This document shows positions 1 through 59,428 of a stretch of 59,428 nt of DNA, piece after piece. Made by a program: the position numbers and the translations under genes. Location of the stretch: the IMG/VR virus record IMGVR_UViG_3300025127_000036, positions 1 through 59,428 of that record. One strand, written 5' to 3'. The notes below the pieces were generated by a model that searched no databases, had not been told where the DNA came from, and saw only the letters and a list, made by a program, of their open reading frames with translations. This DNA is from a virus. Each line of letters begins with the position of its first letter. The stretch's first letter is position 1.

Positions 1-1
1 A

Positions 2-76
2 CAAAATACGGACTATATTGAAATACAAGAATGGATAGCAAATGGTGGAAGTGTAATTGATAATTCACCAGAATAG
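2..76 (+). CDS. 3' fragment of a small fibre-cassette protein
   Basis: Only the last 24 codons are inside the window; the start lies to the left. The visible C-terminus contains the string YIEIQEWIANGG followed by VID, which matches the C-terminus of the complete 59-aa protein at 4014-4193 (YQEIQEWAKIEG, then IID). The two are therefore paralogues. Each one closes a run of fibre genes. Function is unknown; co-localisation suggests a small virion or fibre-associated protein. The truncation shows that the window begins inside a gene. Confidence 0.6.
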   Translation, partial: QNTDYIEIQEWIANGGSVIDNSPE

Positions 77-104
77 TATAATATAGAAAAAAGGAGGACA
101 AACT

Positions 105-455
105 ATGGCATCACTATCAAGCAAAGTTAAAACATATTTGGCTAATAACGGAGTTAACGATGTTGACTTTATGGTAGACGTTTTGCTTCAAGATGATTCG
201 AATGGAAAGGGCCCATACATCAAAAGTTGGAATGTATCAGGTGTAGCTCAACCGACATCGGAACAACTGGACGCTGTAGATTCTGCTGCTGATCTTGAAG
301 AAAGACAAAATGCAGTAAGAGCTACAAGACGAAACGCCTATGGGGATATCGGTAGCCAGCTCGACATGCAATACCACGATTCAGTGGACGGCACTTCTAC
401 ATGGAAGGACCACGTTGCAAAGGTCAAGACTGACAATCCAATCCCAACTGAATAA
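105..455 (+). CDS. Tail/fibre-associated protein with QLD...VK C-terminal motif
   Basis: A 116-aa protein starting at an ATG 7 nt after a strong AAGGAGG. The C-terminal half carries an arginine-rich helix followed by YGDIGSQLDMQYHD and then W-x2-H-x2-KVKTDNP. This pattern occurs in small tail proteins of cyanophages and marine phages and resembles XkdW-type proteins (family recollection, not a search). It lies between fibre genes and 14 nt before the next start, so it is probably made with them. It may be a fibre chaperone or a baseplate accessory; the exact role is unknown. Confidence 0.55.
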   Translation: MASLSSKVKTYLANNGVNDVDFMVDVLLQDDSNGKGPYIKSWNVSGVAQPTSEQLDAVDSAADLEERQNAVRATRRNAYGDIGSQLDMQYHDSVDGTSTWKDHVAKVKTDNPIPTE

Positions 456-469
456 GGAGGTAATACAAA

Positions 470-928
470 TTGGCTTACGTAGGAAAAGCTCCAAGCACGG
501 GGCGATACAGTATACTAGATGATATCAGTAGTTCATTTACTGGTTCAACCGCGGGTCCGTTTAACTTAACGGTCAACGGGACTGCTATATCTCCAGGTAA
601 CGAAGCTAATTGTATTATCTCTGTTTCAGGAGTTGTCCAAGAGCCGCAAAGCGCGTATATCATAACAGGATCACAAATTACTTTTACATCAAACCCTGCT
701 GCATCAGATACATTTTTTGGTGTAGTATTAGGTGATGTATTTGATATTGGAACTCCAACAGATTCAACAGTCACAGCAGCAAGTTTAGGTTCAACATTTT
801 TTGTAAAGAACAGTCAGACGTTTACAAGTATATCTATGGCAAGTACAACTAACGGAGCAGTTGTTGGTCCTGTTACAGTTTCAGGCACAGTGACTATACC
901 ATCAGGGAGTACATTCGTAATTTTATAA
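470..928 (+). CDS. Fibre/virion protein, MAYxGxAP family (copy 1)
   Basis: A 152-aa protein. The start is TTG at 470, placed 9 nt after the AAGGAGG at 454-460; no upstream ATG fits as well. The N-terminus (MAYVGKAPS) and the central VSGVVQEPQSAYIITG match the paralogue at 58802-59245 (MAYLGNAPK; VGNVRQDPHSAYTISG). This points to a beta-rich fibre or adhesin module. The Ser/Thr/Gly/Val-rich C-terminus ends in a VTVSGTVTIPSG-type triple-strand motif common at the end of phage fibre modules. The last base overlaps the next ATG. Confidence 0.65.
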   Translation: MAYVGKAPSTGRYSILDDISSSFTGSTAGPFNLTVNGTAISPGNEANCIISVSGVVQEPQSAYIITGSQITFTSNPAASDTFFGVVLGDVFDIGTPTDSTVTAASLGSTFFVKNSQTFTSISMASTTNGAVVGPVTVSGTVTIPSGSTFVIL

Positions 929-1458
929 TGAGTAAACTTGAGACAAATATAATTGATACAGTATCAGGAACAACTAATTTAACTATTGGTTCTACTAATA
1001 CATCTACAATAACTGTACCTAATGGTAAAATGACTGGACAAAATAATCCATCTTTTTATGCTTATAAAAATGCTGGTCAGACAATATCAAACAATACTAA
1101 TACAAAAGTAGTTTTTGATTTAGAATTATTTGATAATGGTTCATGCTATGATACTAGTAGTTCGCGTTTTACTCCTGGAATTGCGGGTAAATATTTATGT
1201 ACAGGTGTTGTCGCTATGACTAATCATCCGTCTAGTAAATATGTTGGACTTTATCCATACAAAAATGGTGTACAAATCTATAGTGAATTAGACGTAAATG
1301 GGACTGCTGGAGATTTTGATACAAGATGTATAGGTACTTTCGTGGTTGATTTAGATGCAGATGATTATCTAGAAATATTTTTAAGACACAATGGTGATGC
1401 TACTGAAGATACAAGAAGTGGTCATGAAGTAAGATTTATGGCACAGAGAATAGGATAA
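928..1458 (+). CDS. C1q/TNF-like tail adhesin (copy 1)
   Basis: A 176-aa protein. Residues 1-35 form a fibre-type linker (MSKLETNIIDTVSG, then TNLTIGS). Residues about 40-176 look like a C1q/TNF-like jelly roll: PSFYAYKNAGQTISNNTNTK, a FTPGIAGKYL strand, and a closing EVRFMAQRIG. Such trimeric domains form receptor-binding tips on phage fibres. The gene overlaps its upstream neighbour in a TAATG and is followed 2 nt later by another C1q-like gene. The truncated gene at 59245 is a clear paralogue. Ligand specificity cannot be inferred. Confidence 0.65.
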   Translation: MSKLETNIIDTVSGTTNLTIGSTNTSTITVPNGKMTGQNNPSFYAYKNAGQTISNNTNTKVVFDLELFDNGSCYDTSSSRFTPGIAGKYLCTGVVAMTNHPSSKYVGLYPYKNGVQIYSELDVNGTAGDFDTRCIGTFVVDLDADDYLEIFLRHNGDATEDTRSGHEVRFMAQRIG

Positions 1459-1460
1459 TA

Positions 1461-1997
1461 ATGGCAAACGGAATTTTAAAAGTCGGTGAAATAACAACTA
1501 GCTCTGGATCTGGTAACATTACTATTGGATCAGGTGTTACGTTAGTAAATAATACACCAGCCTTAAAAGTTACAAGAGCCTCTTCAAATCAAACAAGTAT
1601 CTCAAGCGCTACTGCTACAAAAATACAATTTAATTCTGAAGATTCTTTAACAACATCTGGTACTTGGGATTCAACTAATTATAGATGGACTCCAGGTGTA
1701 GCAGGAAAATATTTAATATCTTTAAATGTAGAAATAGTTTCTGCATCAGATACGGCAAAACAATGCATTGCGTACATATATAAAAATGGATCTAGTATTT
1801 GCTACGGTTATTTAAATATGAATGCTTTTGATTTAAGAAGCAGTGGTTCTCAAGCAATTGGTGCTGTTACAGTTGATACAGCAACAGCGACTGATTACTA
1901 TGAGGGATTTGTGTATATGCAAACTAACTCTGGAACTGTTAGTGTAAGAACACAAGCTGATAATACAAATTTAATAGGATATAAATTAGGAATATAG
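1461..1997 (+). CDS. C1q/TNF-like tail adhesin (copy 2)
   Basis: A 178-aa protein with an N-terminal fibre linker (MANGILKVGEITTSSGSGN) and a C1q-like jelly roll. Landmarks shared with the gene just upstream are TKIQFNSED, WTPGVAGKYLISLNVEI and IAYIYKNG. The C-terminus ends at a hydrophobic strand (LIGYKLGI). It starts 2 nt after the previous stop and ends 1 nt before the next ATG. It is probably an alternative or additional receptor-binding module of the same fibre complex. The domain call rests on motif resemblance only. Confidence 0.65.
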   Translation: MANGILKVGEITTSSGSGNITIGSGVTLVNNTPALKVTRASSNQTSISSATATKIQFNSEDSLTTSGTWDSTNYRWTPGVAGKYLISLNVEIVSASDTAKQCIAYIYKNGSSICYGYLNMNAFDLRSSGSQAIGAVTVDTATATDYYEGFVYMQTNSGTVSVRTQADNTNLIGYKLGI

Positions 1998-1998
1998 T

Positions 1999-2625
1999 AT
2001 GAGTAGTATTTTAAAAGTAAACACAATTCAAGACGGTGGTGGTAATAATTTAATTACTTCTGACGGAAGTGGTAATGTAACTTCAGTTGGTTTTAATAAT
2101 GCAGGTACAAATGTTTTATTAAATTCTCAAACTGTATCAACAGCAGTTGCAACAGTAGCTTTTGATAATACATATTTTACTGATAATTATGAATATTATA
2201 AAATTTTATTTTATAAGGTTTTACCAAGCGCAACTAATTCAAGTTTTCAATTAGAATATTCTATCGACAATGGTTCAAACTTTTTATCAAGTGCTGTTAA
2301 CACTATGAGAAGATTTTCTAGATTAGATTCTGATTCTACAGGAACAGAAATAGGTGCAGGAACAAGTTTCACCAGATTTGCTACAAATATTTCAAACACG
2401 GCAAGCAAAGGTGTTCAAGGAGAAATTATTTTTTTTAATTTAAGACAGACTTGGACAAAATGGGTAAATGCTCATTGCATAGGGCAAGAAAATGCACAAA
2501 TGTATCAATGGAGAGTAGGGTCATTTATAAATAGCACAGACAAAATTAATTACATGAGATTTTTTTTCAGCAGTGGTGCAAATTTTACAAATGGTAGATT
2601 TGATTTGTATGGAGTGAAATCATAA
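1999..2625 (+). CDS. Tail fibre protein with ILKVNTIQD linker
   Basis: A 208-aa protein. The N-terminus (SSILKVNTIQDGGGNNLI, then TSDGSGNVTS) is the attachment-type linker seen at the front of many marine phage and cyanophage fibre proteins. The rest is a Ser/Thr/Asn-rich beta domain ending in GRFDLYGVKS, a common fibre C-terminus. It lies between two C1q-like adhesins and a probable tail-assembly chaperone, with a TAATG overlap to the latter. It is probably a receptor-binding fibre segment; no enzymatic motif was seen. Confidence 0.6.
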   Translation: MSSILKVNTIQDGGGNNLITSDGSGNVTSVGFNNAGTNVLLNSQTVSTAVATVAFDNTYFTDNYEYYKILFYKVLPSATNSSFQLEYSIDNGSNFLSSAVNTMRRFSRLDSDSTGTEIGAGTSFTRFATNISNTASKGVQGEIIFFNLRQTWTKWVNAHCIGQENAQMYQWRVGSFINSTDKINYMRFFFSSGANFTNGRFDLYGVKS

Positions 2626-2900
2626 TGAAGAAAATGGTTAATGGTATAGTTATGGATATGACAGCAGAGGAAACATCTGTTTTTAATTCAAGAATTCAAA
2701 CATCTTTTGAAGAAGCCATGCAAGATTTGAGGAATAAAAGAAATAATCTTTTAGCAGAAACTGATTGGTATTCTAATTCAGATGTAACAATGAGTGATGA
2801 TATGAAAATATATAGACAACAATTAAGAGATTTAACACAAGGATTAACAACAGCAGAAGAAGTTGAGGCAGTTGTTTTTCCCACAAAACCTGGAGCATAG
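2625..2900 (+). CDS. Phage tail assembly chaperone-like protein
   Basis: A 91-aa protein. Residues about 40-78 contain RNNLLAETDWYSNSD, then MKIYRQQLRDLTQG. This is the diagnostic R-x2-LL-x2-(T)DW and YRQxLRDL pattern of the phage tail assembly chaperone family (APC type). Such proteins usually sit next to the fibre whose folding they assist. Here the gene lies between the fibre genes at 1999 and 2901, with a 1-nt overlap upstream and immediate adjacency downstream. The partner fibre cannot be decided from sequence. Confidence 0.7.
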   Translation: MKKMVNGIVMDMTAEETSVFNSRIQTSFEEAMQDLRNKRNNLLAETDWYSNSDVTMSDDMKIYRQQLRDLTQGLTTAEEVEAVVFPTKPGA

Positions 2901-4013
2901 ATGGCAATAACTAGAATAGGTAACCCAGCAATCGCAGATGTCAGAGGCGTTAATTTTAGGAATATAATAATTAATGGTGACATGAGTGTATCTCAACGTG
3001 GAACTTCTTTTGCTGGTGCAAATGATGATGACTATACTTTAGATAGATTTAGATATGATATAAGTGGAACAGACGTTTATCAATTTACAATTTCACAAGA
3101 TACAGATGTGCCAACTGGTCAAGGTTTTGCAAAATCTATGAAGTTTGATTGCACAACTGCTGATGCATCTTTAGATGCAGATAACTTTGCTATAATTCAT
3201 ACAAGACTTGAAGGACAAAATTTACAGTATTTAAAAAAAGGAACATCCTCTGCTGAAAGCACAACTTTATCTTTTTGGGTAAAATCAAATAAGACTGGAA
3301 CATATATTGCTGAACTTCAAGATAGTGATAACAATAGAGTAATTTGTAAGTCTTATACAATTTCATCTTCGGATACTTGGGAAAAGAAAACTATAACTTT
3401 TGTTGGAGACACCACTGGTGCTTTTGATAATGATAATGCCGCTAGTTTAAGAGTTAATTTTTGGTTGTTAGCAGGAACACAATTTACTTCTGGTACTTTA
3501 GCAACATCATGGGAAAGTAGAACCAATGCAAACAGAGCAGTAGGTCAAGTTAATCTTGGAGACAATACATCCAATGAATGGTACATAACTGGAATCCAGC
3601 TTGAGGCAGGCTCACAAGCCAGCGACTTTGAGTTCTTGCCAATTGATGTAAACTTAGAAAGATGTAAAAGATATTTTCAAACAAAAGGAACATCTTTATC
3701 ACCTAATGCATTTACCAATAACCAAACAGTTGCTATGGGTTTAGCAAGAACAGTCAGTCAGGCTCAATGTTACATGGAACTTAATCCTATAATGAGAAGT
3801 GAGCCTACAGTTAGCGGCATAGGAACTTTGTCAAATTTAAAATGTCATACTGCTACAGGCGGTAATGTAAACACATCAAGTATAGGTTCAGATGGAACAC
3901 CTAATAGACAGCAAGTAACATATCTTGCAAACAATCTAACATCAGGTCTTAATAACAATGAACCAATAAGACTTTATGGTGGCTATACAATAACATTTGA
4001 TGCGGAGTTATAA
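2901..4013 (+). CDS. Large tail fibre/adhesin with NIIINGDM head
   Basis: A 370-aa protein. The N-terminal IGNPAIADVRGVNFRN, then NIIINGDMSVSQRGTS, followed by DRFRYD and a long beta-sandwich stretch (TTLSFWVKSNKTGTY; TWEKKTITFVGDTTG), is characteristic of a marine phage fibre family with a carbohydrate-binding-like fold. The middle ends at GIQLEAGSQASDFE and LERCKRYFQ. It starts directly after the chaperone-like gene and is followed without a gap by a 59-aa gene. Probable role: receptor recognition. Confidence 0.65.
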   Translation: MAITRIGNPAIADVRGVNFRNIIINGDMSVSQRGTSFAGANDDDYTLDRFRYDISGTDVYQFTISQDTDVPTGQGFAKSMKFDCTTADASLDADNFAIIHTRLEGQNLQYLKKGTSSAESTTLSFWVKSNKTGTYIAELQDSDNNRVICKSYTISSSDTWEKKTITFVGDTTGAFDNDNAASLRVNFWLLAGTQFTSGTLATSWESRTNANRAVGQVNLGDNTSNEWYITGIQLEAGSQASDFEFLPIDVNLERCKRYFQTKGTSLSPNAFTNNQTVAMGLARTVSQAQCYMELNPIMRSEPTVSGIGTLSNLKCHTATGGNVNTSSIGSDGTPNRQQVTYLANNLTSGLNNNEPIRLYGGYTITFDAEL

Positions 4014-4193
4014 ATGATAGTTTCAGTTATAAAAGAATATGGAATAACAGATAATACAGATTTTAACTATAGAGTAGAATATTCTGATGGAACAGAGCAT
4101 ATAGTTCCACATTCAGAAGCAAACAGACACTACCAAGAAATACAAGAATGGGCCAAGATAGAAGGCAATAACATTATCGATCCAGGAGCGTAA
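4014..4193 (+). CDS. Small 59-aa fibre-cassette protein (IQEW motif)
   Basis: A 59-aa protein whose ATG follows the upstream stop directly. It has a beta-hairpin-like N-terminus (MIVSVIKEYG), then YRVEYSDGTEHIVP and a C-terminal helix with YQEIQEWAKIEG. The C-terminus is paralogous to the gene fragment at 2-76. I recognise the IQEW-x2-G-N-x-I ending from small fibre-adjacent proteins of marine phages, without a known role. It separates two fibre blocks. Confidence 0.6.
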   Translation: MIVSVIKEYGITDNTDFNYRVEYSDGTEHIVPHSEANRHYQEIQEWAKIEGNNIIDPGA

Positions 4194-4195
4194 CC

Positions 4196-4906
4196 ATGGC
4201 TTTTGGACATAGTTCATTTTCAGGCGCAGCCTTTTCATCAACTGGAAGTACACCAGGAACAGTTGTTGTTACAGGTATATCTCTTACAGCTTCTTTAGGT
4301 AATACAACAACACAAGCAAATGCAAATGTATTTCCAACATCAAACTTAATTACCTCAGCTATAGGAAGTGTAAGTGTTGCTTTAAACACACCTGTTAATG
4401 TATCAGGTTCCCAACTTACAACTAATATTGGTAACTCAATCATATCTGGTAATGCAAACGCAAATGCAACAGGTTCATTGCTAAGTCTTTCAATTGGAAG
4501 TGTTACAACGATCGGTAATGCGAACGTCACTGTTACAGGAAATCAATTAACATTATCTTTAGGTAACACAACACAGCAAGCAAATGCAAACGTAAATGTT
4601 ATTGGACAACAGTTATCGCTAAATATTGGTAATGCATCAGTTGACCTTAATACTCCAGTCAATGTAACTGGTAGTGCTTTAAACACTAATATTGGTAGTG
4701 TAAGTGTACAAGCTAATGCAAATGTAAGTCTGACAGGTATACAGCTAACTACAAGCATTAATTCACCGTTAATTATAGCTTGGGCTGAAGTAGATCCTGG
4801 AGTCACTAATACGTGGACAGCTGTTGATCCAAGTGTAACAAATACTTGGAATGTAGTAGATCCAGACGTTACAAACACTTGGACTGAGGTTGATATAGCA
4901 GCTTAG
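4196..4906 (+). CDS. Repeat-rich fibre protein (QANANV and VTNTW repeats)
   Basis: A 236-aa protein built almost entirely of short repeats. Residues about 25-195 hold roughly eight imperfect units of about 22 residues (variants of TGxQLTxSIGN, then xxQANANVxV), suggesting a beta-solenoid or beta-prism shaft. The C-terminus has three units of about 11 residues of the form (T/N)xVDPxVTNTW. Similar repeats end in Trp in cyanophage structural proteins. It is probably a shaft or decoration fibre. Repeat number is likely to vary between relatives. No enzymatic residues seen. Confidence 0.6.
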   Translation: MAFGHSSFSGAAFSSTGSTPGTVVVTGISLTASLGNTTTQANANVFPTSNLITSAIGSVSVALNTPVNVSGSQLTTNIGNSIISGNANANATGSLLSLSIGSVTTIGNANVTVTGNQLTLSLGNTTQQANANVNVIGQQLSLNIGNASVDLNTPVNVTGSALNTNIGSVSVQANANVSLTGIQLTTSINSPLIIAWAEVDPGVTNTWTAVDPSVTNTWNVVDPDVTNTWTEVDIAA

Positions 4907-4923
4907 GGGAGTTATAATACGGT

Positions 4924-5622
4924 ATGCCTTCAACATTTTCTACAGATTTGAAACTAGAGCTCATGGCAACCGGTGAAAACGCTGGTACTTGGGGAACTAA
5001 AACAAATACAAACCTTAATCTAGTTCAACAATCTATAGCAGGTTTTCAAGAAATAGATGTAGCGTCAAATGACGTTACACTGGCAATGACAAACGGTAGT
5101 ATATCTAATGCAAGAAATATGGTTCTTAAATTTACAGGAACTCTTGCTGCCAATAGAACTGTAAATTTTCCAGCAAGTATAGAAAAATATTTTTCTGTGA
5201 TTGATGGCACAGATCACGCAGGAAATTCTCTTACATTTAAAGTAACGAGTCAAACAGGTTTTAAATTATGTGAGGGTCATTCTTATATTTGTCACTCAAA
5301 CGGAACAGACATTATAAAAAACCATGAAGAAAAAGTTTGGAGAACTATCAATGCGGCAGAGACAGTACAGGCAGGGGCACAGTTATTTGTAGATACTTCT
5401 TCTTCTGCTGTTACAGTAACGCTACCTGCTTCACCATCAGTAGGTGATGAGGTAACTTTTTTAGATTCAAAATATAATTTTGACAGTAACAATTTAACTG
5501 TGGCAAGAAATTCAAGTAAATTATTAAATGCAACATCTGATTTAACGGTAGCAGTTGAAGGAGCAGCTTTTACATTAGTTTATGCTGATGCTACTATTGG
5601 TTGGACTTATAAGGATAAATAA
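4924..5622 (+). CDS. Tail fibre-like protein (GTWGTKTNTNL family)
   Basis: A 232-aa protein. The N-terminus LELMATGENAGTWGTKTNTN, then LNLVQQSIAG is the signature of a fibre family common in cyanophages and other marine phages. The rest is beta-rich with VTVTLPASPSVGDEVTFLD in the middle, a region seen repeatedly in fibre modules. The ATG is preceded by GGGGAG at a longer-than-usual spacing. The stop overlaps the collar-domain gene (TAATG). Likely virion fibre or hub accessory. Confidence 0.6.
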   Translation: MPSTFSTDLKLELMATGENAGTWGTKTNTNLNLVQQSIAGFQEIDVASNDVTLAMTNGSISNARNMVLKFTGTLAANRTVNFPASIEKYFSVIDGTDHAGNSLTFKVTSQTGFKLCEGHSYICHSNGTDIIKNHEEKVWRTINAAETVQAGAQLFVDTSSSAVTVTLPASPSVGDEVTFLDSKYNFDSNNLTVARNSSKLLNATSDLTVAVEGAAFTLVYADATIGWTYKDK

Positions 5623-6167
5623 TGTCAGGATATTCAGAAACAAAATATTCAGCATCGGGTGTAAAAACAGGGACTATTGTACCACATGGAAGTACAACTG
5701 TACCTACTGGATTTTTATATTGTGATGGGTCTGCTGTATCACGAACTACTTATGCTAATTTATTTTCTGTAATCTCAACAACTTATGGTACAGGTGATGG
5801 AGCTTCAACATTTAATTTACCTGATCTACAAAACAATGTTCCTCTTGGAAGATCTGGCACTAAAGCATTAGGATCAACTGGTGGTGCAGAATCGCAAACA
5901 CCTTCTGGAACTGTTGCGAACCACACTTTAACAGTTTCACAAATACCTTCACATACTCATACGCACCCAGGTCATCAACAAGAACAAGGTATTAGACACA
6001 GAGATGGCACTGATAGAATTCCTCAAAGAGGTGATCAAGGAAGCGCTAGTGGAACTTTTACTTTTGGTAGCACTGGTGGTGGTGGAGCGCACAACCATGG
6101 TTGGACTGGTTCGAGCATGTCAATTTTACAACCTTATCTTGCTTTAAATTATATTATAAAAACTTAG
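5622..6167 (+). CDS. Phage tail collar-domain protein
   Basis: A 181-aa protein. Residues about 15-75 match the phage tail collar domain: a GTIVPHGS/P-x-GFLYCDGSAVSR head, YANLFSVISTTYGTGDG and STFNLPDLQNNVPLGR. The C-terminal part has the His-rich metal-binding signature of T4 gp12-type short fibres (IPSHTHTHPGH; GGGGAHNHG) and the usual QPYLALNYIIKT ending. It is likely a trimeric short tail fibre or fibre tip with metal-coordinating histidines. It overlaps its upstream neighbour by 1 nt. Confidence 0.85.
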   Translation: MSGYSETKYSASGVKTGTIVPHGSTTVPTGFLYCDGSAVSRTTYANLFSVISTTYGTGDGASTFNLPDLQNNVPLGRSGTKALGSTGGAESQTPSGTVANHTLTVSQIPSHTHTHPGHQQEQGIRHRDGTDRIPQRGDQGSASGTFTFGSTGGGGAHNHGWTGSSMSILQPYLALNYIIKT

Positions 6168-6175
6168 GAGATTTT

Positions 6176-8086
6176 ATGCCTTTAACTAGCGTTTCTATAA
6201 GAGCAGGCATTAATAAAACCGACACACCTGCAGGTGCAGAGGGTCAATGGATTGATAGTGATTTTGTAAGATTTAGATATGGACAACCTGAAAAGATTGG
6301 TGGCTTTGAGGCTATAGGTCAAAAAACAATATCTGGCCCTGCAAGAGCTCAGCACACTTGGAATGATTTAGAAGGTAGAAAGTATGCTGCACTAGGGACA
6401 TCTAAAGCTTTATATGTTTATTATGAGGATGCGTTTTATGATATTACTCCTCTTGATACAGCTATATCTGGTGCAACATTTACAACAACAAATACATCAA
6501 CTACAGTTACAGTAAACAAAACATCACATAATTTAGAATTAGGGGAGTATATAACATTCACATCAGTTACACCTCCAACTGGAGCAGGATTTGTAGCTAC
6601 TGATTTTGAAAATAATACATTTGAAGTTTTAAATGTGGCAGCTAATACTTTTGATATAACAATGCCTTCCGCAGCATCTGGGTCAACTTCTGCAACAGGT
6701 AGTGGAGTAATAAACCCATATGTTGAGATTGGTCCTACGATACAAACCTATGGTTATGGTTGGGGCACAAGCACATGGGGAACTGTGGCATGGGGTATAG
6801 GAAGTACATCAACACAAGTTATACTTGATCCTGGTTCATGGTCATTAGATAATTTTGGTCAACAACTTATTGCCACAATTAAAGATGGTAAAACTTGGGT
6901 GTGGGATGCAGGTCTATCAAATCCACTTGAAAGAAGAGCTGTCGTTATGTCAGGTGCGCCAACTGCATCAAGACTAACAATAACTTCTGATAGAGATAGG
7001 CACGTAGTACACTTTGGTACTGAGACTACAATAGGTGATGGAACAACTCAGGATCCTATGTTTATTAGATTTAGTGACCAAGAAGACTACACGACATATG
7101 TTCCAACTTCTACAAATACGGCAGGAACATTTAGACTGGACACCGGAAACAAAATAGTAGCAGCCGTATCTGGTAAAGATTACAATTTAATTTTAACTGA
7201 TCAAGCAGCATACGTAATGCAGTTTGTTGGACCACCTTTTACTTTTTCTATAAGACAAGTTGGTTCTAACTGTGGATGTATTGGTCATCACGCAGCAGTT
7301 TATGCAGATGGTCAAGTCTTTTGGATGGGAAAAGGTGGGGGATTTTTTAAATTTGATGGTACAGTAAAACTTTTACCTTCGCTTATTGAAGATTTTGTAT
7401 TTACAACTACAGGCACTAATGTTGGTGTAAATTATGCATCTAATGAAATTATATATGCATCTCATAATTCTTTATTCAATGAAATTGTATGGTTTTATCC
7501 TGCTGGGACTCCAGTCAGTAATCCATCTTTACAGAATAATAGATCAGCAACATATAACTATATAGAAAATACTTGGACTACAATGACTTTATCAAGAAGC
7601 ACATATGCAGATGCATCTACATACGCAGTGCCATACGCAACAGAGTACGACCCGACTGCTGTGCCAACTGCATCAAATTTATTTGGTGCTACAAATACTT
7701 TTGGAGCTACCACTTATTATGCACATGAAGTTGGTGTTAATAAAGTTGATCTCAATTCACAAGTTACAGCGATACCCGCTTTTGTTACCTCTGGAGATTT
7801 TGATTTACCAACAGAGGGTGACGGTCAATTTTTGTTACGAGTGAGTAGGTTTTTACCAGATTTTAAAAACTTACAAGGTACCGCTAAAGTAACTTTGAAC
7901 ACAAAAGATTTTCCAATATCAGGTAATACAACCACAGCTCAATTTGATGTAACTACTAGCACAAGTAAAATTGATACTAGAGTTCGTGGAAGATTAGCTA
8001 ACCTTAAAATAGAAAATACTTCTACAAATGAAACTTGGAGGTTTGGAACATTTAGGGCAGACGTTAATATTGATGGTAGAAGATAA
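6176..8086 (+). CDS. Tail hub protein, possibly P22 gp10-like
   Basis: A 636-aa protein. I chose the ATG at 6176 because TAGGAG lies just upstream; the longer in-frame extension runs into the collar gene. N-terminal WIDSDFVRFRYGQPEKIGGF followed by RAQHTWNDLEGRKYAALGTS, and many repeated small beta units (VVHFGT; LILTDQAAYVMQ; VFWMGKGGGFFKFDG), suggest a beta-propeller-like hub. That is how I think of P22 gp10-type packaged-DNA stabilisation proteins in podoviruses. It ends in TAATG with the next gene. The structural role is fairly secure; the gp10 equivalence is inference. Confidence 0.6.
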   Translation: MPLTSVSIRAGINKTDTPAGAEGQWIDSDFVRFRYGQPEKIGGFEAIGQKTISGPARAQHTWNDLEGRKYAALGTSKALYVYYEDAFYDITPLDTAISGATFTTTNTSTTVTVNKTSHNLELGEYITFTSVTPPTGAGFVATDFENNTFEVLNVAANTFDITMPSAASGSTSATGSGVINPYVEIGPTIQTYGYGWGTSTWGTVAWGIGSTSTQVILDPGSWSLDNFGQQLIATIKDGKTWVWDAGLSNPLERRAVVMSGAPTASRLTITSDRDRHVVHFGTETTIGDGTTQDPMFIRFSDQEDYTTYVPTSTNTAGTFRLDTGNKIVAAVSGKDYNLILTDQAAYVMQFVGPPFTFSIRQVGSNCGCIGHHAAVYADGQVFWMGKGGGFFKFDGTVKLLPSLIEDFVFTTTGTNVGVNYASNEIIYASHNSLFNEIVWFYPAGTPVSNPSLQNNRSATYNYIENTWTTMTLSRSTYADASTYAVPYATEYDPTAVPTASNLFGATNTFGATTYYAHEVGVNKVDLNSQVTAIPAFVTSGDFDLPTEGDGQFLLRVSRFLPDFKNLQGTAKVTLNTKDFPISGNTTTAQFDVTTSTSKIDTRVRGRLANLKIENTSTNETWRFGTFRADVNIDGRR

Positions 8087-8250
8087 TGGCTAAAATAAAT
8101 GTATATATACCTGAACCTCAACCAGAATATTCTGCTGAAAATTTTAGGCAGATAAACCAAGCGATAGAAACTGTAGAAAATCAACTTAACACTTCGTACC
8201 AACAAGACTTGAAAAATGAACAGGATGCGTTTAATTACTTTTTATCATGA
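8086..8250 (+). CDS. Small 54-aa hypothetical structural-cluster protein
   Basis: Begins MAKINVYIPEPQPEYSAENF and continues into a helix RQINQAIETVENQLN. The ATG shares its A with the upstream stop, and the TGA stop overlaps the next ATG (ATGA at 8247-8250). Such tight coupling on both sides supports a real gene. A Pro-rich segment followed by an amphipathic helix is typical of small tail accessory proteins. Function unknown. Confidence 0.6.
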   Translation: MAKINVYIPEPQPEYSAENFRQINQAIETVENQLNTSYQQDLKNEQDAFNYFLS

Positions 8251-8597
8251 CCATAAGATATAAAAACCAAGGTTTTGTACAAACTAATACAAATAAAACA
8301 ACAGTGTTGACGTGCCCAACTGATGCAACTTTAATTGTTAAAAGTATTTATTGTGCAAACAATGATGCATCATCAGCAATTTTAGTACACATGAATATAA
8401 AAGACTCTTCTGATTCTAATACAGAATATGAATTTTTTAGAGATGATGTTGGAGCAAAGTCACAAGTTAATGCTTCACCGCAAGGTTTAAACTTAGAAGC
8501 AGGAGATGCAATCACCGTTCAAGCAGGTACAGGAAGTAACAAAATACAAGGTTTAATTAGTTACGCACAAATAGATAGATCACAAGAAAATGGCTAA
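8247..8597 (+). CDS. Small beta-sandwich virion protein
   Basis: A 116-aa protein (MTIRYKNQGFVQ, then VKSIYCANNDAS, LNLEAGDAITVQAG). The arrangement of a cysteine-containing strand, a variable loop and an L-x-L-E-x-GD-x-I-x(V/A) strand matches the other small virion protein at 58467-58793 and weakly those at 49936 and 50268. I interpret this as a repeated small beta-sandwich fold used as a virion spike or decoration. Starts in an ATGA overlap. Confidence 0.5.
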   Translation: MTIRYKNQGFVQTNTNKTTVLTCPTDATLIVKSIYCANNDASSAILVHMNIKDSSDSNTEYEFFRDDVGAKSQVNASPQGLNLEAGDAITVQAGTGSNKIQGLISYAQIDRSQENG

Positions 8598-8724
8598 ACG
8601 TAAATTTGTAAATTTTACACCAAGACCGAAACCTAGAAAACGTCCACGTAGACATAAAAAAAAGCTTTCAAAGGATGAGAAAAGAAGTTATAAGAAATAC
8701 AACAGACAAGGAAGGCCTCAATGA
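8590..8724 (+). CDS. Very basic 44-aa protein
   Basis: About half the residues are Lys or Arg (MAKRKFVNFTPRPKPRKRPR, then RHKKKLS, KKYNRQGRPQ). It overlaps the upstream gene by 8 nt and the downstream gene by 4 nt (ATGA), which supports translation. The composition suggests nucleic-acid binding or charge neutralisation of packaged DNA. I recognise near-identical small proteins from marine phages without an assigned function. Confidence 0.6.
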   Translation: MAKRKFVNFTPRPKPRKRPRRHKKKLSKDEKRSYKKYNRQGRPQ

Positions 8725-8924
8725 AATTTAATTTTGACGGTAAAGAATATGATTCTGACAAATTATCAGACAATGGTAAAATTTGTTTAGCAAGATTGCA
8801 AAACATAAAAACAAAGAAAGATAGTCTTACATTAGAGTTTAGTGAATTGAATGTTATAGAAAAACACTACGCTGATGAATTAAGAAAAAATTTACCAAAA
8901 GAAGATAAGGAAAAACAACAATGA
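8721..8924 (+). CDS. Small helical protein, DUF6447-like (tentative)
   Basis: A 67-aa protein. N-terminal MKFNFDGKEYDSDKLSDNGK is a short beta-hairpin followed by an extended helix (ARLQNIKTKKDSLTLEFSEL) and a charged tail. The FDGKEYDxDKLSD start resembles small cyanophage and marine phage proteins annotated as DUF6447; this is recall, not a search. ATGA overlaps on both sides show tight operon packing. Function unknown. Confidence 0.5.
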   Translation: MKFNFDGKEYDSDKLSDNGKICLARLQNIKTKKDSLTLEFSELNVIEKHYADELRKNLPKEDKEKQQ

Positions 8925-9136
8925 ATTACGTTATAGTAGATGGTAAACAAGTTCCAGTAATTCCTGCAAAATCAAAAGAGGAAGTTTCTAACAAAAGAAC
9001 AGGACAGAAATATGAATCTAAACAGGAATTTGATAATGATGTAGCTAATCCTGAGACAGATACAGTTGCTGAGGATTTAAGAGTTGATCATACAATAACT
9101 GTTGCATCACTAGTCGTTGCTGGCGATACCCAATAA
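8921..9136 (+). CDS. Small hypothetical protein
   Basis: A 71-aa acidic protein (MNYVIVDGKQVPVIPAKS, then GQKYESKQEFDND) with a C-terminal HTITVASLVVAGDTQ. It overlaps upstream by 4 nt and downstream by 1 nt, so it belongs to the same transcription unit as the glycosyltransferases. No domain recognised. The conserved-looking RTGQKYES-x2-E region suggests a small folded domain. Confidence 0.5.
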   Translation: MNYVIVDGKQVPVIPAKSKEEVSNKRTGQKYESKQEFDNDVANPETDTVAEDLRVDHTITVASLVVAGDTQ

Positions 9137-10071
9137 TGGAACCTCAAGGCGGTACTGAGTTACAACATGCTTTTTTAGAAAAGTATGTAGACAAAGATTT
9201 ACTTAGTAATTTTCAAATATGCACATCCATACCTGGTAAGGTGCCTTTAGTAAAAGATAAAATAAATATACTTTGGCAAAAAAATTCTTACGATCAAGCA
9301 AACCTACAAGATTTTTTTAAAAATAAAAAAAGACATAATGAATATGATTGGTATGTTTTTAATTCACATTGGACATACGAAAAGTTTAGATTTTTTTTTG
9401 ATATACCTACAGAAAAATCTGTTGTCATAAAAAATGGTGTAACAAATTTTCCAAAAATAAAACCTTACAAAAAAAGTGATCCTGTCAGATTATTATTTCA
9501 CCCTACTCCATGGCGAGGATTGAATGTTATTTTAGGCGCCATGCAATATATCAAAGATCCAAATATTACTTTAGATGTTTACTCAAGCTGCGATGTTTAT
9601 GGTTCTGAGTTTAGAGATGCGCATCATAATGATTTTGTTGAGTTATTTGATCAAGCAAAGAAATTACCTAATGTAAATTATATAGGATATAAACCAAACC
9701 AATATATTTTAGATCACATTACAGATTATCAAATATTTGCCTACCCAAGTATATTTGAAGAAACGTTTTGTATATCTGCGGTTGAGGCAATGTCTGCGGG
9801 TCTGTATACAATTGTAACTAATTTTGGTGCATTGTTTGAAACTTGTTCTGAATGGCCAATATATGTAAACTATGAAAAAGATTACAAAAATTTATCTTAT
9901 GCCTTTGCTCACGCAATACAAATAGCAGCTTCACAACTTCATGAACCTTCAATACAAGAACATTTGCAAGATCAACAAAATTTTTATAAAAAGTTTTACA
10001 GTTGGGAAAAGAAATCAAATGAGTGGACTAAATTTTTAAAAGGAGCTCTAGATGCAAGACCAAGACCCTAG
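9136..10071 (+). CDS. Family 4-like glycosyltransferase
   Basis: A 311-aa protein with the organisation of a GT-B (GT4) glycosyltransferase. The N-terminal GGTELQHAFL is the donor/acceptor-side Gly loop, VIKNGV is the typical interdomain motif, and the C-terminal E209-x7-E217 sits in FEETFCISAVEAMSAGL. It would transfer a sugar from a nucleotide-sugar donor. It is co-transcribed with tail genes and a second glycosyltransferase, so the target may be a virion protein, modified DNA or a host surface glycan. It is shorter than bacterial GT4 enzymes (about 350-400 aa) at the N-terminus. Confidence 0.75.
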   Translation: MEPQGGTELQHAFLEKYVDKDLLSNFQICTSIPGKVPLVKDKINILWQKNSYDQANLQDFFKNKKRHNEYDWYVFNSHWTYEKFRFFFDIPTEKSVVIKNGVTNFPKIKPYKKSDPVRLLFHPTPWRGLNVILGAMQYIKDPNITLDVYSSCDVYGSEFRDAHHNDFVELFDQAKKLPNVNYIGYKPNQYILDHITDYQIFAYPSIFEETFCISAVEAMSAGLYTIVTNFGALFETCSEWPIYVNYEKDYKNLSYAFAHAIQIAASQLHEPSIQEHLQDQQNFYKKFYSWEKKSNEWTKFLKGALDARPRP

Positions 10072-10849
10072 TAAGCCTATATGGGTTCAAAAGGCTGAAG
10101 ACATACATTTATTTATTGGAACACCTGTGCACAGTGATTGTTCTATTCATTATGCACAAGCATTGATAGAATTACAAAAAGCTTGTTACCATAAAAGAGT
10201 TAAAATAGAATTTAGTTTAGTAAAATCATCTTTAGTTACACAAGGAAGAAATTTATGTGTTGCTGCTTTTCTTGACTCTAAAGCTACACATTTGTTATTT
10301 GTAGATTCTGATATAGATTTTAAATCGCAATCAATATTTAAAATGATTGCAAAAGATAAAGATGTCATATCCATACCTTACCCTCTTAAAAATTTTGATT
10401 GGGAGAAGGGTTTTGATAAATTCAAAAACAAAAAAATAGAATCACCCAAAGATTTAGCACAGGCATTTAATCAATACCCAATGAAGGTAGCAGAGCCTGA
10501 TAATATAACAGTCAATAATGGTGTTATTGAAGTCACTCATAGCCCTACAGGATGCATGCTTATTAAGCGTAGTGTGCTTGAAAAGATGATAGAAAAATAT
10601 CCACATTTGTTAGTAAAACAAAAGACAATAATTAACGGTGAGTTGGTGGATAGGACCAATCTTTATAACTTTTTTGATACATTATTTGACCCTGATACTA
10701 ACACATATCATGGTGAAGATTTTGCTTTTTGTAAACGATGGAGGGATATAGGTGGTAAGTGCCATGCCTATATTAATGATGAAATCAGTCATATTGGCGA
10801 GCATCGATATATTGGATGTTTTGGCGATGAGTTGATACTAACTGAGTAA
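10052..10849 (+). CDS. GT-A-type glycosyltransferase (DxD)
   Basis: A 265-aa protein starting at an ATG after AAAGGAG and overlapping the previous gene by 20 nt. It has a GT-A-like N-terminus (LFIGTPVHSDCSIHYAQAL), a QGRNLCVAAFL helix and the metal-binding FVDSDIDF (D85, D87, D89). It also has VTHSPTGCMLIKRSVLEKM and GEDFAFCKRW, typical of phage and algal-virus GT-A enzymes. It probably acts in series with the GT4-like enzyme upstream. Acceptor unknown. Confidence 0.75.
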   Translation: MQDQDPSKPIWVQKAEDIHLFIGTPVHSDCSIHYAQALIELQKACYHKRVKIEFSLVKSSLVTQGRNLCVAAFLDSKATHLLFVDSDIDFKSQSIFKMIAKDKDVISIPYPLKNFDWEKGFDKFKNKKIESPKDLAQAFNQYPMKVAEPDNITVNNGVIEVTHSPTGCMLIKRSVLEKMIEKYPHLLVKQKTIINGELVDRTNLYNFFDTLFDPDTNTYHGEDFAFCKRWRDIGGKCHAYINDEISHIGEHRYIGCFGDELILTE

Positions 10850-10892
10850 AATGGTAATATTTAACTTTTAGATCTAAGGAGAAAATATTTAA

Positions 10893-11885
10893 ATGCTACA
10901 ATTCTTACCTTATGCATTAGCAGCCTACGGTGGATACAAAGGATACAGAGAAGCTAAAGATGCTGGAGCTTCTGGTCTTGGTAGATTAGCGGGAGGAGCT
11001 ATAGGCGCCACATTAGGTTATTATGGTGGGCAAGCAGGATTAAAAGGCGGTGCAAAATTAGGAATACCAGGTTTTCAAACAGGACTAGATAAATTTGGAG
11101 GCACAATAACGGGATCGATTCCTACATTTACTAATTTACCTATTGTTCAAAACATACCTTTTGTTGGTGCAAACCAATCTAAAGGAATATCAGACTTAGG
11201 GAATTTTTTTACAAGACAACGTGTTGAAAATGGAAAAATTATTAAGGGTGAAAGACAAATAGATCCTATGAAAGCAGGGTTAGGTATTGGTGCATTAACA
11301 TATTTATCTGGTGCGTTTGATCCTCAAGATACAGATATTTTTTCACCGACTTACAATCTAGGTGTAGCAGATTTACAAGAGAAAAGAGATTTTAGATATA
11401 TAGATCCAGTCACTGGAGAAGAAAAAGTTTATGAAAAACTTTACATACCAGAAGCTGATCCAAAAAATAGAGGCGATGCACAGATGGGTAATATAGCAAT
11501 TGAGAGAACAACATTTAAAGCAAAGACCGGAGGTTTAGCTGAGATAAGAAAATTTAACGAAGGTGGTATAAATTATCTACCTTCGAAAGTTTCACACGAT
11601 GAAAACGATGCAAATAATTATGTTAGAGCACGTGGTTATGTTGAAGATGGATCAGGAAATGGTGATAAAGATGAAGATACGATGTTAGCACAATTAGCTG
11701 ATGGAGAATTTGTAACAAGAGCTGATGGTGTTTTAGGTGCAGGAATAATAAATGGCGGTAATCCAAACAGCATAAAAGATATGCGTGAAAAAGGTGCAGC
11801 TTATTTTTACGATCAACAAAGAAAATACAAAAGAGTTTTTGATTTATTAAAGGAGTCACATGGCCTCGACAAGAAAAAAAATTAA
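10893..11885 (+). CDS. Virion-associated protein with Gly-rich helix and LADGEFV motif
   Basis: A 330-aa protein. The N-terminus has Gly/Ala-rich, membrane-seeking helices (AAYGGYKGYREAKDAGASG; GGAIGATLGYYGG). The C-terminus has KTGGLAEIRKFNEGG and TMLAQLADGEFVTRADGVLG, a motif I associate with the C-termini of tail or internal virion proteins in marine phages. It follows a 43-nt gap containing AAGGAG and begins the ejection-protein block. It may be a small internal virion protein that inserts in the host envelope. Function is not established. Confidence 0.45.
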   Translation: MLQFLPYALAAYGGYKGYREAKDAGASGLGRLAGGAIGATLGYYGGQAGLKGGAKLGIPGFQTGLDKFGGTITGSIPTFTNLPIVQNIPFVGANQSKGISDLGNFFTRQRVENGKIIKGERQIDPMKAGLGIGALTYLSGAFDPQDTDIFSPTYNLGVADLQEKRDFRYIDPVTGEEKVYEKLYIPEADPKNRGDAQMGNIAIERTTFKAKTGGLAEIRKFNEGGINYLPSKVSHDENDANNYVRARGYVEDGSGNGDKDEDTMLAQLADGEFVTRADGVLGAGIINGGNPNSIKDMREKGAAYFYDQQRKYKRVFDLLKESHGLDKKKN

Positions 11886-12324
11886 GCCTCTTGTAAATGT
11901 CATTCCTGTAGAGCCAACTGACATTGATAAATTTTGGCCACTCGCAGAGTTTATGGTAAAGCAGGCTTTAAATTATTCGGGTAAATATGCTGAGCCTAAA
12001 CATATATTTGATATGTTAAAAAAAGATATGATGCAATGTTGGATATTTTTTGGGTCAGATGAAATGGAAGAAAATAAAGTTTTTGGTATAGGTGTAACAA
12101 GAATTACAGAGATGCCAAACTACAGTCAGTTGGAGGTAATTATCTGCACTGGAAAAAGAAGAGAACTATGGGAAAATCAATTTGTTAAATCAATAACACA
12201 ATTTGCAAAAGTAAATAAATGTAAAAGAATGAGTATTTGGGCCAGACCCGGATGGGAAAAAGTTTCCAAAAAATGGGGATGGGAAAAGAAACACGTACAA
12301 TTGGAGAAATGGTTAGATAAATGA
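11860..12324 (+). CDS. GNAT-fold acetyltransferase-like phage protein
   Basis: A 154-aa protein. It has an N-terminal IDKFWPLAEFMVKQAL helix, a central strand with KVFGIGVTRITEMPN and QLEVIICTG, and a closing RPGWEKVSKKWGWEKKHVQL, which together look like the GNAT fold. Comparable proteins sit next to the ejection proteins in T7-like podoviruses (T7 gp13 neighbourhood), where they may act structurally rather than enzymatically. No clear Q/RxxGxG/A acetyl-CoA loop is visible, so catalysis is doubtful. Confidence 0.5.
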   Translation: MASTRKKIKPLVNVIPVEPTDIDKFWPLAEFMVKQALNYSGKYAEPKHIFDMLKKDMMQCWIFFGSDEMEENKVFGIGVTRITEMPNYSQLEVIICTGKRRELWENQFVKSITQFAKVNKCKRMSIWARPGWEKVSKKWGWEKKHVQLEKWLDK

Positions 12325-13160
12325 GTTTATTTGGAGGAAAACCTAAGGCGCCTTCTATGCCTGCTTCATCTACACAAATTGTTAGAGAAGCACCAGGTAT
12401 AGAAGAAAGAAAAATTGAATTAATGGATATTGCAAGACAGATTGCACAGCAACCTGTCAGTTTACCCGATATTCAAATAGCTGGTTTAGGAGCTTTAGAG
12501 CAACAGGGAATTAGACAAGCAGGAAGAACAGGAGTTGGATCACAAGCAGTTAGACAAGGTATTAGTGCTGCTCAACAAGCCGCTGCCCCAATAGGAGCTG
12601 CTCAGATACAACAATTTTTAAATCCGTTTCAATCCTATGTGACTGGCGAGATAGCAAGACAGGGACAGATGGCTCAAAACCAACTTGCTGCACAGGCAGC
12701 AAGATCAGGAGCATTCGGTGGTGGAAGAGAAGGAGTACAACAAGCTGAGCTTCAGGGGAGAACTTTAGAAGCTATGGGTAGAGCACAACAATCAGGATTT
12801 AATACTGCATTGCAAGCTGCACAAAATCAACAAAGAACTGGATTACTTGCGGGACAACAACTTGGACAATTAGGTCAGTTAGAACAACAAATGTCTCAAT
12901 CAGATTTACAACAATTGATGGCAGCTGGAGGTATTCAAAGAGAGTTAGCACAAAGAACTCTTGATGCACAAAGAGCAACGCAACTACAAAGATCCTTTGA
13001 ACCTTTCCAAAGAGCTGAATTCTTAAAAAATATTTATGCTGCAGGGCCTACAACTCAATCACAGATAACAATGGCCACCGCACCACAAGCTAATCCTTTA
13101 GCTCAATCTATTGGTACTGGTTTAGGGGCGTTTCAAGCATTTTCAGGTGTACAGGGATAA
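12321..13160 (+). CDS. Probable DNA-ejection / internal virion protein (small)
   Basis: A 279-aa Gln- and Ala-rich protein predicted to be almost entirely helical. NPFQSYVTGEIARQGQMAQN and LAAQAARSGAFGGGREGVQQ form a signature found in small ejection proteins of P22-like and marine podoviruses. It overlaps the previous gene by 4 nt and is followed by two larger internal-virion candidates. Together they could form the trans-envelope channel for DNA delivery (inference from context). Confidence 0.6.
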   Translation: MSLFGGKPKAPSMPASSTQIVREAPGIEERKIELMDIARQIAQQPVSLPDIQIAGLGALEQQGIRQAGRTGVGSQAVRQGISAAQQAAAPIGAAQIQQFLNPFQSYVTGEIARQGQMAQNQLAAQAARSGAFGGGREGVQQAELQGRTLEAMGRAQQSGFNTALQAAQNQQRTGLLAGQQLGQLGQLEQQMSQSDLQQLMAAGGIQRELAQRTLDAQRATQLQRSFEPFQRAEFLKNIYAAGPTTQSQITMATAPQANPLAQSIGTGLGAFQAFSGVQG

Positions 13161-13164
13161 CTAA

Positions 13165-14493
13165 ATGAATAAGGTATTAATGAGACCTTTGTTTAGAAAA
13201 GCTTATCTTGCAAGGGAAAAAACTGCGAACGTTAAAAAATTTAAAGTAGGTGGATTTTCTCAAACTGAAAGAAGAAATTTATTACTCACCCCTATAACTT
13301 CTGCATTATTACAAGCTAAAACTATGCCGGGAGAAAGTCAGTTAAGTTCTTTGGCAAGAGCTTTTGGTAAAGGTATTCAACCAATACCTAATATAGCAAT
13401 GAATATAAAACAAATAGACGATGCAGCTAGAGCTAAAGAACAAGATAAAATATCTAAAACAAAAGAGGTTTTAGATACAACAACAAACAACGTAGTTTTT
13501 AAAACTGAGTTTGATATTCAAAATGAAGTAAAAGCTGATAACACTCCAAGATATGTACCAGTGCCGAGCAAAGAGTCTCAGATAAAACCAATGAGAGTTT
13601 TTGATTTAAAAGAGGGGGTTAAAACTTTTGTAAACCCTAATGATGTTTTAACAACCAAATATACGGTAAATGATGAAGAAAAATTAAGATATGCTCCAGT
13701 TGGAGATGAAGATTCTTTAGTAAAGGCTTATAAAAAATTAGATACTGGTGAGTTTAACACAAGCGCAGGTTATTTTAAAAAGTCAGAGGTGTTGGCAAAT
13801 CCTGAATTATTTAAACCTATAGAGGGTAATATAGAGATGATGTTAAAAATGAAAGATATAGACAGGATGAAAAAAATAAAATCTGAGGCAGATGGATCTA
13901 TGGTAGCTGCAAATGCGGCTGCTAAAACAATACGTACCATTGAGAACGATATCGCTAAAGGAGCATTTACGGGTAACGCAGCAGACCTAACTAGCATAAT
14001 TACAGGCACAACAGGTTTTGTAGAACAATTTATTAATAGAGAAAAGAAAACTAATATGCAAGTTTTTAACTCTGAGTATAATGCAACAAAAAGAGAAATT
14101 GATGCTATTTTATCAGGCAGAAAGACAGTTAATGAAAGAGTTACAAGATTTTTAAAGGCAGCTGAAACTCAAGGTTTGAAAACTTCTGTAATTAATTTAG
14201 CTTATTTAATTGCTAAAGCTAGAGAACCTGGAGGCAGATTTAGTGTACCTGACATTGAATTAGCTTTATCTTCTATAGGTCAAAGTTCTAATAAAATTAG
14301 TTTTTTAGCAGGATTAAAAAGAACTGGAGAAGAAATTACAAGAAACGCAATAGATCAGTATAAATTAGCGTATAATGTTTTAGATGAAGATATTCCAAAT
14401 AAATATAGGGATTTAATAGATAATTATAATTATTTTGGTGGTTATCAAATAAATAAAGATGATGACGTAATGCCAGGTAGTTTAAATTTTTAG
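13165..14493 (+). CDS. Probable internal virion / ejection protein (medium)
   Basis: A 442-aa, mainly helical protein. The N-terminus is basic (MNKVLMRPLFRKAYL). The middle has MRVFDLKEGVKTFVNPNDVL, and the C-terminal half has long helices (TIRTIENDIAKGAFTGNAAD; GFVEQFINREKK; ISFLAGLKRTGEEI). Position and composition fit the second member of a three-protein ejection set. It could instead be a peptidoglycan-interacting virion protein, though no hydrolase motif is visible. Confidence 0.5.
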   Translation: MNKVLMRPLFRKAYLAREKTANVKKFKVGGFSQTERRNLLLTPITSALLQAKTMPGESQLSSLARAFGKGIQPIPNIAMNIKQIDDAARAKEQDKISKTKEVLDTTTNNVVFKTEFDIQNEVKADNTPRYVPVPSKESQIKPMRVFDLKEGVKTFVNPNDVLTTKYTVNDEEKLRYAPVGDEDSLVKAYKKLDTGEFNTSAGYFKKSEVLANPELFKPIEGNIEMMLKMKDIDRMKKIKSEADGSMVAANAAAKTIRTIENDIAKGAFTGNAADLTSIITGTTGFVEQFINREKKTNMQVFNSEYNATKREIDAILSGRKTVNERVTRFLKAAETQGLKTSVINLAYLIAKAREPGGRFSVPDIELALSSIGQSSNKISFLAGLKRTGEEITRNAIDQYKLAYNVLDEDIPNKYRDLIDNYNYFGGYQINKDDDVMPGSLNF

Positions 14494-14501
14494 GATTAAA
14501 A

Positions 14502-17500
14502 ATGGCCTTACTAAAAGCTGCAAATGTTGATGAATATAGACAAATGTACGGTGAAGCTCTCGCTGAAAGAGAGAAAGAATTAGGTAAAGAGATTACAGAT
14601 GAAATGCTTACTGAGGCAATTTACAAAAAATTATCAGGAAAAGCAGATATAGATTATTATTCTTTTTATAAAGCTTTTAATCCACAAGGTAAATATTCTA
14701 ATCTTGCAACATATAGAACTGAAATAGAAGATAATGAATCAAATGATACTGATATAATCAATCAAGCTTATGAGGAATTACAAGCAAACGGAAAAGTAAG
14801 ATTTAAAGATTTTGTAAATGTATTTGCTCCAAAAGATTTTAATAAGGATAAATATTTAGAGGATTTAACTTTTTCTTTTGATGTACCAAAAATACCGGAC
14901 ACCGAATACTCTATAAAAGAAATAGCCGAAATGAGAGGTATTAACCCGGAGACAGATGTTAATTTGTCAGAGGTAGGGTTTGCTCAAGCTTTGGCTAGAG
15001 ACGATGAAGATAAAGCTTTAGCTGCGAAAACTGTTTTAAGTAATTATTTTAATCAAGATGTTCCAATTCGATATGGTCAAGAAACAGAAGAATTAGAATT
15101 TTTAAATCCACAATCAGGAAAGTATGAATTAGTAAATGCCTATGGTTTAGACTCTGGAGATTTAGCTAAGTTTGGAACTTATGGATTATTTATAGTTCCA
15201 GAAATTATTGCCACTACTTTTGCGGCAGGAACCACAGGGCCAACAGGAGCTGTAATAACATCTGCAGCATCCTCGGCAATATTAGAAACAGCTAGACTTG
15301 CTTTAGGAAATGAATTGTATGGCATAAATAAAACAGAAAAGGGATTTACTGATTATTTGAAAAATGAAGGAAAAGATATGGCAGTTTTAAATGCTGCTTT
15401 AACACAAGCGGGAATTACAATACCTAAACTATATAGAATGGTAAAGGATCTCAGAAGATTTGGTAAAATTAATGCATCAGAGTTTGGCGGTAAAATAAAA
15501 GACGCTGAGCAAGCCAATAAATTAATGATGGAGATAAACGATAGATTAGTACAACTTGGCGAAAAAAGAAAATTAAAATTTACTTTAGGTCAAGCTAGTG
15601 ATGATCCGGAACTTCTTGCTTTACAAAATGCCTACGAGTCAAATCCAAAATATGGTGTAAAAGGCACATTTGATGAATTTAACAAGGAACAAGCAGAAGC
15701 ATTAGATGTTTATATGAATTTAATGTCAGATCAATATAATTTTACAAGTTTATCTGGAAAAAACAATATAGCAGCAGATGAGTTAGGGGAGTTAATTCAA
15801 GAGACAATAGTAAAAAGATTAAGTCCTAAACAAAAAAAACTTACAGCTAATCTAGAAGCAGCACAAACGGATTTGACTGATGCCATAATAAAATTTCCTG
15901 ATGGTAGTGCTAAAGAAGCAGGAGATAGAATAAGAAGTGTTATTGACGATCTATATGATGATTTTGAAGAGTCATATTCAAAAAAATATACAGCTTTGTT
16001 TGAGACAGGTAAGGGTCGAAAAATAAACACTGATATTATTAGAAGTGCTGTAAAGGATTTAAACAAAAGACAAAGAGAAACGTTATTTAAAAAATATCCA
16101 AGTATAAAAACTTTTTTTAAATTACCCAAAGGTTCTAAAGTTAACATAAATACATTAAAAAATACTTTAAGTGATTTAAGAAGGTTTGACAGGGAGATTC
16201 AAAAAGGGATAGTGCCAGTAGAAGGTTCTCCTGTTGAGGGTTCAGTTTCAAAATTAATAGGATCTATAAAAGATCAATTTGCTCAAGACTTAGGCACGGA
16301 TGATGTTTGGTATAGAGAGTTTTTAAAATTGGATAAAGCTTATAAGAAAAACAAAGATTTATATAGAGGAACAATCGCTAAAATTATTGCAACTAAAAAT
16401 GGTAGACCAGTTATTGCGGGTGAAGATGTTTTCAAACAGACTTTCAAAAAAGGAGCTGGCCAAATAACCAGAATTGATGATGTTTATAATATTTTAAAGA
16501 AAAGACCAAGTTTAATAACAGATTACAAAAATCAAATATTAGGAGCTTACAAACAAGCTGTAGACCCTAACAATACAGGAAAAGTAAATTTGGTTGCGCA
16601 TCAGAGATTTTTAAATGATTATTCATATGCTTTAGAAAAGTTTTTTGGTGGTAAAGCAGGTGCAAAAAAACTTGAAACGATCGGTGCTTTAGCAAAAAAT
16701 GTTGAAGCTGCAACATTAAAAAGAGATAAAATAATGAAGCAATTAGGTAAATCCACTGAGGGTAAAATTGAGGCTATGGATCCAGATAAAATATTTCAGT
16801 TTTTGTATAACAATAAATCGCCTACAACTTTGAATAAAGTAATGACTATAATTCGACAAGATAAAGATTTATTAAATGCATTTCAAACTGTAGCCAAAGA
16901 TGATTTGTTATTTAAGGTTACAGACAATAGAGGTAAACTTAATTTTAATAATTTTGCAAATTATTTAAAAAATAATAAACAAATTTTAGATAGGACTTTT
17001 TCTGACAATCCTCAATTTATTTTAGATTTAGGAAGAATGAGAGATGCTTTAGAAATAACTACTAGAACATCAACACAGAAAACAATAGGTAAAGCTGAAA
17101 CTGCATTAAATGATATTATAAGAGCGAGACTTGGTCAATTTACAGTTGCCGGTAGAACGTTTACTGCTTTGAAAAAGATTGTAAGATCAGATGTTGATAG
17201 ACAATTAGCTGAAATAATTACAGATCCAAAAAGACTTAAAGAACTTTTAGATTTAAAAAATGTTCCAAAAGATTCAAAATTGGCAAAACAAACAATAACA
17301 AGATTATTTGGTTATTATATTTTTGATGAAAAATTCTTTGAAGACGATCAGTACACTCCTACTATGATTGATATAGTAGATGCACAACAAATCAATCAAG
17401 CTTCTAGACAAGGATCTCCAATTCAAGAAGAGCAACCTACCGAAGAAATAATTCAAACAACTGCTTTACCACAAAATGCACCAATGCCTAGAACAACTGG

Positions 17501-17591
17501 TTTAGAGGGAATTCAAGCTAGGCAAAATTACGAGTCTTTGTTTCCAGATGATACAATAGGTGCAGCTTTAGCTAAAAGAGGTATGTCATAA
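14502..17591 (+). CDS. Giant internal virion / ejection protein
   Basis: At 1029 aa this is the longest protein in the window. It is mainly helical with one hydrophobic segment at about residues 225-265 (FIVPEIIATTFAAG, then TGPTGAVITSAASSAIL) that could insert in a membrane. The following region is charged coiled coil (residues about 330-900). The C-terminus is Pro/Gln-rich. It ends in TAATG with a small membrane-protein gene. Length and place parallel T7 gp16 or P22 gp16/gp20-type DNA injection proteins. No transglycosylase motif recognised. Confidence 0.55.
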   Translation: MALLKAANVDEYRQMYGEALAEREKELGKEITDEMLTEAIYKKLSGKADIDYYSFYKAFNPQGKYSNLATYRTEIEDNESNDTDIINQAYEELQANGKVRFKDFVNVFAPKDFNKDKYLEDLTFSFDVPKIPDTEYSIKEIAEMRGINPETDVNLSEVGFAQALARDDEDKALAAKTVLSNYFNQDVPIRYGQETEELEFLNPQSGKYELVNAYGLDSGDLAKFGTYGLFIVPEIIATTFAAGTTGPTGAVITSAASSAILETARLALGNELYGINKTEKGFTDYLKNEGKDMAVLNAALTQAGITIPKLYRMVKDLRRFGKINASEFGGKIKDAEQANKLMMEINDRLVQLGEKRKLKFTLGQASDDPELLALQNAYESNPKYGVKGTFDEFNKEQAEALDVYMNLMSDQYNFTSLSGKNNIAADELGELIQETIVKRLSPKQKKLTANLEAAQTDLTDAIIKFPDGSAKEAGDRIRSVIDDLYDDFEESYSKKYTALFETGKGRKINTDIIRSAVKDLNKRQRETLFKKYPSIKTFFKLPKGSKVNINTLKNTLSDLRRFDREIQKGIVPVEGSPVEGSVSKLIGSIKDQFAQDLGTDDVWYREFLKLDKAYKKNKDLYRGTIAKIIATKNGRPVIAGEDVFKQTFKKGAGQITRIDDVYNILKKRPSLITDYKNQILGAYKQAVDPNNTGKVNLVAHQRFLNDYSYALEKFFGGKAGAKKLETIGALAKNVEAATLKRDKIMKQLGKSTEGKIEAMDPDKIFQFLYNNKSPTTLNKVMTIIRQDKDLLNAFQTVAKDDLLFKVTDNRGKLNFNNFANYLKNNKQILDRTFSDNPQFILDLGRMRDALEITTRTSTQKTIGKAETALNDIIRARLGQFTVAGRTFTALKKIVRSDVDRQLAEIITDPKRLKELLDLKNVPKDSKLAKQTITRLFGYYIFDEKFFEDDQYTPTMIDIVDAQQINQASRQGSPIQEEQPTEEIIQTTALPQNAPMPRTTGLEGIQARQNYESLFPDDTIGAALAKRGMS

Positions 17592-17782
17592 TGAGTAAAA
17601 CAGCTTTAGATAGAATAGAATCTCATGAAAAACTTTGCAGAATAATGCAAAAACAAACACATGATAGAATATTTAAAATTGAGCAATCTATTTCAAGAAT
17701 AGAAAGAATATTAATTGGTTGTGCAGGTGGTTTATTAGCTGGCATGGCATGGATAATATTTGAATTAATTACGAGGTTATAA
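17591..17782 (+). CDS. Small membrane protein, XhlA/holin-like
   Basis: A 63-aa protein with an N-terminal amphipathic helix (DRIESHEKLCRIMQKQTHDR), a helix ending SISRIERIL and one transmembrane segment (LIGCAGGLLAGMAWIIFEL). The topology of a helix plus one C-terminal TM resembles XhlA-type haemolysin/holin proteins. Starts in TAATG overlap. It is either a holin-class lysis protein or a membrane anchor for the ejection machinery; a second holin candidate is at 44436. Confidence 0.5.
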   Translation: MSKTALDRIESHEKLCRIMQKQTHDRIFKIEQSISRIERILIGCAGGLLAGMAWIIFELITRL

Positions 17783-17783
17783 A

Positions 17784-18659
17784 ATGCCTGCTCCTGTTTT
17801 AGGTTTACCAGCTTTATTACAATCAATTGCCACGATAGGTGTTGGTGGAGCAATAGGTTACAAAGCACAGAAATCATTAAAGGATGCTAATATAAATGTT
17901 AGAGACTTTGAAGAGCCACAATTAAGAATGTTAAGAGCTTTGTTGATGCCATCACAAGGAATTGGTTCTGAAATTAAAGAAGCTTTAGTTCAAAAAAAAG
18001 AAGATAAACAACCTGAAAAGGAACAAGAAAGATCTTTTGAGATAGTTACCAAACCAATGCCAAAAAAACCAGAAGATCCAGAGCCGCCACAAGATCCAAA
18101 TCCAGTTGAAGAAGTGGCAAAAGATTTAATTTTAGAAAAAGCTGTTGAAAAAGCACAAGAACCAACAGAAAAATTATTTGATTTTATTAAAAAAAGTCCT
18201 TTTGGATTTACAACAGATTTAGAAGGTAATCCTGTAAAAGAAGGTTTTGTTGTAGCAGAAACAAAATTAACTGAAATTGCTTTACCACAAAAAGAGCTTA
18301 CATTAGAAACTGTTAAAAAATATGCACAAAATTTAAAAAGACTATCAGATGCAACAGATAGAGAGATTAAAGCAGGGGGTTGGTTTAATGAAGATGATGG
18401 TAAATATTACCTTGACGGCCCTGTAGTTTATGATACACTTGAGGAGGCTCTGTATGCAGGTGATGCAGGTGACCAAATTGCAATTTATGATTTAGGAAAT
18501 GATGAACAAATCGATACAAAAGAAGGAATCAAAAGACTCAAGGAGGCAGGTTCATACAATAGTGAAACCGCAGATGTCTTTAGAAGAAATAGAGAAAAAC
18601 TTGATAAAAGGCTTAGAGAAGTCGGGGTTCAAGATAAAGGACAATCAGACGAAGAATAA
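17784..18659 (+). CDS. Virion-cluster protein with Pro/Glu-rich linker
   Basis: A 291-aa protein with a hydrophobic N-terminus (LGLPALLQSIATIGVGGAIG), a long Pro/Glu/Lys linker (residues about 75-125) and a folded C-terminal part (YDTLEEALYAGDAGDQIAIY, then DLGNDEQIDT). It is the last gene before the replication block. A membrane-seeking N-terminus with a flexible linker would suit a protein delivered with the ejection set, but no family was recognised. Confidence 0.45.
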   Translation: MPAPVLGLPALLQSIATIGVGGAIGYKAQKSLKDANINVRDFEEPQLRMLRALLMPSQGIGSEIKEALVQKKEDKQPEKEQERSFEIVTKPMPKKPEDPEPPQDPNPVEEVAKDLILEKAVEKAQEPTEKLFDFIKKSPFGFTTDLEGNPVKEGFVVAETKLTEIALPQKELTLETVKKYAQNLKRLSDATDREIKAGGWFNEDDGKYYLDGPVVYDTLEEALYAGDAGDQIAIYDLGNDEQIDTKEGIKRLKEAGSYNSETADVFRRNREKLDKRLREVGVQDKGQSDEE

Positions 18660-18671
18660 AGAGTAGTTGTC

Positions 18672-19328
18672 TTGAAAATAATCAAGAAATATCCTTACAA
18701 ACATTATAATCGTTTTTCAGATACTACCGGTAGAAAATATTTAGTGGGTGAAGCAAAAGTTCCAAGCGTTACTACAATATTATCAGCTACAAAAGACAAC
18801 AGATTTTTAGATAATTGGCGTAGAAAAGTTGGAGATAACGAGGCTGATAGAATAATGAAACAGGCTTCAACAATTGGAACAGAGATGCATCAAGTTTTAG
18901 AGTACGCGTACAACGGACAAGGATATTACAATGCAAACGAAGACGGTAAACAACCACGAATGATGGCTAAAATAATTTTAGAAAATTTAAAAATAGATGA
19001 AGTATGGGGTAACGAAGTATCTTTAGAATATGAAAATAAATTTGCGGGGACAACTGATTTAGTGGCTATGGCTTACGGTAAACCGTCCATAGTAGATTTT
19101 AAACAAGCAAACAAACCTAAAAGAGAAGAGTGGGTGGATGATTATAAATTACAATTAGGAGCGTATTATTTAGCACATAAAAAGAATTATGGGCCCATAG
19201 AACAGGGTGTTATTAGTATTTGCACTAGAGGATTACAATATCAAGAATTTAAATTAGACGAATCTGAACTATCTGAATATGGAGATAAGTTTTTAGAAAG
19301 AGTAGAAAAATTTAATAAATTACAGTAA
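18672..19328 (+). CDS. Cas4/RecB-like PD-(D/E)XK exonuclease
   Basis: A 218-aa protein initiated at TTG 18672; no ATG precedes the conserved N-terminus (KVPSVTTILSATKD). Nuclease core: E in NEVSLEYENKFAGTTDLV with D129, then PSIVDFKQA with D142 and K144, followed by the QLGAYYLAHK helix typical of RecB/Cas4 family nucleases. Probable role: 5'-3' end processing in phage recombination or host DNA degradation. The 3' end overlaps the convergent helicase gene by 9 bp, with no room for a terminator. Confidence 0.75.
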   Translation: MKIIKKYPYKHYNRFSDTTGRKYLVGEAKVPSVTTILSATKDNRFLDNWRRKVGDNEADRIMKQASTIGTEMHQVLEYAYNGQGYYNANEDGKQPRMMAKIILENLKIDEVWGNEVSLEYENKFAGTTDLVAMAYGKPSIVDFKQANKPKREEWVDDYKLQLGAYYLAHKKNYGPIEQGVISICTRGLQYQEFKLDESELSEYGDKFLERVEKFNKLQ

Positions 19329-20783
19329 CCAATCTTTAAGATCTTCTTCGCCTAAGGTTTTAGCAGCTATCTGACCTTTTTTTGTTAAAGCTTTCATTAT
19401 ATTTTCATCGATTGTTTTTTCAGCAATAATATCGATTATAACAACAGTTCCTGTTTGTCCTGAACGATGCGCTCTATCTTCAGACTGTTTTCTTACTTCT
19501 AAATTATAATTATTGGAAAAATATACCACCGTTTTTGCGGCAGTCAAAGTTAATCCATAACCACCCGTTGTTGGGTTGCTTAAAAAAAATCTAACTTTAG
19601 GATTGTTTTGAAAGGCCTCAATAGCATTAGTTCTATCTTTTACTTTTGTTTCACCATAGATTTCTACAAATGATTCTTTGCCATATTTTTCAGATAAAAA
19701 ATTTTTTAATTGTCTAATGTTATGAAGATAATTTACCCAAATAATTATTTTATCATCTGTCTCATCTATTATTTCTTCTAATGCATTAATTTTTGCTTTA
19801 CCAAATTCTTGTATATTACCATCATCATCTTTTATAAAACCATTAGTAAGTTGATGTAGTTTTACAATTTCTGAAAGTTTATTTGTAAAAGATACTGTAG
19901 TATCACGGACAACGGCTAACGCACGTCTCTTTAGTTTTTCATATAATATGCCTTGTTCTCCAGTTAGTTGTATCAAACGTTTTTGCCTTACCTTTGGTTT
20001 TAAATCTAAACATTGATCTTTGCGAACTCTAAATGAAAAAACATCGAGTTTATGTTCTAATTCTTCAATATTTTTGTAAAACTTTGGAATAGATATGTAA
20101 CGATTTGCTCCCATTTGTATTTGTTGCATTTCAGCGTATCTATTCCTAAACGCATAATAACTTTCATAACCTAAAAGTTTTGGGTCTAGAAAATAACATT
20201 GACTATATAAATCTAAAGGTGATTTAGTTACTGGTGATCCAGTCAAAATTCTTCTATACTTAATTAATTTTCTAAGTTCTAAGATAAATTTAGTTCTTTT
20301 TGCTTTTGGATTTTTAATTGTAGTAGATTCATCAACAACGACATAATTTTTTGGAAATTTTTTAAGAAATTTTACAACTGTGTTAAAACCGTTTTTGTTA
20401 CTTAGTGCCTCTACATTAATTAGAAATATTTTTAAGTTTTTACTTTTTTCAAACCAATTCCAATTTTTAGGCCTATCAACCTTCCATTGAAAAATATCTC
20501 TCACTACTACATCTGGTAGATGTATATCTATTTCTTTACACCATATTGTGTATACTGACTTTGGTGCAATCACTAGGGCTGTATCTATTTCATTTTTAAG
20601 GTATAAATAACCCATGTTATCTATAGCTGTTTTAGTTTTTCCAGTGCCCATCTCCATAAAATATGCAAATGATTGAGTCTCAGCAGATTTTTTTAATGCG
20701 TTTCTTTGGTGATCAAAAGGGTTTGTCTTATAGGGGTATTTCCATTCCATATCAAAAATTATTTTTACATTTTTTTGTTGCAA
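19320..20783 (-). CDS. SNF2-type superfamily 2 helicase
   Basis: A 487-aa protein, the only minus-strand gene within 27.7 kb. Helicase landmarks in order: Q-like FDHQRNAL, Walker A MGTGKT, ALVIAPKSV (Ia), VVVDESTTIKN (II; DEST instead of DEAH), ILTGSPVT (III), IIIWVNYLHNI (IV), NPTTGGYGLTL (V) and QSEDRAHRSGQ (VI). Phage SNF2 proteins are thought to remodel protein-DNA complexes or act in recombination. The start could be TTG 20783 or ATG 20750; neither has a good ribosome site. Confidence 0.85.
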   Translation of the reverse strand: MQQKNVKIIFDMEWKYPYKTNPFDHQRNALKKSAETQSFAYFMEMGTGKTKTAIDNMGYLYLKNEIDTALVIAPKSVYTIWCKEIDIHLPDVVVRDIFQWKVDRPKNWNWFEKSKNLKIFLINVEALSNKNGFNTVVKFLKKFPKNYVVVDESTTIKNPKAKRTKFILELRKLIKYRRILTGSPVTKSPLDLYSQCYFLDPKLLGYESYYAFRNRYAEMQQIQMGANRYISIPKFYKNIEELEHKLDVFSFRVRKDQCLDLKPKVRQKRLIQLTGEQGILYEKLKRRALAVVRDTTVSFTNKLSEIVKLHQLTNGFIKDDDGNIQEFGKAKINALEEIIDETDDKIIIWVNYLHNIRQLKNFLSEKYGKESFVEIYGETKVKDRTNAIEAFQNNPKVRFFLSNPTTGGYGLTLTAAKTVVYFSNNYNLEVRKQSEDRAHRSGQTGTVVIIDIIAEKTIDENIMKALTKKGQIAAKTLGEEDLKDWLL

Positions 20784-20823
20784 TTGTAAATAAAAATATT
20801 ATGAATATGGGAGGAGGATGATT

Positions 20824-21375
20824 ATGGAAAATCAATTAAATATAGAACAATTTTCAAACATAGAACTAGACAATAATACCGTGAGTTCTATAACTGAAAA
20901 ATGTAATGAGTTAAAAACTCTTCAAGATAGTATTGAGGAGAAAGAAGAAGAAATTTCAAAGCTAAAACAAAAAGCTAAATCATATGAGGAAAGAATAATT
21001 CCGGACATGATGCAAGAGGCAGGTGTTCAGAAACTGGAATTATCTGATGGCACGAAGGTAGAAGTAAAACCTTTTTATGCCGCTAAAATTCCTGAATCTC
21101 GTAATGATGAAGCCTTTGATTGGCTTAGAAATAATGGTCATGGTGACATGATCAAAAATGTTTTAACAGCAAATATAGATAAAGGACAAGACAATCAGGT
21201 ATCTGTTTTGATTGATCTGTGTGAAAAATTAGATTTTTCATACACACAAAAACAAAAAGTAGAACCTATGACTTTGAAAGCCTTTGTAAAAGAACAAGTT
21301 GAAAAAGGAAAAGAAGTTCCTTTCGATATGTTTGGGGTGTATATTGCTAATAAAACAAAACTAACGAAAAAATAA
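20824..21375 (+). CDS. Conserved phage protein, recombination-cluster partner
   Basis: A 183-aa protein. The ATG at 20824 is 6 nt from a strong GGGAGGAGG (20809-20817); the in-frame ATG at 20818 abuts it and is less likely. The N-terminal third is coiled coil (CNELKTLQDSIEEKEEEI). The rest carries LSDGTKVEVKPFYAAKIPES and KVEPMTLKAFVKEQVEKG. It is found, as I recall, beside ssDNA-binding candidates in marine phages. It may be a helper of the next gene; function unknown. Confidence 0.55.
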   Translation: MENQLNIEQFSNIELDNNTVSSITEKCNELKTLQDSIEEKEEEISKLKQKAKSYEERIIPDMMQEAGVQKLELSDGTKVEVKPFYAAKIPESRNDEAFDWLRNNGHGDMIKNVLTANIDKGQDNQVSVLIDLCEKLDFSYTQKQKVEPMTLKAFVKEQVEKGKEVPFDMFGVYIANKTKLTKK

Positions 21376-21387
21376 AAGGAAATAACG

Positions 21388-22176
21388 ATGAAGACTAACG
21401 ATCAAAAAGAAGTCGCTATCAAAGAAAAAGGTGGCGCAATTGCAAATGTTAATATTGAACAATTTGCAGATCAAGGATTTGATAATGTAGATTCAAAAAG
21501 TTTGGCTCTACCATTTTTAAAAATTCTTGGACAATTATCTCCACAAGTAACACAAGGAGATTCTCAATTCATACAAGAGGCAAGACCTGGTATGATTTTT
21601 AACACAGTAACCAATCAACTATTTGATGGATCAAAAGGGGTAACTGTAATTCCATGTTTTTATAAATTAGAATATATAGAGTGGAAAGATAGGGGTATGG
21701 AAGGTAGTTCAGCACCTGTTAATATTTATCCTGCTGATAGCGATATCATGTCTAAAACAACTAGAGATGATAAAAATAAAGATAGACTGCCTAATGGTAA
21801 CTATGTTGAAGAGACAGCATCTCATTACGTTACCGTTCTAGATGATAAAAATGTTGCTAGTACGGCTTTAATTACTATGAAATCCACGCAGAGAAAAAAA
21901 TCTAAAAAGTGGAATTCTATGATGATGTCTGTAAGGGCTAAAAGAAAAGATGGGAGCTTTTTTAAACCTGGTACATTTACACAAATGTACAACCTTAAAA
22001 CTGTTTTAGAAAAAAACAATTTAGGTTCTTGGTATGGATGGGAAATAGAACATATCGGAACTGTAAACTCTGGTGATGTATTACAGGGTGCGTTTGAATT
22101 TCATAAAACATGTAAAGAGGGAGCTGTTAAAGTAAATCACGATAAAGAAGAGACCGTAGAAAAAACACCTTTCTAG
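21388..22176 (+). CDS. Candidate ssDNA-binding/recombination protein
   Basis: A 262-aa protein with LALPFLKILGQLSPQVTQGD, ARPGMIFNTVTNQLF, GVTVIPCFYKLEYIEWKDRG, ITMKSTQRKKSKKWNSMM and NNLGSWYGWEIEHIG. This is a conserved phage family usually located among replication and recombination genes. An acidic C-terminal region (EETVEKTPF) and a basic KKSKKW patch would fit an SSB-like role, but that is inference. AAAGGA ribosome site; ends 1 nt before the primase ATG. Confidence 0.5.
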   Translation: MKTNDQKEVAIKEKGGAIANVNIEQFADQGFDNVDSKSLALPFLKILGQLSPQVTQGDSQFIQEARPGMIFNTVTNQLFDGSKGVTVIPCFYKLEYIEWKDRGMEGSSAPVNIYPADSDIMSKTTRDDKNKDRLPNGNYVEETASHYVTVLDDKNVASTALITMKSTQRKKSKKWNSMMMSVRAKRKDGSFFKPGTFTQMYNLKTVLEKNNLGSWYGWEIEHIGTVNSGDVLQGAFEFHKTCKEGAVKVNHDKEETVEKTPF

Positions 22177-22177
22177 T

Positions 22178-23749
22178 ATGCAGATACTTGACAAGACTCT
22201 GGAAGAGTTTGTAGAACTCTTCCAGGGTTCCAATACATATTTTGGTGTTTCCAAGCCTACAGGTAAAAAAAATTCCAAGGGTAAGGCAGAATTCAAACAT
22301 TGGCTTGAACCTACATCAATGACAAAAGATCATTGGTTAGAACATTTAAAAGGAGAAGCTTATTATGGATCTGTCCCTATCAGAGATGATAATACATGTA
22401 ATTGGGGGGTCATCGATGTTGATCGTTATAATATACGGCATCAAGACCTTGTTTCTATCATCAGAAAAAGAAGATACCCACTAGTACCCTATAGATCAAA
22501 GTCTAACGGGTTACATTTAATTTTACACATAGATGGTGTTGTTTCAGCATCAGATATGCGAAGAAAACTTATTCAAATCGCTTCCGATTTAGGTATTAAC
22601 GATACCACTACCGATATTTTTCCTGCACAAGATGAAGTTGATTTAACACCTGAGAACTGGGATGAAAAAAGAAAAGGTAATTTTGTTAACCTACCTTACC
22701 AAAAGGCTCACATGACTACACGAGTCGCAATGGATGATAATTGTAATTCAATAAAAATAGAAAACTTATATGATTTTGTAAGCAAATTTAGACTTACACC
22801 CGCAGAGTTTAAAAAATTAAAAATATTTCAAGATGATGAAACAAAAGATTACCCTCCTTGTGTGGTTAACTTTATGAAAAATAAGGTTGTAAAGGGTGAG
22901 GGAAGAAATGATGCGATGTTTAATGTTGCAGTGTTAGCAAAAAAAATAAATCCAGATCCTGTTATGTACGAAGAGTGGACAAGAGAAATGATGACAAAAG
23001 TTTGCACAGAAAAATTACACCCAAAAGAATTACAAAATATATTTAAAGGTGTTGAAAATAAAGAATATGCATATAAATGTAAAACATCTATTGCTAGAAT
23101 GCATTGTGTTTCTAGTGAGTGTATAAAAAGAAAATTTGGAATTGGTGCGAACGAGGCTTTACCTGAGGTAGGTAAATTACTCAAAGTCAATTCTTATCCT
23201 GAACCATATTGGATTTTACCAATACAGGGTAAATCTATTAGACTATCTACTAAACAATTATATCAACAACAATTATTAGGTGAACAACTTTTAAATTACG
23301 ATATTGTTTGGAGAGTTTTAAAACCATCTAAAAGAGATCCAGATCCTTACCGTGATTGGTTAGAAGAATTAATTACTAATAAACAAGATATGGAAGGATT
23401 TGATGCACATGAGGAAAGAGAAGATGTATTTAATTCTAGGATGTCTCAATTTTTAGAAGATACAGAAGATACAACTGAATTTGATCAAATAGATTCTGGT
23501 AATATATGGATAGATAAAGTGGAAATGAGATTCAAATTAGAAACATTTAGAAAATTTATGAAAAAGATGGGGTATAATTGGTCTGAAAGAGATTGCACAA
23601 AATTTCTTGAACAAGGAGGAGCGCAACCTAAAAAGAAATTTCAAAATATTGATACTCGTCATTGGGTAGTAAATTTACCAAAACAAACAGAGCATAAAAA
23701 TAAAAATGTCACGTTCACTAAAACAAAAGCTGCATGGGAAGACAATTAA
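22178..23749 (+). CDS. Archaeo-eukaryotic primase (AEP) family protein
   Basis: A 523-aa protein. The catalytic AEP signature is VIDVDRY (D80, D82), then PLVPYRSKSNGLHLILHIDG (H113), followed by IFPAQ and NFVNLPYQKA, close to the TOTE-type/PrimPol lineage. A downstream Cys cluster (CKTSIARMHC, then C five residues on, and KRKFGIG) may bind zinc. It would make primers for the family A polymerase. It overlaps the helicase gene by 44 nt. No DnaB-type helicase is visible in the window, so priming and unwinding seem to depend on this gene pair or on host helicase. Confidence 0.8.
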   Translation: MQILDKTLEEFVELFQGSNTYFGVSKPTGKKNSKGKAEFKHWLEPTSMTKDHWLEHLKGEAYYGSVPIRDDNTCNWGVIDVDRYNIRHQDLVSIIRKRRYPLVPYRSKSNGLHLILHIDGVVSASDMRRKLIQIASDLGINDTTTDIFPAQDEVDLTPENWDEKRKGNFVNLPYQKAHMTTRVAMDDNCNSIKIENLYDFVSKFRLTPAEFKKLKIFQDDETKDYPPCVVNFMKNKVVKGEGRNDAMFNVAVLAKKINPDPVMYEEWTREMMTKVCTEKLHPKELQNIFKGVENKEYAYKCKTSIARMHCVSSECIKRKFGIGANEALPEVGKLLKVNSYPEPYWILPIQGKSIRLSTKQLYQQQLLGEQLLNYDIVWRVLKPSKRDPDPYRDWLEELITNKQDMEGFDAHEEREDVFNSRMSQFLEDTEDTTEFDQIDSGNIWIDKVEMRFKLETFRKFMKKMGYNWSERDCTKFLEQGGAQPKKKFQNIDTRHWVVNLPKQTEHKNKNVTFTKTKAAWEDN

Positions 23750-25322
23750 AATTTTTGGGCCTCCCGGAACAGGAAAAACCGAAAACTTATTGAAAAGAGT
23801 TCAAAGATTTTTAAAACAAGGATTTGAACCTGAAGATATTTGCTACATTTCTTTTACCAATAAAGCCGTAGATGAATGTGTAAGCAGGATAAGAAAAAAA
23901 TTTTCAGATATTGATGAGGATCGTTTTAAATATTTCAGAACATTACATAGTTTAGCAAGACAACAGTTTGCTGAAATACCAGTTTTAGATCCTAAAGTAG
24001 ATTTATTAAATTTTCATACTGAATACGGAACAATAAAAATTAATTTTAAAGAAAGTTGGGATGATCAAAAGGTATATAATAATTGGTCTTTGCAGTTGTA
24101 TGATCGTGCAAGAAATATGAAGGTAGATCCAGTTTCTCTATATAAAAAACAAACAAGAAAAGGTGTTAGATTACAGCAATTTAAATCTATTATTGCAGGA
24201 TACGAAAATTTTAAAACCATGGAGTTAGAAAACGGACAACGGACACCGGATCGATTAGATTTTACAGACATGGTGCAAAAATTTATCTCTGATGGTGGGG
24301 GTCTTCCTATAAAAGTTTTGATGGTAGATGAAGCTCAAGATCTCACACCTTTACAATGGGATATGGTTGTAAAGTTAGCGAGAAATGTTTGGAGAGTTTA
24401 TATTGCGGGAGATGATGATCAAGCTATATACGAGTGGAACGGGGCTGATGTAGAACATTTTCAAAATTTTCCTGGTAAAAATGTAATTTTAAAAAAATCA
24501 GTAAGATTAAATAAACAAGTGCATTTTTTTTCTAAATGTCTGTTATTAGGGATGAAGAATAATAGAATAGAGAAGGAGTTTTATTCAAACCAAAAAGAGG
24601 GTGAAATATATTATTGGAATAATTTAAAGAAAGTGCCCTGGGAAATAGATGGTAGTTGGTTAGTTTTGGCCAGAATTAATGATGTAAAAAAAGAATTACA
24701 ACAGGAAGCAAAAGAAATGTCTTTATATTTTCAAGATGTAAAAGGTAATAAGTCTTTTGAAATAAATCAGTATCAGGCCATAGAATATTGGCAAAAAATA
24801 TGTGAGGGAGGTTCTATCACTAGAGAAGAGGCCTGCATTATGTATGAATATTTACTTAACATTGATCACGGATATAGATCACAAGAAAGCAAAAAATGGA
24901 GTTTTGCCCATCCGAATCAAGTATTTAACTTTGACGAATTACATTTAAGAGGAGGTATGAGAGAGGAAAGAGGAAATTGGCTTGATATTTTCAAAAGAAA
25001 ATTTAAAGATAGGGATAAGCAATATTTTAAAAAACTTATGAAGGAAAAGATAGATCTTACTCAACCGCCTAAAATAATAATTGATACAATACATCAAGTT
25101 AAAGGAGGCGAAGCAGATAACGTTGTTTTATCAAGTAAATGTAATTTTCCATCCCATTTTGAAAAAAAGAATAGTAAAGAAAAAGCAAAAGAACTTAGAG
25201 TTTGGTATACAGGAGCAACTCGATCAAAAGGAACTTTACATCTATTAGGGACATACCATCAATACAATTTTCCGTTAGGGAGATATTTTAAAACTTACGA
25301 GGCAAATTATGGACGGACTTAA
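23706..25322 (+). CDS. UvrD/Rep-like superfamily 1 helicase
   Basis: A 538-aa protein. SF1A motifs: Walker A GPPGTGKT (residues 18-25), Ia YISFTNKAVDECVSRI, II VDEAQDLTP (D208), III GDDDQAIYEWNGA, V IHQVKGGEADNVV and VI WYTGATRSKGTLHL. It is smaller than bacterial UvrD (about 720 aa) because the 1B/2B inserts are reduced. It overlaps the primase gene by 44 nt, implying coupled expression and probably a joint role in fork movement. Confidence 0.85.
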   Translation: MSRSLKQKLHGKTIKIFGPPGTGKTENLLKRVQRFLKQGFEPEDICYISFTNKAVDECVSRIRKKFSDIDEDRFKYFRTLHSLARQQFAEIPVLDPKVDLLNFHTEYGTIKINFKESWDDQKVYNNWSLQLYDRARNMKVDPVSLYKKQTRKGVRLQQFKSIIAGYENFKTMELENGQRTPDRLDFTDMVQKFISDGGGLPIKVLMVDEAQDLTPLQWDMVVKLARNVWRVYIAGDDDQAIYEWNGADVEHFQNFPGKNVILKKSVRLNKQVHFFSKCLLLGMKNNRIEKEFYSNQKEGEIYYWNNLKKVPWEIDGSWLVLARINDVKKELQQEAKEMSLYFQDVKGNKSFEINQYQAIEYWQKICEGGSITREEACIMYEYLLNIDHGYRSQESKKWSFAHPNQVFNFDELHLRGGMREERGNWLDIFKRKFKDRDKQYFKKLMKEKIDLTQPPKIIIDTIHQVKGGEADNVVLSSKCNFPSHFEKKNSKEKAKELRVWYTGATRSKGTLHLLGTYHQYNFPLGRYFKTYEANYGRT

Positions 25323-25518
25323 AAAAGCTATAATAACTGCATTAGAAGACAGATATAATTCCCAAATTTCTGAGGCTGATGCGACTTTGAAGATATATTT
25401 AGAAAAATCAGTAGGCATAGGTGAACATCCACAACACATTGACGAGGTTGATAAGCTTATAGAAAAAATAGCAACTGCAGAGGAAAAGTTAAAAATTCTT
25501 CAAGAATTTAAATTATGA
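25309..25518 (+). CDS. Small coiled-coil protein between helicase and DUF3310
   Basis: A 69-aa helical protein (MDGLKKAIITALEDRYNSQI; HIDEVDKLIEKIATAEEKLK). It overlaps the helicase gene by 14 nt and the next gene by 4 nt. The high Lys/Glu content and heptad pattern suggest a dimerising coiled coil. A role as a small replisome accessory is conceivable from position only. Confidence 0.55.
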   Translation: MDGLKKAIITALEDRYNSQISEADATLKIYLEKSVGIGEHPQHIDEVDKLIEKIATAEEKLKILQEFKL

Positions 25519-25751
25519 CAAATAAAGATATATTTAATGATGCTTTTCCACAAGATAGGCAGGTGGGAGGATCTCATTATAAAAAATTCCGTATTCAACC
25601 ATATGAATTTATATCAAAAAACAATTTATCTTTTTTTCAGGGAAACGTAATAAAATATGTTTGCAGATATTTATTTAAAAACAAAATAGAAGATTTAGAA
25701 AAAATAATTCATTATTGTGAATTAGAGATTAAAAAACTGAAAGATAAATAA
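25515..25751 (+). CDS. DUF3310-family protein (nucleotide kinase-like)
   Basis: A 78-aa protein with the family signature VGGSHYKKFRIQPYEFI, NVIKYVCRYL and a closing DLEKIIHYCELEI. The T7 representative of DUF3310 (gp1.7) is a nucleotide kinase that affects dideoxythymidine sensitivity. Here it directly precedes the polymerase block, in keeping with a nucleotide-metabolism role. ATGA overlap upstream; 1-nt overlap downstream. Confidence 0.8.
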   Translation: MTNKDIFNDAFPQDRQVGGSHYKKFRIQPYEFISKNNLSFFQGNVIKYVCRYLFKNKIEDLEKIIHYCELEIKKLKDK

Positions 25752-25870
25752 TGACTTTTTTCCACGGGTTAGGAATGTTTTTATTAGGATTAGTTTCAAT
25801 TATTTTTGCATCAATAATAATTTATTTTATTTTTAATAAAATTCTAAAAGATGAAGAAGAAAATAAATGA
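25751..25870 (+). CDS. 39-aa single-span membrane protein
   Basis: Nearly the whole protein is one transmembrane helix (GMFLLGLVSIIFASIIIYFI), followed by a charged tail (KILKDEEENK). Start and stop both overlap neighbours (TAATG with DUF3310, ATGA with the polymerase at 25867-25870), which strongly supports translation. A membrane peptide coupled to the DNA polymerase could tether replication to the membrane or exclude superinfection; both are speculative. Confidence 0.65.
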   Translation: MTFFHGLGMFLLGLVSIIFASIIIYFIFNKILKDEEENK

Positions 25871-27735
25871 CCCATCAATTAAATTTTATTTACAATGACA
25901 GTGATTGGATTGCCCCAAGTGAATATCCAGACTTATCTCAAGCAAAAGAGATTGCTATAGATTTAGAAACAAAAGATCCTAATATAAAAACTAAAGGTGC
26001 AGGTTGGGCAACTTTTGATGGTGCTATTGTGGGTTTTGCTGTAGCTGCCTTTGATCAACAATGGTATTTCCCGATTCAGCATGATGCAGGTGGTAATATG
26101 GATTTAGGTATTACAACCGCATGGATGCAGGATGTTTTAAAAACTCCTGCAACAAAAGTTTTTCACAATGCAAGTTATGATGTTGGTTGGTTATTAGTTA
26201 ATGGCTTTGAAATAAATGGCCCAATAGTAGATACGATGGTTGCGGCCGCAATCGTTAACGAAAATAGATTTAGTTTTAGTTTAAATGCTTGCGCTAAAGA
26301 CTATTTAGGTGAAATTAAAAATGAAACGTTTTTGAACGAAAAAGCTAAAGAATGGGGAATTGATCCTAAAGCAGACCTTTGGAGACTGCCTGCGGGCTAC
26401 GTAGGCTTCTATGCTGAGCAAGATGCGGGCTTAACCCTACGTCTTTGGAAATATTTTAAAAGTGAAATAACTAAACAGAGTTTAAACGATGTTTGGGAAA
26501 TGGAGATGGAGCTGTTGCCGATACTAATTGACATGAGAAGAAGAGGAATAAGAATTGATGAAGAAAAAGCTCACTTGTTAAAAAAAGAATTTAAAACAAA
26601 GGAAAATATTTTATTAAAAAAAATTAAAGATGAAACTACTATAAGGGTAGATATTTGGGCCGCAAGGAGTGTAGCTCAGGTATTTGATAGATTAGGTGTT
26701 GAATACCCACGGACACCGAAAACCGGAGAACCCAGTTTTACACAAAATTGGTTAGTAAATTGTAGTAACCCGATAGCGCAACTAATAAGAGAAGCAAGAG
26801 AAATAAATAAATTCCATTCAACATTTATAGATTCAATTCAACGTTATGTTCACAAAGGTAGAATACATTCAGAAATAAATCAACTAAGATCTGATCAGGG
26901 AGGAACTGTTTCAGGAAGATTATCCTATTCAAATCCAAATCTTCAACAAATTCCCGCTCGTAATAAAGAGTTTGGAGATAAGATAAGAAGTTTATTTTTA
27001 CCCGAAGAGGGTAGACAATGGGGTAGTTTTGATTACTCTCAACAAGAGCCTCGTTTAGTTGCTCATTACGCGGCCTCCGTAAACGAAAAATTTACAGGTG
27101 CAGATGATTTTATTAAATCTTACCAAAATGAAGAGGCTGATTTCCATCAACTAGTGGCTGATATGGCGGGTATATCAAGAACACAAGCTAAAACAATTAA
27201 TTTAGGATTATTTTATGGCATGGGAAAAGCAAAATTATCAAAAGAATTAGGTATAGATAAAGAGAATGCTGAAAGATTATTAATTAAATACAACGATAGA
27301 GTACCATTCGTTAAAAAATTAGCTAATGAGGTTACTAATAGTGCATCAAAATACGGCTTTATTCGCACAATAAGGGGTCGTAAATGCCGATTTGACATGT
27401 GGGAGCCATCTACCTTCGGAATGAACAAAGCTATGCAATATGAGGAGGCTAAGGCAATTTATGGAAATAACATAAGAAGAGCATTTACTTACAAAGCTTT
27501 AAATAGATTAATACAAGGCTCCGCGGCTGACCAAACAAAACAAGCTATGATAGATTGCCACAAAGCGGGGCAACTACCTATTTTACAAATTCATGATGAA
27601 TTATGTTTTTCAGTTGGATCTGATAATGATATTAAAATAGTTAAAGATAAAATGGAAAATGCAATTGAAAATCTTAAGGTGCCTTTTACAGTTGATGTAG
27701 CAACTGGGAAAAGTTGGGGTGAAGCCAAGGAATAA
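25867..27735 (+). CDS. polA: Family A DNA polymerase with 3'-5' exonuclease
   Basis: A 622-aa protein. The DEDDy proofreading domain is intact: AIDLET (D32, E34), HNASYD (D105) and YAEQD (Y182, D186). Palm motif A is FDYSQQEPRL (D389), a phage variant of the bacterial DYSQIELR. Motif B is RTQAKTINLGLFYG with R438, K442 and Leu446, the position equal to Phe762 of E. coli Pol I. Motif C is QIHDEL (H576, D577). There is no 5'-3' exonuclease domain. It is likely the replicative enzyme. It starts by ATGA coupling. Confidence 0.95.
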   Translation: MTHQLNFIYNDSDWIAPSEYPDLSQAKEIAIDLETKDPNIKTKGAGWATFDGAIVGFAVAAFDQQWYFPIQHDAGGNMDLGITTAWMQDVLKTPATKVFHNASYDVGWLLVNGFEINGPIVDTMVAAAIVNENRFSFSLNACAKDYLGEIKNETFLNEKAKEWGIDPKADLWRLPAGYVGFYAEQDAGLTLRLWKYFKSEITKQSLNDVWEMEMELLPILIDMRRRGIRIDEEKAHLLKKEFKTKENILLKKIKDETTIRVDIWAARSVAQVFDRLGVEYPRTPKTGEPSFTQNWLVNCSNPIAQLIREAREINKFHSTFIDSIQRYVHKGRIHSEINQLRSDQGGTVSGRLSYSNPNLQQIPARNKEFGDKIRSLFLPEEGRQWGSFDYSQQEPRLVAHYAASVNEKFTGADDFIKSYQNEEADFHQLVADMAGISRTQAKTINLGLFYGMGKAKLSKELGIDKENAERLLIKYNDRVPFVKKLANEVTNSASKYGFIRTIRGRKCRFDMWEPSTFGMNKAMQYEEAKAIYGNNIRRAFTYKALNRLIQGSAADQTKQAMIDCHKAGQLPILQIHDELCFSVGSDNDIKIVKDKMENAIENLKVPFTVDVATGKSWGEAKE

Positions 27736-27855
27736 TTAATCATTTTTTTCATCATCTTCGCTCTCCTCTTCTTCTTTTAACTCTTTTTCCTCTAGTTCTT
27801 TTTTTAATTCTTTTAATTCTTTATAATAGTTCGGGTGCTTCCATTCAAAAGTCAT
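27736..27855 (-). CDS. 39-aa acidic small protein
   Basis: Begins MTFEWKHPNYYKELKELKKE and ends in an acidic run of Glu/Asp and Lys. AAGGA lies 6-10 nt before the ATG on the minus strand. Its stop abuts the polymerase stop, so the two genes converge with no space. It is probably the last gene of the minus-strand unit. Its charged helix could bind a host protein; function unknown. Confidence 0.5.
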   Translation of the reverse strand: MTFEWKHPNYYKELKELKKELEEKELKEEEESEDDEKND

Positions 27856-27895
27856 ATCTTTTCCTTATAATTTTGTGAACATGATCCGGCAATTA

Positions 27896-28504
27896 TTATT
27901 TATTTAATCTCTTTAACTTAGTTTTATATTTCTTTAAATAAGTTAAAGTTGTTTTACTTTTTCGTTCCCACTTTTTTATCAAAGCTTCCAAATGTTTTAT
28001 TTTCTTTTGCTTTTTTTCTTCGGGTGTGAGAACAATTGTTTTTTTCTTAAGTGTACCATTCAACCAACCTTTGGCTTGAACAAATTTTATCATGTCCAAT
28101 TCCAATTCAGCCTGTTGATAGCAATGGTGGTTCATTCTAGGTCTTAACCATTTATGTACCATATGTGATACATCATGGATTAACCTTCTCCATCCATTAT
28201 GCAAAGTGGATGGATCACCAGATAAACAGATCCAACATCTTCTCGGTTCCTTAGCATAAATTTGAATAGGCATTTTTCTATTCAACCATTTATCTTTAAA
28301 GGGGTGTCTAGTTTGTTTTCTTCCAAACTTTCTTGTCAAAAGGCGGTAGGCCCTTTGAGCTTCATCCCTAGTTATATACGGAAGGACACTTGGCAATGTT
28401 GAATTGCAATCATTATATTTTTTGGCGGTGTTAAATTTAACATCTAACGTAGCCATCATTGAGTCTAACTTTGTTAAAGTTTGACTTATGGTTTTTTCAC
28501 TCAT
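27896..28504 (-). CDS. Conserved protein with His-rich HDVSHMVH motif
   Basis: A 202-aa protein with an AGGAG ribosome site. The middle holds RRCWICLSGD, then RRLIHDVSHMVHKWLRP, NHHCYQQAELELDMIKFV. The spaced His (H-x3-H-x2-H and HH) with downstream Glu resemble a metal site, and HDVSH recalls but does not match the zincin HExxH. The C-terminus is a very basic coiled coil (KKWERKSKTTLTYLKKYK). I recall relatives in marine phages of unknown function; a metalloprotease-like or DNA-binding role is speculative. Confidence 0.55.
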   Translation of the reverse strand: MSEKTISQTLTKLDSMMATLDVKFNTAKKYNDCNSTLPSVLPYITRDEAQRAYRLLTRKFGRKQTRHPFKDKWLNRKMPIQIYAKEPRRCWICLSGDPSTLHNGWRRLIHDVSHMVHKWLRPRMNHHCYQQAELELDMIKFVQAKGWLNGTLKKKTIVLTPEEKKQKKIKHLEALIKKWERKSKTTLTYLKKYKTKLKRLNK

Positions 28505-28768
28505 AGTTACTCCTGTTGTTAAGCCGGATCATATTCACGATGTTTAATAGCTAATAAAAAATTTATAAAAAAACTTTTTATCTCCTATTATAGCATTTTT
28601 GATTTTTCACTTTTTTGCGAAAAAAAAATTTTATTCAATTCTAGAGCGATGAAATTTTAGGGTGTTTCATTTTTGGTGCGACAATTCGCAGCTTTCTGGG
28701 ATTTGATGGGTTTTTGTTTTTTTGGGCAGACAAGTCCCCTATGAAATAAATTGAAATAATTTGCTAGT
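28505..28768 (-). other. 264-bp AT-rich non-coding gap
   Basis: There is no credible gene. It holds long A and T runs and the string GGTGCGACAATTCGCAG on the + strand, which shares GGTGCGACA with the repeats at 36409 and 38188 but in the opposite orientation. It lies upstream of the minus-strand gene at 28504, so it could hold a promoter or operator. No convincing -35/-10 pair was identified. Confidence 0.4.
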
Positions 28769-28957
28769 CTAGCTAGCTATGTCTAAAAGATCTTTTTTTG
28801 CATCCTCAACGCTTTGATCGTTGATTTGTTTTCTAAGATCCTTAATTTTGATGTCTATCCATTTCATATCAGTTGTTACTCGGCCCTGTTGCAACGCTTG
28901 GTTTGCCCATTTTGACTCCAACTGTAGTTTCTCCGACACCAGTTTTTGTAAGCACAT
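28769..28957 (-). CDS. 62-aa helical protein with embedded start
   Basis: MCLQKLVSEKLQLESKWANQ, then a WIDIKIKDLRKQIND helix. The start lies inside the upstream gene (89-bp overlap in another frame) and is served by a GAGGAGG located 9 nt upstream inside that gene's coding sequence. Such a strong internal ribosome site supports a real nested start. The coiled-coil prediction is obvious; function unknown. Confidence 0.6.
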   Translation of the reverse strand: MCLQKLVSEKLQLESKWANQALQQGRVTTDMKWIDIKIKDLRKQINDQSVEDAKKDLLDIAS

Positions 28958-29147
28958 CCCTGTCTACCTCCTCGAAAGTTATATAAAGACGGTTTGGATC
29001 AACAAATCCTCCACCCTCTTTTTCAATTACGTCTCCTGACTCAACTTTCGTAGCAAACGTGTCAAGAGCCTCCGCATCACTCTTAGCCTCAAGCATCTCA
29101 TCAAGTAATATCCCCTTATATTTTGCTTGGACGCGATACAGTTTCAT
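28869..29147 (-). CDS. 92-aa protein, probably leaderless
   Basis: MKLYRVQAKYKGILLDEMLE with AKSDAEALDTFATKVESGDV is a compact alpha/beta domain. The C-terminus is Gly/Thr/Pro-rich. There is no ribosome site upstream; instead a TTGCAA-N18-TATAAT promoter (29153-29182) would start the transcript about at the ATG, so the message is probably leaderless. First gene of the unit that includes the nested gene at 28957. Confidence 0.6.
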   Translation of the reverse strand: MKLYRVQAKYKGILLDEMLEAKSDAEALDTFATKVESGDVIEKEGGGFVDPNRLYITFEEVDRDVLTKTGVGETTVGVKMGKPSVATGPSNN

Positions 29148-29152
29148 GTATT

Positions 29153-29182
29153 ATTATATATCAAATTGTGACTAGATTGCAA
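29153..29182 (-). promoter_or_regulatory. sigma70-like promoter for the 29147 gene
   Basis: Reading the minus strand, TTGCAA (29182-29177) and a perfect TATAAT (29158-29153) are separated by 18 nt. The predicted start site falls 5-8 nt after TATAAT, at or next to the ATG at 29147. The signal fills the 35-bp gap between two genes. It is the best consensus promoter in this part of the window. Confidence 0.65.
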
Positions 29183-29437
29183 CTATGCGCCTACTTTGGG
29201 TTTTTTCTTAGGAACTATTAGATCTTCAAAAACATTTACCTGTCTACACTCAAATTTTACGGCAATTTTTTCAATATTTACTTTTCTATCCTCCATCTCA
29301 AATACACTCATATATGCTAATTTATAGCCCATTAATGAGCATTCTTTATGAGATTGAAACTCAAGCGATGGAATTCTTCCATTATCACATGATTGAGAAA
29401 GAATAGAACAAACATACATTACTAAAACAAATTTCAT
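29183..29437 (-). CDS. 84-aa Cys-containing, possibly secreted protein
   Basis: MKFVLVMYVCSILSQSCDNG looks like a signal or anchor sequence. The rest has two further Cys (HKECSLMGYKLAYMS; VKFECRQVN) that could form a disulphide after export. The C-terminus is Lys/Pro-rich. I recall short Cys proteins of this type in marine phages, where they may act in the periplasm during lysis or exclusion. It is the first minus-strand gene of the divergent region at 29.5 kb. Confidence 0.5.
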   Translation of the reverse strand: MKFVLVMYVCSILSQSCDNGRIPSLEFQSHKECSLMGYKLAYMSVFEMEDRKVNIEKIAVKFECRQVNVFEDLIVPKKKPKVGA

Positions 29438-29470
29438 AAAATTCCTATATTATCCTATAATATTTTTTTG

Positions 29471-29498
29471 TTGCATATCCCATTAAAATGTTTATATT
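29471..29498 (+). promoter_or_regulatory. Possible promoter in the 29.44-29.53 kb divergent gap
   Basis: TTGCAT (29471-29476), 16 nt, then TATATT (29493-29498) reads toward the + strand genes at 29526. The spacer includes ATATCCCAT, a string that recurs at 36381, 37559 and, inverted, near 38168. The match to consensus is moderate. The minus-strand side of the gap has several AT-rich -10 candidates but no clear -35. Confidence 0.35.
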
Positions 29499-29525
29499 AA
29501 AAATTAAAATTACTTAGAGGGTATC

Positions 29526-29591
29526 ATGGAAAAGATGAAAAAGATATATGTCAAAATTAACAGCAAAGGAGGTTATGAGTATAAAATCTAA
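29526..29591 (+). CDS. Possible 21-aa leader peptide
   Basis: MEKMKKIYVKINSKGGYEYK is preceded by AGAGGG at 4 nt, a better site than that of the longer gene whose start it overlaps in another frame (29548). Its stop lies 40 nt into that gene. This could be a translational leader controlling the next gene, or the apparent good site may simply serve the downstream ATG at 29548. Confidence 0.35.
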   Translation: MEKMKKIYVKINSKGGYEYKI

Positions 29592-29829
29592 ATCTCATGC
29601 TTTTAATAGTTGGGTTAAAGAAATGGACGAGGTGCTTTCTGAAACTCAAAGTTTAACAATTGATGGTCAGCCAATGGAGGCTTCCGACTATCATTTTAAA
29701 GATCAAATAAAAAAACTTGCAAAAGTTCCGCTAGTCCTTGATGGTCAAGCTGTCTATCCATTAAACGATTGGACAGCATCTGATTTAGTCCATAGTGAAA
29801 TTGATGCAAAAAACACGAGTGAGGTATAA
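29548..29829 (+). CDS. 93-aa hypothetical protein upstream of ParB-like gene
   Basis: Protein with SKSHAFNSWVKEMDEVLSET, SLTIDGQPMEASDYHFKDQI and AVYPLNDWTASDLVHSE, mostly helical. The start is uncertain: ATG 29548 has a weak site, and ATG 29575 has AAAGGAGG only 2 nt away. It overlaps the ParB-like gene by 1 nt, so the two are probably co-expressed. No family recognised. Confidence 0.5.
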   Translation: MSKLTAKEVMSIKSKSHAFNSWVKEMDEVLSETQSLTIDGQPMEASDYHFKDQIKKLAKVPLVLDGQAVYPLNDWTASDLVHSEIDAKNTSEV

Positions 29830-30608
29830 TGTCAAAAACCAAAAAAAGCGAAAGTAACATAATTTATGTTACGCGTGATTACAGTATGTTTAAAACTGTA
29901 AAAGGAAATCGTGCAATTGATGAAGCGCACGTGCAGAGACTAGTTAGGGAGATGAAGAGAAAAGATTTAGATCTTCCTATCTTTATAAACGAGAATGATG
30001 AAGTTGTTGATGGTCAACATACTTTACAAGCTCGAAAAGAGTTGGGTAAACCAGTCAGATATATAAGAGGCAAATTCGAAAATGAATTCGATGTTGCAAT
30101 TATGAACGCCAATAGAAAAAATTGGCCCATGACTGCTTACTTAAATTTTCATATTGAAAATGGGAAAAAAGATTATAGCATAGTTAAAGCAATGACTAAG
30201 CAATATTCTTTACCATTAGAATGCGCAGTATTTATTCTTGCCGGTGGTTATTCAATGTGGAGAGAAACAAGAAATGATTTTAAACAAGGTAAGTTTAAAA
30301 TTAAAACTCTTCAAAGATGTAATGATGTAGGTTCATCGTTGATGTATATGAAAAATAATTTCAATATAAATTTGACGAGACCTTTTATTACTGCATACTT
30401 GGTAATATCAGAACATCCTAAATTTAAGTGGGAACGTTTTAAAACTGCTCTTAAAACAAAATCTGCTTTGTTATTGAGGGGAACAAACACTGAGGATTTT
30501 ATCAGAGTATTTGATAAAGTTTATAACGGAAATGTTCATAACAAAATAAATTTCACGAGATATTTTTTAGATCGTGAATATCAAGATAGAGAAGACGAAA
30601 ACAAGTAA
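29829..30608 (+). CDS. ParB/sulfiredoxin-fold protein
   Basis: A 259-aa protein. Residues about 25-80 carry the ParB N-terminal pattern: NRAIDEAHVQRLVREMKRKD, then LPIFINENDEVVDGQHTLQA and RKELGKPVRYI. The DGQHTLQARKELG box is the equivalent of the ParB (V)xGHRRLxA box, now known as a nucleotide-binding site. The rest is helical with no obvious ParB-type linker. There is no ParA in the window, so plasmid-style partition is unlikely to be complete. A nuclease, transcription or segregation-like role is possible. Confidence 0.7.
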   Translation: MSKTKKSESNIIYVTRDYSMFKTVKGNRAIDEAHVQRLVREMKRKDLDLPIFINENDEVVDGQHTLQARKELGKPVRYIRGKFENEFDVAIMNANRKNWPMTAYLNFHIENGKKDYSIVKAMTKQYSLPLECAVFILAGGYSMWRETRNDFKQGKFKIKTLQRCNDVGSSLMYMKNNFNINLTRPFITAYLVISEHPKFKWERFKTALKTKSALLLRGTNTEDFIRVFDKVYNGNVHNKINFTRYFLDREYQDREDENK

Positions 30609-30618
30609 AGGAAAGAAG

Positions 30619-30834
30619 ATGGACATCAACAAATGGAAATCGTGCGCTGTTGACATTGATACCTATTGCATTTTGCGTGCAATGGGTAGTCATGGTTTTA
30701 GAAAGCCCGCATCTATGATTGCAAAAATTGTGGATGATGAAGTGAAAAAAATTTCTAAAAAGAACAACTCATCGTACGATAAAACTAGAGAGAATTTACT
30801 TAGTCAAGGAAAGAAACTCTTGAACGGTAAATAG
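30619..30834 (+). CDS. 71-aa basic protein after the ParB-like gene
   Basis: I chose ATG 30619 because AAAGGAAAG lies just upstream and an extension to 30574 runs into the ParB gene. It begins MDINKWKSCAVDIDTYCILR and has SHGFRKPASMIAKIVDDEV, then a basic helix. The size and Lys content resemble a ribbon-helix-helix or similar small DNA-binding protein. It is followed at once by a strong hairpin. Confidence 0.5.
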   Translation: MDINKWKSCAVDIDTYCILRAMGSHGFRKPASMIAKIVDDEVKKISKKNNSSYDKTRENLLSQGKKLLNGK

Positions 30835-30844
30835 CTGATCGGCA

Positions 30845-30874
30845 AAATAAGGCCTGGGAGACTGGGCCTTATTT
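30845..30874 (+). terminator. 10-bp perfect hairpin after the ParB-like operon
   Basis: AAATAAGGCC (30845-30854) and GGCCTTATTT (30865-30874) pair perfectly around a 10-nt loop. It begins 11 nt after the stop of the 30619 gene. A and T ends on both sides make it a plausible bidirectional terminator, although the T run is only three. It is followed by a smaller palindrome, CGATTA-GT-TAATCG, at 30880-30893. Confidence 0.55.
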
Positions 30875-31095
30875 GAGAGCGATTAGTTAATCGGGAACCT
30901 AACCGCCCTCAACCCCTTATGTGATTTTTCAGTTAAATTGTACCAAAAAAATCAGTTGCATTATAAAATTTTATCCTATATTTATTAATTAATCGTATTC
31001 CTAACCACCTAAATGAAAAAGAGGGGTTAAACTCTTTATCTTCACTAAAAACGAAAATTTAAATTAATTTAACTTTAGAGGTTGGTTATTTGAAT
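30875..31095 (+). other. Non-coding region between ParB block and next genes
   Basis: This stretch holds a CGATTA/TAATCG palindrome (30880-30893), poly-A and poly-T strings and a distant AACCCCT/AGGGGTT inverted repeat (30911-30917, 31022-31028). It is AT-rich otherwise. No promoter could be fixed. It may hold the binding site of the ParB-like protein or an operator (inference). Confidence 0.35.
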
Positions 31096-31203
31096 ATGAT
31101 TTATAAGTTTTTGACAAATTTCATTCGTGAAATTACTCGTGCGGAGGCTATCATCCATATCATCTTTTCCCCTCCGCATGATGTAAATGGAAATATTTTT
31201 TAA
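31096..31203 (+). CDS. Possible 35-aa protein with internal hairpin
   Basis: MIYKFLTNFIREITRAEAII then HIIFSPPHD. A hydrophobic/amphipathic start suggests a membrane-seeking peptide. TGCGGAGG (31140-31147) and CCTCCGCA (31171-31178) inside it can pair as an 8-bp stem. The ribosome site is poor. It overlaps the next gene by 17 nt. It could equally be a structured leader for that gene. Confidence 0.3.
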   Translation: MIYKFLTNFIREITRAEAIIHIIFSPPHDVNGNIF

Positions 31204-31375
31204 GAAAAAACCTCATATTGATTTTTGCCGTGATTTAGAGGGCCCTGAAAAAAGTGAGTATATTGACATGGTTCTTGATGATTACAATTTTTCGTTAGAA
31301 ATGGCCTTCTCTCCTAAAACTAAAATGTTTCACCGTGAATTACTCAGCAAACTTGTTAAAACTTTTGGGCATTAG
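31187..31375 (+). CDS. 62-aa hypothetical protein
   Basis: MEIFFKKKPHIDFCRDLEGP followed by EYIDMVLDDYNFSLEMAF. No good ribosome site is visible, and an 8-bp hairpin (31140-31178) ends 8 nt before the ATG. It overlaps the longer form of the next gene. The coding call is tentative and rests on length and position. Confidence 0.35.
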   Translation: MEIFFKKKPHIDFCRDLEGPEKSEYIDMVLDDYNFSLEMAFSPKTKMFHRELLSKLVKTFGH

Positions 31376-31388
31376 GATATCATCGACC

Positions 31389-31751
31389 GTGGTTGAAAAG
31401 ACTAAGTCCCCTGAAGAAAAATTATTTCAAGCCGTATTATTGCAGGCTTTTGAAGATGTAAGTACCCTATCTGGCTCTAAACAGGAAAGTTATCTTAAAA
31501 AAGATGCTCATGATTGGATATTAGATAATGGTAAAAATTTTAAAAATGTTTGTTGGTGCGCGGGCCTTGATCCTGATTACGTACATGATCGGTATATAAA
31601 ACTGGTAAAAAATGGGTCAATAAAGTTTACCGAATTACAGAGATCGTGGGTAAAATATAGGAAATTATATAAAGATTATAGGAGTGCAAATTCTTCGAGT
31701 GAGAGGAGAGAAATTATGTTTAAAATTTCTGAGGTAAATTTAAAAAAATAG
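31389..31751 (+). CDS. Conserved phage protein with VCxxAGLDPDYV motif
   Basis: A 120-aa protein if started at GTG 31389 (AGGA 11 nt upstream); GTG 31335 is an alternative giving 138 aa. KSPEEKLFQAVLLQAFEDVS, then AHDWILDNGKNFKNVCWCAG, and GLDPDYVHDRYIK form a pattern I recognise in many phages, often near replication or terminase genes. It is mostly helical. It may be a DNA-binding regulator, but no direct evidence supports that. Confidence 0.6.
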   Translation: MVEKTKSPEEKLFQAVLLQAFEDVSTLSGSKQESYLKKDAHDWILDNGKNFKNVCWCAGLDPDYVHDRYIKLVKNGSIKFTELQRSWVKYRKLYKDYRSANSSSERREIMFKISEVNLKK

Positions 31752-31774
31752 TCATGGTGGTCTTATAAATTTTA

Positions 31775-31829
31775 CCCCTGAGGGAAAATTAACTAATTGA
31801 GAGCATAAAATGAGAAAAACCCTCAGGGG
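31775..31829 (+). repeat. 10-bp inverted repeat CCCCTGAGGG
   Basis: CCCCTGAGGG (31775-31784) and its exact complement CCCTCAGGGG (31820-31829) are separated by 35 AT-rich nt. This could form a long-loop hairpin in RNA or bind a dimeric protein. It starts 23 bp after the stop of the upstream gene, so it could act as a terminator, but there is no T run. Confidence 0.6.
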
Positions 31830-31908
31830 CATGTTACATACTAAATGAGTGTTAATAAACACATCTTATTTATACAATAAAAACGGATAATGGACAACGG
31901 AAAAAGGC

Positions 31909-31950
31909 CCACGGCCCGTGGTGACAAATAAATGATAAAAAGAACCACGG
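31909..31950 (+). repeat. GC palindrome with matching downstream arm
   Basis: CCACGGCCCGTGG (31909-31921) is a perfect palindrome around one C. Its right half also pairs with ACCACGG (31944-31950) as CCGTGGT (31916-31922) over a 21-nt AT-rich loop, giving two alternative structures. The string GGACAACGG occurs on both sides (31892 and 31950). Its G+C content stands out from the surroundings. Confidence 0.55.
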
Positions 31951-32095
31951 ACAACGGGCCAACAAAAGGTCTTTTATGAGTATAAAAAACTTTATAATTA
32001 TAACACAAAACCCTAAAAATGTCTTTAAGAAAAATTCCCTATATAGATTATACAGACCTTTGATTAATAAAAAGTACCCCCGTGGTCTAAAATGG

Positions 32096-32198
32096 TGTCC
32101 CTGATGTCCCTGAAGATGAATAAAGCAATAATATCAATGATTTAAGTAGGTTTTTATGGTGTCCCTATGGTGTCCCTATGGTGTCCCTTAGGGACACC
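32096..32198 (+). repeat. Tandem TGTCCC repeats ending in a hairpin
   Basis: TGTCCCTGA is repeated twice (32096-32104, 32105-32113). TATGGTGTCCC is repeated three times with an exact 11-bp period (32155-32165, 32166-32176, 32177-32187). The last copy forms an 8-bp hairpin with the following GGGACACC (32180-32187/32191-32198, loop TTA). The 11-bp period puts the sites on one face of the DNA helix, as expected for iterons or packaging-protein binding sites. The set ends 73 bp before the terS start. Confidence 0.75.
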
Positions 32199-32232
32199 TC
32201 TTGCGGGAACGCAACCTAAACTTTTTTGAAAG

Positions 32233-32260
32233 TTGATCATGTGTTAAAATAATCTATATA
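32233..32260 (+). promoter_or_regulatory. Possible promoter of terS
   Basis: TTGATC (32233-32238), 16 nt, TATATA (32255-32260), with a predicted start about 4 nt before the ATG at 32271. The terS ATG has no ribosome site, in line with a leaderless or nearly leaderless message. The -35 match is partial. Confidence 0.35.
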
Positions 32261-32270
32261 GTAAAAAATT

Positions 32271-32792
32271 ATGCCTCAAATTAAAAAAATTGAAAGATCT
32301 GAAAAAGATTTAACACCTAAGCAACGTATGTTTTGTGATATTCTCGTTGCAAATTGGGGTGAAATTACATATGCCGAGGCCTGTAAAAGGGCCAAATATG
32401 AGTGTGCTAATGAAAAAGATTATTCAGCTATAGCCTCAAGATTATTAAATAGAAGGTTAAATCCCCATATAGCAAAATATTTAGACAAAAAATATGAAGA
32501 AGAAGTTAATAAATTCTCAAAAGATAAACTTAAAAGATTTAAAAGATTAGATCATTTATCTAAAGAAGCTGAGAAGAGTAAACAATTTAATGTATCTGTA
32601 CAGGCTGAATATAGATCAGGCCAATTAGCGGGCTTGTATGTTGATAAGAGAGAAGTTAAAGTAAGTGGTTTAGAAGGAATGAGCCGTGTTGAACTTGAAA
32701 AAAAACTCAGTGAATTGTCAAAAAAAATTGATGGTTACAACGCCAAAACCATCGAAATCGAAGCCGAAGAGACAAAAGAGCTTCAAAAATAA
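32271..32792 (+). CDS. terS: Terminase small subunit
   Basis: A 173-aa protein. The N-terminal KDLTPKQRMFCDILVANWGE followed by ITYAEACKRAKYE is the helix-turn-helix DNA-recognition region of Terminase_2-type small subunits. Helical oligomerisation follows (YLDKKYEEEVNKFSKDKLKR), and the C-terminus is a coiled coil. It would bind the packaging site and load the large subunit. It lies 6.1 kb from terL, separated by the minus-strand island, which is unusual. Tandem 11-bp repeats lie just upstream. Confidence 0.75.
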   Translation: MPQIKKIERSEKDLTPKQRMFCDILVANWGEITYAEACKRAKYECANEKDYSAIASRLLNRRLNPHIAKYLDKKYEEEVNKFSKDKLKRFKRLDHLSKEAEKSKQFNVSVQAEYRSGQLAGLYVDKREVKVSGLEGMSRVELEKKLSELSKKIDGYNAKTIEIEAEETKELQK

Positions 32793-32866
32793 GACTTGGT
32801 CAGAATTTATATTTCTTTTTAATAAAAAACATAATTCTAATTTAAAAGTAAATACTGGAATAGTTA

Positions 32867-33163
32867 ATGTCAAAACGAAAAATAACGTTAAATAAAAGAG
32901 CTAAAACTGAAATAGAAAGATATCCCATGGTCTCCGTGGAGTGGTACGATATCGTATCAAATAGTTCATGGTCAAGTTTTCAAGAACTAAAAAAATCAAA
33001 ACTCGCAACATGCATTACAAAAGGCCATCTTTACAGTCAAGCAAAAGGAGTTACCAGAATTTTTGGAGATTATTCTTATTCTGAAAATGGCTTAGATATT
33101 GAAAGCATTGGAAACACAACTATAATACCTAATTCAGTAATTAAAGAAATAAAAAAAATTTAA
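32867..33163 (+). CDS. 98-aa conserved protein (SVEWYDIVSNSSW)
   Basis: MSKRKITLNKRAKTEIERYP precedes SVEWYDIVSNSSWSSFQELK, a motif I know from small phage proteins that begin 'xVxWxDxxSxxxW' and end in an IGNTTIIPNSVIKEI-type strand, as here. It is probably a compact beta-rich domain. Function unknown. The gene ends just before an intergenic GC-rich segment between convergent genes. Confidence 0.6.
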   Translation: MSKRKITLNKRAKTEIERYPMVSVEWYDIVSNSSWSSFQELKKSKLATCITKGHLYSQAKGVTRIFGDYSYSENGLDIESIGNTTIIPNSVIKEIKKI

Positions 33164-33164
33164 T

Positions 33165-33274
33165 GTGGCGGACACAAATTTGATTACACATTGCTTTTAA
33201 GGTAGTACATGACACAAAACCCTTTTCAGCGTGAACTTGCATAGACTTCTGGAGTAAAGCCTGAGGCCCGCCAC
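33165..33274. ncRNA. Structured element between convergent genes
   Basis: GTGGCGG (33165-33171) and CCGCCAC (33268-33274) can close a 110-nt element; GCC-TGA-GGC (33259-33267) gives a small inner hairpin. Its right part is much more G+C-rich than the surroundings. It lies exactly between two converging genes. It does not fold as a tRNA (no T-loop, no D-arm). It may be a bidirectional terminator or a small RNA. Confidence 0.25.
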
Positions 33275-33287
33275 TGCCCCAATTCAT

Positions 33288-33842
33288 TTAATTTAGTTTT
33301 TTTACTTTTAAACCTTGTTTTACAATATTATCCTCCCCAAAATTTTTGGATAACATTTTTCCTATTTGAGATATCATTTTTACCTCAGTATGTTTTGGAG
33401 TTTCCGACACCTTAAACTCTTTATGTTTCGTTAAAAGCATTGGATTAGTCCAATAATAAACACCCTCACCACCATATGTATCTTTTGGTTTTTTTACAGA
33501 TTTACATTCTGATATGTACCATTCATTATCTTTAAAAATATAAATGTACTCAATCATGAAATCACCCCGCATAGAATTAAAATACATCCATTCATCTCTA
33601 AATTTTTGTGGGCCATTATCTTCTTCGTTTCGATCTCTTCCATAAAAAAAACATTCATCCAAAGTATCTGCTAAATATGATGCACTACCTAAATTTACTA
33701 ACTCATTTACTTTATCATAGGTATTATAGAATTTATGCAAACATACCCCAACTCCCTCAGGATACCCATCACTATGAACATATATTACTTTTAATTTATT
33801 TGTTGCGGGATCAATTATTGCAACATTACTTCTTGTAGACAT
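33288..33842 (-). CDS. Conserved MSTRSNVAII phage protein
   Basis: A 184-aa protein. The ATG at 33842 is 6 nt after AGGAGG; the in-frame extension to 33857 ignores this site. MSTRSNVAIID, then VIYVHSDGYPEGVGVCLHKF and KVNELVNLGSASYLADTL form the hallmark of a widespread phage family of unknown function (STRS-x-(I/V) start, IYxHxDGYPE box). The second half has a beta-rich Tyr/Trp segment (YIYIFKDNEWYIS). It is the last gene of the minus-strand island. Confidence 0.75.
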   Translation of the reverse strand: MSTRSNVAIIDPATNKLKVIYVHSDGYPEGVGVCLHKFYNTYDKVNELVNLGSASYLADTLDECFFYGRDRNEEDNGPQKFRDEWMYFNSMRGDFMIEYIYIFKDNEWYISECKSVKKPKDTYGGEGVYYWTNPMLLTKHKEFKVSETPKHTEVKMISQIGKMLSKNFGEDNIVKQGLKVKKLN

Positions 33843-33859
33843 CTTTTCCTCCTGCATTG

Positions 33860-34045
33860 TTATTTGACTTCATTTTTTAAGTGTAACGGTGTTTCACAAA
33901 TATAAAAAAACACGTCTCCCTTATCTTCGATCACTTTAAATGCTGATCTTTTCTCTTCCGCAATATCTTTTGTTTTATATTGCCCCGCAATACTGAAAAC
34001 GCTTTCATTATTTGCGAAAGTCTTTTCTCTTATTATTAAAAACAT
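33860..34045 (-). CDS. 61-aa island protein
   Basis: MFLIIREKTFANNESVFSIA, then KTKDIAEEKRSAFKVIEDKG: a small alpha/beta domain (strand, strand, helix, strand). AGGAGG is close to the ATG. It belongs to the chain of small minus-strand genes spaced 2-60 nt apart. Function unknown; the fold resembles small inhibitor proteins only in the broadest sense. Confidence 0.55.
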   Translation of the reverse strand: MFLIIREKTFANNESVFSIAGQYKTKDIAEEKRSAFKVIEDKGDVFFYICETPLHLKNEVK

Positions 34046-34047
34046 AT

Positions 34048-34236
34048 TTACCTCCTTTCTTTTAAATTAAAATTTATTGTTACTGTTTCATCATTCGAGT
34101 TGTCATCCTTAGTGTCATAAATAATTGGACACTTTTTTAACCACTCCTCAAATAATTTTTTTGTTTTATCTTTATATCCTTTTGCTTTATTTTTTGATTG
34201 AACATGATCTATTCCATGTCTTGTCTGATCATTCAT
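34048..34236 (-). CDS. 62-aa island protein
   Basis: MNDQTRHGIDHVQSKNKAKG is hydrophilic; a helix (TKKLFEEWLKKCPI) and an acidic, Asp/Asn-rich segment with a closing VTINFNLKERR strand follow. It overlaps the upstream gene by 8 nt. No known family. Confidence 0.5.
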   Translation of the reverse strand: MNDQTRHGIDHVQSKNKAKGYKDKTKKLFEEWLKKCPIIYDTKDDNSNDETVTINFNLKERR

Positions 34237-34516
34237 AATGGCCCTCTATAATTTCAAAAGTTATTGGTTTTACCTTTGACCAACCATCAACTTGATCAAA
34301 ATCATGAATAAAATCTAAAACATCACTTTCATTTTTGTAATCAACTTCATATTTTTTTTCATTAACTGTTAAAATAATATCTCCACCATCAACTTCAGTA
34401 TAAGCCTCATCAACTTTAAAAGTTCTTTTTAGAGCTTGAGATATTGCACAAGTATTACATTGTCCAGGTTCACCGTCTTTTATATCTTCTTCAGTTACAT
34501 TGATTGTATATTTCAT
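34229..34516 (-). CDS. 95-aa island protein with C-N-T-C motif
   Basis: Start chosen at ATG 34516, about 10 nt after GGAGG. MKYTINVTEEDIKDGEPGQC, then NTCAISQALKRTF: the C-x2-C followed by a helix recalls small proteins that begin with a beta strand and the GExxxCxxCPxALA pattern found in phages. The C-terminus has DFDQVDGWSKVKPITFEI. Possible metal site; function unknown. Confidence 0.55.
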   Translation of the reverse strand: MKYTINVTEEDIKDGEPGQCNTCAISQALKRTFKVDEAYTEVDGGDIILTVNEKKYEVDYKNESDVLDFIHDFDQVDGWSKVKPITFEIIEGHYE

Positions 34517-34548
34517 TTTCTCTTTTCCTCCCATAAGATATCATAAGA

Positions 34549-34776
34549 TTATTTATTTGCAAGAACTTTTATACCATCATATTCAAGATTATCTAAAATA
34601 TTCAGGGCCTCTGCTATGCCTCTAGCTAATTCTTTTGTCTCGCAATAGCATAAAACCTTTATGGCCCCGTTTTGATCATCAAATTTTACTGCATTATCTT
34701 CAGCAAAATTTAAACCCTCAAAACAATCTTTTTTTATCATGTCTCGGGTTACATAATTATATTTTTTACTTTTCAT
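34549..34776 (-). CDS. 75-aa island protein
   Basis: MKSKKYNYVTRDMIKKDCFE, then VLCYCETKELARGIAEALNI: an alpha/beta arrangement ending in a hydrophobic strand (DGIKVLANK). The gene overlaps its upstream neighbour by 4 nt (ATGA-like), which supports translation. Unknown family. Confidence 0.55.
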   Translation of the reverse strand: MKSKKYNYVTRDMIKKDCFEGLNFAEDNAVKFDDQNGAIKVLCYCETKELARGIAEALNILDNLEYDGIKVLANK

Positions 34777-35072
34777 ATTTCTAAACCCTCCCTAATTATT
34801 TTTGATATTTTTTTAAATTCATCTGCGGGGTCGTGTTCAACTTCATTCCATTGTTTTGCATTGGTATCGCAAATATTTAGAATTGTTTTTAATTTTTCCT
34901 TGTATGGATTTTCTAGAATGAAAGCATGATCCCTATCTACATCTTTTGCCAAATCTTCGTCATAACTTATAATTAAACCCGTACTCTCACACTCTTGTAT
35001 TATGCAATCTTGTAATTCATCTGCATTTATTCCATCATCATAAGCATAATAATTTTTTTTTAAGTTACTCAT
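34773..35072 (-). CDS. 99-aa acidic island protein
   Basis: MSNLKKNYYAYDDGINADEL is followed by LQDCIIQECESTGLIISYDE and a C-terminal helix (NEVEHDPADEFKKISKII). It is strongly acidic, a property shared with phage DNA-mimic inhibitors, but that idea is only compositional. GGGAAAAAA precedes the ATG. Unknown family. Confidence 0.55.
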   Translation of the reverse strand: MSNLKKNYYAYDDGINADELQDCIIQECESTGLIISYDEDLAKDVDRDHAFILENPYKEKLKTILNICDTNAKQWNEVEHDPADEFKKISKIIREGLEI

Positions 35073-35082
35073 TTTTTTCCCT

Positions 35083-35232
35083 TCAGTTTATCTCTTCTGT
35101 TGTCGCTGTCACATATTCCTGTAAATTCATTTTACAATCTACAAGAGCTTCTACTTCAGCTTCATCTTCATTTTCAGCCTCAATTATATTTTCATATCCT
35201 AACTCTTCTATATTAACTTTAAACTTCTTCAT
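35083..35232 (-). CDS. 49-aa acidic island protein
   Basis: MKKFKVNIEELGYENIIEAE, then acidic residues rich in Glu/Ala (NEDEAEVEALVDC) and an amphipathic end. It starts 14 nt inside the upstream gene and is preceded by GGAG. The beta-strand start plus 'ENIIEAENEDEA' helix is a known arrangement in small phage proteins (ENEDEA box). Function unknown. Confidence 0.55.
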   Translation of the reverse strand: MKKFKVNIEELGYENIIEAENEDEAEVEALVDCKMNLQEYVTATTEEIN

Positions 35233-35407
35233 TCTTGTTTTCTCCTCTGTTTTTGTTAAATGATTTTGTTAAGTGAAATTGTTTAAATTGTTCTCTAGCC
35301 TTTTCTTTTGTCATTAAAAAACCCTTGTAGCCTATTACAGCTACAAGGATTATAAACAAAACAACAAACCCAATTATTCCAAAAAATATTTCAATTAATT
35401 CTGACAT
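35219..35407 (-). CDS. 62-aa membrane protein of the island
   Basis: One strongly hydrophobic segment near the N-terminus (IFFGIIGFVVLFIILVAVIG), then a basic cytoplasmic tail (KEKAREQFKQFHLTKSFNKN). It overlaps the upstream gene by 13 nt and the downstream one by 14 nt. A single-span membrane protein in an early-type gene island could be a superinfection-exclusion factor; this is inference only. Confidence 0.6.
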   Translation of the reverse strand: MSELIEIFFGIIGFVVLFIILVAVIGYKGFLMTKEKAREQFKQFHLTKSFNKNRGENKNEEV

Positions 35408-35796
35408 TCAAAAACTCCAATTGTTAATTGAAACTGGCCTTCTGAAATAATTCCAAAACCTAATGATGGTCTGTTATTTAATAACTTAGCCATTAAACTA
35501 ATTAATTGTTCAACAGTAAGAGCGGGCTCATTTGGTAGTCCCAATCCGCTACTATCGACAAATAAACCACCTTTATTTAATATTTTATGTGAGTAAGGTA
35601 ATTCCCAACTCATTACATATTTTTTTATATTAAGCCTTTTCCAACCTTTGGGAATATAGTTTCCTAAATTTACTATCTCCCCTAAGTTTTTCACACTCAA
35701 GTTTTGGCCCTCAAAAGTTGTAGGTTTCATTCCATGTCTTTTTGCTTTGTTGCCCGCCTGCTTATTGAGAGCAACAATTGTTTCTATGTCCATCAT
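35395..35796 (-). CDS. 133-aa island protein
   Basis: Starts with ATGATG 8 nt after GAGGAGG. MMDIETIVALNKQAGNKAKR, then PKGWKRLNIKKYVMSWELPY and a conserved-looking C-terminal half (SLGFGIISEGQFQLTIGVFE). It has mixed alpha/beta character. Unknown family; no catalytic motif. Confidence 0.55.
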   Translation of the reverse strand: MMDIETIVALNKQAGNKAKRHGMKPTTFEGQNLSVKNLGEIVNLGNYIPKGWKRLNIKKYVMSWELPYSHKILNKGGLFVDSSGLGLPNEPALTVEQLISLMAKLLNNRPSLGFGIISEGQFQLTIGVFECQN

Positions 35797-35799
35797 TGT

Positions 35800-36033
35800 C
35801 TATTCCTCCTCATTTATTTGATTTACTTTGTCCCAATCTATATGACCCCTATTATAAGTAACGGGCCTTCCATAACCATCAACTATTGAGACAGTTCCAT
35901 TTTTTTTATCTTGTAAGATTATTTTTAATTCTAAAAATTCATTAACCCATCTTCCAATTGATCCTTCTAACTGAAGCCATTGGCCTGTGTTAAAGTATTT
36001 TAAAGCTTGTTTACATTCTTGATCTGCTATCAT
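35800..36033 (-). CDS. 77-aa island protein
   Basis: MIADQECKQALKYFNTGQWL, then GSIGRWVNEFLELKIILQDK and a beta end (TVSIVDGYGRPVTYNRGHID). It has AGGAG upstream. It is probably a small beta-rich domain. Unknown family. Confidence 0.5.
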   Translation of the reverse strand: MIADQECKQALKYFNTGQWLQLEGSIGRWVNEFLELKIILQDKKNGTVSIVDGYGRPVTYNRGHIDWDKVNQINEEE

Positions 36034-36051
36034 CTTTTCTCCTATTTTTTA

Positions 36052-36342
36052 TTATCTTGGATCTTCCCATTCATAGCCATCAAAAATTTTAACCAGTGGT
36101 GATCCACTCATATCAAAATCTTTTTTGTGTCCATATTTGAAAAATATTTTATGAGCTAATTTTGCTAAATGCTTTCTAACTCTTAACATTTTTCCTAATG
36201 TGTACTCATCACCGATTTGCTCTAACTCTGTTCTTACATGTTTGTTTTCAGTGTCCAGAGCTTCTGCAATAGCATTCATTAAAATCTCTCTAGCCATCTG
36301 CCCCTCTGTGTAACCTTCAAACTTTTTTTGTTCGTATCTCAT
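36052..36342 (-). CDS. 96-aa helical island protein
   Basis: I chose ATG 36342, 5 nt after GGAGG; an extension to 36354 would bury that site. MRYEQKKFEGYTEGQMAREI, then LMNAIAEALDTENKHVRTEL and KMLRVRKHLAKLAHKIFFKY. Highly helical and slightly basic. First gene after the repeat-containing gap at 36355-36445. Unknown family. Confidence 0.5.
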   Translation of the reverse strand: MRYEQKKFEGYTEGQMAREILMNAIAEALDTENKHVRTELEQIGDEYTLGKMLRVRKHLAKLAHKIFFKYGHKKDFDMSGSPLVKIFDGYEWEDPR

Positions 36343-36377
36343 TTTTTCCTCCATTATGTTTTTTCATTTATTCTCCT

Positions 36378-36425
36378 ATCATATCCCATGTAAATAAGAT
36401 ATACAATGGTCAAAAGTGTCGCACC
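36378..36425 (-). promoter_or_regulatory. Regulatory gap with GTCAAAAGTGTCGCACC repeat
   Basis: The 17-nt string at 36409-36425 is repeated exactly at 38188-38204 in the same orientation. On the minus strand it reads GGTGCGACACTTTTGAC and ends in a -35-like TTGAC. Nearby TATC-A-TAT...ATA-A-GATA (36377-36401) forms a small hairpin with CCCAT in its loop. At the other copy a -10 lies 17 nt away; here none is at the right distance. Confidence 0.5.
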
Positions 36426-36445
36426 TTATTTAGAATTATTCTAAA

Positions 36446-36643
36446 CTAGTCTTCCGAAAAATCACGCCATCCCGCTCTTCTGCCTTTATTGTCTTTTACA
36501 AGTTTATCTATTGTGGCCCAAATTTTATTCCAGTCTCCTTTGCTCGCGACCCATTCCGCGAGCGTTGAATTACATGAGCCGTGAGTAACTTTAATTATGC
36601 CTTTAGATTTTTTTATATTTATTTCTGCTGAGCCGTATTCCAT
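36446..36643 (-). CDS. 65-aa island protein
   Basis: Started at ATG 36643, 4 nt after AAGGGGG. MEYGSAEINIKKSKGIIKVT, then SCNSTLAEWVASKGDWNKIW and KLVKDNKGRRAGWRDFSED. A compact alpha/beta fold with several Trp. It overlaps the upstream gene by 25 nt. Its 3' end is followed by the regulatory gap at 36378. Unknown family. Confidence 0.55.
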   Translation of the reverse strand: MEYGSAEINIKKSKGIIKVTHGSCNSTLAEWVASKGDWNKIWATIDKLVKDNKGRRAGWRDFSED

Positions 36644-36822
36644 TTTTCCCCCTTTTCTAATGTTTGATATTCTAGCCATCCGTTGCCCTCACTTACACCC
36701 TCTAAAAATGCATTTAATTCATCATCCGTTTTAAAAGTGTATGTTTTGTCTGTGTAACCTTTAATTGGTTTTTCTGTTTTTCTTACTGCCTCAGTGCCCC
36801 AAATAATCCTAATTTTTTTCAT
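36619..36822 (-). CDS. 67-aa island protein
   Basis: MKKIRIIWGTEAVRKTEKPI, then KTYTFKTDDELNAFLEGVSE and WLEYQTLEKGEKWN. A strand-loop-strand-helix-strand order, as in small ubiquitin-like or ferredoxin-like domains. It overlaps the upstream gene by 4 nt. I recall similar short proteins (TFxTxxELNAFLxGVxExxGW) in phages, with unknown function. Confidence 0.6.
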   Translation of the reverse strand: MKKIRIIWGTEAVRKTEKPIKGYTDKTYTFKTDDELNAFLEGVSEGNGWLEYQTLEKGEKWNTAQQK

Positions 36823-37046
36823 CCTTGACCCCCATATTTTAATGTTTCAAGTTTATCAATCACCTTATCAAATTCTTCACAACTACAAGTTGTATCCTCC
36901 TCAGTCTCTGGTTCGCCTTTTGCCTGCCATTCGCTATGCTTGCATACATGGAAATCAGCGTCTCTGAGATCTCTTATATCTTGCATTATATCTTCGATAA
37001 CGTCATCATGAAGTTGATCTGCTTTATCTAAAATGTCTAAATGCAT
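36819..37046 (-). CDS. 75-aa acidic protein with Cys/His cluster
   Basis: MHLDILDKADQLHDDVIEDI is a long acidic helix; CKHSEW (C and H) and TTCSCEEFD provide three Cys and one His that could bind zinc. Its stop overlaps the next gene by 4 nt. A small acidic zinc-binding protein; function unknown. Confidence 0.55.
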   Translation of the reverse strand: MHLDILDKADQLHDDVIEDIMQDIRDLRDADFHVCKHSEWQAKGEPETEEDTTCSCEEFDKVIDKLETLKYGGQG

Positions 37047-37523
37047 TTAATTACCCTCCAATCCAAATTGTTCAGCGTTGTTTATTCTTTTTGTCTTTTC
37101 TTCGAGACTTAGGCTGTCCCAATCCTCAGGAAACGTACAACCCGCAATTTCAAAAAATCTTTTTTTCTGCTCTATTGATTTTTCATCCCCTGTTGATAGT
37201 AACCCAAAAAGTTTTGAAACCATGGCGGTCGTTTTTATTACATCGTTTTTTGGTTTATCTGGATTTATGCCCTGAGCTTTTTTTAATTCATCTTCAAATA
37301 TAGAGTTTTTAATTCTATACTCTTTTCTGGCATAACCATTAAAGTCTTCGATCCAATTAAGATGTTTTGCTGTTGTTACCGACCAAACATTTTGACTAAT
37401 ATAAAATCTGTGTTGATCATCAACAAACGCTACTGGTGTTGAATAAGAATAAAATACTCTTATTCCGTCTTCATCTTTATAATAAAGATTTTTAGTTGAT
37501 CTTAGATATATTTTTTTACTCAT
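37047..37523 (-). CDS. 158-aa island protein with YSYSTPVAF and TTAKHLNW
   Basis: VFYSYSTPVAFVDDQHRFY and NVWSVTTAKHLNWIEDF form a phage protein pattern I have seen annotated as a DUF (perhaps DUF8033; uncertain). The C-terminal half is helical (KNDVIKTTAMVSKLFGLLST). It is preceded by AAGGAG and a strong 42-bp hairpin. It is one of the two largest proteins of the island and probably a conserved component. Confidence 0.65.
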   Translation of the reverse strand: MSKKIYLRSTKNLYYKDEDGIRVFYSYSTPVAFVDDQHRFYISQNVWSVTTAKHLNWIEDFNGYARKEYRIKNSIFEDELKKAQGINPDKPKNDVIKTTAMVSKLFGLLSTGDEKSIEQKKRFFEIAGCTFPEDWDSLSLEEKTKRINNAEQFGLEGN

Positions 37524-37542
37524 TTTTTTCTCCTTTTGTTTA

Positions 37543-37584
37543 ACCCCTTAATCTTATCATATCCCATCAATAAGATCAAGGGGT
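37543..37584 (-). promoter_or_regulatory. 14-bp hairpin with ATATCCCAT loop
   Basis: ACCCCTT-A-ATCTTAT (37543-37557) pairs with ATAAGAT-C-AAGGGGT (37570-37584), leaving one mismatch and a 12-nt loop CATATCCCATCA. It sits between two island genes. The loop motif ATATCCCAT recurs at 29477, 36382 and, inverted, near 38168. It may be a terminator for the 37592 gene or a control element in the leader of the 37523 gene. Confidence 0.6.
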
Positions 37585-37591
37585 AATTTAT

Positions 37592-37795
37592 TTATTTTTT
37601 ATTTTCTATTTCACGCTCTTTTAGTTTATCTGCGATAAAAGACCTGACACTATTTGAAATTGCGGTCTGGTGTTTACCTCGATCACGTTTTGACATTTTT
37701 AATTGAAAATGTTTCTGTTCATCTCTCAGGCCCGTTGCTTGATCAAATTTATAGATCAAGTATCTAGCCTCTTGTCTCTGTTTAAATGTACTCAT
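37592..37795 (-). CDS. 67-aa basic island protein
   Basis: Start chosen at ATG 37795 after AAAAGGA. MSTFKQRQEARYLIYKFDQA, then KMSKRDRGKHQTAISNSVRS and a basic helical end. The Lys/Arg content and helix pattern fit a small DNA- or RNA-binding protein. It is followed by the strong hairpin at 37543. Unknown family. Confidence 0.5.
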   Translation of the reverse strand: MSTFKQRQEARYLIYKFDQATGLRDEQKHFQLKMSKRDRGKHQTAISNSVRSFIADKLKEREIENKK

Positions 37796-37875
37796 TTTTT
37801 TGTCCTTTTGTTTTGGCATCTCATCAGTATGCGACCGCCACTCGCATAGACGGGGCAATGCCCCGTTTCGATAGA

Positions 37876-38121
37876 TTAATTAAAATGTAATTCACCGCTT
37901 TCATTAACTCTAAGATTATTTTCCATTTCAGTTAAAAATTCGTCAAAATAACCTTGACCCGCGCCACTCTCTGCTTGTCTTTTATATCTATAATTAAACC
38001 ATGATAACAATTCATCTTTTGTTGATTTGAAATAATCTTCTGCAAAACCGTTGTAAATATAAATTGATTTAGCTGATTTTATTTTTTTGTTTATCGCTGT
38101 TCTTCTCTGTGCATTTGTCAT
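37876..38121 (-). CDS. 81-aa island protein (first of the unit)
   Basis: Start chosen at ATG 38121 after AAAGGA; upstream in-frame ATGs at 38148 and 38184 have no ribosome site and run through the promoter. MTNAQRRTAINKKIKSAKSI, then YIYNGFAEDYFKSTKDELLS and YFDEFLTEMENNLR. It is the promoter-proximal gene of the minus-strand island and may be expressed first. Unknown family. Confidence 0.5.
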   Translation of the reverse strand: MTNAQRRTAINKKIKSAKSIYIYNGFAEDYFKSTKDELLSWFNYRYKRQAESGAGQGYFDEFLTEMENNLRVNESGELHFN

Positions 38122-38163
38122 TTTTTTATCCTTTGTTGTTTTGTTCATATAATATCTATATAA

Positions 38164-38204
38164 GATATAATGGGATATAATCATATAGTCAAAAGTGTCG
38201 CACC
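38164..38204 (-). promoter_or_regulatory. Promoter of the minus-strand island
   Basis: On the minus strand TTGACT (38192-38187), 17 nt, TATATC (38169-38164). The -35 lies at the end of the 17-nt GGTGCGACACTTTTGAC element shared with 36409-36425. The start site would fall near 38157, 36 nt before the ATG at 38121. The repeated upstream part suggests a common activator or repressor site. Confidence 0.55.
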
Positions 38205-38231
38205 CATAAATTAATTACACGTATAAGTTGT

Positions 38232-38247
38232 GTTGTAAATTTGCAAC
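38232..38247. promoter_or_regulatory. 16-bp near-palindrome in the divergent region
   Basis: GTTGTAAATTTGCAAC is symmetric apart from one G:T-type position. It lies between the minus-strand promoter and the + strand nuclease gene, with further GTTGT strings around it. It may be an operator for either direction. Confidence 0.4.
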
Positions 38248-38266
38248 ATGTGTTGTAGTTTTGTTC

Positions 38267-38686
38267 ATGTCACAACCTGAGGCCCAACTTTGGAAACAAG
38301 TAAAAGAAGCTTTACAACATCAAAATTATTTTTTAACCAGAATTGAAACGTTGACGGTTTCAGGTGTTCCAGATGTATTTGGTTGTTACCGTGGACAATC
38401 TTTTTGGTTAGAATTAAAATCAAATCAGGTCAATTATCCAACGTTGAATAAACATCAAATTGTCTGGATTAACAAAGCAATTAAACATGGATTAAATGTA
38501 TTGATCTTGCATAGAGCCCAAAAGCAAAAGACGCTCAAAATCTACAGACCATTAACTTTTTTTACTGATCCGCGATCCCTTATCCCTGTTTTTATTTGCA
38601 AAATTCCTGTGCGATGGCCGTTATTCGTTGACCATTTTACGCGGGCCGTGTTGACTGATTTAAAAAACTTAAACGCGGATCAGTGA
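38267..38686 (+). CDS. VRR-NUC-type nuclease
   Basis: A 139-aa protein starting at ATG 38267 (an extension to TTG 38228 crosses the palindrome and has no support). SGVPDVFGCYRGQSFWLELK, then LNKHQIVWINKAIKHGLNVL is the VRR-NUC pattern: catalytic D in PDV, E-x-K in ELK, and a Q in the helix. Phage VRR nucleases may act as junction resolvases or restrict host DNA. It lies 168 bp upstream of terL, so debranching before packaging is plausible, as with T7 gp3. Confidence 0.75.
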   Translation: MSQPEAQLWKQVKEALQHQNYFLTRIETLTVSGVPDVFGCYRGQSFWLELKSNQVNYPTLNKHQIVWINKAIKHGLNVLILHRAQKQKTLKIYRPLTFFTDPRSLIPVFICKIPVRWPLFVDHFTRAVLTDLKNLNADQ

Positions 38687-38711
38687 CCGTTGACCGTTGA
38701 CCGTTGACCGC
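38684..38711 (+). repeat. Four tandem TGACCGT repeats
   Basis: TGACCGT occurs three times followed by TGACCGC (38684-38711), a 7-bp period starting inside the stop region of the VRR nuclease gene. CGTTGACC also occurs near 38627. Each unit joined to the next makes TTGACC, a -35-like hexamer. It lies about 145 bp upstream of terL. Possible regulator site, recombination hot spot or simple slippage product. Confidence 0.65.
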
Positions 38712-38731
38712 TTACAAGGCTCAATCGAAAC

Positions 38732-38854
38732 ATGAAACCAGATCCGTTAAAATTAAAAAAAACACCACCGCGCGCGAAAAATGTATCTTACAGCGCGACA
38801 CTTGTGGCAAGTTGCATAGACGTATATAAGGTTCAAATGAAACGGATTTCTTAA
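38732..38854 (+). CDS. Possible 40-aa basic protein before terL
   Basis: MKPDPLKLKKTPPRAKNVSY, then SATLVASCIDVYKVQMKRIS; its stop directly precedes the terL ATG. No ribosome site is visible. The exact junction with terL supports translational coupling, but the coding evidence is otherwise weak. Confidence 0.35.
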   Translation: MKPDPLKLKKTPPRAKNVSYSATLVASCIDVYKVQMKRIS

Positions 38855-40339
38855 ATGCAAACCAACCTTGATAGATTAACCGATGAAGAACTAAGGGACT
38901 TAGTATTAAAGAAGCAGCTGGAATATATAAAATTATGCCAAGATGATTTCTTAGCTTTTGCGCAGGCAGTTTGGCCAGACTTCATTTATCGTAAAACAAA
39001 GGACCCAAAAAGATACGGCCACCATCAAATAATTTCGGAAAAATTTCAGGACATAGCGCAAAACAAAGAAAAAAGATTAATTATAAATATGCCACCAAGG
39101 CATACTAAATCTGAATTTGCTTCATACTTATTTCCTGCTTGGATGATTGGCAGAAACCCTAAAATGAAATTGATGCAAGTTTCACACAATGCTGAACTTG
39201 CAGTAAGGTTCGGTAGCAAAGTAAGAAATTTAATGGATACCGAAGAATACAAAACTATATTTGGAGATGTTAAACTAAGAGAAGATAGTAAAGCAAAAGG
39301 ACGTTGGGAGACCAATCATGGTGGGGAATATTTTGCAGCGGGTGTTGGCGGTTCTATCACAGGACGAGGGGCGGACTTACTTATTATCGATGATCCACAT
39401 ACGGAACAAGATTCAATGTCAGACAAAGCAATGGATCGTGCTTACGAGTGGTATAGCTCAGGGCCAAGACAACGTTTGCAACCAGGTGGAAGAATAATAG
39501 TGGTCATGACCCGTTGGGCAACAGACGATCTCACCGGTCGTTTAGTGAAGGCTCAAACAGAACCAAAAGCGGACAGATGGAACGTAATAGAATTTCCAGC
39601 CATCATGCCTACCGGAAAACCAGTTTGGCCTGAGTATTGGAAACTAGAAGATTTAGAAGCAGTCAAAGCATCTGTGTCAACAAAGAACTGGAATGCACAA
39701 TATATGCAGGACCCAACCTCAGAGGAAGGGGCTATAATAAAAAGAGAATGGTGGAATGATTACGATAAAGATTACCTCCCTAGATTGCTGCATGTCATAC
39801 AAAGTTATGATACTGCATTTAGCGCCAAAGAAACGGCAGACTACTCTGCAATAACAACTTGGGGAATATTTCAACCAGTTGAAGGTTACGAAAACGCAAT
39901 TATTTTACTTGATGCAATAAAAGGCAGATATGACTTTCCTGATTTAAAAAATGTTGCTTTAGAACAATATAAATATTGGGAACCTGAAACAGTGATCATT
40001 GAGGCTAAAGCAAGTGGCCAACCTTTAATACACGAATTGAGAAGAGCAGGACTACCTGTAATAGATTATGTGCCCGCAAAGGGAAGAGATAAGTTTACCA
40101 GGATTAATAGCTGTTCTCCAGTGTTTGAATCAGGAATGGTGTGGGCCCCTTTAGATGAAAAATTTGCTCAAGATGTAATTGAGGAATGTGCAGCTTTTCC
40201 TAATGGTCAATATGATGACTATGTAGACAGTATGACCCAAGCTGTGCTAAGATATAGACAAGGTGGTTTTGTAAATACATACTCAGACGATTGGGACGAT
40301 CCACCAATTAAATTAGAAAAGGAATATAAATATTATTAG
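38855..40339 (+). CDS. terL: Terminase large subunit
   Basis: A 494-aa protein. ATPase: Walker A-like PPRHTKSE (residues 80-87), Walker B LLIIDDPH (D179, D180) and coupling motif MTRWATDD. Nuclease (RNase H-like): SYDTAFS...DYSAITTWG, VIIEAKASGQPLI and DDYVDSMTQAVLRY supply the acidic residues. It translocates and cuts DNA during packaging. SITGRGADLLIIDDP is typical of podovirus and P22/T7-type headful or concatemer terminases. The start has no clear ribosome site and may be coupled to the preceding short frame. Confidence 0.95.
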   Translation: MQTNLDRLTDEELRDLVLKKQLEYIKLCQDDFLAFAQAVWPDFIYRKTKDPKRYGHHQIISEKFQDIAQNKEKRLIINMPPRHTKSEFASYLFPAWMIGRNPKMKLMQVSHNAELAVRFGSKVRNLMDTEEYKTIFGDVKLREDSKAKGRWETNHGGEYFAAGVGGSITGRGADLLIIDDPHTEQDSMSDKAMDRAYEWYSSGPRQRLQPGGRIIVVMTRWATDDLTGRLVKAQTEPKADRWNVIEFPAIMPTGKPVWPEYWKLEDLEAVKASVSTKNWNAQYMQDPTSEEGAIIKREWWNDYDKDYLPRLLHVIQSYDTAFSAKETADYSAITTWGIFQPVEGYENAIILLDAIKGRYDFPDLKNVALEQYKYWEPETVIIEAKASGQPLIHELRRAGLPVIDYVPAKGRDKFTRINSCSPVFESGMVWAPLDEKFAQDVIEECAAFPNGQYDDYVDSMTQAVLRYRQGGFVNTYSDDWDDPPIKLEKEYKYY

Positions 40340-40347
40340 GAGATATT

Positions 40348-41328
40348 ATGCCATTAAAAATGTTTAGAAAAAACAAAGATAAAAAAGAAGACAAAAATAA
40401 AAAATCAAAAGGCTCTTCTAAGTTAGATATTTTCAAAAGCTACGGCAAATATGATGGCAAACCTGTAGAATTAAAAATAGGAGGAACGATGCTCAAAAAC
40501 CCAAAAAAAGCAGATTTAGATAAAGACGGAAAACTTTCCGGTTACGAAAAGAAAAGAGGAATGGCCATCGAAAAATCTATGAGTGGAAAAAAATTTGGTG
40601 GTGCCATGAAACAAAAACCAATGAAGGCTGTATTAGGAGCGATTGCATTAGGATTAGGTGCTAAAAAAATGATGGAGAAGAAAAAAGGTTCTGCATCACC
40701 AGGAAAAATTGGTATGACAGGCGTAGGTGGAATGGCCGCTAATCTTTATGAAAAAAAGAAAAAAGAACTTATGCAAGGTAAAAAAAGAGGCGGTGTAATG
40801 AAGTACAACAAAGGTGGCGGAGCTGATACCGGAAGAATGGGTGAAATAAAAAGTAGCTTAGCTGTTACTGCAAACAAATTAAGTAAAATTAATACACCAG
40901 GAAGACTTTCCGAAAAAGATAAGGAAACATTAAAAAAACTTTCTAAAGTTAGAAATGCTAAGCCATTAAAAAAAATGGGTGGTGGATTAATGAGTGCTAC
41001 TAAAAAATCTATGGGAGGACCAGCTGGAGAAAAAAGAGATATTAGAAAAGTTGAACACATGACTGGAAAAAACGAAAATAAATTTGTAGACAAAAGAAAA
41101 AAAGCTATGGGTGGCGGCATGATGCAAAAACCTATGGGTTATGGCAAAGGCGGAATGAAAGATAAAAAAATTGTTAAGATTGCTATAGGTATAGGTAAAG
41201 CAAAAGATTATCCTGGAATGAAAAAAATAATGGAGATGAACAAAAAAGGTAAAAAAAGATTTAACACCGGTGGTTCAGTTTCAGTAAGTACAAAATTAGG
41301 TAGAAATAAACCAACAAAACTTTATTAG
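40348..41328 (+). CDS. Large basic 'GG-motif' protein
   Basis: A 326-aa protein made of Lys- and Gly-rich segments with repeated K-x-GG-x-M units (KKFGGAMKQKPMKAV; KRGGVMKYNKGGGADTG; KKMGGGLMSATKKS; MGGGMMQKPMGYGKGG; KRFNTGGS). Met is unusually frequent. An EF-hand-like DLDKDGKLSGYEKKRG (residues about 52-67) is present. Related GG-x-M units appear in at least five smaller proteins of this window. It may be a DNA-condensing or scaffold-like virion protein; function unknown. Confidence 0.6.
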   Translation: MPLKMFRKNKDKKEDKNKKSKGSSKLDIFKSYGKYDGKPVELKIGGTMLKNPKKADLDKDGKLSGYEKKRGMAIEKSMSGKKFGGAMKQKPMKAVLGAIALGLGAKKMMEKKKGSASPGKIGMTGVGGMAANLYEKKKKELMQGKKRGGVMKYNKGGGADTGRMGEIKSSLAVTANKLSKINTPGRLSEKDKETLKKLSKVRNAKPLKKMGGGLMSATKKSMGGPAGEKRDIRKVEHMTGKNENKFVDKRKKAMGGGMMQKPMGYGKGGMKDKKIVKIAIGIGKAKDYPGMKKIMEMNKKGKKRFNTGGSVSVSTKLGRNKPTKLY

Positions 41329-41362
41329 TTGATTCTCAGCCAGGAAAAGGCTAGAGGTATTT

Positions 41363-43699
41363 ATGGCTGTTGAAAAAGACAATATAGAAATTTCTGAAAA
41401 CGAAAAAATAGAAGACGGCAAGGGAACTCCAATTATAAATGAAGCGGTAGAGGATGTCTCTGTAGAGGGAGAGGATCAACCAGAGCTAAGACCACAAGAT
41501 GATTTTAACGCAAATCTTGCAGAGTTTATGGATGAAAGAACTCTCCAAAGGATGGGATCTGATTTAGTATCAGAATACAAAAAAGATAAAACATCAAGAA
41601 AAGAATGGGAAGATGCATATATAAAAGGATTAGATCTTCTTGGAACTAAATACACTGAAGTTTCAAAACCATTTAAGGGTGCCTCTAATGTAACACATCC
41701 TTTGTTAGCAGAATCAGTAACACAATTTCAAGCACAAGCTTATAAAGAATTAGTTCCATCAGATGGTCCAGTAAGGACCCAAGTAGTAGGTCTTCAAACT
41801 CCAGCAATAGAAGAACAAGCAGATCGTGTAAAAGATTACATGAACTATATGTTAATGGAAGAGATGGAGGAATACACAACTGACATGGATAGCATGTTGT
41901 TCCATTTACCGTTATCCGGTAGTAGTTTTAAAAAAATATATTACGATGAAATATTAAAAAGACCTGTATCGAAGTTTATTCCTGCTGAAGATTTAGTAGT
42001 GCCATACTACGCATCTGATTTAAAAGATACAGATAGAATTACTCACGTACAACGGCTAACGGAAAACGAAGTTGTAAAACTTATGGCCGGTGGTTTTTAC
42101 AGAGATATAGATTTACCTAAACCTGGAGAAGCGTCCACGGACAACGTACAGAAAAAGATAAATGAATTAGAAGGTGTTAAAAAATCTGGTGAAGATTATC
42201 TACACACGATACTGGAAATACACGTAGATTTACATTTAGATGATTATGAAAAATTTGATTCTAGAGCTAAAAAAATAAAGATACCATACGTAGTTACAAT
42301 TGACGAAGGTTCAGGTGAGGTATTATCAATCTATAGAAACTATAGACCAGATGATGCTACTTACAAAAGAATAGAATACTTCGTTCACTATAAATTTTTA
42401 CCAGGATTAGGATTTTATGGATTTGGTTTGACACATATGATTGGTGGTTTAAGCAGAGCGGCCACACAATCTTTAAGACAATTGATCGATGCAGGGACTT
42501 TAAAAAATTTACCAGCAGGTTTTAAGTCTAGAGGCATTAGAGTTAGAGATGATGATCAACCAATGCAACCAGGAGAGTTCAGAGACGTTGATGCTCCGGG
42601 CGGAAACATCAGAGATCAGTTTTTCCCTCTACCTTTTACAGAACCAAGCACAACTTTATTTAATCTTTTAGGATTTGTTGTACAAGCAGGACAAAAATTT
42701 GCTGCAATAACTGATTCCAATGTTGGAAATGACCTACAAAACCGTGCTGTGGGCACCACAGTGGCCTTAATGGAGAGAGGTTCACGTGTAATGAGTGGTG
42801 TTCATAAGCGTTGTTACTACGCTATGAGGTTAGAATTTAAAATTTTAGCTAGAATTATGGCTGATGCGCTGCCTCCAAGCTATCCTTATGATGTTTATGG
42901 TGGCCCAAGAATGATAAAAGCATTAGATTTTGATAATAGAGTGGATATTTTACCAGTTGCAGACCCAAATATCATGTCAATGGCACAAAGAGTAATGCTT
43001 TCTCAGCAACAATTACAAGTTGCCATGTCAAATCCACAAATTCATAACATTCATGAAGCTTATAGACGTGTTTATGAGGCGTTAGGCACAAAACAAATAG
43101 GAACTTTACTAAAACCACCACCAAAACAACCAGAACCAATGGATCCAGGTAAGGAAAACGCACGTGCTTTACAAATGCAACTACTTACAGCGTTTGAATT
43201 CCAAGATCATGATGCACACATAGCAGCTCACAGTGCTTTTATGCAATCTAGAATGGTTCAAATTAATCCACAGGTCTATGCATTACTACAAGCGCACATT
43301 TCTGATCACATTTCTTTTAAAGCAAAGATAGAAGTAAGAGAACAATTGATGCAAGACCCTAATATGGTAGCTCTGTCTCAACAAAACCCACAACAATTTC
43401 AAATACAATTTGATAAAGCGGTTGCAACTGCAGTAGCAGAGATAACTGAAGAACTTGTTAGAGGTGAATTAGAAAGTGCTGCAGGAAAAGTTGATCCTTT
43501 AGTAAGATTAAAACAACAAGAAATAGATTTACGTGCTATGGACATGCAGCGTAAGGAGAGAGAAACAGAATTAAAAGCTCAATTGGATATGACTAAGGAA
43601 GCTAATAGATTAGACTTCCAATACGATAAATTATCAGAGCAATCTGATCAATCAGATCAAAGATTAGAAGTAGCGAGGCAAAAACTTGCCAAAAAATAA
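41363..43699 (+). CDS. Portal protein (P22-like)
   Basis: A 778-aa protein, in the size range of podovirus P22 gp1 (725 aa). RKEWEDAYIKGLDLLGTKYT, a stem region with SRAATQSLRQLIDAG, LKNLPAGFKSRGIRV and NRAVGTTVALMERGSRVMSG are portal landmarks. The C-terminus is a long Gln/Glu-rich barrel-like coiled coil (residues about 680-778). It forms the dodecameric vertex for packaging. A ribosome site (AGAGG) lies upstream. Gene order terL-GG protein-portal is compact. Confidence 0.85.
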   Translation: MAVEKDNIEISENEKIEDGKGTPIINEAVEDVSVEGEDQPELRPQDDFNANLAEFMDERTLQRMGSDLVSEYKKDKTSRKEWEDAYIKGLDLLGTKYTEVSKPFKGASNVTHPLLAESVTQFQAQAYKELVPSDGPVRTQVVGLQTPAIEEQADRVKDYMNYMLMEEMEEYTTDMDSMLFHLPLSGSSFKKIYYDEILKRPVSKFIPAEDLVVPYYASDLKDTDRITHVQRLTENEVVKLMAGGFYRDIDLPKPGEASTDNVQKKINELEGVKKSGEDYLHTILEIHVDLHLDDYEKFDSRAKKIKIPYVVTIDEGSGEVLSIYRNYRPDDATYKRIEYFVHYKFLPGLGFYGFGLTHMIGGLSRAATQSLRQLIDAGTLKNLPAGFKSRGIRVRDDDQPMQPGEFRDVDAPGGNIRDQFFPLPFTEPSTTLFNLLGFVVQAGQKFAAITDSNVGNDLQNRAVGTTVALMERGSRVMSGVHKRCYYAMRLEFKILARIMADALPPSYPYDVYGGPRMIKALDFDNRVDILPVADPNIMSMAQRVMLSQQQLQVAMSNPQIHNIHEAYRRVYEALGTKQIGTLLKPPPKQPEPMDPGKENARALQMQLLTAFEFQDHDAHIAAHSAFMQSRMVQINPQVYALLQAHISDHISFKAKIEVREQLMQDPNMVALSQQNPQQFQIQFDKAVATAVAEITEELVRGELESAAGKVDPLVRLKQQEIDLRAMDMQRKERETELKAQLDMTKEANRLDFQYDKLSEQSDQSDQRLEVARQKLAKK

Positions 43700-43973
43700 C
43701 GATCCAAAAACTGGTACAGGTAAAAAACCAAAAGGTTCTGGTAGAAGACTATACACAGATGAAAATCCTAGAGATACAGTTAAGATAAAATTTGCAACAC
43801 CTGAAGATGCAAGAGCAACTGTTGCGAAAGTCAAACGTGTAAACAAACCGTTTGCTAGAAAAATACAAATATTAACAGTGATGGAACAAAGAGCTAAAGT
43901 TATGGGTAAAAATCAGGTTGTATCAATTGCTAAGAAAGGAAAAAATGAAATTAGAAAAACACAACAGTCTTGA
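43686..43973 (+). CDS. 95-aa conserved basic protein after portal
   Basis: TTG start, overlapping the portal gene by 14 nt. GSGRRLYTDENPRDTVKIKF, then ATPEDARATVAKVKRVNKPF, and KIQILTVMEQRAKVMGKNQV: a well-conserved small protein of marine phages, mixed alpha/beta. It may be a head accessory or a DNA-associated protein. The basic C-terminus overlaps the next start. Confidence 0.65.
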   Translation: MPKNNDPKTGTGKKPKGSGRRLYTDENPRDTVKIKFATPEDARATVAKVKRVNKPFARKIQILTVMEQRAKVMGKNQVVSIAKKGKNEIRKTQQS

Positions 43974-44139
43974 AACTTCAAGTGGTGGTGTTAAATCAGG
44001 ACCACCCCCTAAAAGAGGACCAAACCCACAAGGATTAAAAAAAGGTGGTTGTCCTCATCGAGAACCAGGAGTAAAATCTGATATCAAAGGCATTAAAGAC
44101 ATACAAACTACCGGAAAAAAGTTCATCGGTTTACGATAA
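43945..44139 (+). CDS. 64-aa protein ending in CPHRE-GVKSDIKGI
   Basis: Start at ATG 43945 (AAAGGA upstream), inside the 3' end of the previous gene. SGPPPKRGPNPQGLKKGGCP, then HREPGVKSDIKGIKDIQTTG and KFIGLR. The GP-rich start and the CPHRExGVKSDIKGI box are conserved in marine phages. A homing-endonuclease frame overlaps its 3' end. Function unknown. Confidence 0.6.
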   Translation: MKLEKHNSLETSSGGVKSGPPPKRGPNPQGLKKGGCPHREPGVKSDIKGIKDIQTTGKKFIGLR

Positions 44140-44140
44140 T

Positions 44141-44467
44141 CTTTCTGAAAAAGAAAAAATAATATTTTTAGCAGGAGTATTTGATGGAGAGGGAAGTTTT
44201 GGTATTTGGTCAAAGCTAAAAACAAAAAAATATTTTGCATGTAGCGTAGAGATGTCTGATAAGGATTTGGTTAAAAGGTTTCATGACTTTTTTGGGGGTT
44301 GTATTTACCTTTGTAAGAGAAGAAAACTACATCATAAAGATACATGGAGATGGAGGATCAATGGTCAAGGGGCTTTATCTACAGTTGATAAAATGATAGA
44401 TTATTTAAGTAATAGACGTAAGGAGAAATTTAAGAATGTGGTTCAGTGCCTTAAAATTAGCAATTAA
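44141..44467 (+). pseudogene. LAGLIDADG-like homing endonuclease without a normal start
   Basis: The frame reads LSEKEKIIFLAGVFDGEGSF, GIWSKLK, then FACSVEMSDKDLVKRFHDFF, WRWRINGQGALSTVDKMIDY and LSNRRKEK. FLAGVFDGEGSFGI is a LAGLIDADG-type helix with the catalytic acidic residue. The frame is open back to 44075 but offers no ATG, GTG or TTG before 44252, and starting there removes the catalytic motif. It may use a rare start, a +1 shift from the gene ending at 44139, or be a decayed mobile element. Only one LAGLIDADG helix is visible. Confidence 0.6.
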
Positions 44468-44816
44468 TGCTGGCAGTAAAATTTATGCCAACAAACAAAA
44501 AGCAAAAATTGCAATGTCCGATGCACAATTATTACATGCAGAACGTCAAGCTCGAGGTGAAGAAGCTTACCAGGGTAAATTGTTAGAGGCTAGACAATCA
44601 GACTGGAAAGACGAGGCAGTTTTGATAATTCTAACTTTGCCAATCTTGGTGATTGCTTGGGGGGTCTTCTCGGATGATCCGGGTGCGTCTGAAAAAATAA
44701 AAATGTTCTTTGAGCAGTTCCAGCAGCTGCCGTCATGGTTCACTAATTTGTGGATTCTTGTCGTGGCGAGCATTTATGGTATAAAGGGAACACAAATATT
44801 TAAAGGAAAGAAATAA
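44436..44816 (+). CDS. Three-span membrane protein, holin candidate
   Basis: A 126-aa protein. Amphipathic N-terminus (KLAINAGSKIYANKQKAKIA), WKDEAVLIILTLPILVIAWG (TM), then FFEQFQQLPSWFTNLWILVV (TM). The SDWKDE-x-hydrophobic plus P-x-W ending resembles the GTA-type three-span holins (PF11351 family, from memory). It would form membrane lesions for lysis. It is separated from the endolysin by 8 kb, and overlaps the homing-endonuclease frame by 32 nt. Confidence 0.6.
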   Translation: MWFSALKLAINAGSKIYANKQKAKIAMSDAQLLHAERQARGEEAYQGKLLEARQSDWKDEAVLIILTLPILVIAWGVFSDDPGASEKIKMFFEQFQQLPSWFTNLWILVVASIYGIKGTQIFKGKK

Positions 44817-44817
44817 A

Positions 44818-45192
44818 ATGACTAAATTATGTCCAAGAGGTAAAGCCGCAGCAAAGAGAAAATTTTCAGTTTATCCGTCAGCATATGCGAACGCATACGC
44901 TAGCAAAATTTGTGCAGGAAAAATCAAAGATCCATCTGGTGTGAAAAGAAAAGATTTTAAAGGACCTAAACCTGCAGGAAAAAAAGTTGGTGGAATGACG
45001 GCAGGTTCTCAATCAGCTTTAGGTAGAATTCAAAAATCTAAAATGATGAATAAAGGTGGAGATGCGAAAATAAAAAAAGTTGCTAAAGCTTTACACAAAG
45101 CGTCTGGGTTACATAAACAACAGGCACAATCATTAGATTCTATTAAATTAAAAAGCGGTGGAATGAGTGATTATTATAAAGATTTAATGTAA
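44818..45192 (+). CDS. Basic Cys-containing protein (CPRGKAAAKRKF)
   Basis: A 124-aa protein. CPRGKAAAKRKFSVYPSAYA, then NAYASKICAGKIKDPSG is a very conserved marine phage motif (annotated, I believe, with the DUF6321 group). It continues with K-x-GGM, KGGDAKIKK and KLKSGGMSDYYKDL units. The two Cys flank a Lys/Ala helix. Probably virion- or DNA-associated. Begins 1 nt after the holin candidate's stop. Confidence 0.65.
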   Translation: MTKLCPRGKAAAKRKFSVYPSAYANAYASKICAGKIKDPSGVKRKDFKGPKPAGKKVGGMTAGSQSALGRIQKSKMMNKGGDAKIKKVAKALHKASGLHKQQAQSLDSIKLKSGGMSDYYKDLM

Positions 45193-45470
45193 TGCAAAAA
45201 AATATTCAGTACATGAAATCAGGTGGACTGAAAAAATGGTTCAGTGAAAAATGGGTAGACATTGGATCAAAAAAACCTGGGGGAGGTTTTAGAGAATGTG
45301 GAAGAAAATCTGCAAGTGGATCAAAAAGAAAGTACCCCAAATGCGTGCCTGCTGCAAAAGCCGCCCGAATGACAGAATCGCAAAGGCGTTCTGCGGTTGC
45401 AAGGAAGAGAAGTAAAGCTCAAGGAGTTGGTGGTAAACCAACTAACGTAAAAACATTTGCAAAAGCATAA
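45192..45470 (+). CDS. Basic Cys-containing protein (KYPKCVPAAKA)
   Basis: A 92-aa protein. MKSGGLKKWFSEKWVDIGSK, then CGRKSASGSKRKYPKCVPAA and RRSAVARKRSKAQGVGGKPT. Two Cys are spaced 14 residues apart. The KCVPAAKA segment is close to NCVPAGKV in the protein at 53012-53284. It overlaps its upstream partner by 1 nt. Likely a small basic head-associated protein of the same group. Confidence 0.65.
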   Translation: MQKNIQYMKSGGLKKWFSEKWVDIGSKKPGGGFRECGRKSASGSKRKYPKCVPAAKAARMTESQRRSAVARKRSKAQGVGGKPTNVKTFAKA

Positions 45471-45508
45471 ATTATCTTTATAAATCATAAAAGTTTAAAA
45501 CTTATGTG

Positions 45509-45742
45509 ATGATAATTAATCTTGATACAATTTCTTTAATACAAAAAACAATTCATAAAAGATTAGAACGTTATAAGGAAGCAGCTATATATAGTGTTGA
45601 CACCATGGACCAACTACAATATGTTAGGGGGCAAATCAAATCCCTAGAGGATTTGCAACAGGAACTAAAAGACCTGCTGAATAAACAGGAGATAGAAGAT
45701 GACAATGTCCACGGTGAAACCGAAACGGACTGGGAAACTTGA
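45509..45742 (+). CDS. 77-aa coiled-coil protein (DQLQYVRGQIKSLE)
   Basis: A helical protein. LIQKTIHKRLERYKEAAIYS, then TMDQLQYVRGQIKSLEDLQQ and ELKDLLNKQEIED. The DxxQYxxxxGxIxxLxxLxQELxDLL pattern is familiar from marine phage head clusters. It overlaps the GroES-like gene by 44 nt. An assembly factor role is plausible, but no direct evidence exists. Confidence 0.6.
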   Translation: MIINLDTISLIQKTIHKRLERYKEAAIYSVDTMDQLQYVRGQIKSLEDLQQELKDLLNKQEIEDDNVHGETETDWET

Positions 45743-46145
45743 GGATTCATATAAATCTGAAGAAGAAGTTTCAACAGTTCTGGATCCCAAATCAATAGAC
45801 GATAACCTTTTAGAAAGATTACCATCACCAACAGGGTATAGATTACTAGTTTTACCTTATGCTGGGCCAAAAAAAACTAAGGGTGGTATAATTCTTTCCG
45901 ATACAACTCAAGAAACAATTCAAATGACCACAGTTTGTGGCCTTGTTTTGAAAATGGGAAATCTTTGTTATAGAGACAAAGAAAAATTTCCTCTTGGTGC
46001 TTGGTGTAAACTTCATGACTGGATTATTTTTAGCAGGTATGCTGGTTCAAGATTCAAAATTGAAGGTGGAGAAGTAAGAGTGTTGAATGATGATGAGGTC
46101 ATATCAACCATTAAAAATCCACGTGATATTTTGCACCATTTTTAG
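45699..46145 (+). CDS. GroES-like co-chaperonin
   Basis: A 148-aa protein. The Cpn10 core is at residues about 40-135: RLPSPTGYRLLVLPY, the mobile-loop-side KKTKGGIILSD, VCGLVLKMGNLCYRDKEKFP, WCKLHDWIIFSRYAGSRFKI and EVRVLNDDEVISTI. It would replace host GroES on GroEL for folding the phage capsid protein, as T4 gp31 does. There is no GroEL gene. It has a 45-residue N-terminal extension compared with bacterial GroES. AGGAG ribosome site; adjacent to the scaffold gene. Confidence 0.85.
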   Translation: MTMSTVKPKRTGKLEDSYKSEEEVSTVLDPKSIDDNLLERLPSPTGYRLLVLPYAGPKKTKGGIILSDTTQETIQMTTVCGLVLKMGNLCYRDKEKFPLGAWCKLHDWIIFSRYAGSRFKIEGGEVRVLNDDEVISTIKNPRDILHHF

Positions 46146-46153
46146 GAGGAAAT

Positions 46154-47146
46154 ATGGCTGAAGATAATAAAGCTCAAGAAGTTGAGTTAGACACCGATGG
46201 TGTTAATGAGGAAAATGTAAACGTACCTGAAGCAAAAGAACCCGATGAATCATTTGCACAAAAAGAAAATGTAGATCTTGGTTATACCGATGTAACAGGT
46301 GGTAAAACAGCAAAAGAACTTTTACAAGAAACAAAAGACTCTGAGGAAAAACCTGAAGAAAAAACAGAGGAAAAAATACAAGTCGAAGAAAAAAAAGAAG
46401 ACTTGCAAGACTATTCTGAAAAAGTAAAAAAAAGAATAGATAAACTAACTTTTCAAATAAGAGAAGCTGAAAGAAGAGAAAAGGCTGCACTCGAATATGC
46501 AAAAGGATTGAAAAATAAATATGATACTTTGGACAAAAAGTTTGAAGAAACTGATACAAATTATCTTAAGGAATACGATTCAAGAATTGATGCTGAAAGA
46601 GAAAAAGTAAAAAATACTTTAAGAGCTGCCTTGGAGTCAAACGATGTAGAAAAAATTACGGAGGCTCAAGACGCACTTTCTAAACTTTCTGTAGAAAAGG
46701 AAAAGGTATCTTTAGCTCAAGCTGAAAAAAAAGCTAAAGCTGAGACACCACAGGAAAAATCATCTGAAGAAGCACCACCCCCACCAATTTCGCAAAAAGC
46801 CCAAAAATGGGCTGAGACTAACGAGTGGTTTGGAACGGATAGGGTCATGACCGGAGCGGCCATGAGTATTCATGAAGAACTTATGGGTCAGGGTATTGAT
46901 GCGGAAACAGATGAGTATTATAATGAAATCAACAAACGTATGAAGGAGTATTTCCCTCAAAAGTTTGCACAGGACACTACTGAAGAAACTAAACCTGCGA
47001 AAGAACCCGTCCAAAATGTAGGTTCAGTTAGTAGACGTTCAGGTGGACGCAAATCTGTGAGGCTCACCAAATCACAGGTAGTTATCGCTAAGAAATTAGG
47101 GGTGCCACTAGAGGAATACGCAAAATACGTGAAGGAAGGAGTATAA
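46154..47146 (+). CDS. Capsid scaffolding protein
   Basis: A 330-aa protein, acidic and helical: N-terminal Glu/Asp-rich region, central coiled coil (DYSEKVKKRIDKLTFQIREA; KYDTLDKKFEETD), a Pro-rich hinge (EEAPPPPISQKAQKW), and a basic C-terminal helix (SGGRKSVRLTKSQVVIAKKL) that would contact the coat protein. This is the classic arrangement of phage scaffolds. It lies two genes upstream of the capsid gene and next to GroES. No protease domain is seen. Confidence 0.75.
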   Translation: MAEDNKAQEVELDTDGVNEENVNVPEAKEPDESFAQKENVDLGYTDVTGGKTAKELLQETKDSEEKPEEKTEEKIQVEEKKEDLQDYSEKVKKRIDKLTFQIREAERREKAALEYAKGLKNKYDTLDKKFEETDTNYLKEYDSRIDAEREKVKNTLRAALESNDVEKITEAQDALSKLSVEKEKVSLAQAEKKAKAETPQEKSSEEAPPPPISQKAQKWAETNEWFGTDRVMTGAAMSIHEELMGQGIDAETDEYYNEINKRMKEYFPQKFAQDTTEETKPAKEPVQNVGSVSRRSGGRKSVRLTKSQVVIAKKLGVPLEEYAKYVKEGV

Positions 47147-47147
47147 C

Positions 47148-47615
47148 ATGGAAAAAATAAAAACTTCACGCGAGTCGGAATCTAGATCTAAACAATCTCG
47201 AAAAAAAGATTGGACTCCACCATCCAGTTTGGATGCGCCAGCTGCTCCGCAGGGTTATGCACATAGATGGATAAGAACTGCGACTATGGGTTTTGAAGAC
47301 GTTGCAAACGTTTCGAAAAAACTTAGAGAAGGTTGGGAATTTGTTAAAGCTGAAACACTTTTAAGTGAAATAGGTCAAAATGAATACCCAGTTATTTCTG
47401 AAGGAAAACATGCTGGTCTCGTTGGAATTGGGGGCCTTGTGTTGGCAAGGATACCAGAGGAGATTCTAAAACAACGTGCTGAGTATTTTCAAAAAATTAC
47501 TCAAGACAGAACAGACGCGATTGATAGGGATCTTATGAAGGAACAACACCCGGACATGCCAATCAATATTGATAGGCAGTCTAGAGTTACCTTTGGCGGT
47601 TCTCGTAAAAAGTAA
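47148..47615 (+). CDS. 155-aa head-cluster protein
   Basis: Basic N-terminus (TSRESESRSKQSRKKDWTPP), then RWIRTATMGFEDVANVSKKL, EGWEFVKAE and a conserved GLVGIGGLVLARIPEEILKQ. Starts 1 nt after the scaffold gene. Proteins with this 'AHRWIRTAxxG..D..NvxxrlreGWE' layout accompany the scaffold in many marine phages. It is probably a head-assembly or internal head component. Function unknown. Confidence 0.65.
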   Translation: MEKIKTSRESESRSKQSRKKDWTPPSSLDAPAAPQGYAHRWIRTATMGFEDVANVSKKLREGWEFVKAETLLSEIGQNEYPVISEGKHAGLVGIGGLVLARIPEEILKQRAEYFQKITQDRTDAIDRDLMKEQHPDMPINIDRQSRVTFGGSRKK

Positions 47616-47677
47616 TATTTTTGCGATACCTACAAGTAGCTTGGATTTAATATAAACGTTAAAAGGAGAAAACAACT

Positions 47678-48253
47678 ATGGCAAACGTAAGTGAAAAGTT
47701 TGGTTTAAGACCTTACAGAAAACTTGACGGTTCACCATTAGTAGGAGCTCAAAACAGATATACGATTGCGAGTGGCTATGCGACTGCGATTTACCAAGGT
47801 GATTTAGTGGAACCACTAACATCTGGAAATATTCAGAAACATGGTGCTAATACATCGGACGCTGTTGTGGGAGTTTTTAACGGATGTTTTTACACTGATC
47901 CAACTACAAAAAAGCCTACATTTAGCAATCACTATCCAGGTTCAATTGCAGCTAGTGACATCACAGCTTTTATTGTTGATGATCCAGATGCAGTTTTCTT
48001 GATAGATGCAGATGCGGCTTTTACTAGAGCAGATCTATTTAAAAACTATTCTGTTACTAACACTACTGGTGTAACACAAACAGGAATATCAAAAGCACAA
48101 CTTGATGTTTCAGTATCAGGAACTGCGACTACTTTCGCTATTCAAGCGATCGACATTTCGCAAGACCCAGATAATTCTGACACAAGTTCTGCAAACGCAA
48201 ATGTTCTTGTTAGAATAAACAACCACTTCTACAGAAGTGGCACAGGCCTATAA
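47678..48253 (+). CDS. Head protein preceding the MCP (decoration-like)
   Basis: A 191-aa beta-rich protein. MANVSEKFGLRPYRKLDGSP, then RYTIASGYATAIYQGDLVEP and VVGVFNGCFYTDP. The barrel-like strand pattern and place just upstream of the major capsid gene fit a decoration or capsid-stabilising protein. AAAGGAG precedes the ATG. It is probably highly expressed with the capsid protein. Confidence 0.6.
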   Translation: MANVSEKFGLRPYRKLDGSPLVGAQNRYTIASGYATAIYQGDLVEPLTSGNIQKHGANTSDAVVGVFNGCFYTDPTTKKPTFSNHYPGSIAASDITAFIVDDPDAVFLIDADAAFTRADLFKNYSVTNTTGVTQTGISKAQLDVSVSGTATTFAIQAIDISQDPDNSDTSSANANVLVRINNHFYRSGTGL

Positions 48254-48272
48254 TAAATAAAGGAGAATAACT

Positions 48273-49190
48273 ATGGCAATATCACGTTCGCAACTAGTTA
48301 AAGAACTAGAGCCAGGTTTGAATGCTTTATTCGGCCTGGAATATAGTAGATATGAAAATCAGCATGCTGAAATTTATACTACTGAAACATCTGACAGAGC
48401 TTTCGAAGAGGAAGTAATGTTAAGCGGTTTTGCTTCTGCACCAGTCAAACAAGAAGGTGCTGGAGTAGTGTTTGATCAAGCTAGTGAGACTTTCACTTCT
48501 AGATACTCACACGAAACAATCGCGTTAGCATTCTCAATCACTGAGGAAGCAATCGAAGATAACCTATACGATAGATTAGCTGCAAGATACACAAGAGCTC
48601 TTGCAAGATCTATGGCAAATACGAAGCAAGTTAAAGCTGCAAACGTATTGAACAACGCGCAGGTTACAACAGTAACTGGTGGAGATGGTGTATCATTAAT
48701 TAATGCATCTCACCCACTTGCAACTGGTGGAACTTTCTCAAATGTTCTTTCAACTGCTGCAGACCTTAACGAAACTTCACTTGAGCAGTCGTTAATCGAC
48801 ATCGCAGGATTTGTAGACGAAAGAGGTCTTAAAATCGCTACTCAAGGTAGAAAAATGATAATTCCAAAAGAATTACAATTTACTGCTGAGAGACTGATGA
48901 AGACTCCTATGAGAACAGGAACTGCAGATAACGACATCAATGCTGTAAGAAGCATGGGAATGGTTCCAGAAGGATATGTTGTAAACAACTTCCTTACTGA
49001 TACTGATTCATACTTCTTAACGACTGATGTACCTAACGGATTCAAAATGTTCGTTAGATCACCAATCAAAACAGCGATGGAAGGTGACTTCGATACTGGT
49101 AACGTAAGATTTAAAGCTAGAGAAAGATACTCTTTCGGATTTTCTGATCCAAGATGTGTTTTTGGTAACGGAAATTTACCAACTAGTTAA
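48273..49190 (+). CDS. Major capsid protein (HK97 fold)
   Basis: A 305-aa protein. AISRSQLVKELEPGLNALFG, YTTETSDRAFEEEVMLSGFA, SHETIALAFSITEEAIEDNL and YDRLAARYTRALARSM resemble Mu gpT-like HK97-fold capsid proteins. KIATQGRKMIIPKELQFTAE and FGFSDPRCVFGNG close the fold. There is no N-terminal delta-domain, in line with the separate scaffold gene. AAAGGAG ribosome site and a strong terminator downstream indicate high expression. Confidence 0.85.
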   Translation: MAISRSQLVKELEPGLNALFGLEYSRYENQHAEIYTTETSDRAFEEEVMLSGFASAPVKQEGAGVVFDQASETFTSRYSHETIALAFSITEEAIEDNLYDRLAARYTRALARSMANTKQVKAANVLNNAQVTTVTGGDGVSLINASHPLATGGTFSNVLSTAADLNETSLEQSLIDIAGFVDERGLKIATQGRKMIIPKELQFTAERLMKTPMRTGTADNDINAVRSMGMVPEGYVVNNFLTDTDSYFLTTDVPNGFKMFVRSPIKTAMEGDFDTGNVRFKARERYSFGFSDPRCVFGNGNLPTS

Positions 49191-49214
49191 TAGATAATAC
49201 GTAAGTATTTACTA

Positions 49215-49246
49215 AAGGGGCGGTGTTTTACATCGCCCCTTTTTTT
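49215..49246 (+). terminator. Rho-independent terminator after the MCP
   Basis: AGGGGCGGTG (49216-49225) pairs with CATCGCCCCT (49231-49240) over a TTTTA loop, with one G:T pair, followed by a T run through 49246. It lies 25 nt after the capsid stop. It is the best intrinsic terminator in the window and would insulate the capsid transcript. Confidence 0.85.
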
Positions 49247-49249
49247 ATG

Positions 49250-49316
49250 TATAATGTAAAAACCTAGAGAAACTATTATGTCGACTGGCTAGGCAGACGG
49301 TATAGAGACGACATAA
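49250..49316 (+). promoter_or_regulatory. -10-like TATAAT and 8-bp stem before the next gene
   Basis: TATAAT (49250-49255) follows the terminator directly, without a good -35. Downstream, TTATGTCG (49276-49283) pairs with CGACATAA (49309-49316) around a 25-nt loop rich in purines. This could be the 5' end of a new message with a protective stem, or a processing site. AAAGGAG for the 49342 gene lies downstream. Confidence 0.4.
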
Positions 49317-49341
49317 TTAATGCTATACAAAGGAGAAAATT

Positions 49342-49887
49342 ATGGCTAACACAACATTTTCGGGACCAGTAAGATCGGAAAACGGTTTTATCGGAGCAAC
49401 GAAAAATGCGACTACAGGTGCTTTTACTAATGTATTCGCAATTAGTTCAACAGGTGCGTACACAGGTACAAAACTTGTTGCACAAGGAACTGCAGACGTA
49501 ATAGTAGCAGCAACAGCTGGAACGACTGAGGTACAATTCTCTCAGCCAGATAATTCAATTATTACTTCTATTGATATTGTTTGTACATCCGCACCAACTT
49601 TAACAGGTGCAGGTGACATTGGTTTTAAAGTTGGAACTGCAACAGGCGGAGCACAATTAGTGGCTGCAATTACAGATCAAATTCTTGATGGCGGTACTAC
49701 TGTTCCTGCAGGAGCTGGTTACAACTTAACATTAATTAACACTACTGGAAGTGATGCATCACCTGCAGCATCTCCAGCGGCTAATGTTTCTGGTGCAGCA
49801 AGAAATATTTTCTTGCAAATTACAAACACTGTAAATGCATCAGCTAGTGGTAACTTTAGATTTATTATAAACATACAACAGTTTTAA
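49342..49887 (+). CDS. Virion decoration-like protein (MANTTFSGPVRSENGF)
   Basis: A 181-aa beta-rich protein. TTFSGPVRSENGFIGATKNA starts as many cyanophage and marine phage head proteins do; the rest is low in charge, rich in Ala/Thr/Gly, and ends RFIINIQQF. AAAGGAG ribosome site. It lies between two hairpins and so may have its own message level. It is probably an abundant capsid-surface or head-fibre protein. Confidence 0.6.
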   Translation: MANTTFSGPVRSENGFIGATKNATTGAFTNVFAISSTGAYTGTKLVAQGTADVIVAATAGTTEVQFSQPDNSIITSIDIVCTSAPTLTGAGDIGFKVGTATGGAQLVAAITDQILDGGTTVPAGAGYNLTLINTTGSDASPAASPAANVSGAARNIFLQITNTVNASASGNFRFIINIQQF

Positions 49888-49899
49888 TAGATAAAATTA

Positions 49900-49919
49900 G
49901 TGGCTCCTTCGGGAGCCAC
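49900..49919 (+). terminator. UUCG-tetraloop hairpin
   Basis: GTGGCTCC-TTCG-GGAGCCAC forms a perfect 8-bp stem with the very stable UUCG loop. It lies 12 nt after a stop codon and 16 nt before the next ATG. There is no T run, so it probably sets mRNA 3'-end stability or attenuation rather than complete termination. Confidence 0.7.
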
Positions 49920-49935
49920 ATATTAAGGAGATTAA

Positions 49936-50265
49936 ATGGCAGCTAAAACTGACATACAAGCAACTAGATCGGCAGCAGCCGCTGGTGCTTCCGCAGTTAT
50001 TGCACAACCAGTTCGTTTAAGAGGTATTATAATTGCTTCAAGCGGTGGTGGTGCTGGTGTATTAGAATTAACAACAGAGTCAAATACGGGAACAACTTTA
50101 TTTCAAGCTGATGTTCCTACTGGTGATGTAATTAATTTTAATTTTCCTGAAGATGGAATTTTATTTCCAAAAGGTATTTTTTGTAAGACAAAAACACATG
50201 TTACAGCTTATACCTTATTAACAGATAAATTCTCAGGACCAAATTTAACTGGAAGTAACGGATAA
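49936..50265 (+). CDS. Small beta-sandwich virion protein
   Basis: A 109-aa protein. VRLRGIIIASSGGGAGVLEL and VINFNFPEDGILFPKGIFCK show a repeated strand pattern shared with the next gene (RRARLTSIQGKGNSASGSII; YLPGSGILFANGIHATI). The two are tandem paralogues. The fold resembles the small virion proteins at 8247 and 58467. AAGGAG ribosome site overlapping the UUCG hairpin's trailing region. Confidence 0.55.
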   Translation: MAAKTDIQATRSAAAAGASAVIAQPVRLRGIIIASSGGGAGVLELTTESNTGTTLFQADVPTGDVINFNFPEDGILFPKGIFCKTKTHVTAYTLLTDKFSGPNLTGSNG

Positions 50266-50267
50266 AA

Positions 50268-50561
50268 ATGTCTGGTGGTGGTTCATTTACAAGTGACCAA
50301 TCGGTAGCTCATGCTACATCGACTGCACAAATGGTTCCTACAAATAGGAGAGCTAGATTAACTTCTATACAAGGTAAAGGTAATTCAGCAAGTGGCTCAA
50401 TTATTTTTAAAACTGGAGGAGCTAGTGGAACCACCATCGCAACATATTTGTTTGGAGAAGAGGGTTTAGATATGTATCTACCAGGTTCGGGTATTCTTTT
50501 TGCAAATGGAATCCATGCAACAATCTCAGGCACTGCAGGTGTCACAATAACTTTTACATAA
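50268..50561 (+). CDS. Small beta-sandwich virion protein (tandem paralogue)
   Basis: A 97-aa protein. RRARLTSIQGKGNSASGSII, FKTGGASGTTIATYLFGEEG and SGILFANGIHATISGTAG parallel its upstream neighbour at the level of strand order and the GILF(P/A)xGI box. It is probably a decoration or spike subunit. It lies 2 nt after the upstream stop and 1 nt before the next ATG. Confidence 0.55.
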   Translation: MSGGGSFTSDQSVAHATSTAQMVPTNRRARLTSIQGKGNSASGSIIFKTGGASGTTIATYLFGEEGLDMYLPGSGILFANGIHATISGTAGVTITFT

Positions 50562-50562
50562 A

Positions 50563-50877
50563 ATGAATAAATCTGGTTTAGATATCTTAGGCTTTAAACG
50601 TGGTGGTGACGTGATGCCTAAAAGAAACAAAAAAAATTTTAGACCCACTGAAAAAGGTGCGGGTATGACTCAAGCAGGAGTTGCTGCTTATAGAAGAGCT
50701 AACCCAGGATCAAAATTAAAAACAGCTGTGACTGGTAAAGTTAAACCAGGGTCAAAAGCTGCAAAAAGACGTAAATCATTTTGCGCAAGATCAGCAGGAC
50801 AAATGAAAAAATTTCCAAAAGCTGCTGCAGATCCTAACTCAAGATTAAGACAGGCAAGAAGAAGATGGAAGTGTTAA
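50563..50877 (+). CDS. Basic protein, DUF6321-like (KxGAGMTxAGVAAYRR)
   Basis: A 104-aa protein. EKGAGMTQAGVAAYRRANPG, then SKLKTAVTGKVKPGSKAAKR, SFCARSAGQM and PNSRLRQARRRWKC are highly conserved landmarks of a small basic family, which I believe is DUF6321. It starts with KRGGDVM (the GG-M unit again). Two Cys (SFCAR; RWKC at the very end) recur across homologues. Possible DNA-condensing head protein. Confidence 0.75.
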   Translation: MNKSGLDILGFKRGGDVMPKRNKKNFRPTEKGAGMTQAGVAAYRRANPGSKLKTAVTGKVKPGSKAAKRRKSFCARSAGQMKKFPKAAADPNSRLRQARRRWKC

Positions 50878-51086
50878 CGTGTTCGTTATGCCTTCATCCT
50901 TGTCATTGTAAAGGGGTAGGGCCGTATATTAACACCAATCAATGTATTGGTTATAATTGTAATTGTATGAATTGTATACATACAACAACAGAGGAGGAGA
51001 CTATGGCAAAGAAATTAGTAAAATGGATATGGAAAATTATTTGTTGGCCAGGTAGAAAAGTGGCTGATTGGCTTTGGACTAAATAA
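50865..51086 (+). CDS. Cys-rich protein with amphipathic Trp-rich tail
   Basis: A 73-aa frame. Residues 1-38 hold eight Cys and one His (CSLCLHPCHCKGVG, then CIGYNCNCMNC), a likely zinc or disulphide knot. After an acidic linker an in-frame ATG at 51003 has GAGGAGG upstream at 5 nt and would give a 27-aa Trp/Lys-rich helix (MAKKLVKWIWKIICWPGRKV). One fused protein or two nested products are both possible. Next to the presumed lysis genes. Confidence 0.5.
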   Translation: MEVLTCSLCLHPCHCKGVGPYINTNQCIGYNCNCMNCIHTTTEEETMAKKLVKWIWKIICWPGRKVADWLWTK

Positions 51087-51508
51087 TGTCTAACAAACCA
51101 CTCAACATATCTGAAGAGGCAGCTGTCCAAATGCCTATGAAGACGGTTGCCTCTTTGATCATCATCGTGGCACTCGGCACCATGGGTTACTTTCAAATAA
51201 TAGAACGTCTCAATGTTGCAGACACCCGTATACAAATAATGGAGAAAGATCTTGAAGAGAACACAGAGTTTAGAATTAAATGGCCACGTGGACAACTAGG
51301 ATCACTGCCCGCAGATTCTGAGCAGTTTATGATGATTGAAGATCTTTACAAGACTACAGATAAGTTAAACAAACACATAGAGTCTATGGCTTTAAATAAA
51401 GTCAACATAGAATTTTTAAGAAAACAAATGGATAAAGTTTTAGTTGATATCGAAAAATTAAAAGATGCAAATCGTGAAATGAAATATACAAACGGGAGCT
51501 CACAATGA
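51086..51508 (+). CDS. Membrane-anchored coiled-coil protein (spanin-like?)
   Basis: A 140-aa protein. MSNKPLNISEEAAVQMPMKT, then one TM segment (TVASLIIIVALGTMGYFQII) and a periplasmic part with NTEFRIKWPRGQLGSLPADS and a coiled coil (DLYKTTDKLNKHIESMALNK). I recognise this family as very common in marine phages next to the endolysin. N-in/C-out topology with a coiled coil would fit an i-spanin, but that is inference. Confidence 0.6.
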   Translation: MSNKPLNISEEAAVQMPMKTVASLIIIVALGTMGYFQIIERLNVADTRIQIMEKDLEENTEFRIKWPRGQLGSLPADSEQFMMIEDLYKTTDKLNKHIESMALNKVNIEFLRKQMDKVLVDIEKLKDANREMKYTNGSSQ

Positions 51509-51714
51509 TTGAGTCTGTGATAGCCCTACTTATGTTTGTAAACGGAGAGATTAAGGAGCATCGTATTCAAGAATCTATGGCTGTATGTCTTCGAGGCAAG
51601 CGTCATGCGGAGAGACAATATAGCGAGTCAGTATCATATAAATGCTGGAAGGGTAAAGCAGAAACAGAGTTATATTTAGGTGAAAAACACATTAAAGCTA
51701 TTATTCTTAAATAA
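51505..51714 (+). CDS. 69-aa Cys-containing protein of the lysis region
   Basis: MIESVIALLMFVNGEIKEHR could be a weak signal or anchor; the rest is MAVCLRGKRHAERQYSESVS with a second Cys in YKCWKGKAETEL. The two Cys may form a disulphide in the periplasm. It overlaps the coiled-coil membrane gene by 4 nt. It lacks a lipobox, so it is not a typical o-spanin. Resembles the Cys protein at 29183 in size and layout. Confidence 0.5.
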   Translation: MIESVIALLMFVNGEIKEHRIQESMAVCLRGKRHAERQYSESVSYKCWKGKAETELYLGEKHIKAIILK

Positions 51715-51734
51715 TTTTATGTTATATTGTATTT

Positions 51735-52448
51735 ATGGCTTATCTAAATGCAAACATTCCTCCAATATACTGTAAAATAAAAAAGGAGTATCTTTATGAT
51801 ATGGATAAAAACTACGATAAAGATTCTGAAGACTGCGTTGTCTTTGGGATTACTTCGATCACAGGACGTGCGATCCTTTTTAATATCATGTTACCGAACG
51901 GGGCGTGTTATTGGAGACTGCCTATCTCAGCGTTTTTTCAAAAACATCTTTGTAGAACCGAGGTGCCCGATATGTTGTTACACGAGTTGGAGTTGTGGAA
52001 CTGTTTCAGTTATTATCCTAGTGTGCATCGTTTTGATTGGTTGGATGGTTTAGATGGAAAATATTTAGGCTTAAACAAAAAATTTTATCATGGAAGATAT
52101 TTATTTACTATTGATTGGGGCCATCCAGAAAATAATATTTTGGATACAGAACATTCTGAAATTCCTCAAGAACATAAGTGTGCACATGTATTGGCTCTTG
52201 ATAACGGCAATTATGCAGCTCAGCCTAATAATCGTATTTTGTGGCACGTTAATAGTTATACTACTGACAACAGTTGGCCAGATTATAAAGTTCAAACTAC
52301 TTACTGGGATGCAGAAAATTCAAAAATGGTTACAGAAGATTCTGATAAAATGTTCTATGAAATGGAAACAAAAAAAGAAACTAAAAGAACTTACAATAAA
52401 CTTCAAGAATGGGGAGAAGATATATCTTATGAGGGAGAAAAAAAATGA
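51735..52448 (+). CDS. Conserved MAYLNANIPPIYC phage protein
   Basis: A 237-aa protein. MAYLNANIPPIYCKIKKEYL, DCVVFGITSITGRAILFNIM, YWRLPISAF and LELWNCFSYYPSVHRFDWLD, then NNRILWHVNSYT, form a strikingly conserved marine phage family of unknown function. It is beta-rich with many aromatic residues. It overlaps the endolysin gene by 4 nt, so a lysis-linked or late role is likely. Confidence 0.65.
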   Translation: MAYLNANIPPIYCKIKKEYLYDMDKNYDKDSEDCVVFGITSITGRAILFNIMLPNGACYWRLPISAFFQKHLCRTEVPDMLLHELELWNCFSYYPSVHRFDWLDGLDGKYLGLNKKFYHGRYLFTIDWGHPENNILDTEHSEIPQEHKCAHVLALDNGNYAAQPNNRILWHVNSYTTDNSWPDYKVQTTYWDAENSKMVTEDSDKMFYEMETKKETKRTYNKLQEWGEDISYEGEKK

Positions 52449-52921
52449 ATTTAAGTAGAAACTTTAGTTTATTAGAACTTACTAAATCAGATACAGCCAT
52501 ACGTTTGGATATAGATAACAATCCTAATGCAGATCAAATAGAAAAGTTAAAAGCATTGTGTGAAAATATTTTGCAGCCAGTTCGTGATCACTTTGGTAGA
52601 GTTAAGGTGACCAGTGGGTATCGTTCTCCTGAATTATGTGCAGCGATAGGTAGTTCTGTAAATTCACAGCATGCAAAAGCTGAGGCTGCAGATTTTGAAT
52701 GTGTTGGTGTAGACAATGCTGAAGTTGCTGATTGGATCAATATGAACTGCACAACAGATCAGTTAATACTCGAGTTCTACACTCCCGGAGAACCCAACTC
52801 GGGGTGGATTCATGCATCATACGTACCCTTTCAACCAAGAGCACAATATATGAGAGCTTATAAAGAAGATGGTAAAACAAAATACAAACCAATTATTGGT
52901 AAAGCCACAGATCTTATCTAA
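52445..52921 (+). CDS. Peptidase M15 endolysin
   Basis: A 158-aa protein. N-terminal NFSLLELTKSDTAIRLDIDN is the usual start of M15_3 family phage peptidases. Catalytic zinc site: SGYRSPELCAAIGSSVNSQH (H76), AEAADFE (D83) and SGWIHAS (H123). It cleaves peptide cross-links in peptidoglycan during lysis. There is no signal peptide, so it needs a holin. ATGA overlap upstream. Confidence 0.85.
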   Translation: MNLSRNFSLLELTKSDTAIRLDIDNNPNADQIEKLKALCENILQPVRDHFGRVKVTSGYRSPELCAAIGSSVNSQHAKAEAADFECVGVDNAEVADWINMNCTTDQLILEFYTPGEPNSGWIHASYVPFQPRAQYMRAYKEDGKTKYKPIIGKATDLI

Positions 52922-53060
52922 TCCTGTAGCTAAAATTCTAAGGTCTAGAACTTTTAAAGCAAAAGTGATACAATCCAAGAAGTTGTACAACCGCAAAAAG
53001 GAGAAACTTAGATGGCAAAACAAGGAACTTGCTGGGATGGATACATTCAAAAAGGTATGA
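52869..53060 (+). CDS. 63-aa basic protein overlapping endolysin and next gene
   Basis: From ATG 52869 (AAAGAAG upstream) the frame contains SNPVAKILRSRTFKAKVIQS, then KKLYNRKKEKLRWQNKELAG. NPVAKxLRxxxxKxKVIxxKKxYxRKK is a small basic family I recognise from marine phages, so this is probably not a shadow frame. It overlaps the endolysin by 53 nt and the 53012 gene by 49 nt. The true start may lie further in. Confidence 0.5.
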   Translation: MVKQNTNQLLVKPQILSNPVAKILRSRTFKAKVIQSKKLYNRKKEKLRWQNKELAGMDTFKKV

Positions 53061-53284
53061 AAAAAAAGGGTAATAAATTAGTGCCAAATTGTGTTCCTGC
53101 TGGAAAAGTTATGAAAGCAGCGATGGGTAGGGCAGCATTTAGCCAAACAACATCAAAACCTTCCGGAATGAAAACAGAAAAATATATAGGTAGCCATATA
53201 AAATCAGAAATTGATGGAAAAAAAATTAGTAACAAAAGTTATGAAAATTATTATGGAAATTTAATTAAAGGATTTAAATTATAA
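53012..53284 (+). CDS. Basic Cys protein (GTCWDGYIQKGMKKKG)
   Basis: A 90-aa protein starting after AAAAAGGAG. MAKQGTCWDGYIQKGMKKKG, then NKLVPNCVPAGKVMKAAMGR. Two Cys are 20 residues apart; NCVPAGKV matches KCVPAAKA in the 45192 protein. The rest is Lys/Ser/Tyr-rich (YIGSHIKSEIDGKKISNKSY). Probably head- or DNA-associated. Lies 2 nt before the adaptor gene. Confidence 0.65.
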   Translation: MAKQGTCWDGYIQKGMKKKGNKLVPNCVPAGKVMKAAMGRAAFSQTTSKPSGMKTEKYIGSHIKSEIDGKKISNKSYENYYGNLIKGFKL

Positions 53285-53286
53285 CA

Positions 53287-53985
53287 ATGTCTACAAGTTT
53301 CGATTTAAATATTGATGAAATAATAGAAGAGGCGTATGAAAGATGCGCTATGAGAACTAACAGCGGTTATGATTTAAGAAGCGCTAGAAGATCCTTGAAT
53401 TTGCTTTTTTCAGAATGGGGTAATAGAGGTATACATTTGTGGAAGGTCGAGCAAGATGAAAAAGCCTTAGTTTCAGGACAAGCAGAGTACACAGTAGATT
53501 CTGATGTAAGTGATGTTCTTGAAGCTTTTGTGTCTACTACTGCTGCAGCAAGTAATACTTCAAATACTGATGATTTATCTTTAACTAAAATTGATAGATC
53601 TGCATATGCTGGCTTACCAAATAAATTTTCTACTGGAACACCTTCACAATATTATGTAGCTAGAGAAAAAACACCAAAAATATTTTTATATCAAACTCCT
53701 GATTTGAATAACTACACGCATTTGAAATATTTTGTAATAAAAAGAATAGAAGATGCGGGTACAACAGCAAGTGAATCTTTTTCTTTTTCACGATCGGCAG
53801 ATGTTGTTTATAGATTTTTACCATGCATGTGTGCAGGCTTAGCATATTATCTTGCTATGAAGAAGGCACCGCAACTAGTTCAACAAAATAAAATTATTTA
53901 TGAAGATGAAATGAAACGTGCTTTAGATGAAGATGGTCAAAGAACTTCAGTTTATATATCTCCACAATCATTTAATTTAGGATAG
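53287..53985 (+). CDS. Head-to-tail adaptor (P22 gp4-like)
   Basis: A 232-aa protein. EIIEEAYERCAMRTNSGYDL, then RSARRSLNLLFSEWGNRGIH and LWKVEQDEKALVSGQAEYTV form the start of a podovirus adaptor/tail-tubular family found right after the head genes. The later helix FLPCMCAGLAYYLAMKKAPQ is also typical. It would attach to the portal ring. gp4-equivalence is inferred from place and general pattern. Confidence 0.65.
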   Translation: MSTSFDLNIDEIIEEAYERCAMRTNSGYDLRSARRSLNLLFSEWGNRGIHLWKVEQDEKALVSGQAEYTVDSDVSDVLEAFVSTTAAASNTSNTDDLSLTKIDRSAYAGLPNKFSTGTPSQYYVAREKTPKIFLYQTPDLNNYTHLKYFVIKRIEDAGTTASESFSFSRSADVVYRFLPCMCAGLAYYLAMKKAPQLVQQNKIIYEDEMKRALDEDGQRTSVYISPQSFNLG

Positions 53986-53987
53986 TT

Positions 53988-54455
53988 ATGGGAAAATTTG
54001 CAACAGGTCAAAAGGCAAAAGCTATATCAGATAGATCAGGTATGGAATTTCCATATGATGAAATGGTTAAAGAATGGAACGGTTCATTAGTACATTACAC
54101 AGAATTCGAACCGAAACACCCACAAATAAGAAGGCGTAGAACAAACGCAGATGCAATTGCTTTACAAAATGCAAGACCCATGAAATTTCAACAACCAACA
54201 CAAATGCAAAGTATTAACACTTTAGCAACAAGCGATATTACAGTTGTTAGCTCTGGTGGTGCAACAGTATGTGAAGCAGATTTAACATTACCTGGTGACT
54301 TTGCTTTTAGAACGGAAGTATTTACAAGTGTTGTTAAAAATCCAGGTGATTTTACTACAACTGTTTCTTCAATGGCACCAGAAGATCCCTCTGTTCAAAA
54401 CAGACGTAGAGAGTTAGTAACAACAATTGGTAAAACAACAGTGAGTATAAGTTAA
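53988..54455 (+). CDS. Neck/tail protein (SDRSGMEFPYDEMVKEW)
   Basis: A 155-aa protein. AKAISDRSGMEFPYDEMVKE, then WNGSLVHYTEFEPKHPQIRR is a strongly conserved N-terminal segment in marine podovirus and myovirus contigs. The C-terminal part is a beta domain (SDITVVSSGGATVCEADLTL). It lies between two adaptor genes and overlaps the next by 1 nt. Probably a neck or tail-completion protein. Confidence 0.65.
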   Translation: MGKFATGQKAKAISDRSGMEFPYDEMVKEWNGSLVHYTEFEPKHPQIRRRRTNADAIALQNARPMKFQQPTQMQSINTLATSDITVVSSGGATVCEADLTLPGDFAFRTEVFTSVVKNPGDFTTTVSSMAPEDPSVQNRRRELVTTIGKTTVSIS

Positions 54456-55117
54456 TGGCAATTACACATTCAAATTTTTTAACTCAAGTAAGAAGTTATA
54501 CAGAGGTAGATAGTAATGTATTATCAGACACTCTTATAGATCAATTTATTAGAAATATAGAATTAGAAATTGCTGGTAAAGTTGATTATGATGATACAAG
54601 AAAATACGCAACTTCATCCTTTACAGCTAACAAAAGATATCTTGTTACTCCATCCGATTTTTTAGTAATAAGATCATTACAAGTGTTTGCTGATAACACA
54701 ATTACTTCTGCAAGAGAATTTATGGAAAAAAGAGACACAAGTTTTATATCTGAATTTAATGCATCAGGTACAACTGGTAAACCAAAATACTATGCAAATT
54801 GGAATGAGAATACTATTGTTGTTGCTCCTACTCCAAACATTGCATATGGAGTTCAATTGAATTATGTTATATCACCACCACACTTTGACAGTAGTACGAC
54901 TACTTATTTATCAACAAATCAAGAATCAATGTTGTTACACGGTGTCTTAACAGAATGTTTTGCGTATCTTAAAGGCCCGATGGATATGTACAACTTATAC
55001 AAAAGTAAGTATAATGAAGAAGTACAAGCTTTTGCTATCCAACAAATGGGTAGAAGAAGACGGGCAGAATTTGATGATGGTGTTCCAAGAATAAAAGTGG
55101 ACTCTCCATCACCATAA
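54455..55117 (+). CDS. Head-tail adaptor / tail completion protein
   Basis: A 220-aa protein. LIDQFIRNIELEIAGKVDYD, TPSDFLVIRSLQVFAD, YYANWNENTIVVAPTPNIAY and YAYLKGPMDMYNLYKS-type ending with QQMGRRRRAEFDDG. This matches the phage adaptor family seen in SU10-like and related podoviruses (recall, not search). It would sit between portal and tail hub. Confidence 0.7.
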   Translation: MAITHSNFLTQVRSYTEVDSNVLSDTLIDQFIRNIELEIAGKVDYDDTRKYATSSFTANKRYLVTPSDFLVIRSLQVFADNTITSAREFMEKRDTSFISEFNASGTTGKPKYYANWNENTIVVAPTPNIAYGVQLNYVISPPHFDSSTTTYLSTNQESMLLHGVLTECFAYLKGPMDMYNLYKSKYNEEVQAFAIQQMGRRRRAEFDDGVPRIKVDSPSP

Positions 55118-55135
55118 TAATTATAGGAGAATAAC

Positions 55136-55594
55136 ATGGCAATAACAACTAACGCAATTTGCGATTCATTTAAAAAAGAACTTATGCAAGGAAAACATAG
55201 TTTTGAATCCTCTGGAGGACACACATACAAACTTGCATTATACACAAACTCGGCAACGATTGGTAAATCAACTGCTAACTATCCAGGAGATAGTACAGGT
55301 GGTCAAGTCTCAAATACTGGAACATACACACAAGGTGGTAAAGCATTAGTAAATCAAGGAGTAAAAGTTTCATCTAGTGTTTCAATAACTGACTTTGCAG
55401 ATTTATCTTTCACAGGTGTAACATTAACTGCAAGAGGTGCATTAATTTACAATACAACAACTGACGGTGGATCTAATACCACTGACGCGGTATGTGTATT
55501 AGATTTTGGTGGAGATAAAACAGCTACCGCAGGAACATTTACAATTCAGTTTCCTGCATTTACTACATCTGCTGCTATTATAAGAATTAGTTAA
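55136..55594 (+). CDS. Small tail/virion protein (SFKKELMQGKHSF)
   Basis: A 152-aa beta-rich protein. CDSFKKELMQGKHSFESSGG, then YKLALYTNSATIGKSTANYP, VCVLDFGGDKTATAG and FTIQFPAFTTSAAIIRIS. A very conserved small structural family of marine phages, always near tail genes in my recollection. TAGGAG ribosome site. Probable fibre base or tail decoration. Confidence 0.65.
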   Translation: MAITTNAICDSFKKELMQGKHSFESSGGHTYKLALYTNSATIGKSTANYPGDSTGGQVSNTGTYTQGGKALVNQGVKVSSSVSITDFADLSFTGVTLTARGALIYNTTTDGGSNTTDAVCVLDFGGDKTATAGTFTIQFPAFTTSAAIIRIS

Positions 55595-55602
55595 GGACTT
55601 AA

Positions 55603-58440
55603 ATGGCACTGGTATTTAACGATAGGGTTAAGGAGACCTCTACTACAACAGGTACGGGGACACTAAATCTTGGAGGAGCTTTTCAAGATTTTCAGACCTT
55701 TGTTGCAGGTATTGGTAATTCCAATGAGACTTACTATAATATCGTTTTACCACAGACAGGTGAATTTGAAGTTGGTAGAGGTGTCGTAACTGATGCCTCT
55801 CCAGACACACTATCAAGATTAGAAGTTTTCACTTCTTCAAACAGTGGTAATTTAGTAGATTTTTCAGCAGGGACCAAAACAGTATTTTGTACTCTTCCTG
55901 CAAATAAATTTGTACCAGGTAAATTTGAAGGGGCAAATTTTACAAATTCACTATTAATTGGTCATGCAACTACAGGTACTTTAAACTCCGCTCAGAATAA
56001 CTTAGGTGTTGGTATTTCGGCTTTGGATGCTATCACTAGTGGTGATAGTAACGTGGCGCTTGGAACAAGTGCTGGGTCTGCATTAACAACAGGTGCATTA
56101 AATGTTTTCATAGGTACTAGTGCTGGTGCAGGGGCGACAGACCCGCAAGGAAATATTGCAATAGGAGCAGCTGCTTTAGGAAGCGCTGATCCAGGTAACA
56201 ATAACATTGCAATAGGTGAAAGTGCTGGAAAATTAATTACTGGTGTTAGAAATTTAGTTATTGGTGAAAATGCTGGAGATAATATTACATCTGGTTCAGG
56301 TAACGTAATTATAGGTTCAGCTGTGGATGCAGATTCAGCCACAGGTAACAGACAATTAAAAATTGCTGGTAATAGTGGTGGAGCAACTACAACTTGGATT
56401 TCAGGTGATGATGCAGGTGCTTTAACGTTTGCTGACAAAGTAGTTTTAGCTGCAAACAAAACAATAGAGTTCGGAGATTCAGGAGAAACAATTACAGGAG
56501 ATGGAACTAACTTAACTATTGCATCAGGTTCCAAAACAATTGTAGACAGCACAGGTAATATTGAATTAAAGGTTGGCTCTGCCTCTGGTGCCCTTGAGTT
56601 AGATATTGGTGGCACAAGTATTGCTAAATTTGAAAACTCTTCAAACACAGTACAATTAAGAGCGATTGTTCAAGATAAAGACATTGAGTTCAGAGGTAAT
56701 GACGGTGGCTCACAAATTACAGCATTAAGTTTAGATATGAGTGAAGCAGGTGCTGCTACATTTAATGACAATGTTTTATTAGGTTCAGGTAAACAATTAA
56801 AATTTCATACTGCTGGGGATAACATAAAATTTGATGGAACAAATCTCTTAGTAACTGCTACAAACGGTTTAATATTAGACGGCGATCAACAAATATTATT
56901 AAACGATGGTGGTGTAAATTATGCTGCTTTTGTTAGTTCCTCAACTAGATTTACAATACATTCTCAAACATCAGATAAAGATTTTGCAATTAATGTAAAT
57001 GATGGAGGATCACAGCTTGACGCTCTTATTTTTGACGCGTCGGCAGCAGGTGCTGCTACATTCAACAGCACAGTAACAGCAAATGCAGGTCTTAAAGCTG
57101 ACAATATTACAATCGATGGCACAGAAATAGATTTAAGTTCAGGTGATTTAACTATTGATGTTGCAGGTGATATTACTTTAGACGCTGATGGTGGTGATAT
57201 CATATTTGCAGACGCCAGCACAGAAATTGGTAGATTTACAAATGACTCTTCAGACTTTGTAATTAAATCATCGGTATCAGATAAAGATTTAGTGTTTAGA
57301 GTAAATGATGGTGGCTCTGAAGTCACAGCAATGAGAATAGACGCAAACAATGCTGGTAGAGTTTCAATTGGAACTAATAATGTTGCTGCTGAAAATTTAA
57401 GTGTTGTTGGTCAAAACAATTCATCATCTGCTACATTTAAAGTCAAAGACACAGATGGTAGAGGTATTATTTTACAATCGCCTTTTTCAGGTCAAGGTAT
57501 TGGTAGTATTGGAACACATGGAACTAATTCTGCTTTAGGATTTTTAGTTAATTCAAATGAAGTAGCAAGATTTGGAACAAATGGCTTTTTAGGTATTGGC
57601 ACAACTAATCCACAAGAAGAAATACATATTAATGGAGCTGATCCTTCAATAAGAATACAAGATAGTGATGGTGGTCTTACAATAATAACACAGGCTGGTG
57701 ATGATTTAACCATTGACTCTCCAGGCGATATTATATTAGACGCTGATGGCACCGAAGTTAAGTTTTTAGATGGTGGCACTCAATTTGGTCATATATTAAA
57801 AAGTGGAAATAACTTTGAAGTAAAAAGCACAATAAGTGATGGCGATTTAACATTTCATGGTAATGATGGTGGATCAGCAATTGAGGCACTTAAACTTGAT
57901 ATGTCAGAGGCAGGTGCAGCTACATTTAATGATAAAGTTATTTTAGGTGCTAACAAAGTCATTGAGTTCGGAGACTCAGGTGAAACTATATCTGGCGATG
58001 GTACAGACATGACTGTTTCTTCGAGTGGAATTTTAAATTTAAACTCATCAGCTGCTACTGGCCCTGCAATAAGACTTGCTTCATCAGCGGGTGGAATATC
58101 AGTAGAATCTAATTCATTAATTGTGTTGGACGCTCATAATGCTGATAATGGTATTCAATATAAAGATGGCGCAACAGAAATGTTGCGTATTCATAATTCA
58201 TCAAGTGATGTCATTCTACATACAAAAGTTCAAGATAAAGATTTAATCTTTAAAGGTAACGATGGGGGTTCTGATATTACTGCATTAACTCTTGACATGA
58301 GTGAAGCTGGTGCCGCTACATTTAACGCAGGAATTACAGCAACAACAGGAACATTTTCTGGAACAGTAACAGCAAACGGAGAGGTTTTAACAGCAGGGGT
58401 ATCGGCAGGGTTCGCCGTAGCAATGGCAATTGCACTCTGA
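55603..58440 (+). CDS. Large modular tail fibre with five 33-residue repeats
   Basis: A 945-aa protein. The N-terminal ~110 aa are an attachment domain (MALVFNDRVKETSTTTGTGT). Residues about 125-240 hold head-type repeats (GVGISALDAITSG; NNIAIGESAGKLI; NLVIGENAGDNI). The rest has five copies of DKDxxFxxNDGGSxxxA plus LDMSEAGAATFN, spaced about 80-150 aa apart. The C-terminal VSAGFAVAMAIAL recurs in marine fibres. It is the main shaft of the fibre system; the nearby small genes are likely tips. Confidence 0.8.
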   Translation: MALVFNDRVKETSTTTGTGTLNLGGAFQDFQTFVAGIGNSNETYYNIVLPQTGEFEVGRGVVTDASPDTLSRLEVFTSSNSGNLVDFSAGTKTVFCTLPANKFVPGKFEGANFTNSLLIGHATTGTLNSAQNNLGVGISALDAITSGDSNVALGTSAGSALTTGALNVFIGTSAGAGATDPQGNIAIGAAALGSADPGNNNIAIGESAGKLITGVRNLVIGENAGDNITSGSGNVIIGSAVDADSATGNRQLKIAGNSGGATTTWISGDDAGALTFADKVVLAANKTIEFGDSGETITGDGTNLTIASGSKTIVDSTGNIELKVGSASGALELDIGGTSIAKFENSSNTVQLRAIVQDKDIEFRGNDGGSQITALSLDMSEAGAATFNDNVLLGSGKQLKFHTAGDNIKFDGTNLLVTATNGLILDGDQQILLNDGGVNYAAFVSSSTRFTIHSQTSDKDFAINVNDGGSQLDALIFDASAAGAATFNSTVTANAGLKADNITIDGTEIDLSSGDLTIDVAGDITLDADGGDIIFADASTEIGRFTNDSSDFVIKSSVSDKDLVFRVNDGGSEVTAMRIDANNAGRVSIGTNNVAAENLSVVGQNNSSSATFKVKDTDGRGIILQSPFSGQGIGSIGTHGTNSALGFLVNSNEVARFGTNGFLGIGTTNPQEEIHINGADPSIRIQDSDGGLTIITQAGDDLTIDSPGDIILDADGTEVKFLDGGTQFGHILKSGNNFEVKSTISDGDLTFHGNDGGSAIEALKLDMSEAGAATFNDKVILGANKVIEFGDSGETISGDGTDMTVSSSGILNLNSSAATGPAIRLASSAGGISVESNSLIVLDAHNADNGIQYKDGATEMLRIHNSSSDVILHTKVQDKDLIFKGNDGGSDITALTLDMSEAGAATFNAGITATTGTFSGTVTANGEVLTAGVSAGFAVAMAIAL

Positions 58441-58466
58441 CCGCAATTAACATATAATGAGGTATT

Positions 58467-58793
58467 ATGGCACAAGATTTTGAACGAGATATACAAAGAA
58501 ATGTAGGCACGAGTTCCGTAGTTTTACGAACAGCTAATTCTGATGATGCAATTATTTCAATAAGATGCGCAAATGTAACTACTTCTACAATCAATGTGGA
58601 TGTATTTATTTTAAACGGAGGAAATGAACATAGACTAATCAAAGGAGCACCGATAGTCCCAGGCGGATCGCTTGAGCTCATTGATGGGGGTAGTAAAATA
58701 GTTCTTCAAAATGGAGATCAACTTAAAGCTCGTAGCGATACGGCATCGAGTTTAGATATAGTATCTTCTTTTGTTGATGCAATAAGTACGTAA
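58467..58793 (+). CDS. Small beta-sandwich virion protein
   Basis: A 108-aa protein. IQRNVGTSSVVLRTANSDDA, then IISIRCANVTTSTINVDVFI and GSLELIDGGSKIVLQNGDQL form a well-known small protein of cyanophage and marine phage tail regions. Compare VKSIYCANNDAS and NLEAGDAITVQAG in the protein at 8247, which appears to be a distant paralogue. Likely a spike or connector between fibre and tip. Confidence 0.6.
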   Translation: MAQDFERDIQRNVGTSSVVLRTANSDDAIISIRCANVTTSTINVDVFILNGGNEHRLIKGAPIVPGGSLELIDGGSKIVLQNGDQLKARSDTASSLDIVSSFVDAIST

Positions 58794-58801
58794 GGAGATT
58801 C

Positions 58802-59245
58802 ATGGCCTATTTAGGAAACGCACCAAAAGGAAATTTACTTACCATGAACTCTTCGCAGTTCAGCGGTGATAATTCAGAAACAAATTTTACACTTTCACAA
58901 ACTGTTACGAATACCAACGAAGTAGAAGTTTTTGTGGGAAATGTTCGTCAGGACCCTCACTCAGCTTACACAATATCTGGTGGCACAACTTTAGCTTTTA
59001 CAGCTGCACCGCCAACAGGAACTAATAATATTTATGTAGTATACCAAGGTAAATCTATAGGTGAAACTACACCTGGAGAAAACTCAATTGAATTTGGTAT
59101 GATAAAAGCAATCAACGGTGGTTATGAAAATAAAGCATCTATATCATCCAATATCACAGTTGCATCTGGGGATAACATGATGATAGCAGGTCCTGCTTCT
59201 TTCACAGGCACAGTAACAGTTAATGGAACATTGACGGTAGTATAA
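58802..59245 (+). CDS. Fibre/virion protein, MAYxGxAP family (copy 2)
   Basis: A 147-aa protein. MAYLGNAPKGNLLTMNSSQF, a VEVFVGNVRQDPHSAYTISG strand pair, YVVYQGKSIGETTPG and a closing GPASFTGTVTVNGTLTVV. It is paralogous to the 152-aa protein at 470-928 and, like it, is directly followed by a C1q-like gene in a TAATG overlap. AAGGAG ribosome site. Probable fibre tip adaptor. Confidence 0.7.
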   Translation: MAYLGNAPKGNLLTMNSSQFSGDNSETNFTLSQTVTNTNEVEVFVGNVRQDPHSAYTISGGTTLAFTAAPPTGTNNIYVVYQGKSIGETTPGENSIEFGMIKAINGGYENKASISSNITVASGDNMMIAGPASFTGTVTVNGTLTVV

Positions 59246-59428
59246 TGGGAACTCTATTTGTAGATAATATCAAACAACAATCTTCACAAGGTAGCGGTAC
59301 AATTACTATTGGTGCAAGTGGTGAGACAGTTGCTTTAGCATCAGGCGTAAATAGTCAATTACTAAGACCATCATTTCAAGCATATTTAGGTTCTTCTCAA
59401 AGTATTGGAGTCAACACAAATACAACGG
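59245..59428 (+). CDS. 5' fragment of a C1q-like tail adhesin
   Basis: Sixty-one codons are present before the window ends. The linker (MGTLFVDNIKQQSSQGSGTI) and the start of the jelly roll (LLRPSFQAYLGSSQSIGVNT) parallel the complete gene at 928-1458 (NPSFYAYKNAGQTISNNTNT). About 115 more codons are expected outside. The reading frame does not continue into an open frame at position 1 of the window. Confidence 0.7.
   Translation, partial: MGTLFVDNIKQQSSQGSGTITIGASGETVALASGVNSQLLRPSFQAYLGSSQSIGVNTNTT

Follow-up and report, generated by a model that had tools for sequence, protein, structure and literature searches.

Introduction

The pac site of bacteriophage P1, which lies inside the pacA gene, comprises an IHF site and hexanucleotide sites that form a cluster to either side of the cut. 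The iteron origins of theta plasmids, such as that of pSC101, combine phased direct repeats with an AT-rich region and inverted copies. In phage lambda, the cosB site has the order R3 – IHF – R2 – R1, with three sites for the terminase small subunit (TerS), one of which is inverted, and an IHF site between two of them; the sequence of the cosB motif differs between related phages, and a lambda-like TerS recognizes its own cosB specifically (PMC4669245). In SPP1-type pac sites, multiple contact points lie near the TerS gene and packaging proceeds by the headful mechanism (PMC9611059).

For the phages considered here, a paper covering about 80 genomes of the group is silent on intergenic regions, on promoters and on any replication origin (PMC9599517), and a transcriptome of HTVC027P infection exists (PMC12753301). 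A literature search of incomplete coverage returned no published description of the array reported below. The original prediction, made from the letters of the DNA, had proposed that the 519 bp preceding terS form one dense repeat region and a candidate origin or packaging site. Here, we dissect this region and compare it among relatives; the comparison indicates that it contains a real control site, probably the one at which the packaging or the copying of the viral DNA starts.

Source of the Window and its Lineage

The window, that is the whole stretch of DNA analyzed, is the IMG/VR virus contig IMGVR_UViG_3300025127_000036, of 59,428 bases. Its TerL is 71% identical to that of Pelagibacter phage HTVC023P and 62–63% identical to those of 023Pt_psg01 and HTVC027P, while its TerS is about 50% identical to the HTVC023P protein; judged by the identities of both proteins to those of HTVC023P, the window belongs to the HTVC023P-type pelagiphages. 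An array of the same kind occurs, with TerS on the same contig, on NODE_7 (L301) of the Pelagibacteraceae single-cell genome AG-919-D18, which ties the lineage to SAR11 cells. This phage element is also evidence for the infection of a wild SAR11 cell (AG-919-D18).

Anatomy of the Region

The stretch from 31752 to 32270 holds at least two separate elements, a hairpin following ORF138 and the array. The features of the region and of its neighbor genes are the following:

31335–31751, + strand: ORF138, all-alpha homologue of HTVC023P gp19, upstream of the array in all relatives with sufficiently long contigs
31775–31829, no strand: 10-bp inverted repeat (hairpin) just 3′ of ORF138, separate from the array
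31904–31963, no strand: GC-rich cluster of CAACGG/CCACGG words, the palindrome of the original prediction, poorly conserved in sequence
32039–32051, – strand: left flanking element L, reading ATAATCTATATAG on the – strand, at a fixed 54–56 bp from the first site
32094–32102, + strand: site A1, GGTGTCCCT
32103–32111, + strand: site A2, GATGTCCCT, 9 bp after A1
32112–32157, no strand: AT-rich spacer of rigid length, with a conserved CAA-N3/4-TT element (consensus of 41 non-redundant loci)
32132–32144: spacer element TATCAATGATTTA, the window form of CAA-N3/4-TT
32158–32166, + strand: site A3, GGTGTCCCT
32169–32177, + strand: site B1, GGTGTCCCT, 11 bp after A3
32180–32188, + strand: site B2, GGTGTCCCT, 11 bp after B1
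32190–32198, – strand: inverted site A4′, AGGGACACC, which in GGT-type relatives changes with A1–A3 and not with B1/B2
32200–32212, + strand: conserved box CTTGCGGGAACGC, the right edge of the swapped cassette
32249–32261, + strand: right flanking element R, ATAATCTATATAG, which repeats L exactly in inverted orientation and overlaps a promoter-like –10, at a variable distance from the array
32271–32792, + strand: terS, terminase small subunit
32867–33163, + strand: ORF98 (phrog_25889), a conserved gene that follows terS; in HTVC027P and 023Pt_psg01 it comes immediately after the array

The core of the array (32039–32261) is present in a single copy and consists of two 9-bp sites, the AT-rich spacer, three sites at 11-bp spacing and one inverted copy. 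The tandem pair at 32094–32111 contains one mismatch, and the three 11-bp units occupy 32158–32188, directly before the inverted copy. The components listed in the original prediction, namely the 10-bp inverted repeat, the GC palindrome, the 9-bp tandem pair and the three 11-bp units with their hairpin, are all present, and terS begins, as it had said, 73 bp past the end of that hairpin; what it had passed over is an exact inverted repeat of 13 bp on the two sides of the array (CTATATAGATTAT at 32039–32051, ATAATCTATATAG at 32249–32261). The 11-bp period, from which it had placed the sites on one helical face, does so for the triple but not for the pair, whose members are 9 bp apart and lie 62–64 bp away.

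TGTCCC occurs in the array five times in forward orientation, the number originally counted, and once inverted. The word is not over-represented in the genome (15 found against 15.2 expected), but six of the 15 copies fall within 103 bp, whereas in 20,000 random scatters of 15 hits the densest 110 bp contained at most four. The self-match at period 11, of 23 bases, is the longest in the window at any period from 7 to 30, against a maximum of 11 in 40 shuffles. The repeats of the array are real and non-random, and its motif is found nowhere else in the genome. The spacer element fits the IHF consensus; in SAR11, the one single-cell genome searched for IHF contains no clear IHF gene but a single HU/IHF-like protein, scoring well below the IhfA and IhfB cut-offs, and we accordingly place no weight on IHF.

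The Hairpin After ORF138 and the GC Palindrome

The 10-bp inverted repeat is exact (CCCCTGAGGG at 31775–31784, CCCTCAGGGG at 31820–31829). In relatives the pairing of the stem is kept while its sequence changes, and in 21 of 33 diverse relatives the hairpin exceeds 95% of its own shuffles; its context is conserved as well, with a TCAYGGNGG lead and GAGAGCA in the loop. Of the single dense repeat region originally proposed, the repeats stand and the array is conserved in hundreds of relatives, but the 10-bp inverted repeat does not belong to the array and goes with the end of ORF138. The stem changes are compensatory and the hairpin is possibly an RNA element new to Rfam; an Rfam search of the region retrieved no known RNA family. 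Two other explanations of this element were rejected: a small SHGG-like peptide encoded after ORF138, since stops break its frame in many relatives in which the hairpin persists, and an intrinsic terminator, since no T-run follows the hairpin.

The arms of the GC palindrome (31906–31922 and 31944–31960, with CCACGGCCCGTGG inside) are 76% complementary. The CAACGG/CCACGG words that compose it are enriched genome-wide (28 found, 13 expected) and are also present outside the palindrome. The same word family recurs shortly before terL at 38684–38710, in a tandem 7-bp repeat with CAACGG/CGTTGAC words and a 20-base self-match at period 7. Just before terL, amid small ORFs of the minus strand, there is also a type II hammerhead ribozyme (37811–37873, – strand) scoring above the Rfam gathering threshold; none was detected in the 12 relatives scanned (137 kb).

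Conservation of the Array and of its Neighbors

The register of the array is kept in several hundred related contigs. In 102 arrays numbered relative to the triple (2/13/24), L is most often found at –115 to –118, with the pair at –62/–53 and the inverted copy at 32–34; the spacings within the array are rigid (9 bp in the pair, 62–64 bp between the clusters, 11 bp in the triple), and the register is also kept across 271 arrays. The position of R, instead, floats between 80 and 119 in the 102 arrays, with no helical phasing in its distance from the array.

The gene order is likewise constant, with ORF138, the array, small variable genes (0 to about 1.2 kb), TerS and ORF98 in succession in every relative with a long enough contig, and all of the 119 contigs found with a TAT-type triple carry ORF138, TerS or both. 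The interval between R and terS is an insertion hot spot in relatives such as L027, L188 and L398, in which differing small genes of the + strand begin right after R and place terS as far as about 1.2 kb away. When the comparison is at its widest, no neighboring gene other than TerS is present in all four annotated relatives, and ORF98 is nearly as constant a neighbor. A ParB-like gene (29829–30608) is found in the clade with GGTG arrays and was not detected in HTVC023P, HTVC027P, 023Pt_psg01 or DSL-LC04.

TerS matches the Pfam family Terminase_2 in 22 of 24 relatives, at best with 2e-8, the copy in the window scoring 21.9 bits, below the curated 26.1. Its structural model, of low confidence (pLDDT 70, pTM 0.45), suggests an N-terminal three-helix HTH (H16-27/H34-40/H50-58) followed by long helices, whereas ORF138 is modeled confidently as all-alpha (pLDDT 92.7); neither model gave a significant fold match in the PDB.

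More distant clades have a similar layout built from unrelated motifs, such as CTAGGAAA and TGGCACA. The HTVC023P-like phages use CTAGGAAA, with outer repeats around TGTTTGTAAGGAAG; 023Pt_psg01 has six copies of TGGCACA and an outer repeat of 47 nt; HTVC027P has TGTTACA/TGTTTCAC; and in DSL-LC04 the outer repeat, of 36 nt, is 83% complementary over arms 131 bp apart. In the last three the array is within about 0.6 kb of terS. The arrays of HTVC023P and HTVC027P are located at about 11680–11770 (L199) and 13200–13300 (L200), respectively. In HTVC027P (L200 13676–14203) and 023Pt_psg01 (L201 14295–14828), terS is inverted relative to the rest of the genome and the array stays nearby, preceding ORF98 and outside the terS promoter; therefore, the array is not explicable as a terS promoter alone. 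Both genomes also contain intergenic runs of degenerate repeats, GCTTG.. / GCTCGCTC.., at about 14930–15060 in HTVC027P (L200) and 15280–15400 in 023Pt_psg01 (L201). In the CTAGGAAA family, all the sites of an array have changed in concert (CTAAGAA; CTGGGAA) in L264, L265 and L271–L274, with the recognition helix of TerS unchanged.

Motif Types and Their Exchange

In the GGTG family, the motif reads GGTG-NNN-CT and only three NNN types were seen among 271 arrays: TCC (171), TAT (85) and GGT (15). Within a type, the seven bases TG-NNN-CT are constant while the leading GG varies. In GGT arrays, A1, A2, A3 and A4′ are GGT while B1 and B2 stay TCC in 14 of 15, and A and B sites are therefore distinguishable.

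The types are exchanged locally, as a cassette of about 105 bp. One instance is the pair L352 (TAT) and L355 (TCC), whose DNA is nearly 100% identical from just right of A4′ through terS, with identical TerS proteins (172/172 residues), and in which every site differs in type; in other pairs differing in type, the flanks on the ORF138 side are 90–97% identical. ParB proteins paired across types differ in 2 of 260 residues, near-identical ORF138 proteins lie beside both types, and ORF98 is identical across types in two cases. On protein trees (FastTree, midpoint rooting, branch support unused), the minimum number of type changes is 14 for TerS, 13 for ORF138, 16 for ORF98 and 10 for ParB. Given these identical or near-identical copies beside different types, together with the changes on the trees, none of the four proteins dictates the motif type. 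Among the ORF clusters within ±9 kb, best sampled from about –2.5 to +3 kb, none tracks the type beyond clade effects, and a linked reader sought through such association was accordingly discarded. The reader of the motif would thus either tolerate several NNN or be encoded elsewhere or by the host.

Individual candidates for this role fared no better. The recognition helix of TerS looked promising with few loci, in which R57K was unique to L167, and failed with more loci and with the pair carrying identical TerS. In ORF138, the residue linked to class (W/D/Y at position 74) follows clades, and TCC and TAT arrays are accompanied by the same HTH-like segments. A ParB partition protein acting on a parS-like site was dismissed because of its absence from the four phages named above and its near identity across types. 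The TerS ring reading TGTCCC units, as the original prediction had it, is likewise not supported: TGTCCC becomes TGTATC in all copies beside the identical TerS of L352 and L355, and at least 10–16 type changes are counted on the four trees. Its short list of origin or packaging site remains the right one for a single-copy, phased, multi-site element.

Possible Functions of the Array

Lambda cosB shares with the array an extent of about 120 bp, short sites in two groups, with one site inverted, a bending site (putative in the array) between the groups and a place beside the TerS gene (Nu1 in lambda), and the variation of the cosB motif among related phages is a further likeness. In contrast to the three sites of cosB, the array has six, phased at 9 and 11 bp, and it is flanked by outer inverted repeats; no cosN or cosQ is recognized, contig ends are not fixed, and types change with no change in TerS. 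SPP1-type pac sites likewise go with a TerS of the Terminase_2 family, but neither sequence nor layout is homologous to the array. P1 pac resembles it in having short sites grouped in two clusters, with a central region between them, near a TerS-type gene, and differs in being internal to that gene; moreover, no Dam-type methylation control is implied for the array. With pSC101-type iterons the array shares the phased direct repeats, the AT-rich region and the inverted copies, but no initiator gene adjoins it and its 9-bp units, at 9/11-bp spacing, contrast with the usual longer iterons.

The single copy, the rigid two-cluster layout and the outer repeats indicate a site of nucleoprotein assembly. 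Our leading guess, which is held tentatively, is that packaging is initiated there, as suggested by the nearness to terS even where terS is inverted, by the likeness to cosB and by the lack of fixed contig ends. Adjacency to terS and multiple sites in a fixed layout, as expected of a cos or pac site, are both found. In 12 near-full-length records, contig ends fall at scattered positions with respect to terS, which is what permuted or circular genomes with no fixed ends would give, and cos-type fixed ends appear unlikely for this reason. There is a weak cluster of contig ends in the 100 bp to the left of the triple (11, against about 3 per 100 bp), such as a cut could leave, but so could assembly breakage at a swapped, repetitive segment. 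A match between the array type and the specificity of the resident TerS was not found, identical TerS proteins lying beside TCC and TAT arrays and at least 14 type changes falling on the TerS tree; the pair L352/L355 is the main evidence against strict TerS specificity. The single weak HU/IHF-like protein in the SAR11 single-cell genome, the weak TerS model and the near constancy of ORF98 also count against packaging.

In a packaging model, HTVC023P-type pelagiphages would have in 32039–32261 their single cis-acting site, the platform for one large nucleoprotein complex. A protein may bind the pair A1–A2 and the cluster A3–B1–B2–A4′, a bend in the AT-rich spacer would bring the two clusters opposite each other, and the inverted repeat L/R would mark the edges. 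The terminase would recognize this pac-like or cosB-like site to start packaging, putatively with TerS as the DNA-binding subunit, which in that case must accept several NNN types in the constant GGTG-NNN-CT frame; headful packaging of concatemers would follow.

An origin of replication, in which the repeats would serve as iterons to a phage initiator with its gene elsewhere, the AT-rich spacer with L/R would be the melting region, and the array the sole start of copying, is in our estimate a less probable but live rival. The single copy, the helically phased repeats with one inverted copy, the fixed-length AT-rich spacer and the AT-rich inverted elements on both sides would suit it, phased direct repeats with an AT-rich region being a mark of the iteron type, and the PolA/helicase/primase block is about 4.4 kb upstream of the array. 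However, there is no linked initiator among the ORF clusters analyzed, and an iteron type should travel with its initiator, yet arrays are swapped alone. The skew analysis originally suggested as a check for origin activity gave, at silent sites, no lasting change of sign at the array (about 32 kb), although this is a weak test. A live rival of equal probability is a region of transcription control, with L and R as divergent promoter elements and the array as an operator or enhancer that would time a short leftward transcript and the operon of terS. In its favor, the operon's first gene is immediately preceded by a sigma70-like promoter (TTGATC-18-TATAGT) that R overlaps, genes inserted ahead of terS begin right after R, and L is an exact inverted copy of R at a fixed spacing from the array; but the distance between the array and R varies with no helical phasing, no leftward gene is seen for L to drive except gp20 in HTVC023P and three close relatives, the array is not before terS in HTVC027P and 023Pt_psg01, and the outer repeats of other clades are unlike promoters. 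The occurrence of the array only once in the window makes a genome-wide regulator less likely, and the rigidity of the internal spacing and of the distance to L, with a drifting R, fits a complex on L and the array better than an upstream activator site.

Base pairing rather than reading by a protein appears very improbable to us. A4′ would pair with A1, A2 or A3 in alternative hairpins of single-stranded DNA or RNA, and site identity would be kept by pairing and template switching. This would account for the constant match of A4′ to A1–A3, even in GGT types with differing B1/B2, and for type changes that keep complementarity; but B1/B2 retain TGTCCC in 14 of 15 GGT types though they pair with nothing there, the limitation to three NNN types suggests a reader, and the array, being upstream of the promoter-like R, may not be transcribed.

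A further proposal, to which we give a minor share of belief, is that the array acts as an exchangeable cassette of specificity: a start site, for packaging or replication, existing in a few discrete recognition types that would be exchanged among co-infecting pelagiphages by short-tract recombination, with the neighbors left in place. The reader would be unlinked or provided by the host, and selection would favor types not cross-recognized by rival phages or satellites.

Significance

The exchange of types with no change in TerS would be unexpected for lambda-like packaging specificity. HTVC023P and HTVC027P are both cultured, and the function of the array is therefore testable now. SAR11 is the commonest bacterium of the ocean, and its viruses carry the array once per genome, near the DNA-packaging gene; a single-copy, family-wide control site with interchangeable recognition types would offer a handle on the start of packaging or replication in these viruses.

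Follow-up and report, generated by a model that had tools for sequence, protein, structure and literature searches.

A probable accessory operon upstream of terL in marine phages, with intercistronic type II hammerhead ribozymes and gene-exact swapping

We analyzed a 59,428-nt stretch of viral DNA (IMG/VR record IMGVR_UViG_3300025127_000036, positions 1 to 59,428), hereafter called the window. Judging from its sequence, the phage is a marine relative of HTVC023P-type pelagiphages: its closest relatives are HTVC023P, HTVC027P, and 023Pt_psg01 (71%, 63%, and 62% identity in TerL, respectively), and these relatives point to a SAR11 host. Between terS and terL lies an island of 17 minus-strand open reading frames (ORFs; positions 33288 to 38121), which runs divergently from terL (38855 to 40339, plus strand) and from a nuclease-like gene preceding terL (38267 to 38686, plus strand). 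The three relatives share the terS-terL neighborhood, and HTVC027P and 023Pt_psg01 likewise have minus-strand genes between terS and terL, but their gene content is different and the three complete genomes contain neither the repeated element nor the hammerhead ribozyme described below.

The ORFs, which a first-pass annotation had described as encoding small proteins, almost all of 49 to 189 aa, with their own Shine-Dalgarno sequences and short overlaps, proved to be real: all 17 fall in this size range, have ribosome-binding sites, and are separated by short gaps or overlap slightly, and homologues of all of them were found elsewhere. Most of the genes are under purifying selection, with pN/pS below ∼0.65 in almost all informative pairs (0.12 to 0.50 for homologues of i02). 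The promoter-proximal slot gene, i01 (37876 to 38121, 81 aa), has the weakest homologue support, with one near-identical copy in contig L003 and distant ones in L105 and L114. It is followed on the same strand by the basic i02 (37592 to 37795, 67 aa), i03 (37047 to 37523, 158 aa), with a DUF8033-like N-terminal fold, the acidic i04 (36819 to 37046, 75 aa), with a Cys/His cluster, i05 (36619 to 36822, 67 aa), and i06 (36446 to 36640, 64 aa), a homologue of which is positioned after a ribozyme in L144. Further along come a second slot gene, i07 (36052 to 36342, 96 aa), then i08 (35800 to 36033, 77 aa), i09 (35395 to 35796, 133 aa), i10 (35219 to 35407, 62 aa), with one membrane helix predicted from its sequence, and the acidic i11 (35083 to 35232, 49 aa; phrog_1235), whose homologue in L084 is the first gene past the element. 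The island ends with the acidic i12 (34773 to 35072, 99 aa), i13 (34549 to 34776, 75 aa), the acidic i14 (34229 to 34516, 95 aa; phrog_19191), the basic i15 (34048 to 34236, 62 aa), i16 (33860 to 34045, 61 aa), and i17 (33288 to 33842, 184 aa; phrog_1987, STRSN protein).

The element GGTGCGACACTTTTGAC, reported earlier as repeated within the island, occurs in exactly two minus-strand copies, at 38188 to 38204 (copy 1) and 36409 to 36425 (copy 2), which divide the island into two units, a correction to the first-pass annotation; each copy marks the start of its unit, and i07 is the slot gene of unit 2. The 20-mer GGTGCGACACTTTTGACYAT had two matches at up to three mismatches against 0.00 expected. 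In all 24 contigs evaluated, the element was located upstream of terL and oriented divergently from it. Two wider roles were rejected: as a host regulon, the element gave seven scattered matches in cellular genomes, none titled Pelagibacter, and as a genome-wide regulon, it had just one or two copies per record. The promoter-like sequence TTGACT-N17-TATATC (38164 to 38192, minus strand), from which the island was said to start, is indeed present and overlaps copy 1, but its consensus does not stand out from background, generic sigma-70 matches not exceeding their density in shuffles (37 versus 30 ± 5.6). TTGAC is conserved and TATATC at 17 nt is found in copy 1 only; no TATAAT-like hexamer lies 16 to 18 nt from copy 2, and a -10 at fixed spacing is not conserved among element copies. 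Since sigma-70 matches are at shuffle level and the second element lacks a TATAAT-like hexamer, the support for a promoter comes from conservation and not from consensus.

The gap between i01 and i02 contains a type II hammerhead ribozyme (37811 to 37873, minus strand) that the first-pass annotation had overlooked. It matches Rfam family RF02276 with 42.6 bits (gathering cutoff, 37; model positions 1 to 66) and reads, from 37873 to 37811, UAUC-GAAA-stem III-GUC-stem I-CUGAUGA-GAUG. Like the reported type II hammerheads, it has the GAAA, NUH (H not G), and CUGAUGA core, loops on stems I and III, and an open stem II, and the GGC of its loop I is complementary to a GCC in the tail, at the position of the reported type II pseudoknot (PMC3088659). 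Cleavage is predicted between 37849 and 37848. The single-strand fold is only moderately better than those of shuffles (z of -2.34). In unit 2 the element is present and the ribozyme is absent, and a large fold at the 3' end of the island was no better than shuffles.

A pattern scan, which required most core letters, revealed ribozymes of this type on ∼90 marine viral contigs, and the one behind the first gene of the island has counterparts in the same location in ∼60 other marine phage fragments. Where terL was recognizable (64 contigs, covering two terL types), 79/79 ribozymes were upstream of terL and on the opposite strand. In 102 of 110 cases, the ribozyme starts 0 to 9 nt past the stop codon of an ORF; the genes upstream of the 110 belong to 36 families, and the next start codon usually lies 14 to 24 nt or less beyond the ribozyme. 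The ribozyme follows the first gene, downstream of the element and on the same strand, in nine further records that have the exact element and in L012, which has a variant of it; none was found in 48 terL relatives lacking the element. Most copies represent a subtype below the Rfam cutoff (no matches in 14 contigs), the commoner one, with a TTAAT-like loop, a GATC/GATC stem II, and a CAGAAAC tail, scoring ∼24 to 28 bits against RF02276. A phage operon has up to three copies, and the ribozyme is dispensable, since some element-bearing relatives (L006, L013, L084, and L112) are devoid of it. In HTVC106P, HTVC010P, and HTVC024P, no match to the ribozyme reached significance. Searches against annotated phages returned nothing with two ribozymes as blastn queries, a weak test for such short queries, and nothing with two cassette proteins in tblastn.

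We then considered what the island proteins might do. In agreement with the first-pass annotation, none received a confident named function: Pfam and PHROGs (all 17 proteins) and NCBIfam (10 proteins) yielded unknown families only. PDB sequence searches with i17 and i03 gave no match, the AlphaFold model of i17 (pLDDT of 44) was not of usable quality, and the predicted fold of i03 had no counterpart in the PDB and matched DUF8033-like viral models. Anti-CRISPR, anti-restriction, and DNA-mimic families were likewise not matched in Pfam and PHROGs (all 17), NCBIfam (10), PDB sequences (i03 and i17), or Foldseek (i03 only). Almost every protein had been called acidic or helical, but acidity is not a general feature: four have a pI of 4.1 to 4.4, two are at 5.1 to 5.3, five are at 9.1 to 10.1, and the others are near neutral, so the acidity expected of mimics across the set (4/17 below pI 4.5) is not seen. 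These data lend no support to a specific anti-defense or DNA-mimic assignment. Of the proposed early host-takeover role, the timing is plausible. HTVC027P, a cultured phage, lacks an RNA polymerase gene; its minus-strand genes in the corresponding position, gp33 and gp34, are early-middle, forming an extra RNA-seq cluster that is high at 6 to 9 h and distinct from the late genes (PMC12753301), from which we infer early-to-middle expression of the island; a gp33 homologue lies downstream of the window's element in L085, L089, L093, L102, and L109. With this positional counterpart, the variable proteins without recognized function, and a zinc-protease-like slot gene bearing HEIGHAVF in L086 and L190, we give just under an even chance to a dedicated early host-takeover or anti-defense island in which the ribozyme is incidental mRNA processing, despite the missing family or fold match and the uneven acidity. 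Such a role is compatible with the explanation that we prefer, an accessory operon whose mRNA is cut by the ribozyme.

Comparison of island content in relatives revealed a hypervariable gene content, with genes exchanged from start codon to stop codon between near-identical flanks. L097, L104, and L106 carry three unrelated genes between promoter flanks that are 94 to 98% identical and ribozyme flanks that are ∼97% identical. In L003, whose TerL is 99% identical to that of the window, i04 is lost and i07 is replaced; i07 is 93% identical in the distant L084 and L101. Synteny at ribozyme junctions was kept downstream only in 27 pairs, upstream only in 44, and on both sides in 32, and the break fraction was 0.84 there versus 0.67 at other junctions (0/2,000 permutations). 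These breaks, together with an architecture common to two terL types and cassette proteins related across them, would fit ribozyme-tailed cassettes, in which gene and hammerhead are exchanged together and the ribozyme is mainly recombination homology between phages, cleavage being secondary. We regard this as unlikely: the remaining island junctions are nearly as mosaic, genes are swapped without a ribozyme in unit 2 and in L006 and L013, and covariation denotes selection for paired RNA, something that a role as DNA homology alone would not require.

In the ribozyme alignment, 97.4% of cells were paired (38 to 50% in slid controls), 14/18 stem pairs had changes on both sides, and double-change cells numbered 195 versus 50.9 in shuffles; on none of five measures did a shuffle equal the real alignment (0/500). 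Covariation was strong in stems I and III. The core and each of the three stems are preserved, although part of the core invariance is built in, most of its letters having been required for a sequence to be collected. These features make it improbable that the hammerheads are inactive relics or merely 3'-end hairpins protecting mRNA, as might be thought from stem III-like hairpins standing alone between cistrons in L004, L006, L013, and L105. A chance origin, to which the single match in the window could hint, is contradicted by the score above the curated cutoff, the recurrence, the uniform orientation, the stop-codon spacing, and the covariation, and has next to no probability.

We propose that the island is a hypervariable, fast-changing accessory operon read by host polymerase, with its mRNA cut between cistrons by the ribozyme, and we consider this explanation, taken as a whole, to be probable. 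The host RNA polymerase would presumably transcribe it, beginning in a region that bears the phage-specific element GGTGCGACA-N3-TTGAC and heading in the direction opposite to terL. Immediately 3' of the gene 1 stop codon, the transcript would form a type II hammerhead that cleaves after GUC. The upstream product would be a short RNA encoding gene 1, closed off at its 3' end by the hairpin of stem III and bearing a cyclic phosphate there; the downstream product would be polycistronic and would start with a 5'-OH and the hairpin of stem I. If it occurs in vivo, this cut would make gene 1, the promoter-proximal gene, independent of the remaining genes in stability and level. Gene 1 occupies a slot whose occupants are replaced whole, start codon through stop codon, within conserved flanks; the proteins may act in host interaction. 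More tentatively, single accessory genes, each carrying at the stop codon a type II hammerhead of a subtype overlooked by Rfam, could be the units of exchange at a single fixed site upstream of terL, in no fewer than two groups of pelagiphage type. Self-cleavage would then yield mRNAs under separate control, perhaps with the terminating ribosome as a gate; this would be an undescribed mode of phage gene organization.

Work published in 2011 described hammerheads in the genomes of phages and bacteria and left open what they do; they include a triple hammerhead around ardA in Agrobacterium tumefaciens, which cleaves in vivo, and a hammerhead in haloviruses HF1 and HF2, located where the 5' end of an early polycistronic transcript has been mapped (PMC3088659). 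Our ribozymes resemble these in lying within phage-type polycistronic transcripts, but those are single cases, whereas here one layout with swappable genes is found at one genomic position in dozens of marine phage contigs. They differ from known type II hammerheads in being intercistronic, at stop codons, with at most three copies per phage operon. T4 MotA-type middle promoters also have a conserved box adjoining the -35 region, and T4 relies on the RNA polymerase of its host; here, there are just one or two sites per record. Integron gene cassettes similarly place differing single genes beside a shared structured 3' element, but the shared element here is a ribozyme and not attC, and swapping also occurs without it.

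The island had been singled out as a candidate for undescribed biology, and we judge it a good one, given its unknown proteins, hypervariable content, and conserved upstream element. Its most unusual features, intercistronic hammerheads and gene-exact swapping, both missed in the first-pass annotation, are at the RNA level. If cleavage is confirmed, these phages would provide a natural system for asking what role self-cleaving ribozymes play in phage mRNA, and the element and hammerhead upstream of terL would be a marker of accessory genes missed by homology searches.

The TerL protein encoded by this 59,428-base IMG/VR virus record is 71% identical to that of the Pelagibacter phage HTVC023P and 62-63% identical to those of 023Pt_psg01 and HTVC027P; from this likeness, we call the virus a relative of the HTVC023P-type pelagiphages and infer a Pelagibacter-type host. 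The island (33288-38121, minus strand) is placed between terS (32271-32792, plus strand) and terL (38855-40339, plus strand), and a nuclease-like gene is found at 38267-38686 (plus strand). The gene 3' of terS (32867-33163, plus strand), which adjoins terS in most related contigs, shows a match to phrog_25889 (E = 7e-23) and, in Pfam, a very weak likeness to HigB (E = 0.043).

All 17 open reading frames (ORFs) described in the first-pass annotation are present in the window; they have ribosome-binding sites, and neighboring frames overlap slightly or are separated by short gaps. Since tblastn revealed homologues of the island proteins (∼40-100% identical) in related contigs and pN/pS was below ∼0.65 in almost all informative pairs of ORFs and homologues (often 0.2 to 0.4), we consider these ORFs to be genes. 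The weakest supported is i01, the first gene, with one near-identical homologue among related contigs and other, more distant ones recovered by family grouping. Acidity as a general trait of the island was not borne out by the properties of the 17 proteins.

The 17-nt element reported to be repeated within the island is indeed exact at both sites (38188-38204 and 36409-36425, minus strand), and GGTGCGACACTTTTGACYAT fitted at 20/20 positions, versus zero in shuffles; the standard promoter suggested at the island start is poorly supported by consensus. An exact 16-mer scan yielded 34 stretches carrying the element. Matches in five viral contigs (L087, L088, L096, L107, and L108) have no shared flanks and look like chance, and the remaining ones lie in AT-rich intergenic DNA, mostly 5' of small genes. 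In contigs with a recognizable terL, and counting variants such as GGTGCGACAATCTTGAC, 24 of 24 elements are divergent from and upstream of terL. The element is absent from the complete HTVC023P, HTVC027P, and psg01 genomes, and cellular genomes gave just seven scattered matches. The sequence is phage specific and occurs once or twice per record.

The sole RNA reported by Rfam in the window is a type II hammerhead ribozyme (Hammerhead_II, RF02276) at 37811-37873 (minus strand), between i01 and i02, with a score of 42.6 bits (cutoff, 37). Read by hand, it comprises UAUC-GAAA, stem III CGGGGC/GCCCCG, GUC, stem I UAUGCGA/UCGCAUA (loop GUGGCGG), and CUGAUGA, followed by GAUG, which pairs with UAUC as stem II. 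The predicted cut site falls between 37849 and 37848. A loop GGC is able to pair with a tail GCC, and a loop-tail pseudoknot at that position has been reported for the type II class (PMC3088659).

In nine other records, a ribozyme of this family follows the exact element on the same strand, placed after the first gene; in contig L012, one accompanies a variant element. The family was found in 0 of 48 TerL relatives lacking the element. A degenerate pattern scan over viral contigs retrieved 90 contigs, and a slightly wider expression gathered a set of 110 ribozymes. In the 64 contigs also holding terL (of the window's type in 48 and of a second type, close to HTVC106P, in the other 16), all 79 ribozymes lie upstream of terL and are encoded on the strand opposite to it. 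An ORF ends near 104 of the 110 ribozymes, in 102 of these 0 to 9 nt before the ribozyme and in 64 exactly one base before it, and on the 3' side a start codon usually lies within 14 to 24 nt. The proteins encoded upstream form 36 families. The ribozyme placement is thus a rule, not an accident. Base pairing is likewise maintained: 98.5% of cells were paired among 15 diverse ribozymes, with 11 pairs changed on both sides, and 97.4% among 62 distinct ones in an alignment fitted to the structure, with 14 such pairs. Double-change cells numbered 195 in the 62 members versus 50.9 in shuffles (0 of 500 shuffles reached 195), and only 38 to 50% of cells paired when partners were slid. Invariance of the core is partly built in, because most core letters were required by the search pattern that assembled the set; the stems and positions were not imposed by it. 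The commoner subtype scores ∼24 to 28 bits with RF02276, and 14 contigs carrying it gave no match at the Rfam cutoff. Contig L122 (2186-4104, plus strand) has several hammerhead-II-like motifs within 2 kb; it carries neither terL type but does have a terminase-like ORF.

Gene swaps are seen in these islands. In contigs L097, L104, and L106, the DNA is 94-98% identical up to the gene 1 start codon and ∼97% identical again beginning with the gene 1 stop codon, but three unrelated genes lie in between. In L003, whose TerL is 99% identical to that of the window, i07 (the first gene after element 2) is replaced from its start codon to the next ribosome-binding site, and i04 is lost. A copy of i07 in the distant L084/L101 is 93% identical with a pN/pS of 0.08, which indicates transfer. 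Synteny breaks occurred at a fraction of 0.84 of ribozyme junctions versus 0.67 of other junctions of the same islands; because the whole region is mosaic, a special role of ribozyme junctions in recombination is not established.

Among the island proteins, i03 has a predicted DUF8033-like fold at its N terminus and i17, the last gene product, is a member of phrog_1987, and related proteins occur in large phages of Vibrio, Erwinia, and other hosts; in L188, the gene immediately 5' of a ribozyme encodes a protein that likewise begins with MSTRSN. The promoter-proximal (slot-1) gene of L086 and L190, and by sequence also L019/L021, encodes a zinc-protease-like (metalloprotease-like) motif, HEIGHAVF, and the L190 copy was not recognized by Pfam or PHROGs. 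The anti-defence role suspected earlier could not be assigned from the i03 fold, the i17 family, or this slot-1 gene.

Other structured elements were seen in the window and in other contigs. In the window, a 14-nt inverted repeat, CCCCTTGATCTTAT/ATAAGATTAAGGGG, flanks ATGGGATATGATAAG in the i02-i03 gap (37535-37590, minus strand); the latter motif recurs after element 2 (36375-36389, minus strand) and, inverted, near element 1 (38170-38184), giving four matches versus 0.7 expected. In L085 and L109, the element is separated from a homologue of HTVC027P gp33 by a leader of about 600 nt, in which CTGATCCCTGGTC/GACCTGGGATCAG arms recur and which has the look of several structured RNA modules in a row. 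GC-rich hairpins such as CCCGGGGGCGCAAGCCCCC, resembling hammerhead stem III without the rest, occupy gaps between cistrons in L004, L006, L013, L105, and L114 and are possibly decayed ribozymes or stabilizing hairpins. In the cultured pelagiphage HTVC027P (L116), a strong Flavobacterium-1 RNA match (RF02976; 90 bits, cutoff 58.9) at 9175-9295 (minus strand) lies in the leader of gp34/gp33, the divergent operon upstream of terL.

According to a published RNA-seq study, HTVC027P lacks its own RNA polymerase, its early genes are all of unknown function, and gp33 and gp34 make up an additional cluster with high expression at 6 to 9 h (PMC12753301). These are minus-strand genes between terS and terL, and gp33 homologues (about 65%) lie 3' of a window-type element in L085, L089, L093, L102, and L109. 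Early-to-middle expression of the operon in the terS-terL position is supported by these data, though by analogy only. We propose that host polymerase would transcribe it away from terL and that the ribozyme would cut the promoter-proximal gene off from the remaining genes; hairpins and the unusual ends (cyclic phosphate and 5'-OH) would be expected to change the decay of each RNA piece. As precedents, Agrobacterium hammerheads in phage-type polycistronic RNA cleave in vivo, and the hammerhead cut site of haloviruses HF1/HF2 coincides with a mapped transcript end (PMC3088659). A ribosome-gated version of the cleavage is conceivable, because the ribozyme is so near the stop codon, and is a guess.

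The ribozyme class itself is already known. Full-text searches of the open-licence literature turned up no paper that connects hammerhead ribozymes to pelagiphages or to the terminase neighborhood; earlier notice elsewhere is possible. What appears to be new is the systematic, stop-codon-abutting, terL-divergent, and sometimes multicopy use of ribozymes in a hypervariable operon, together with a subtype missed by Rfam.
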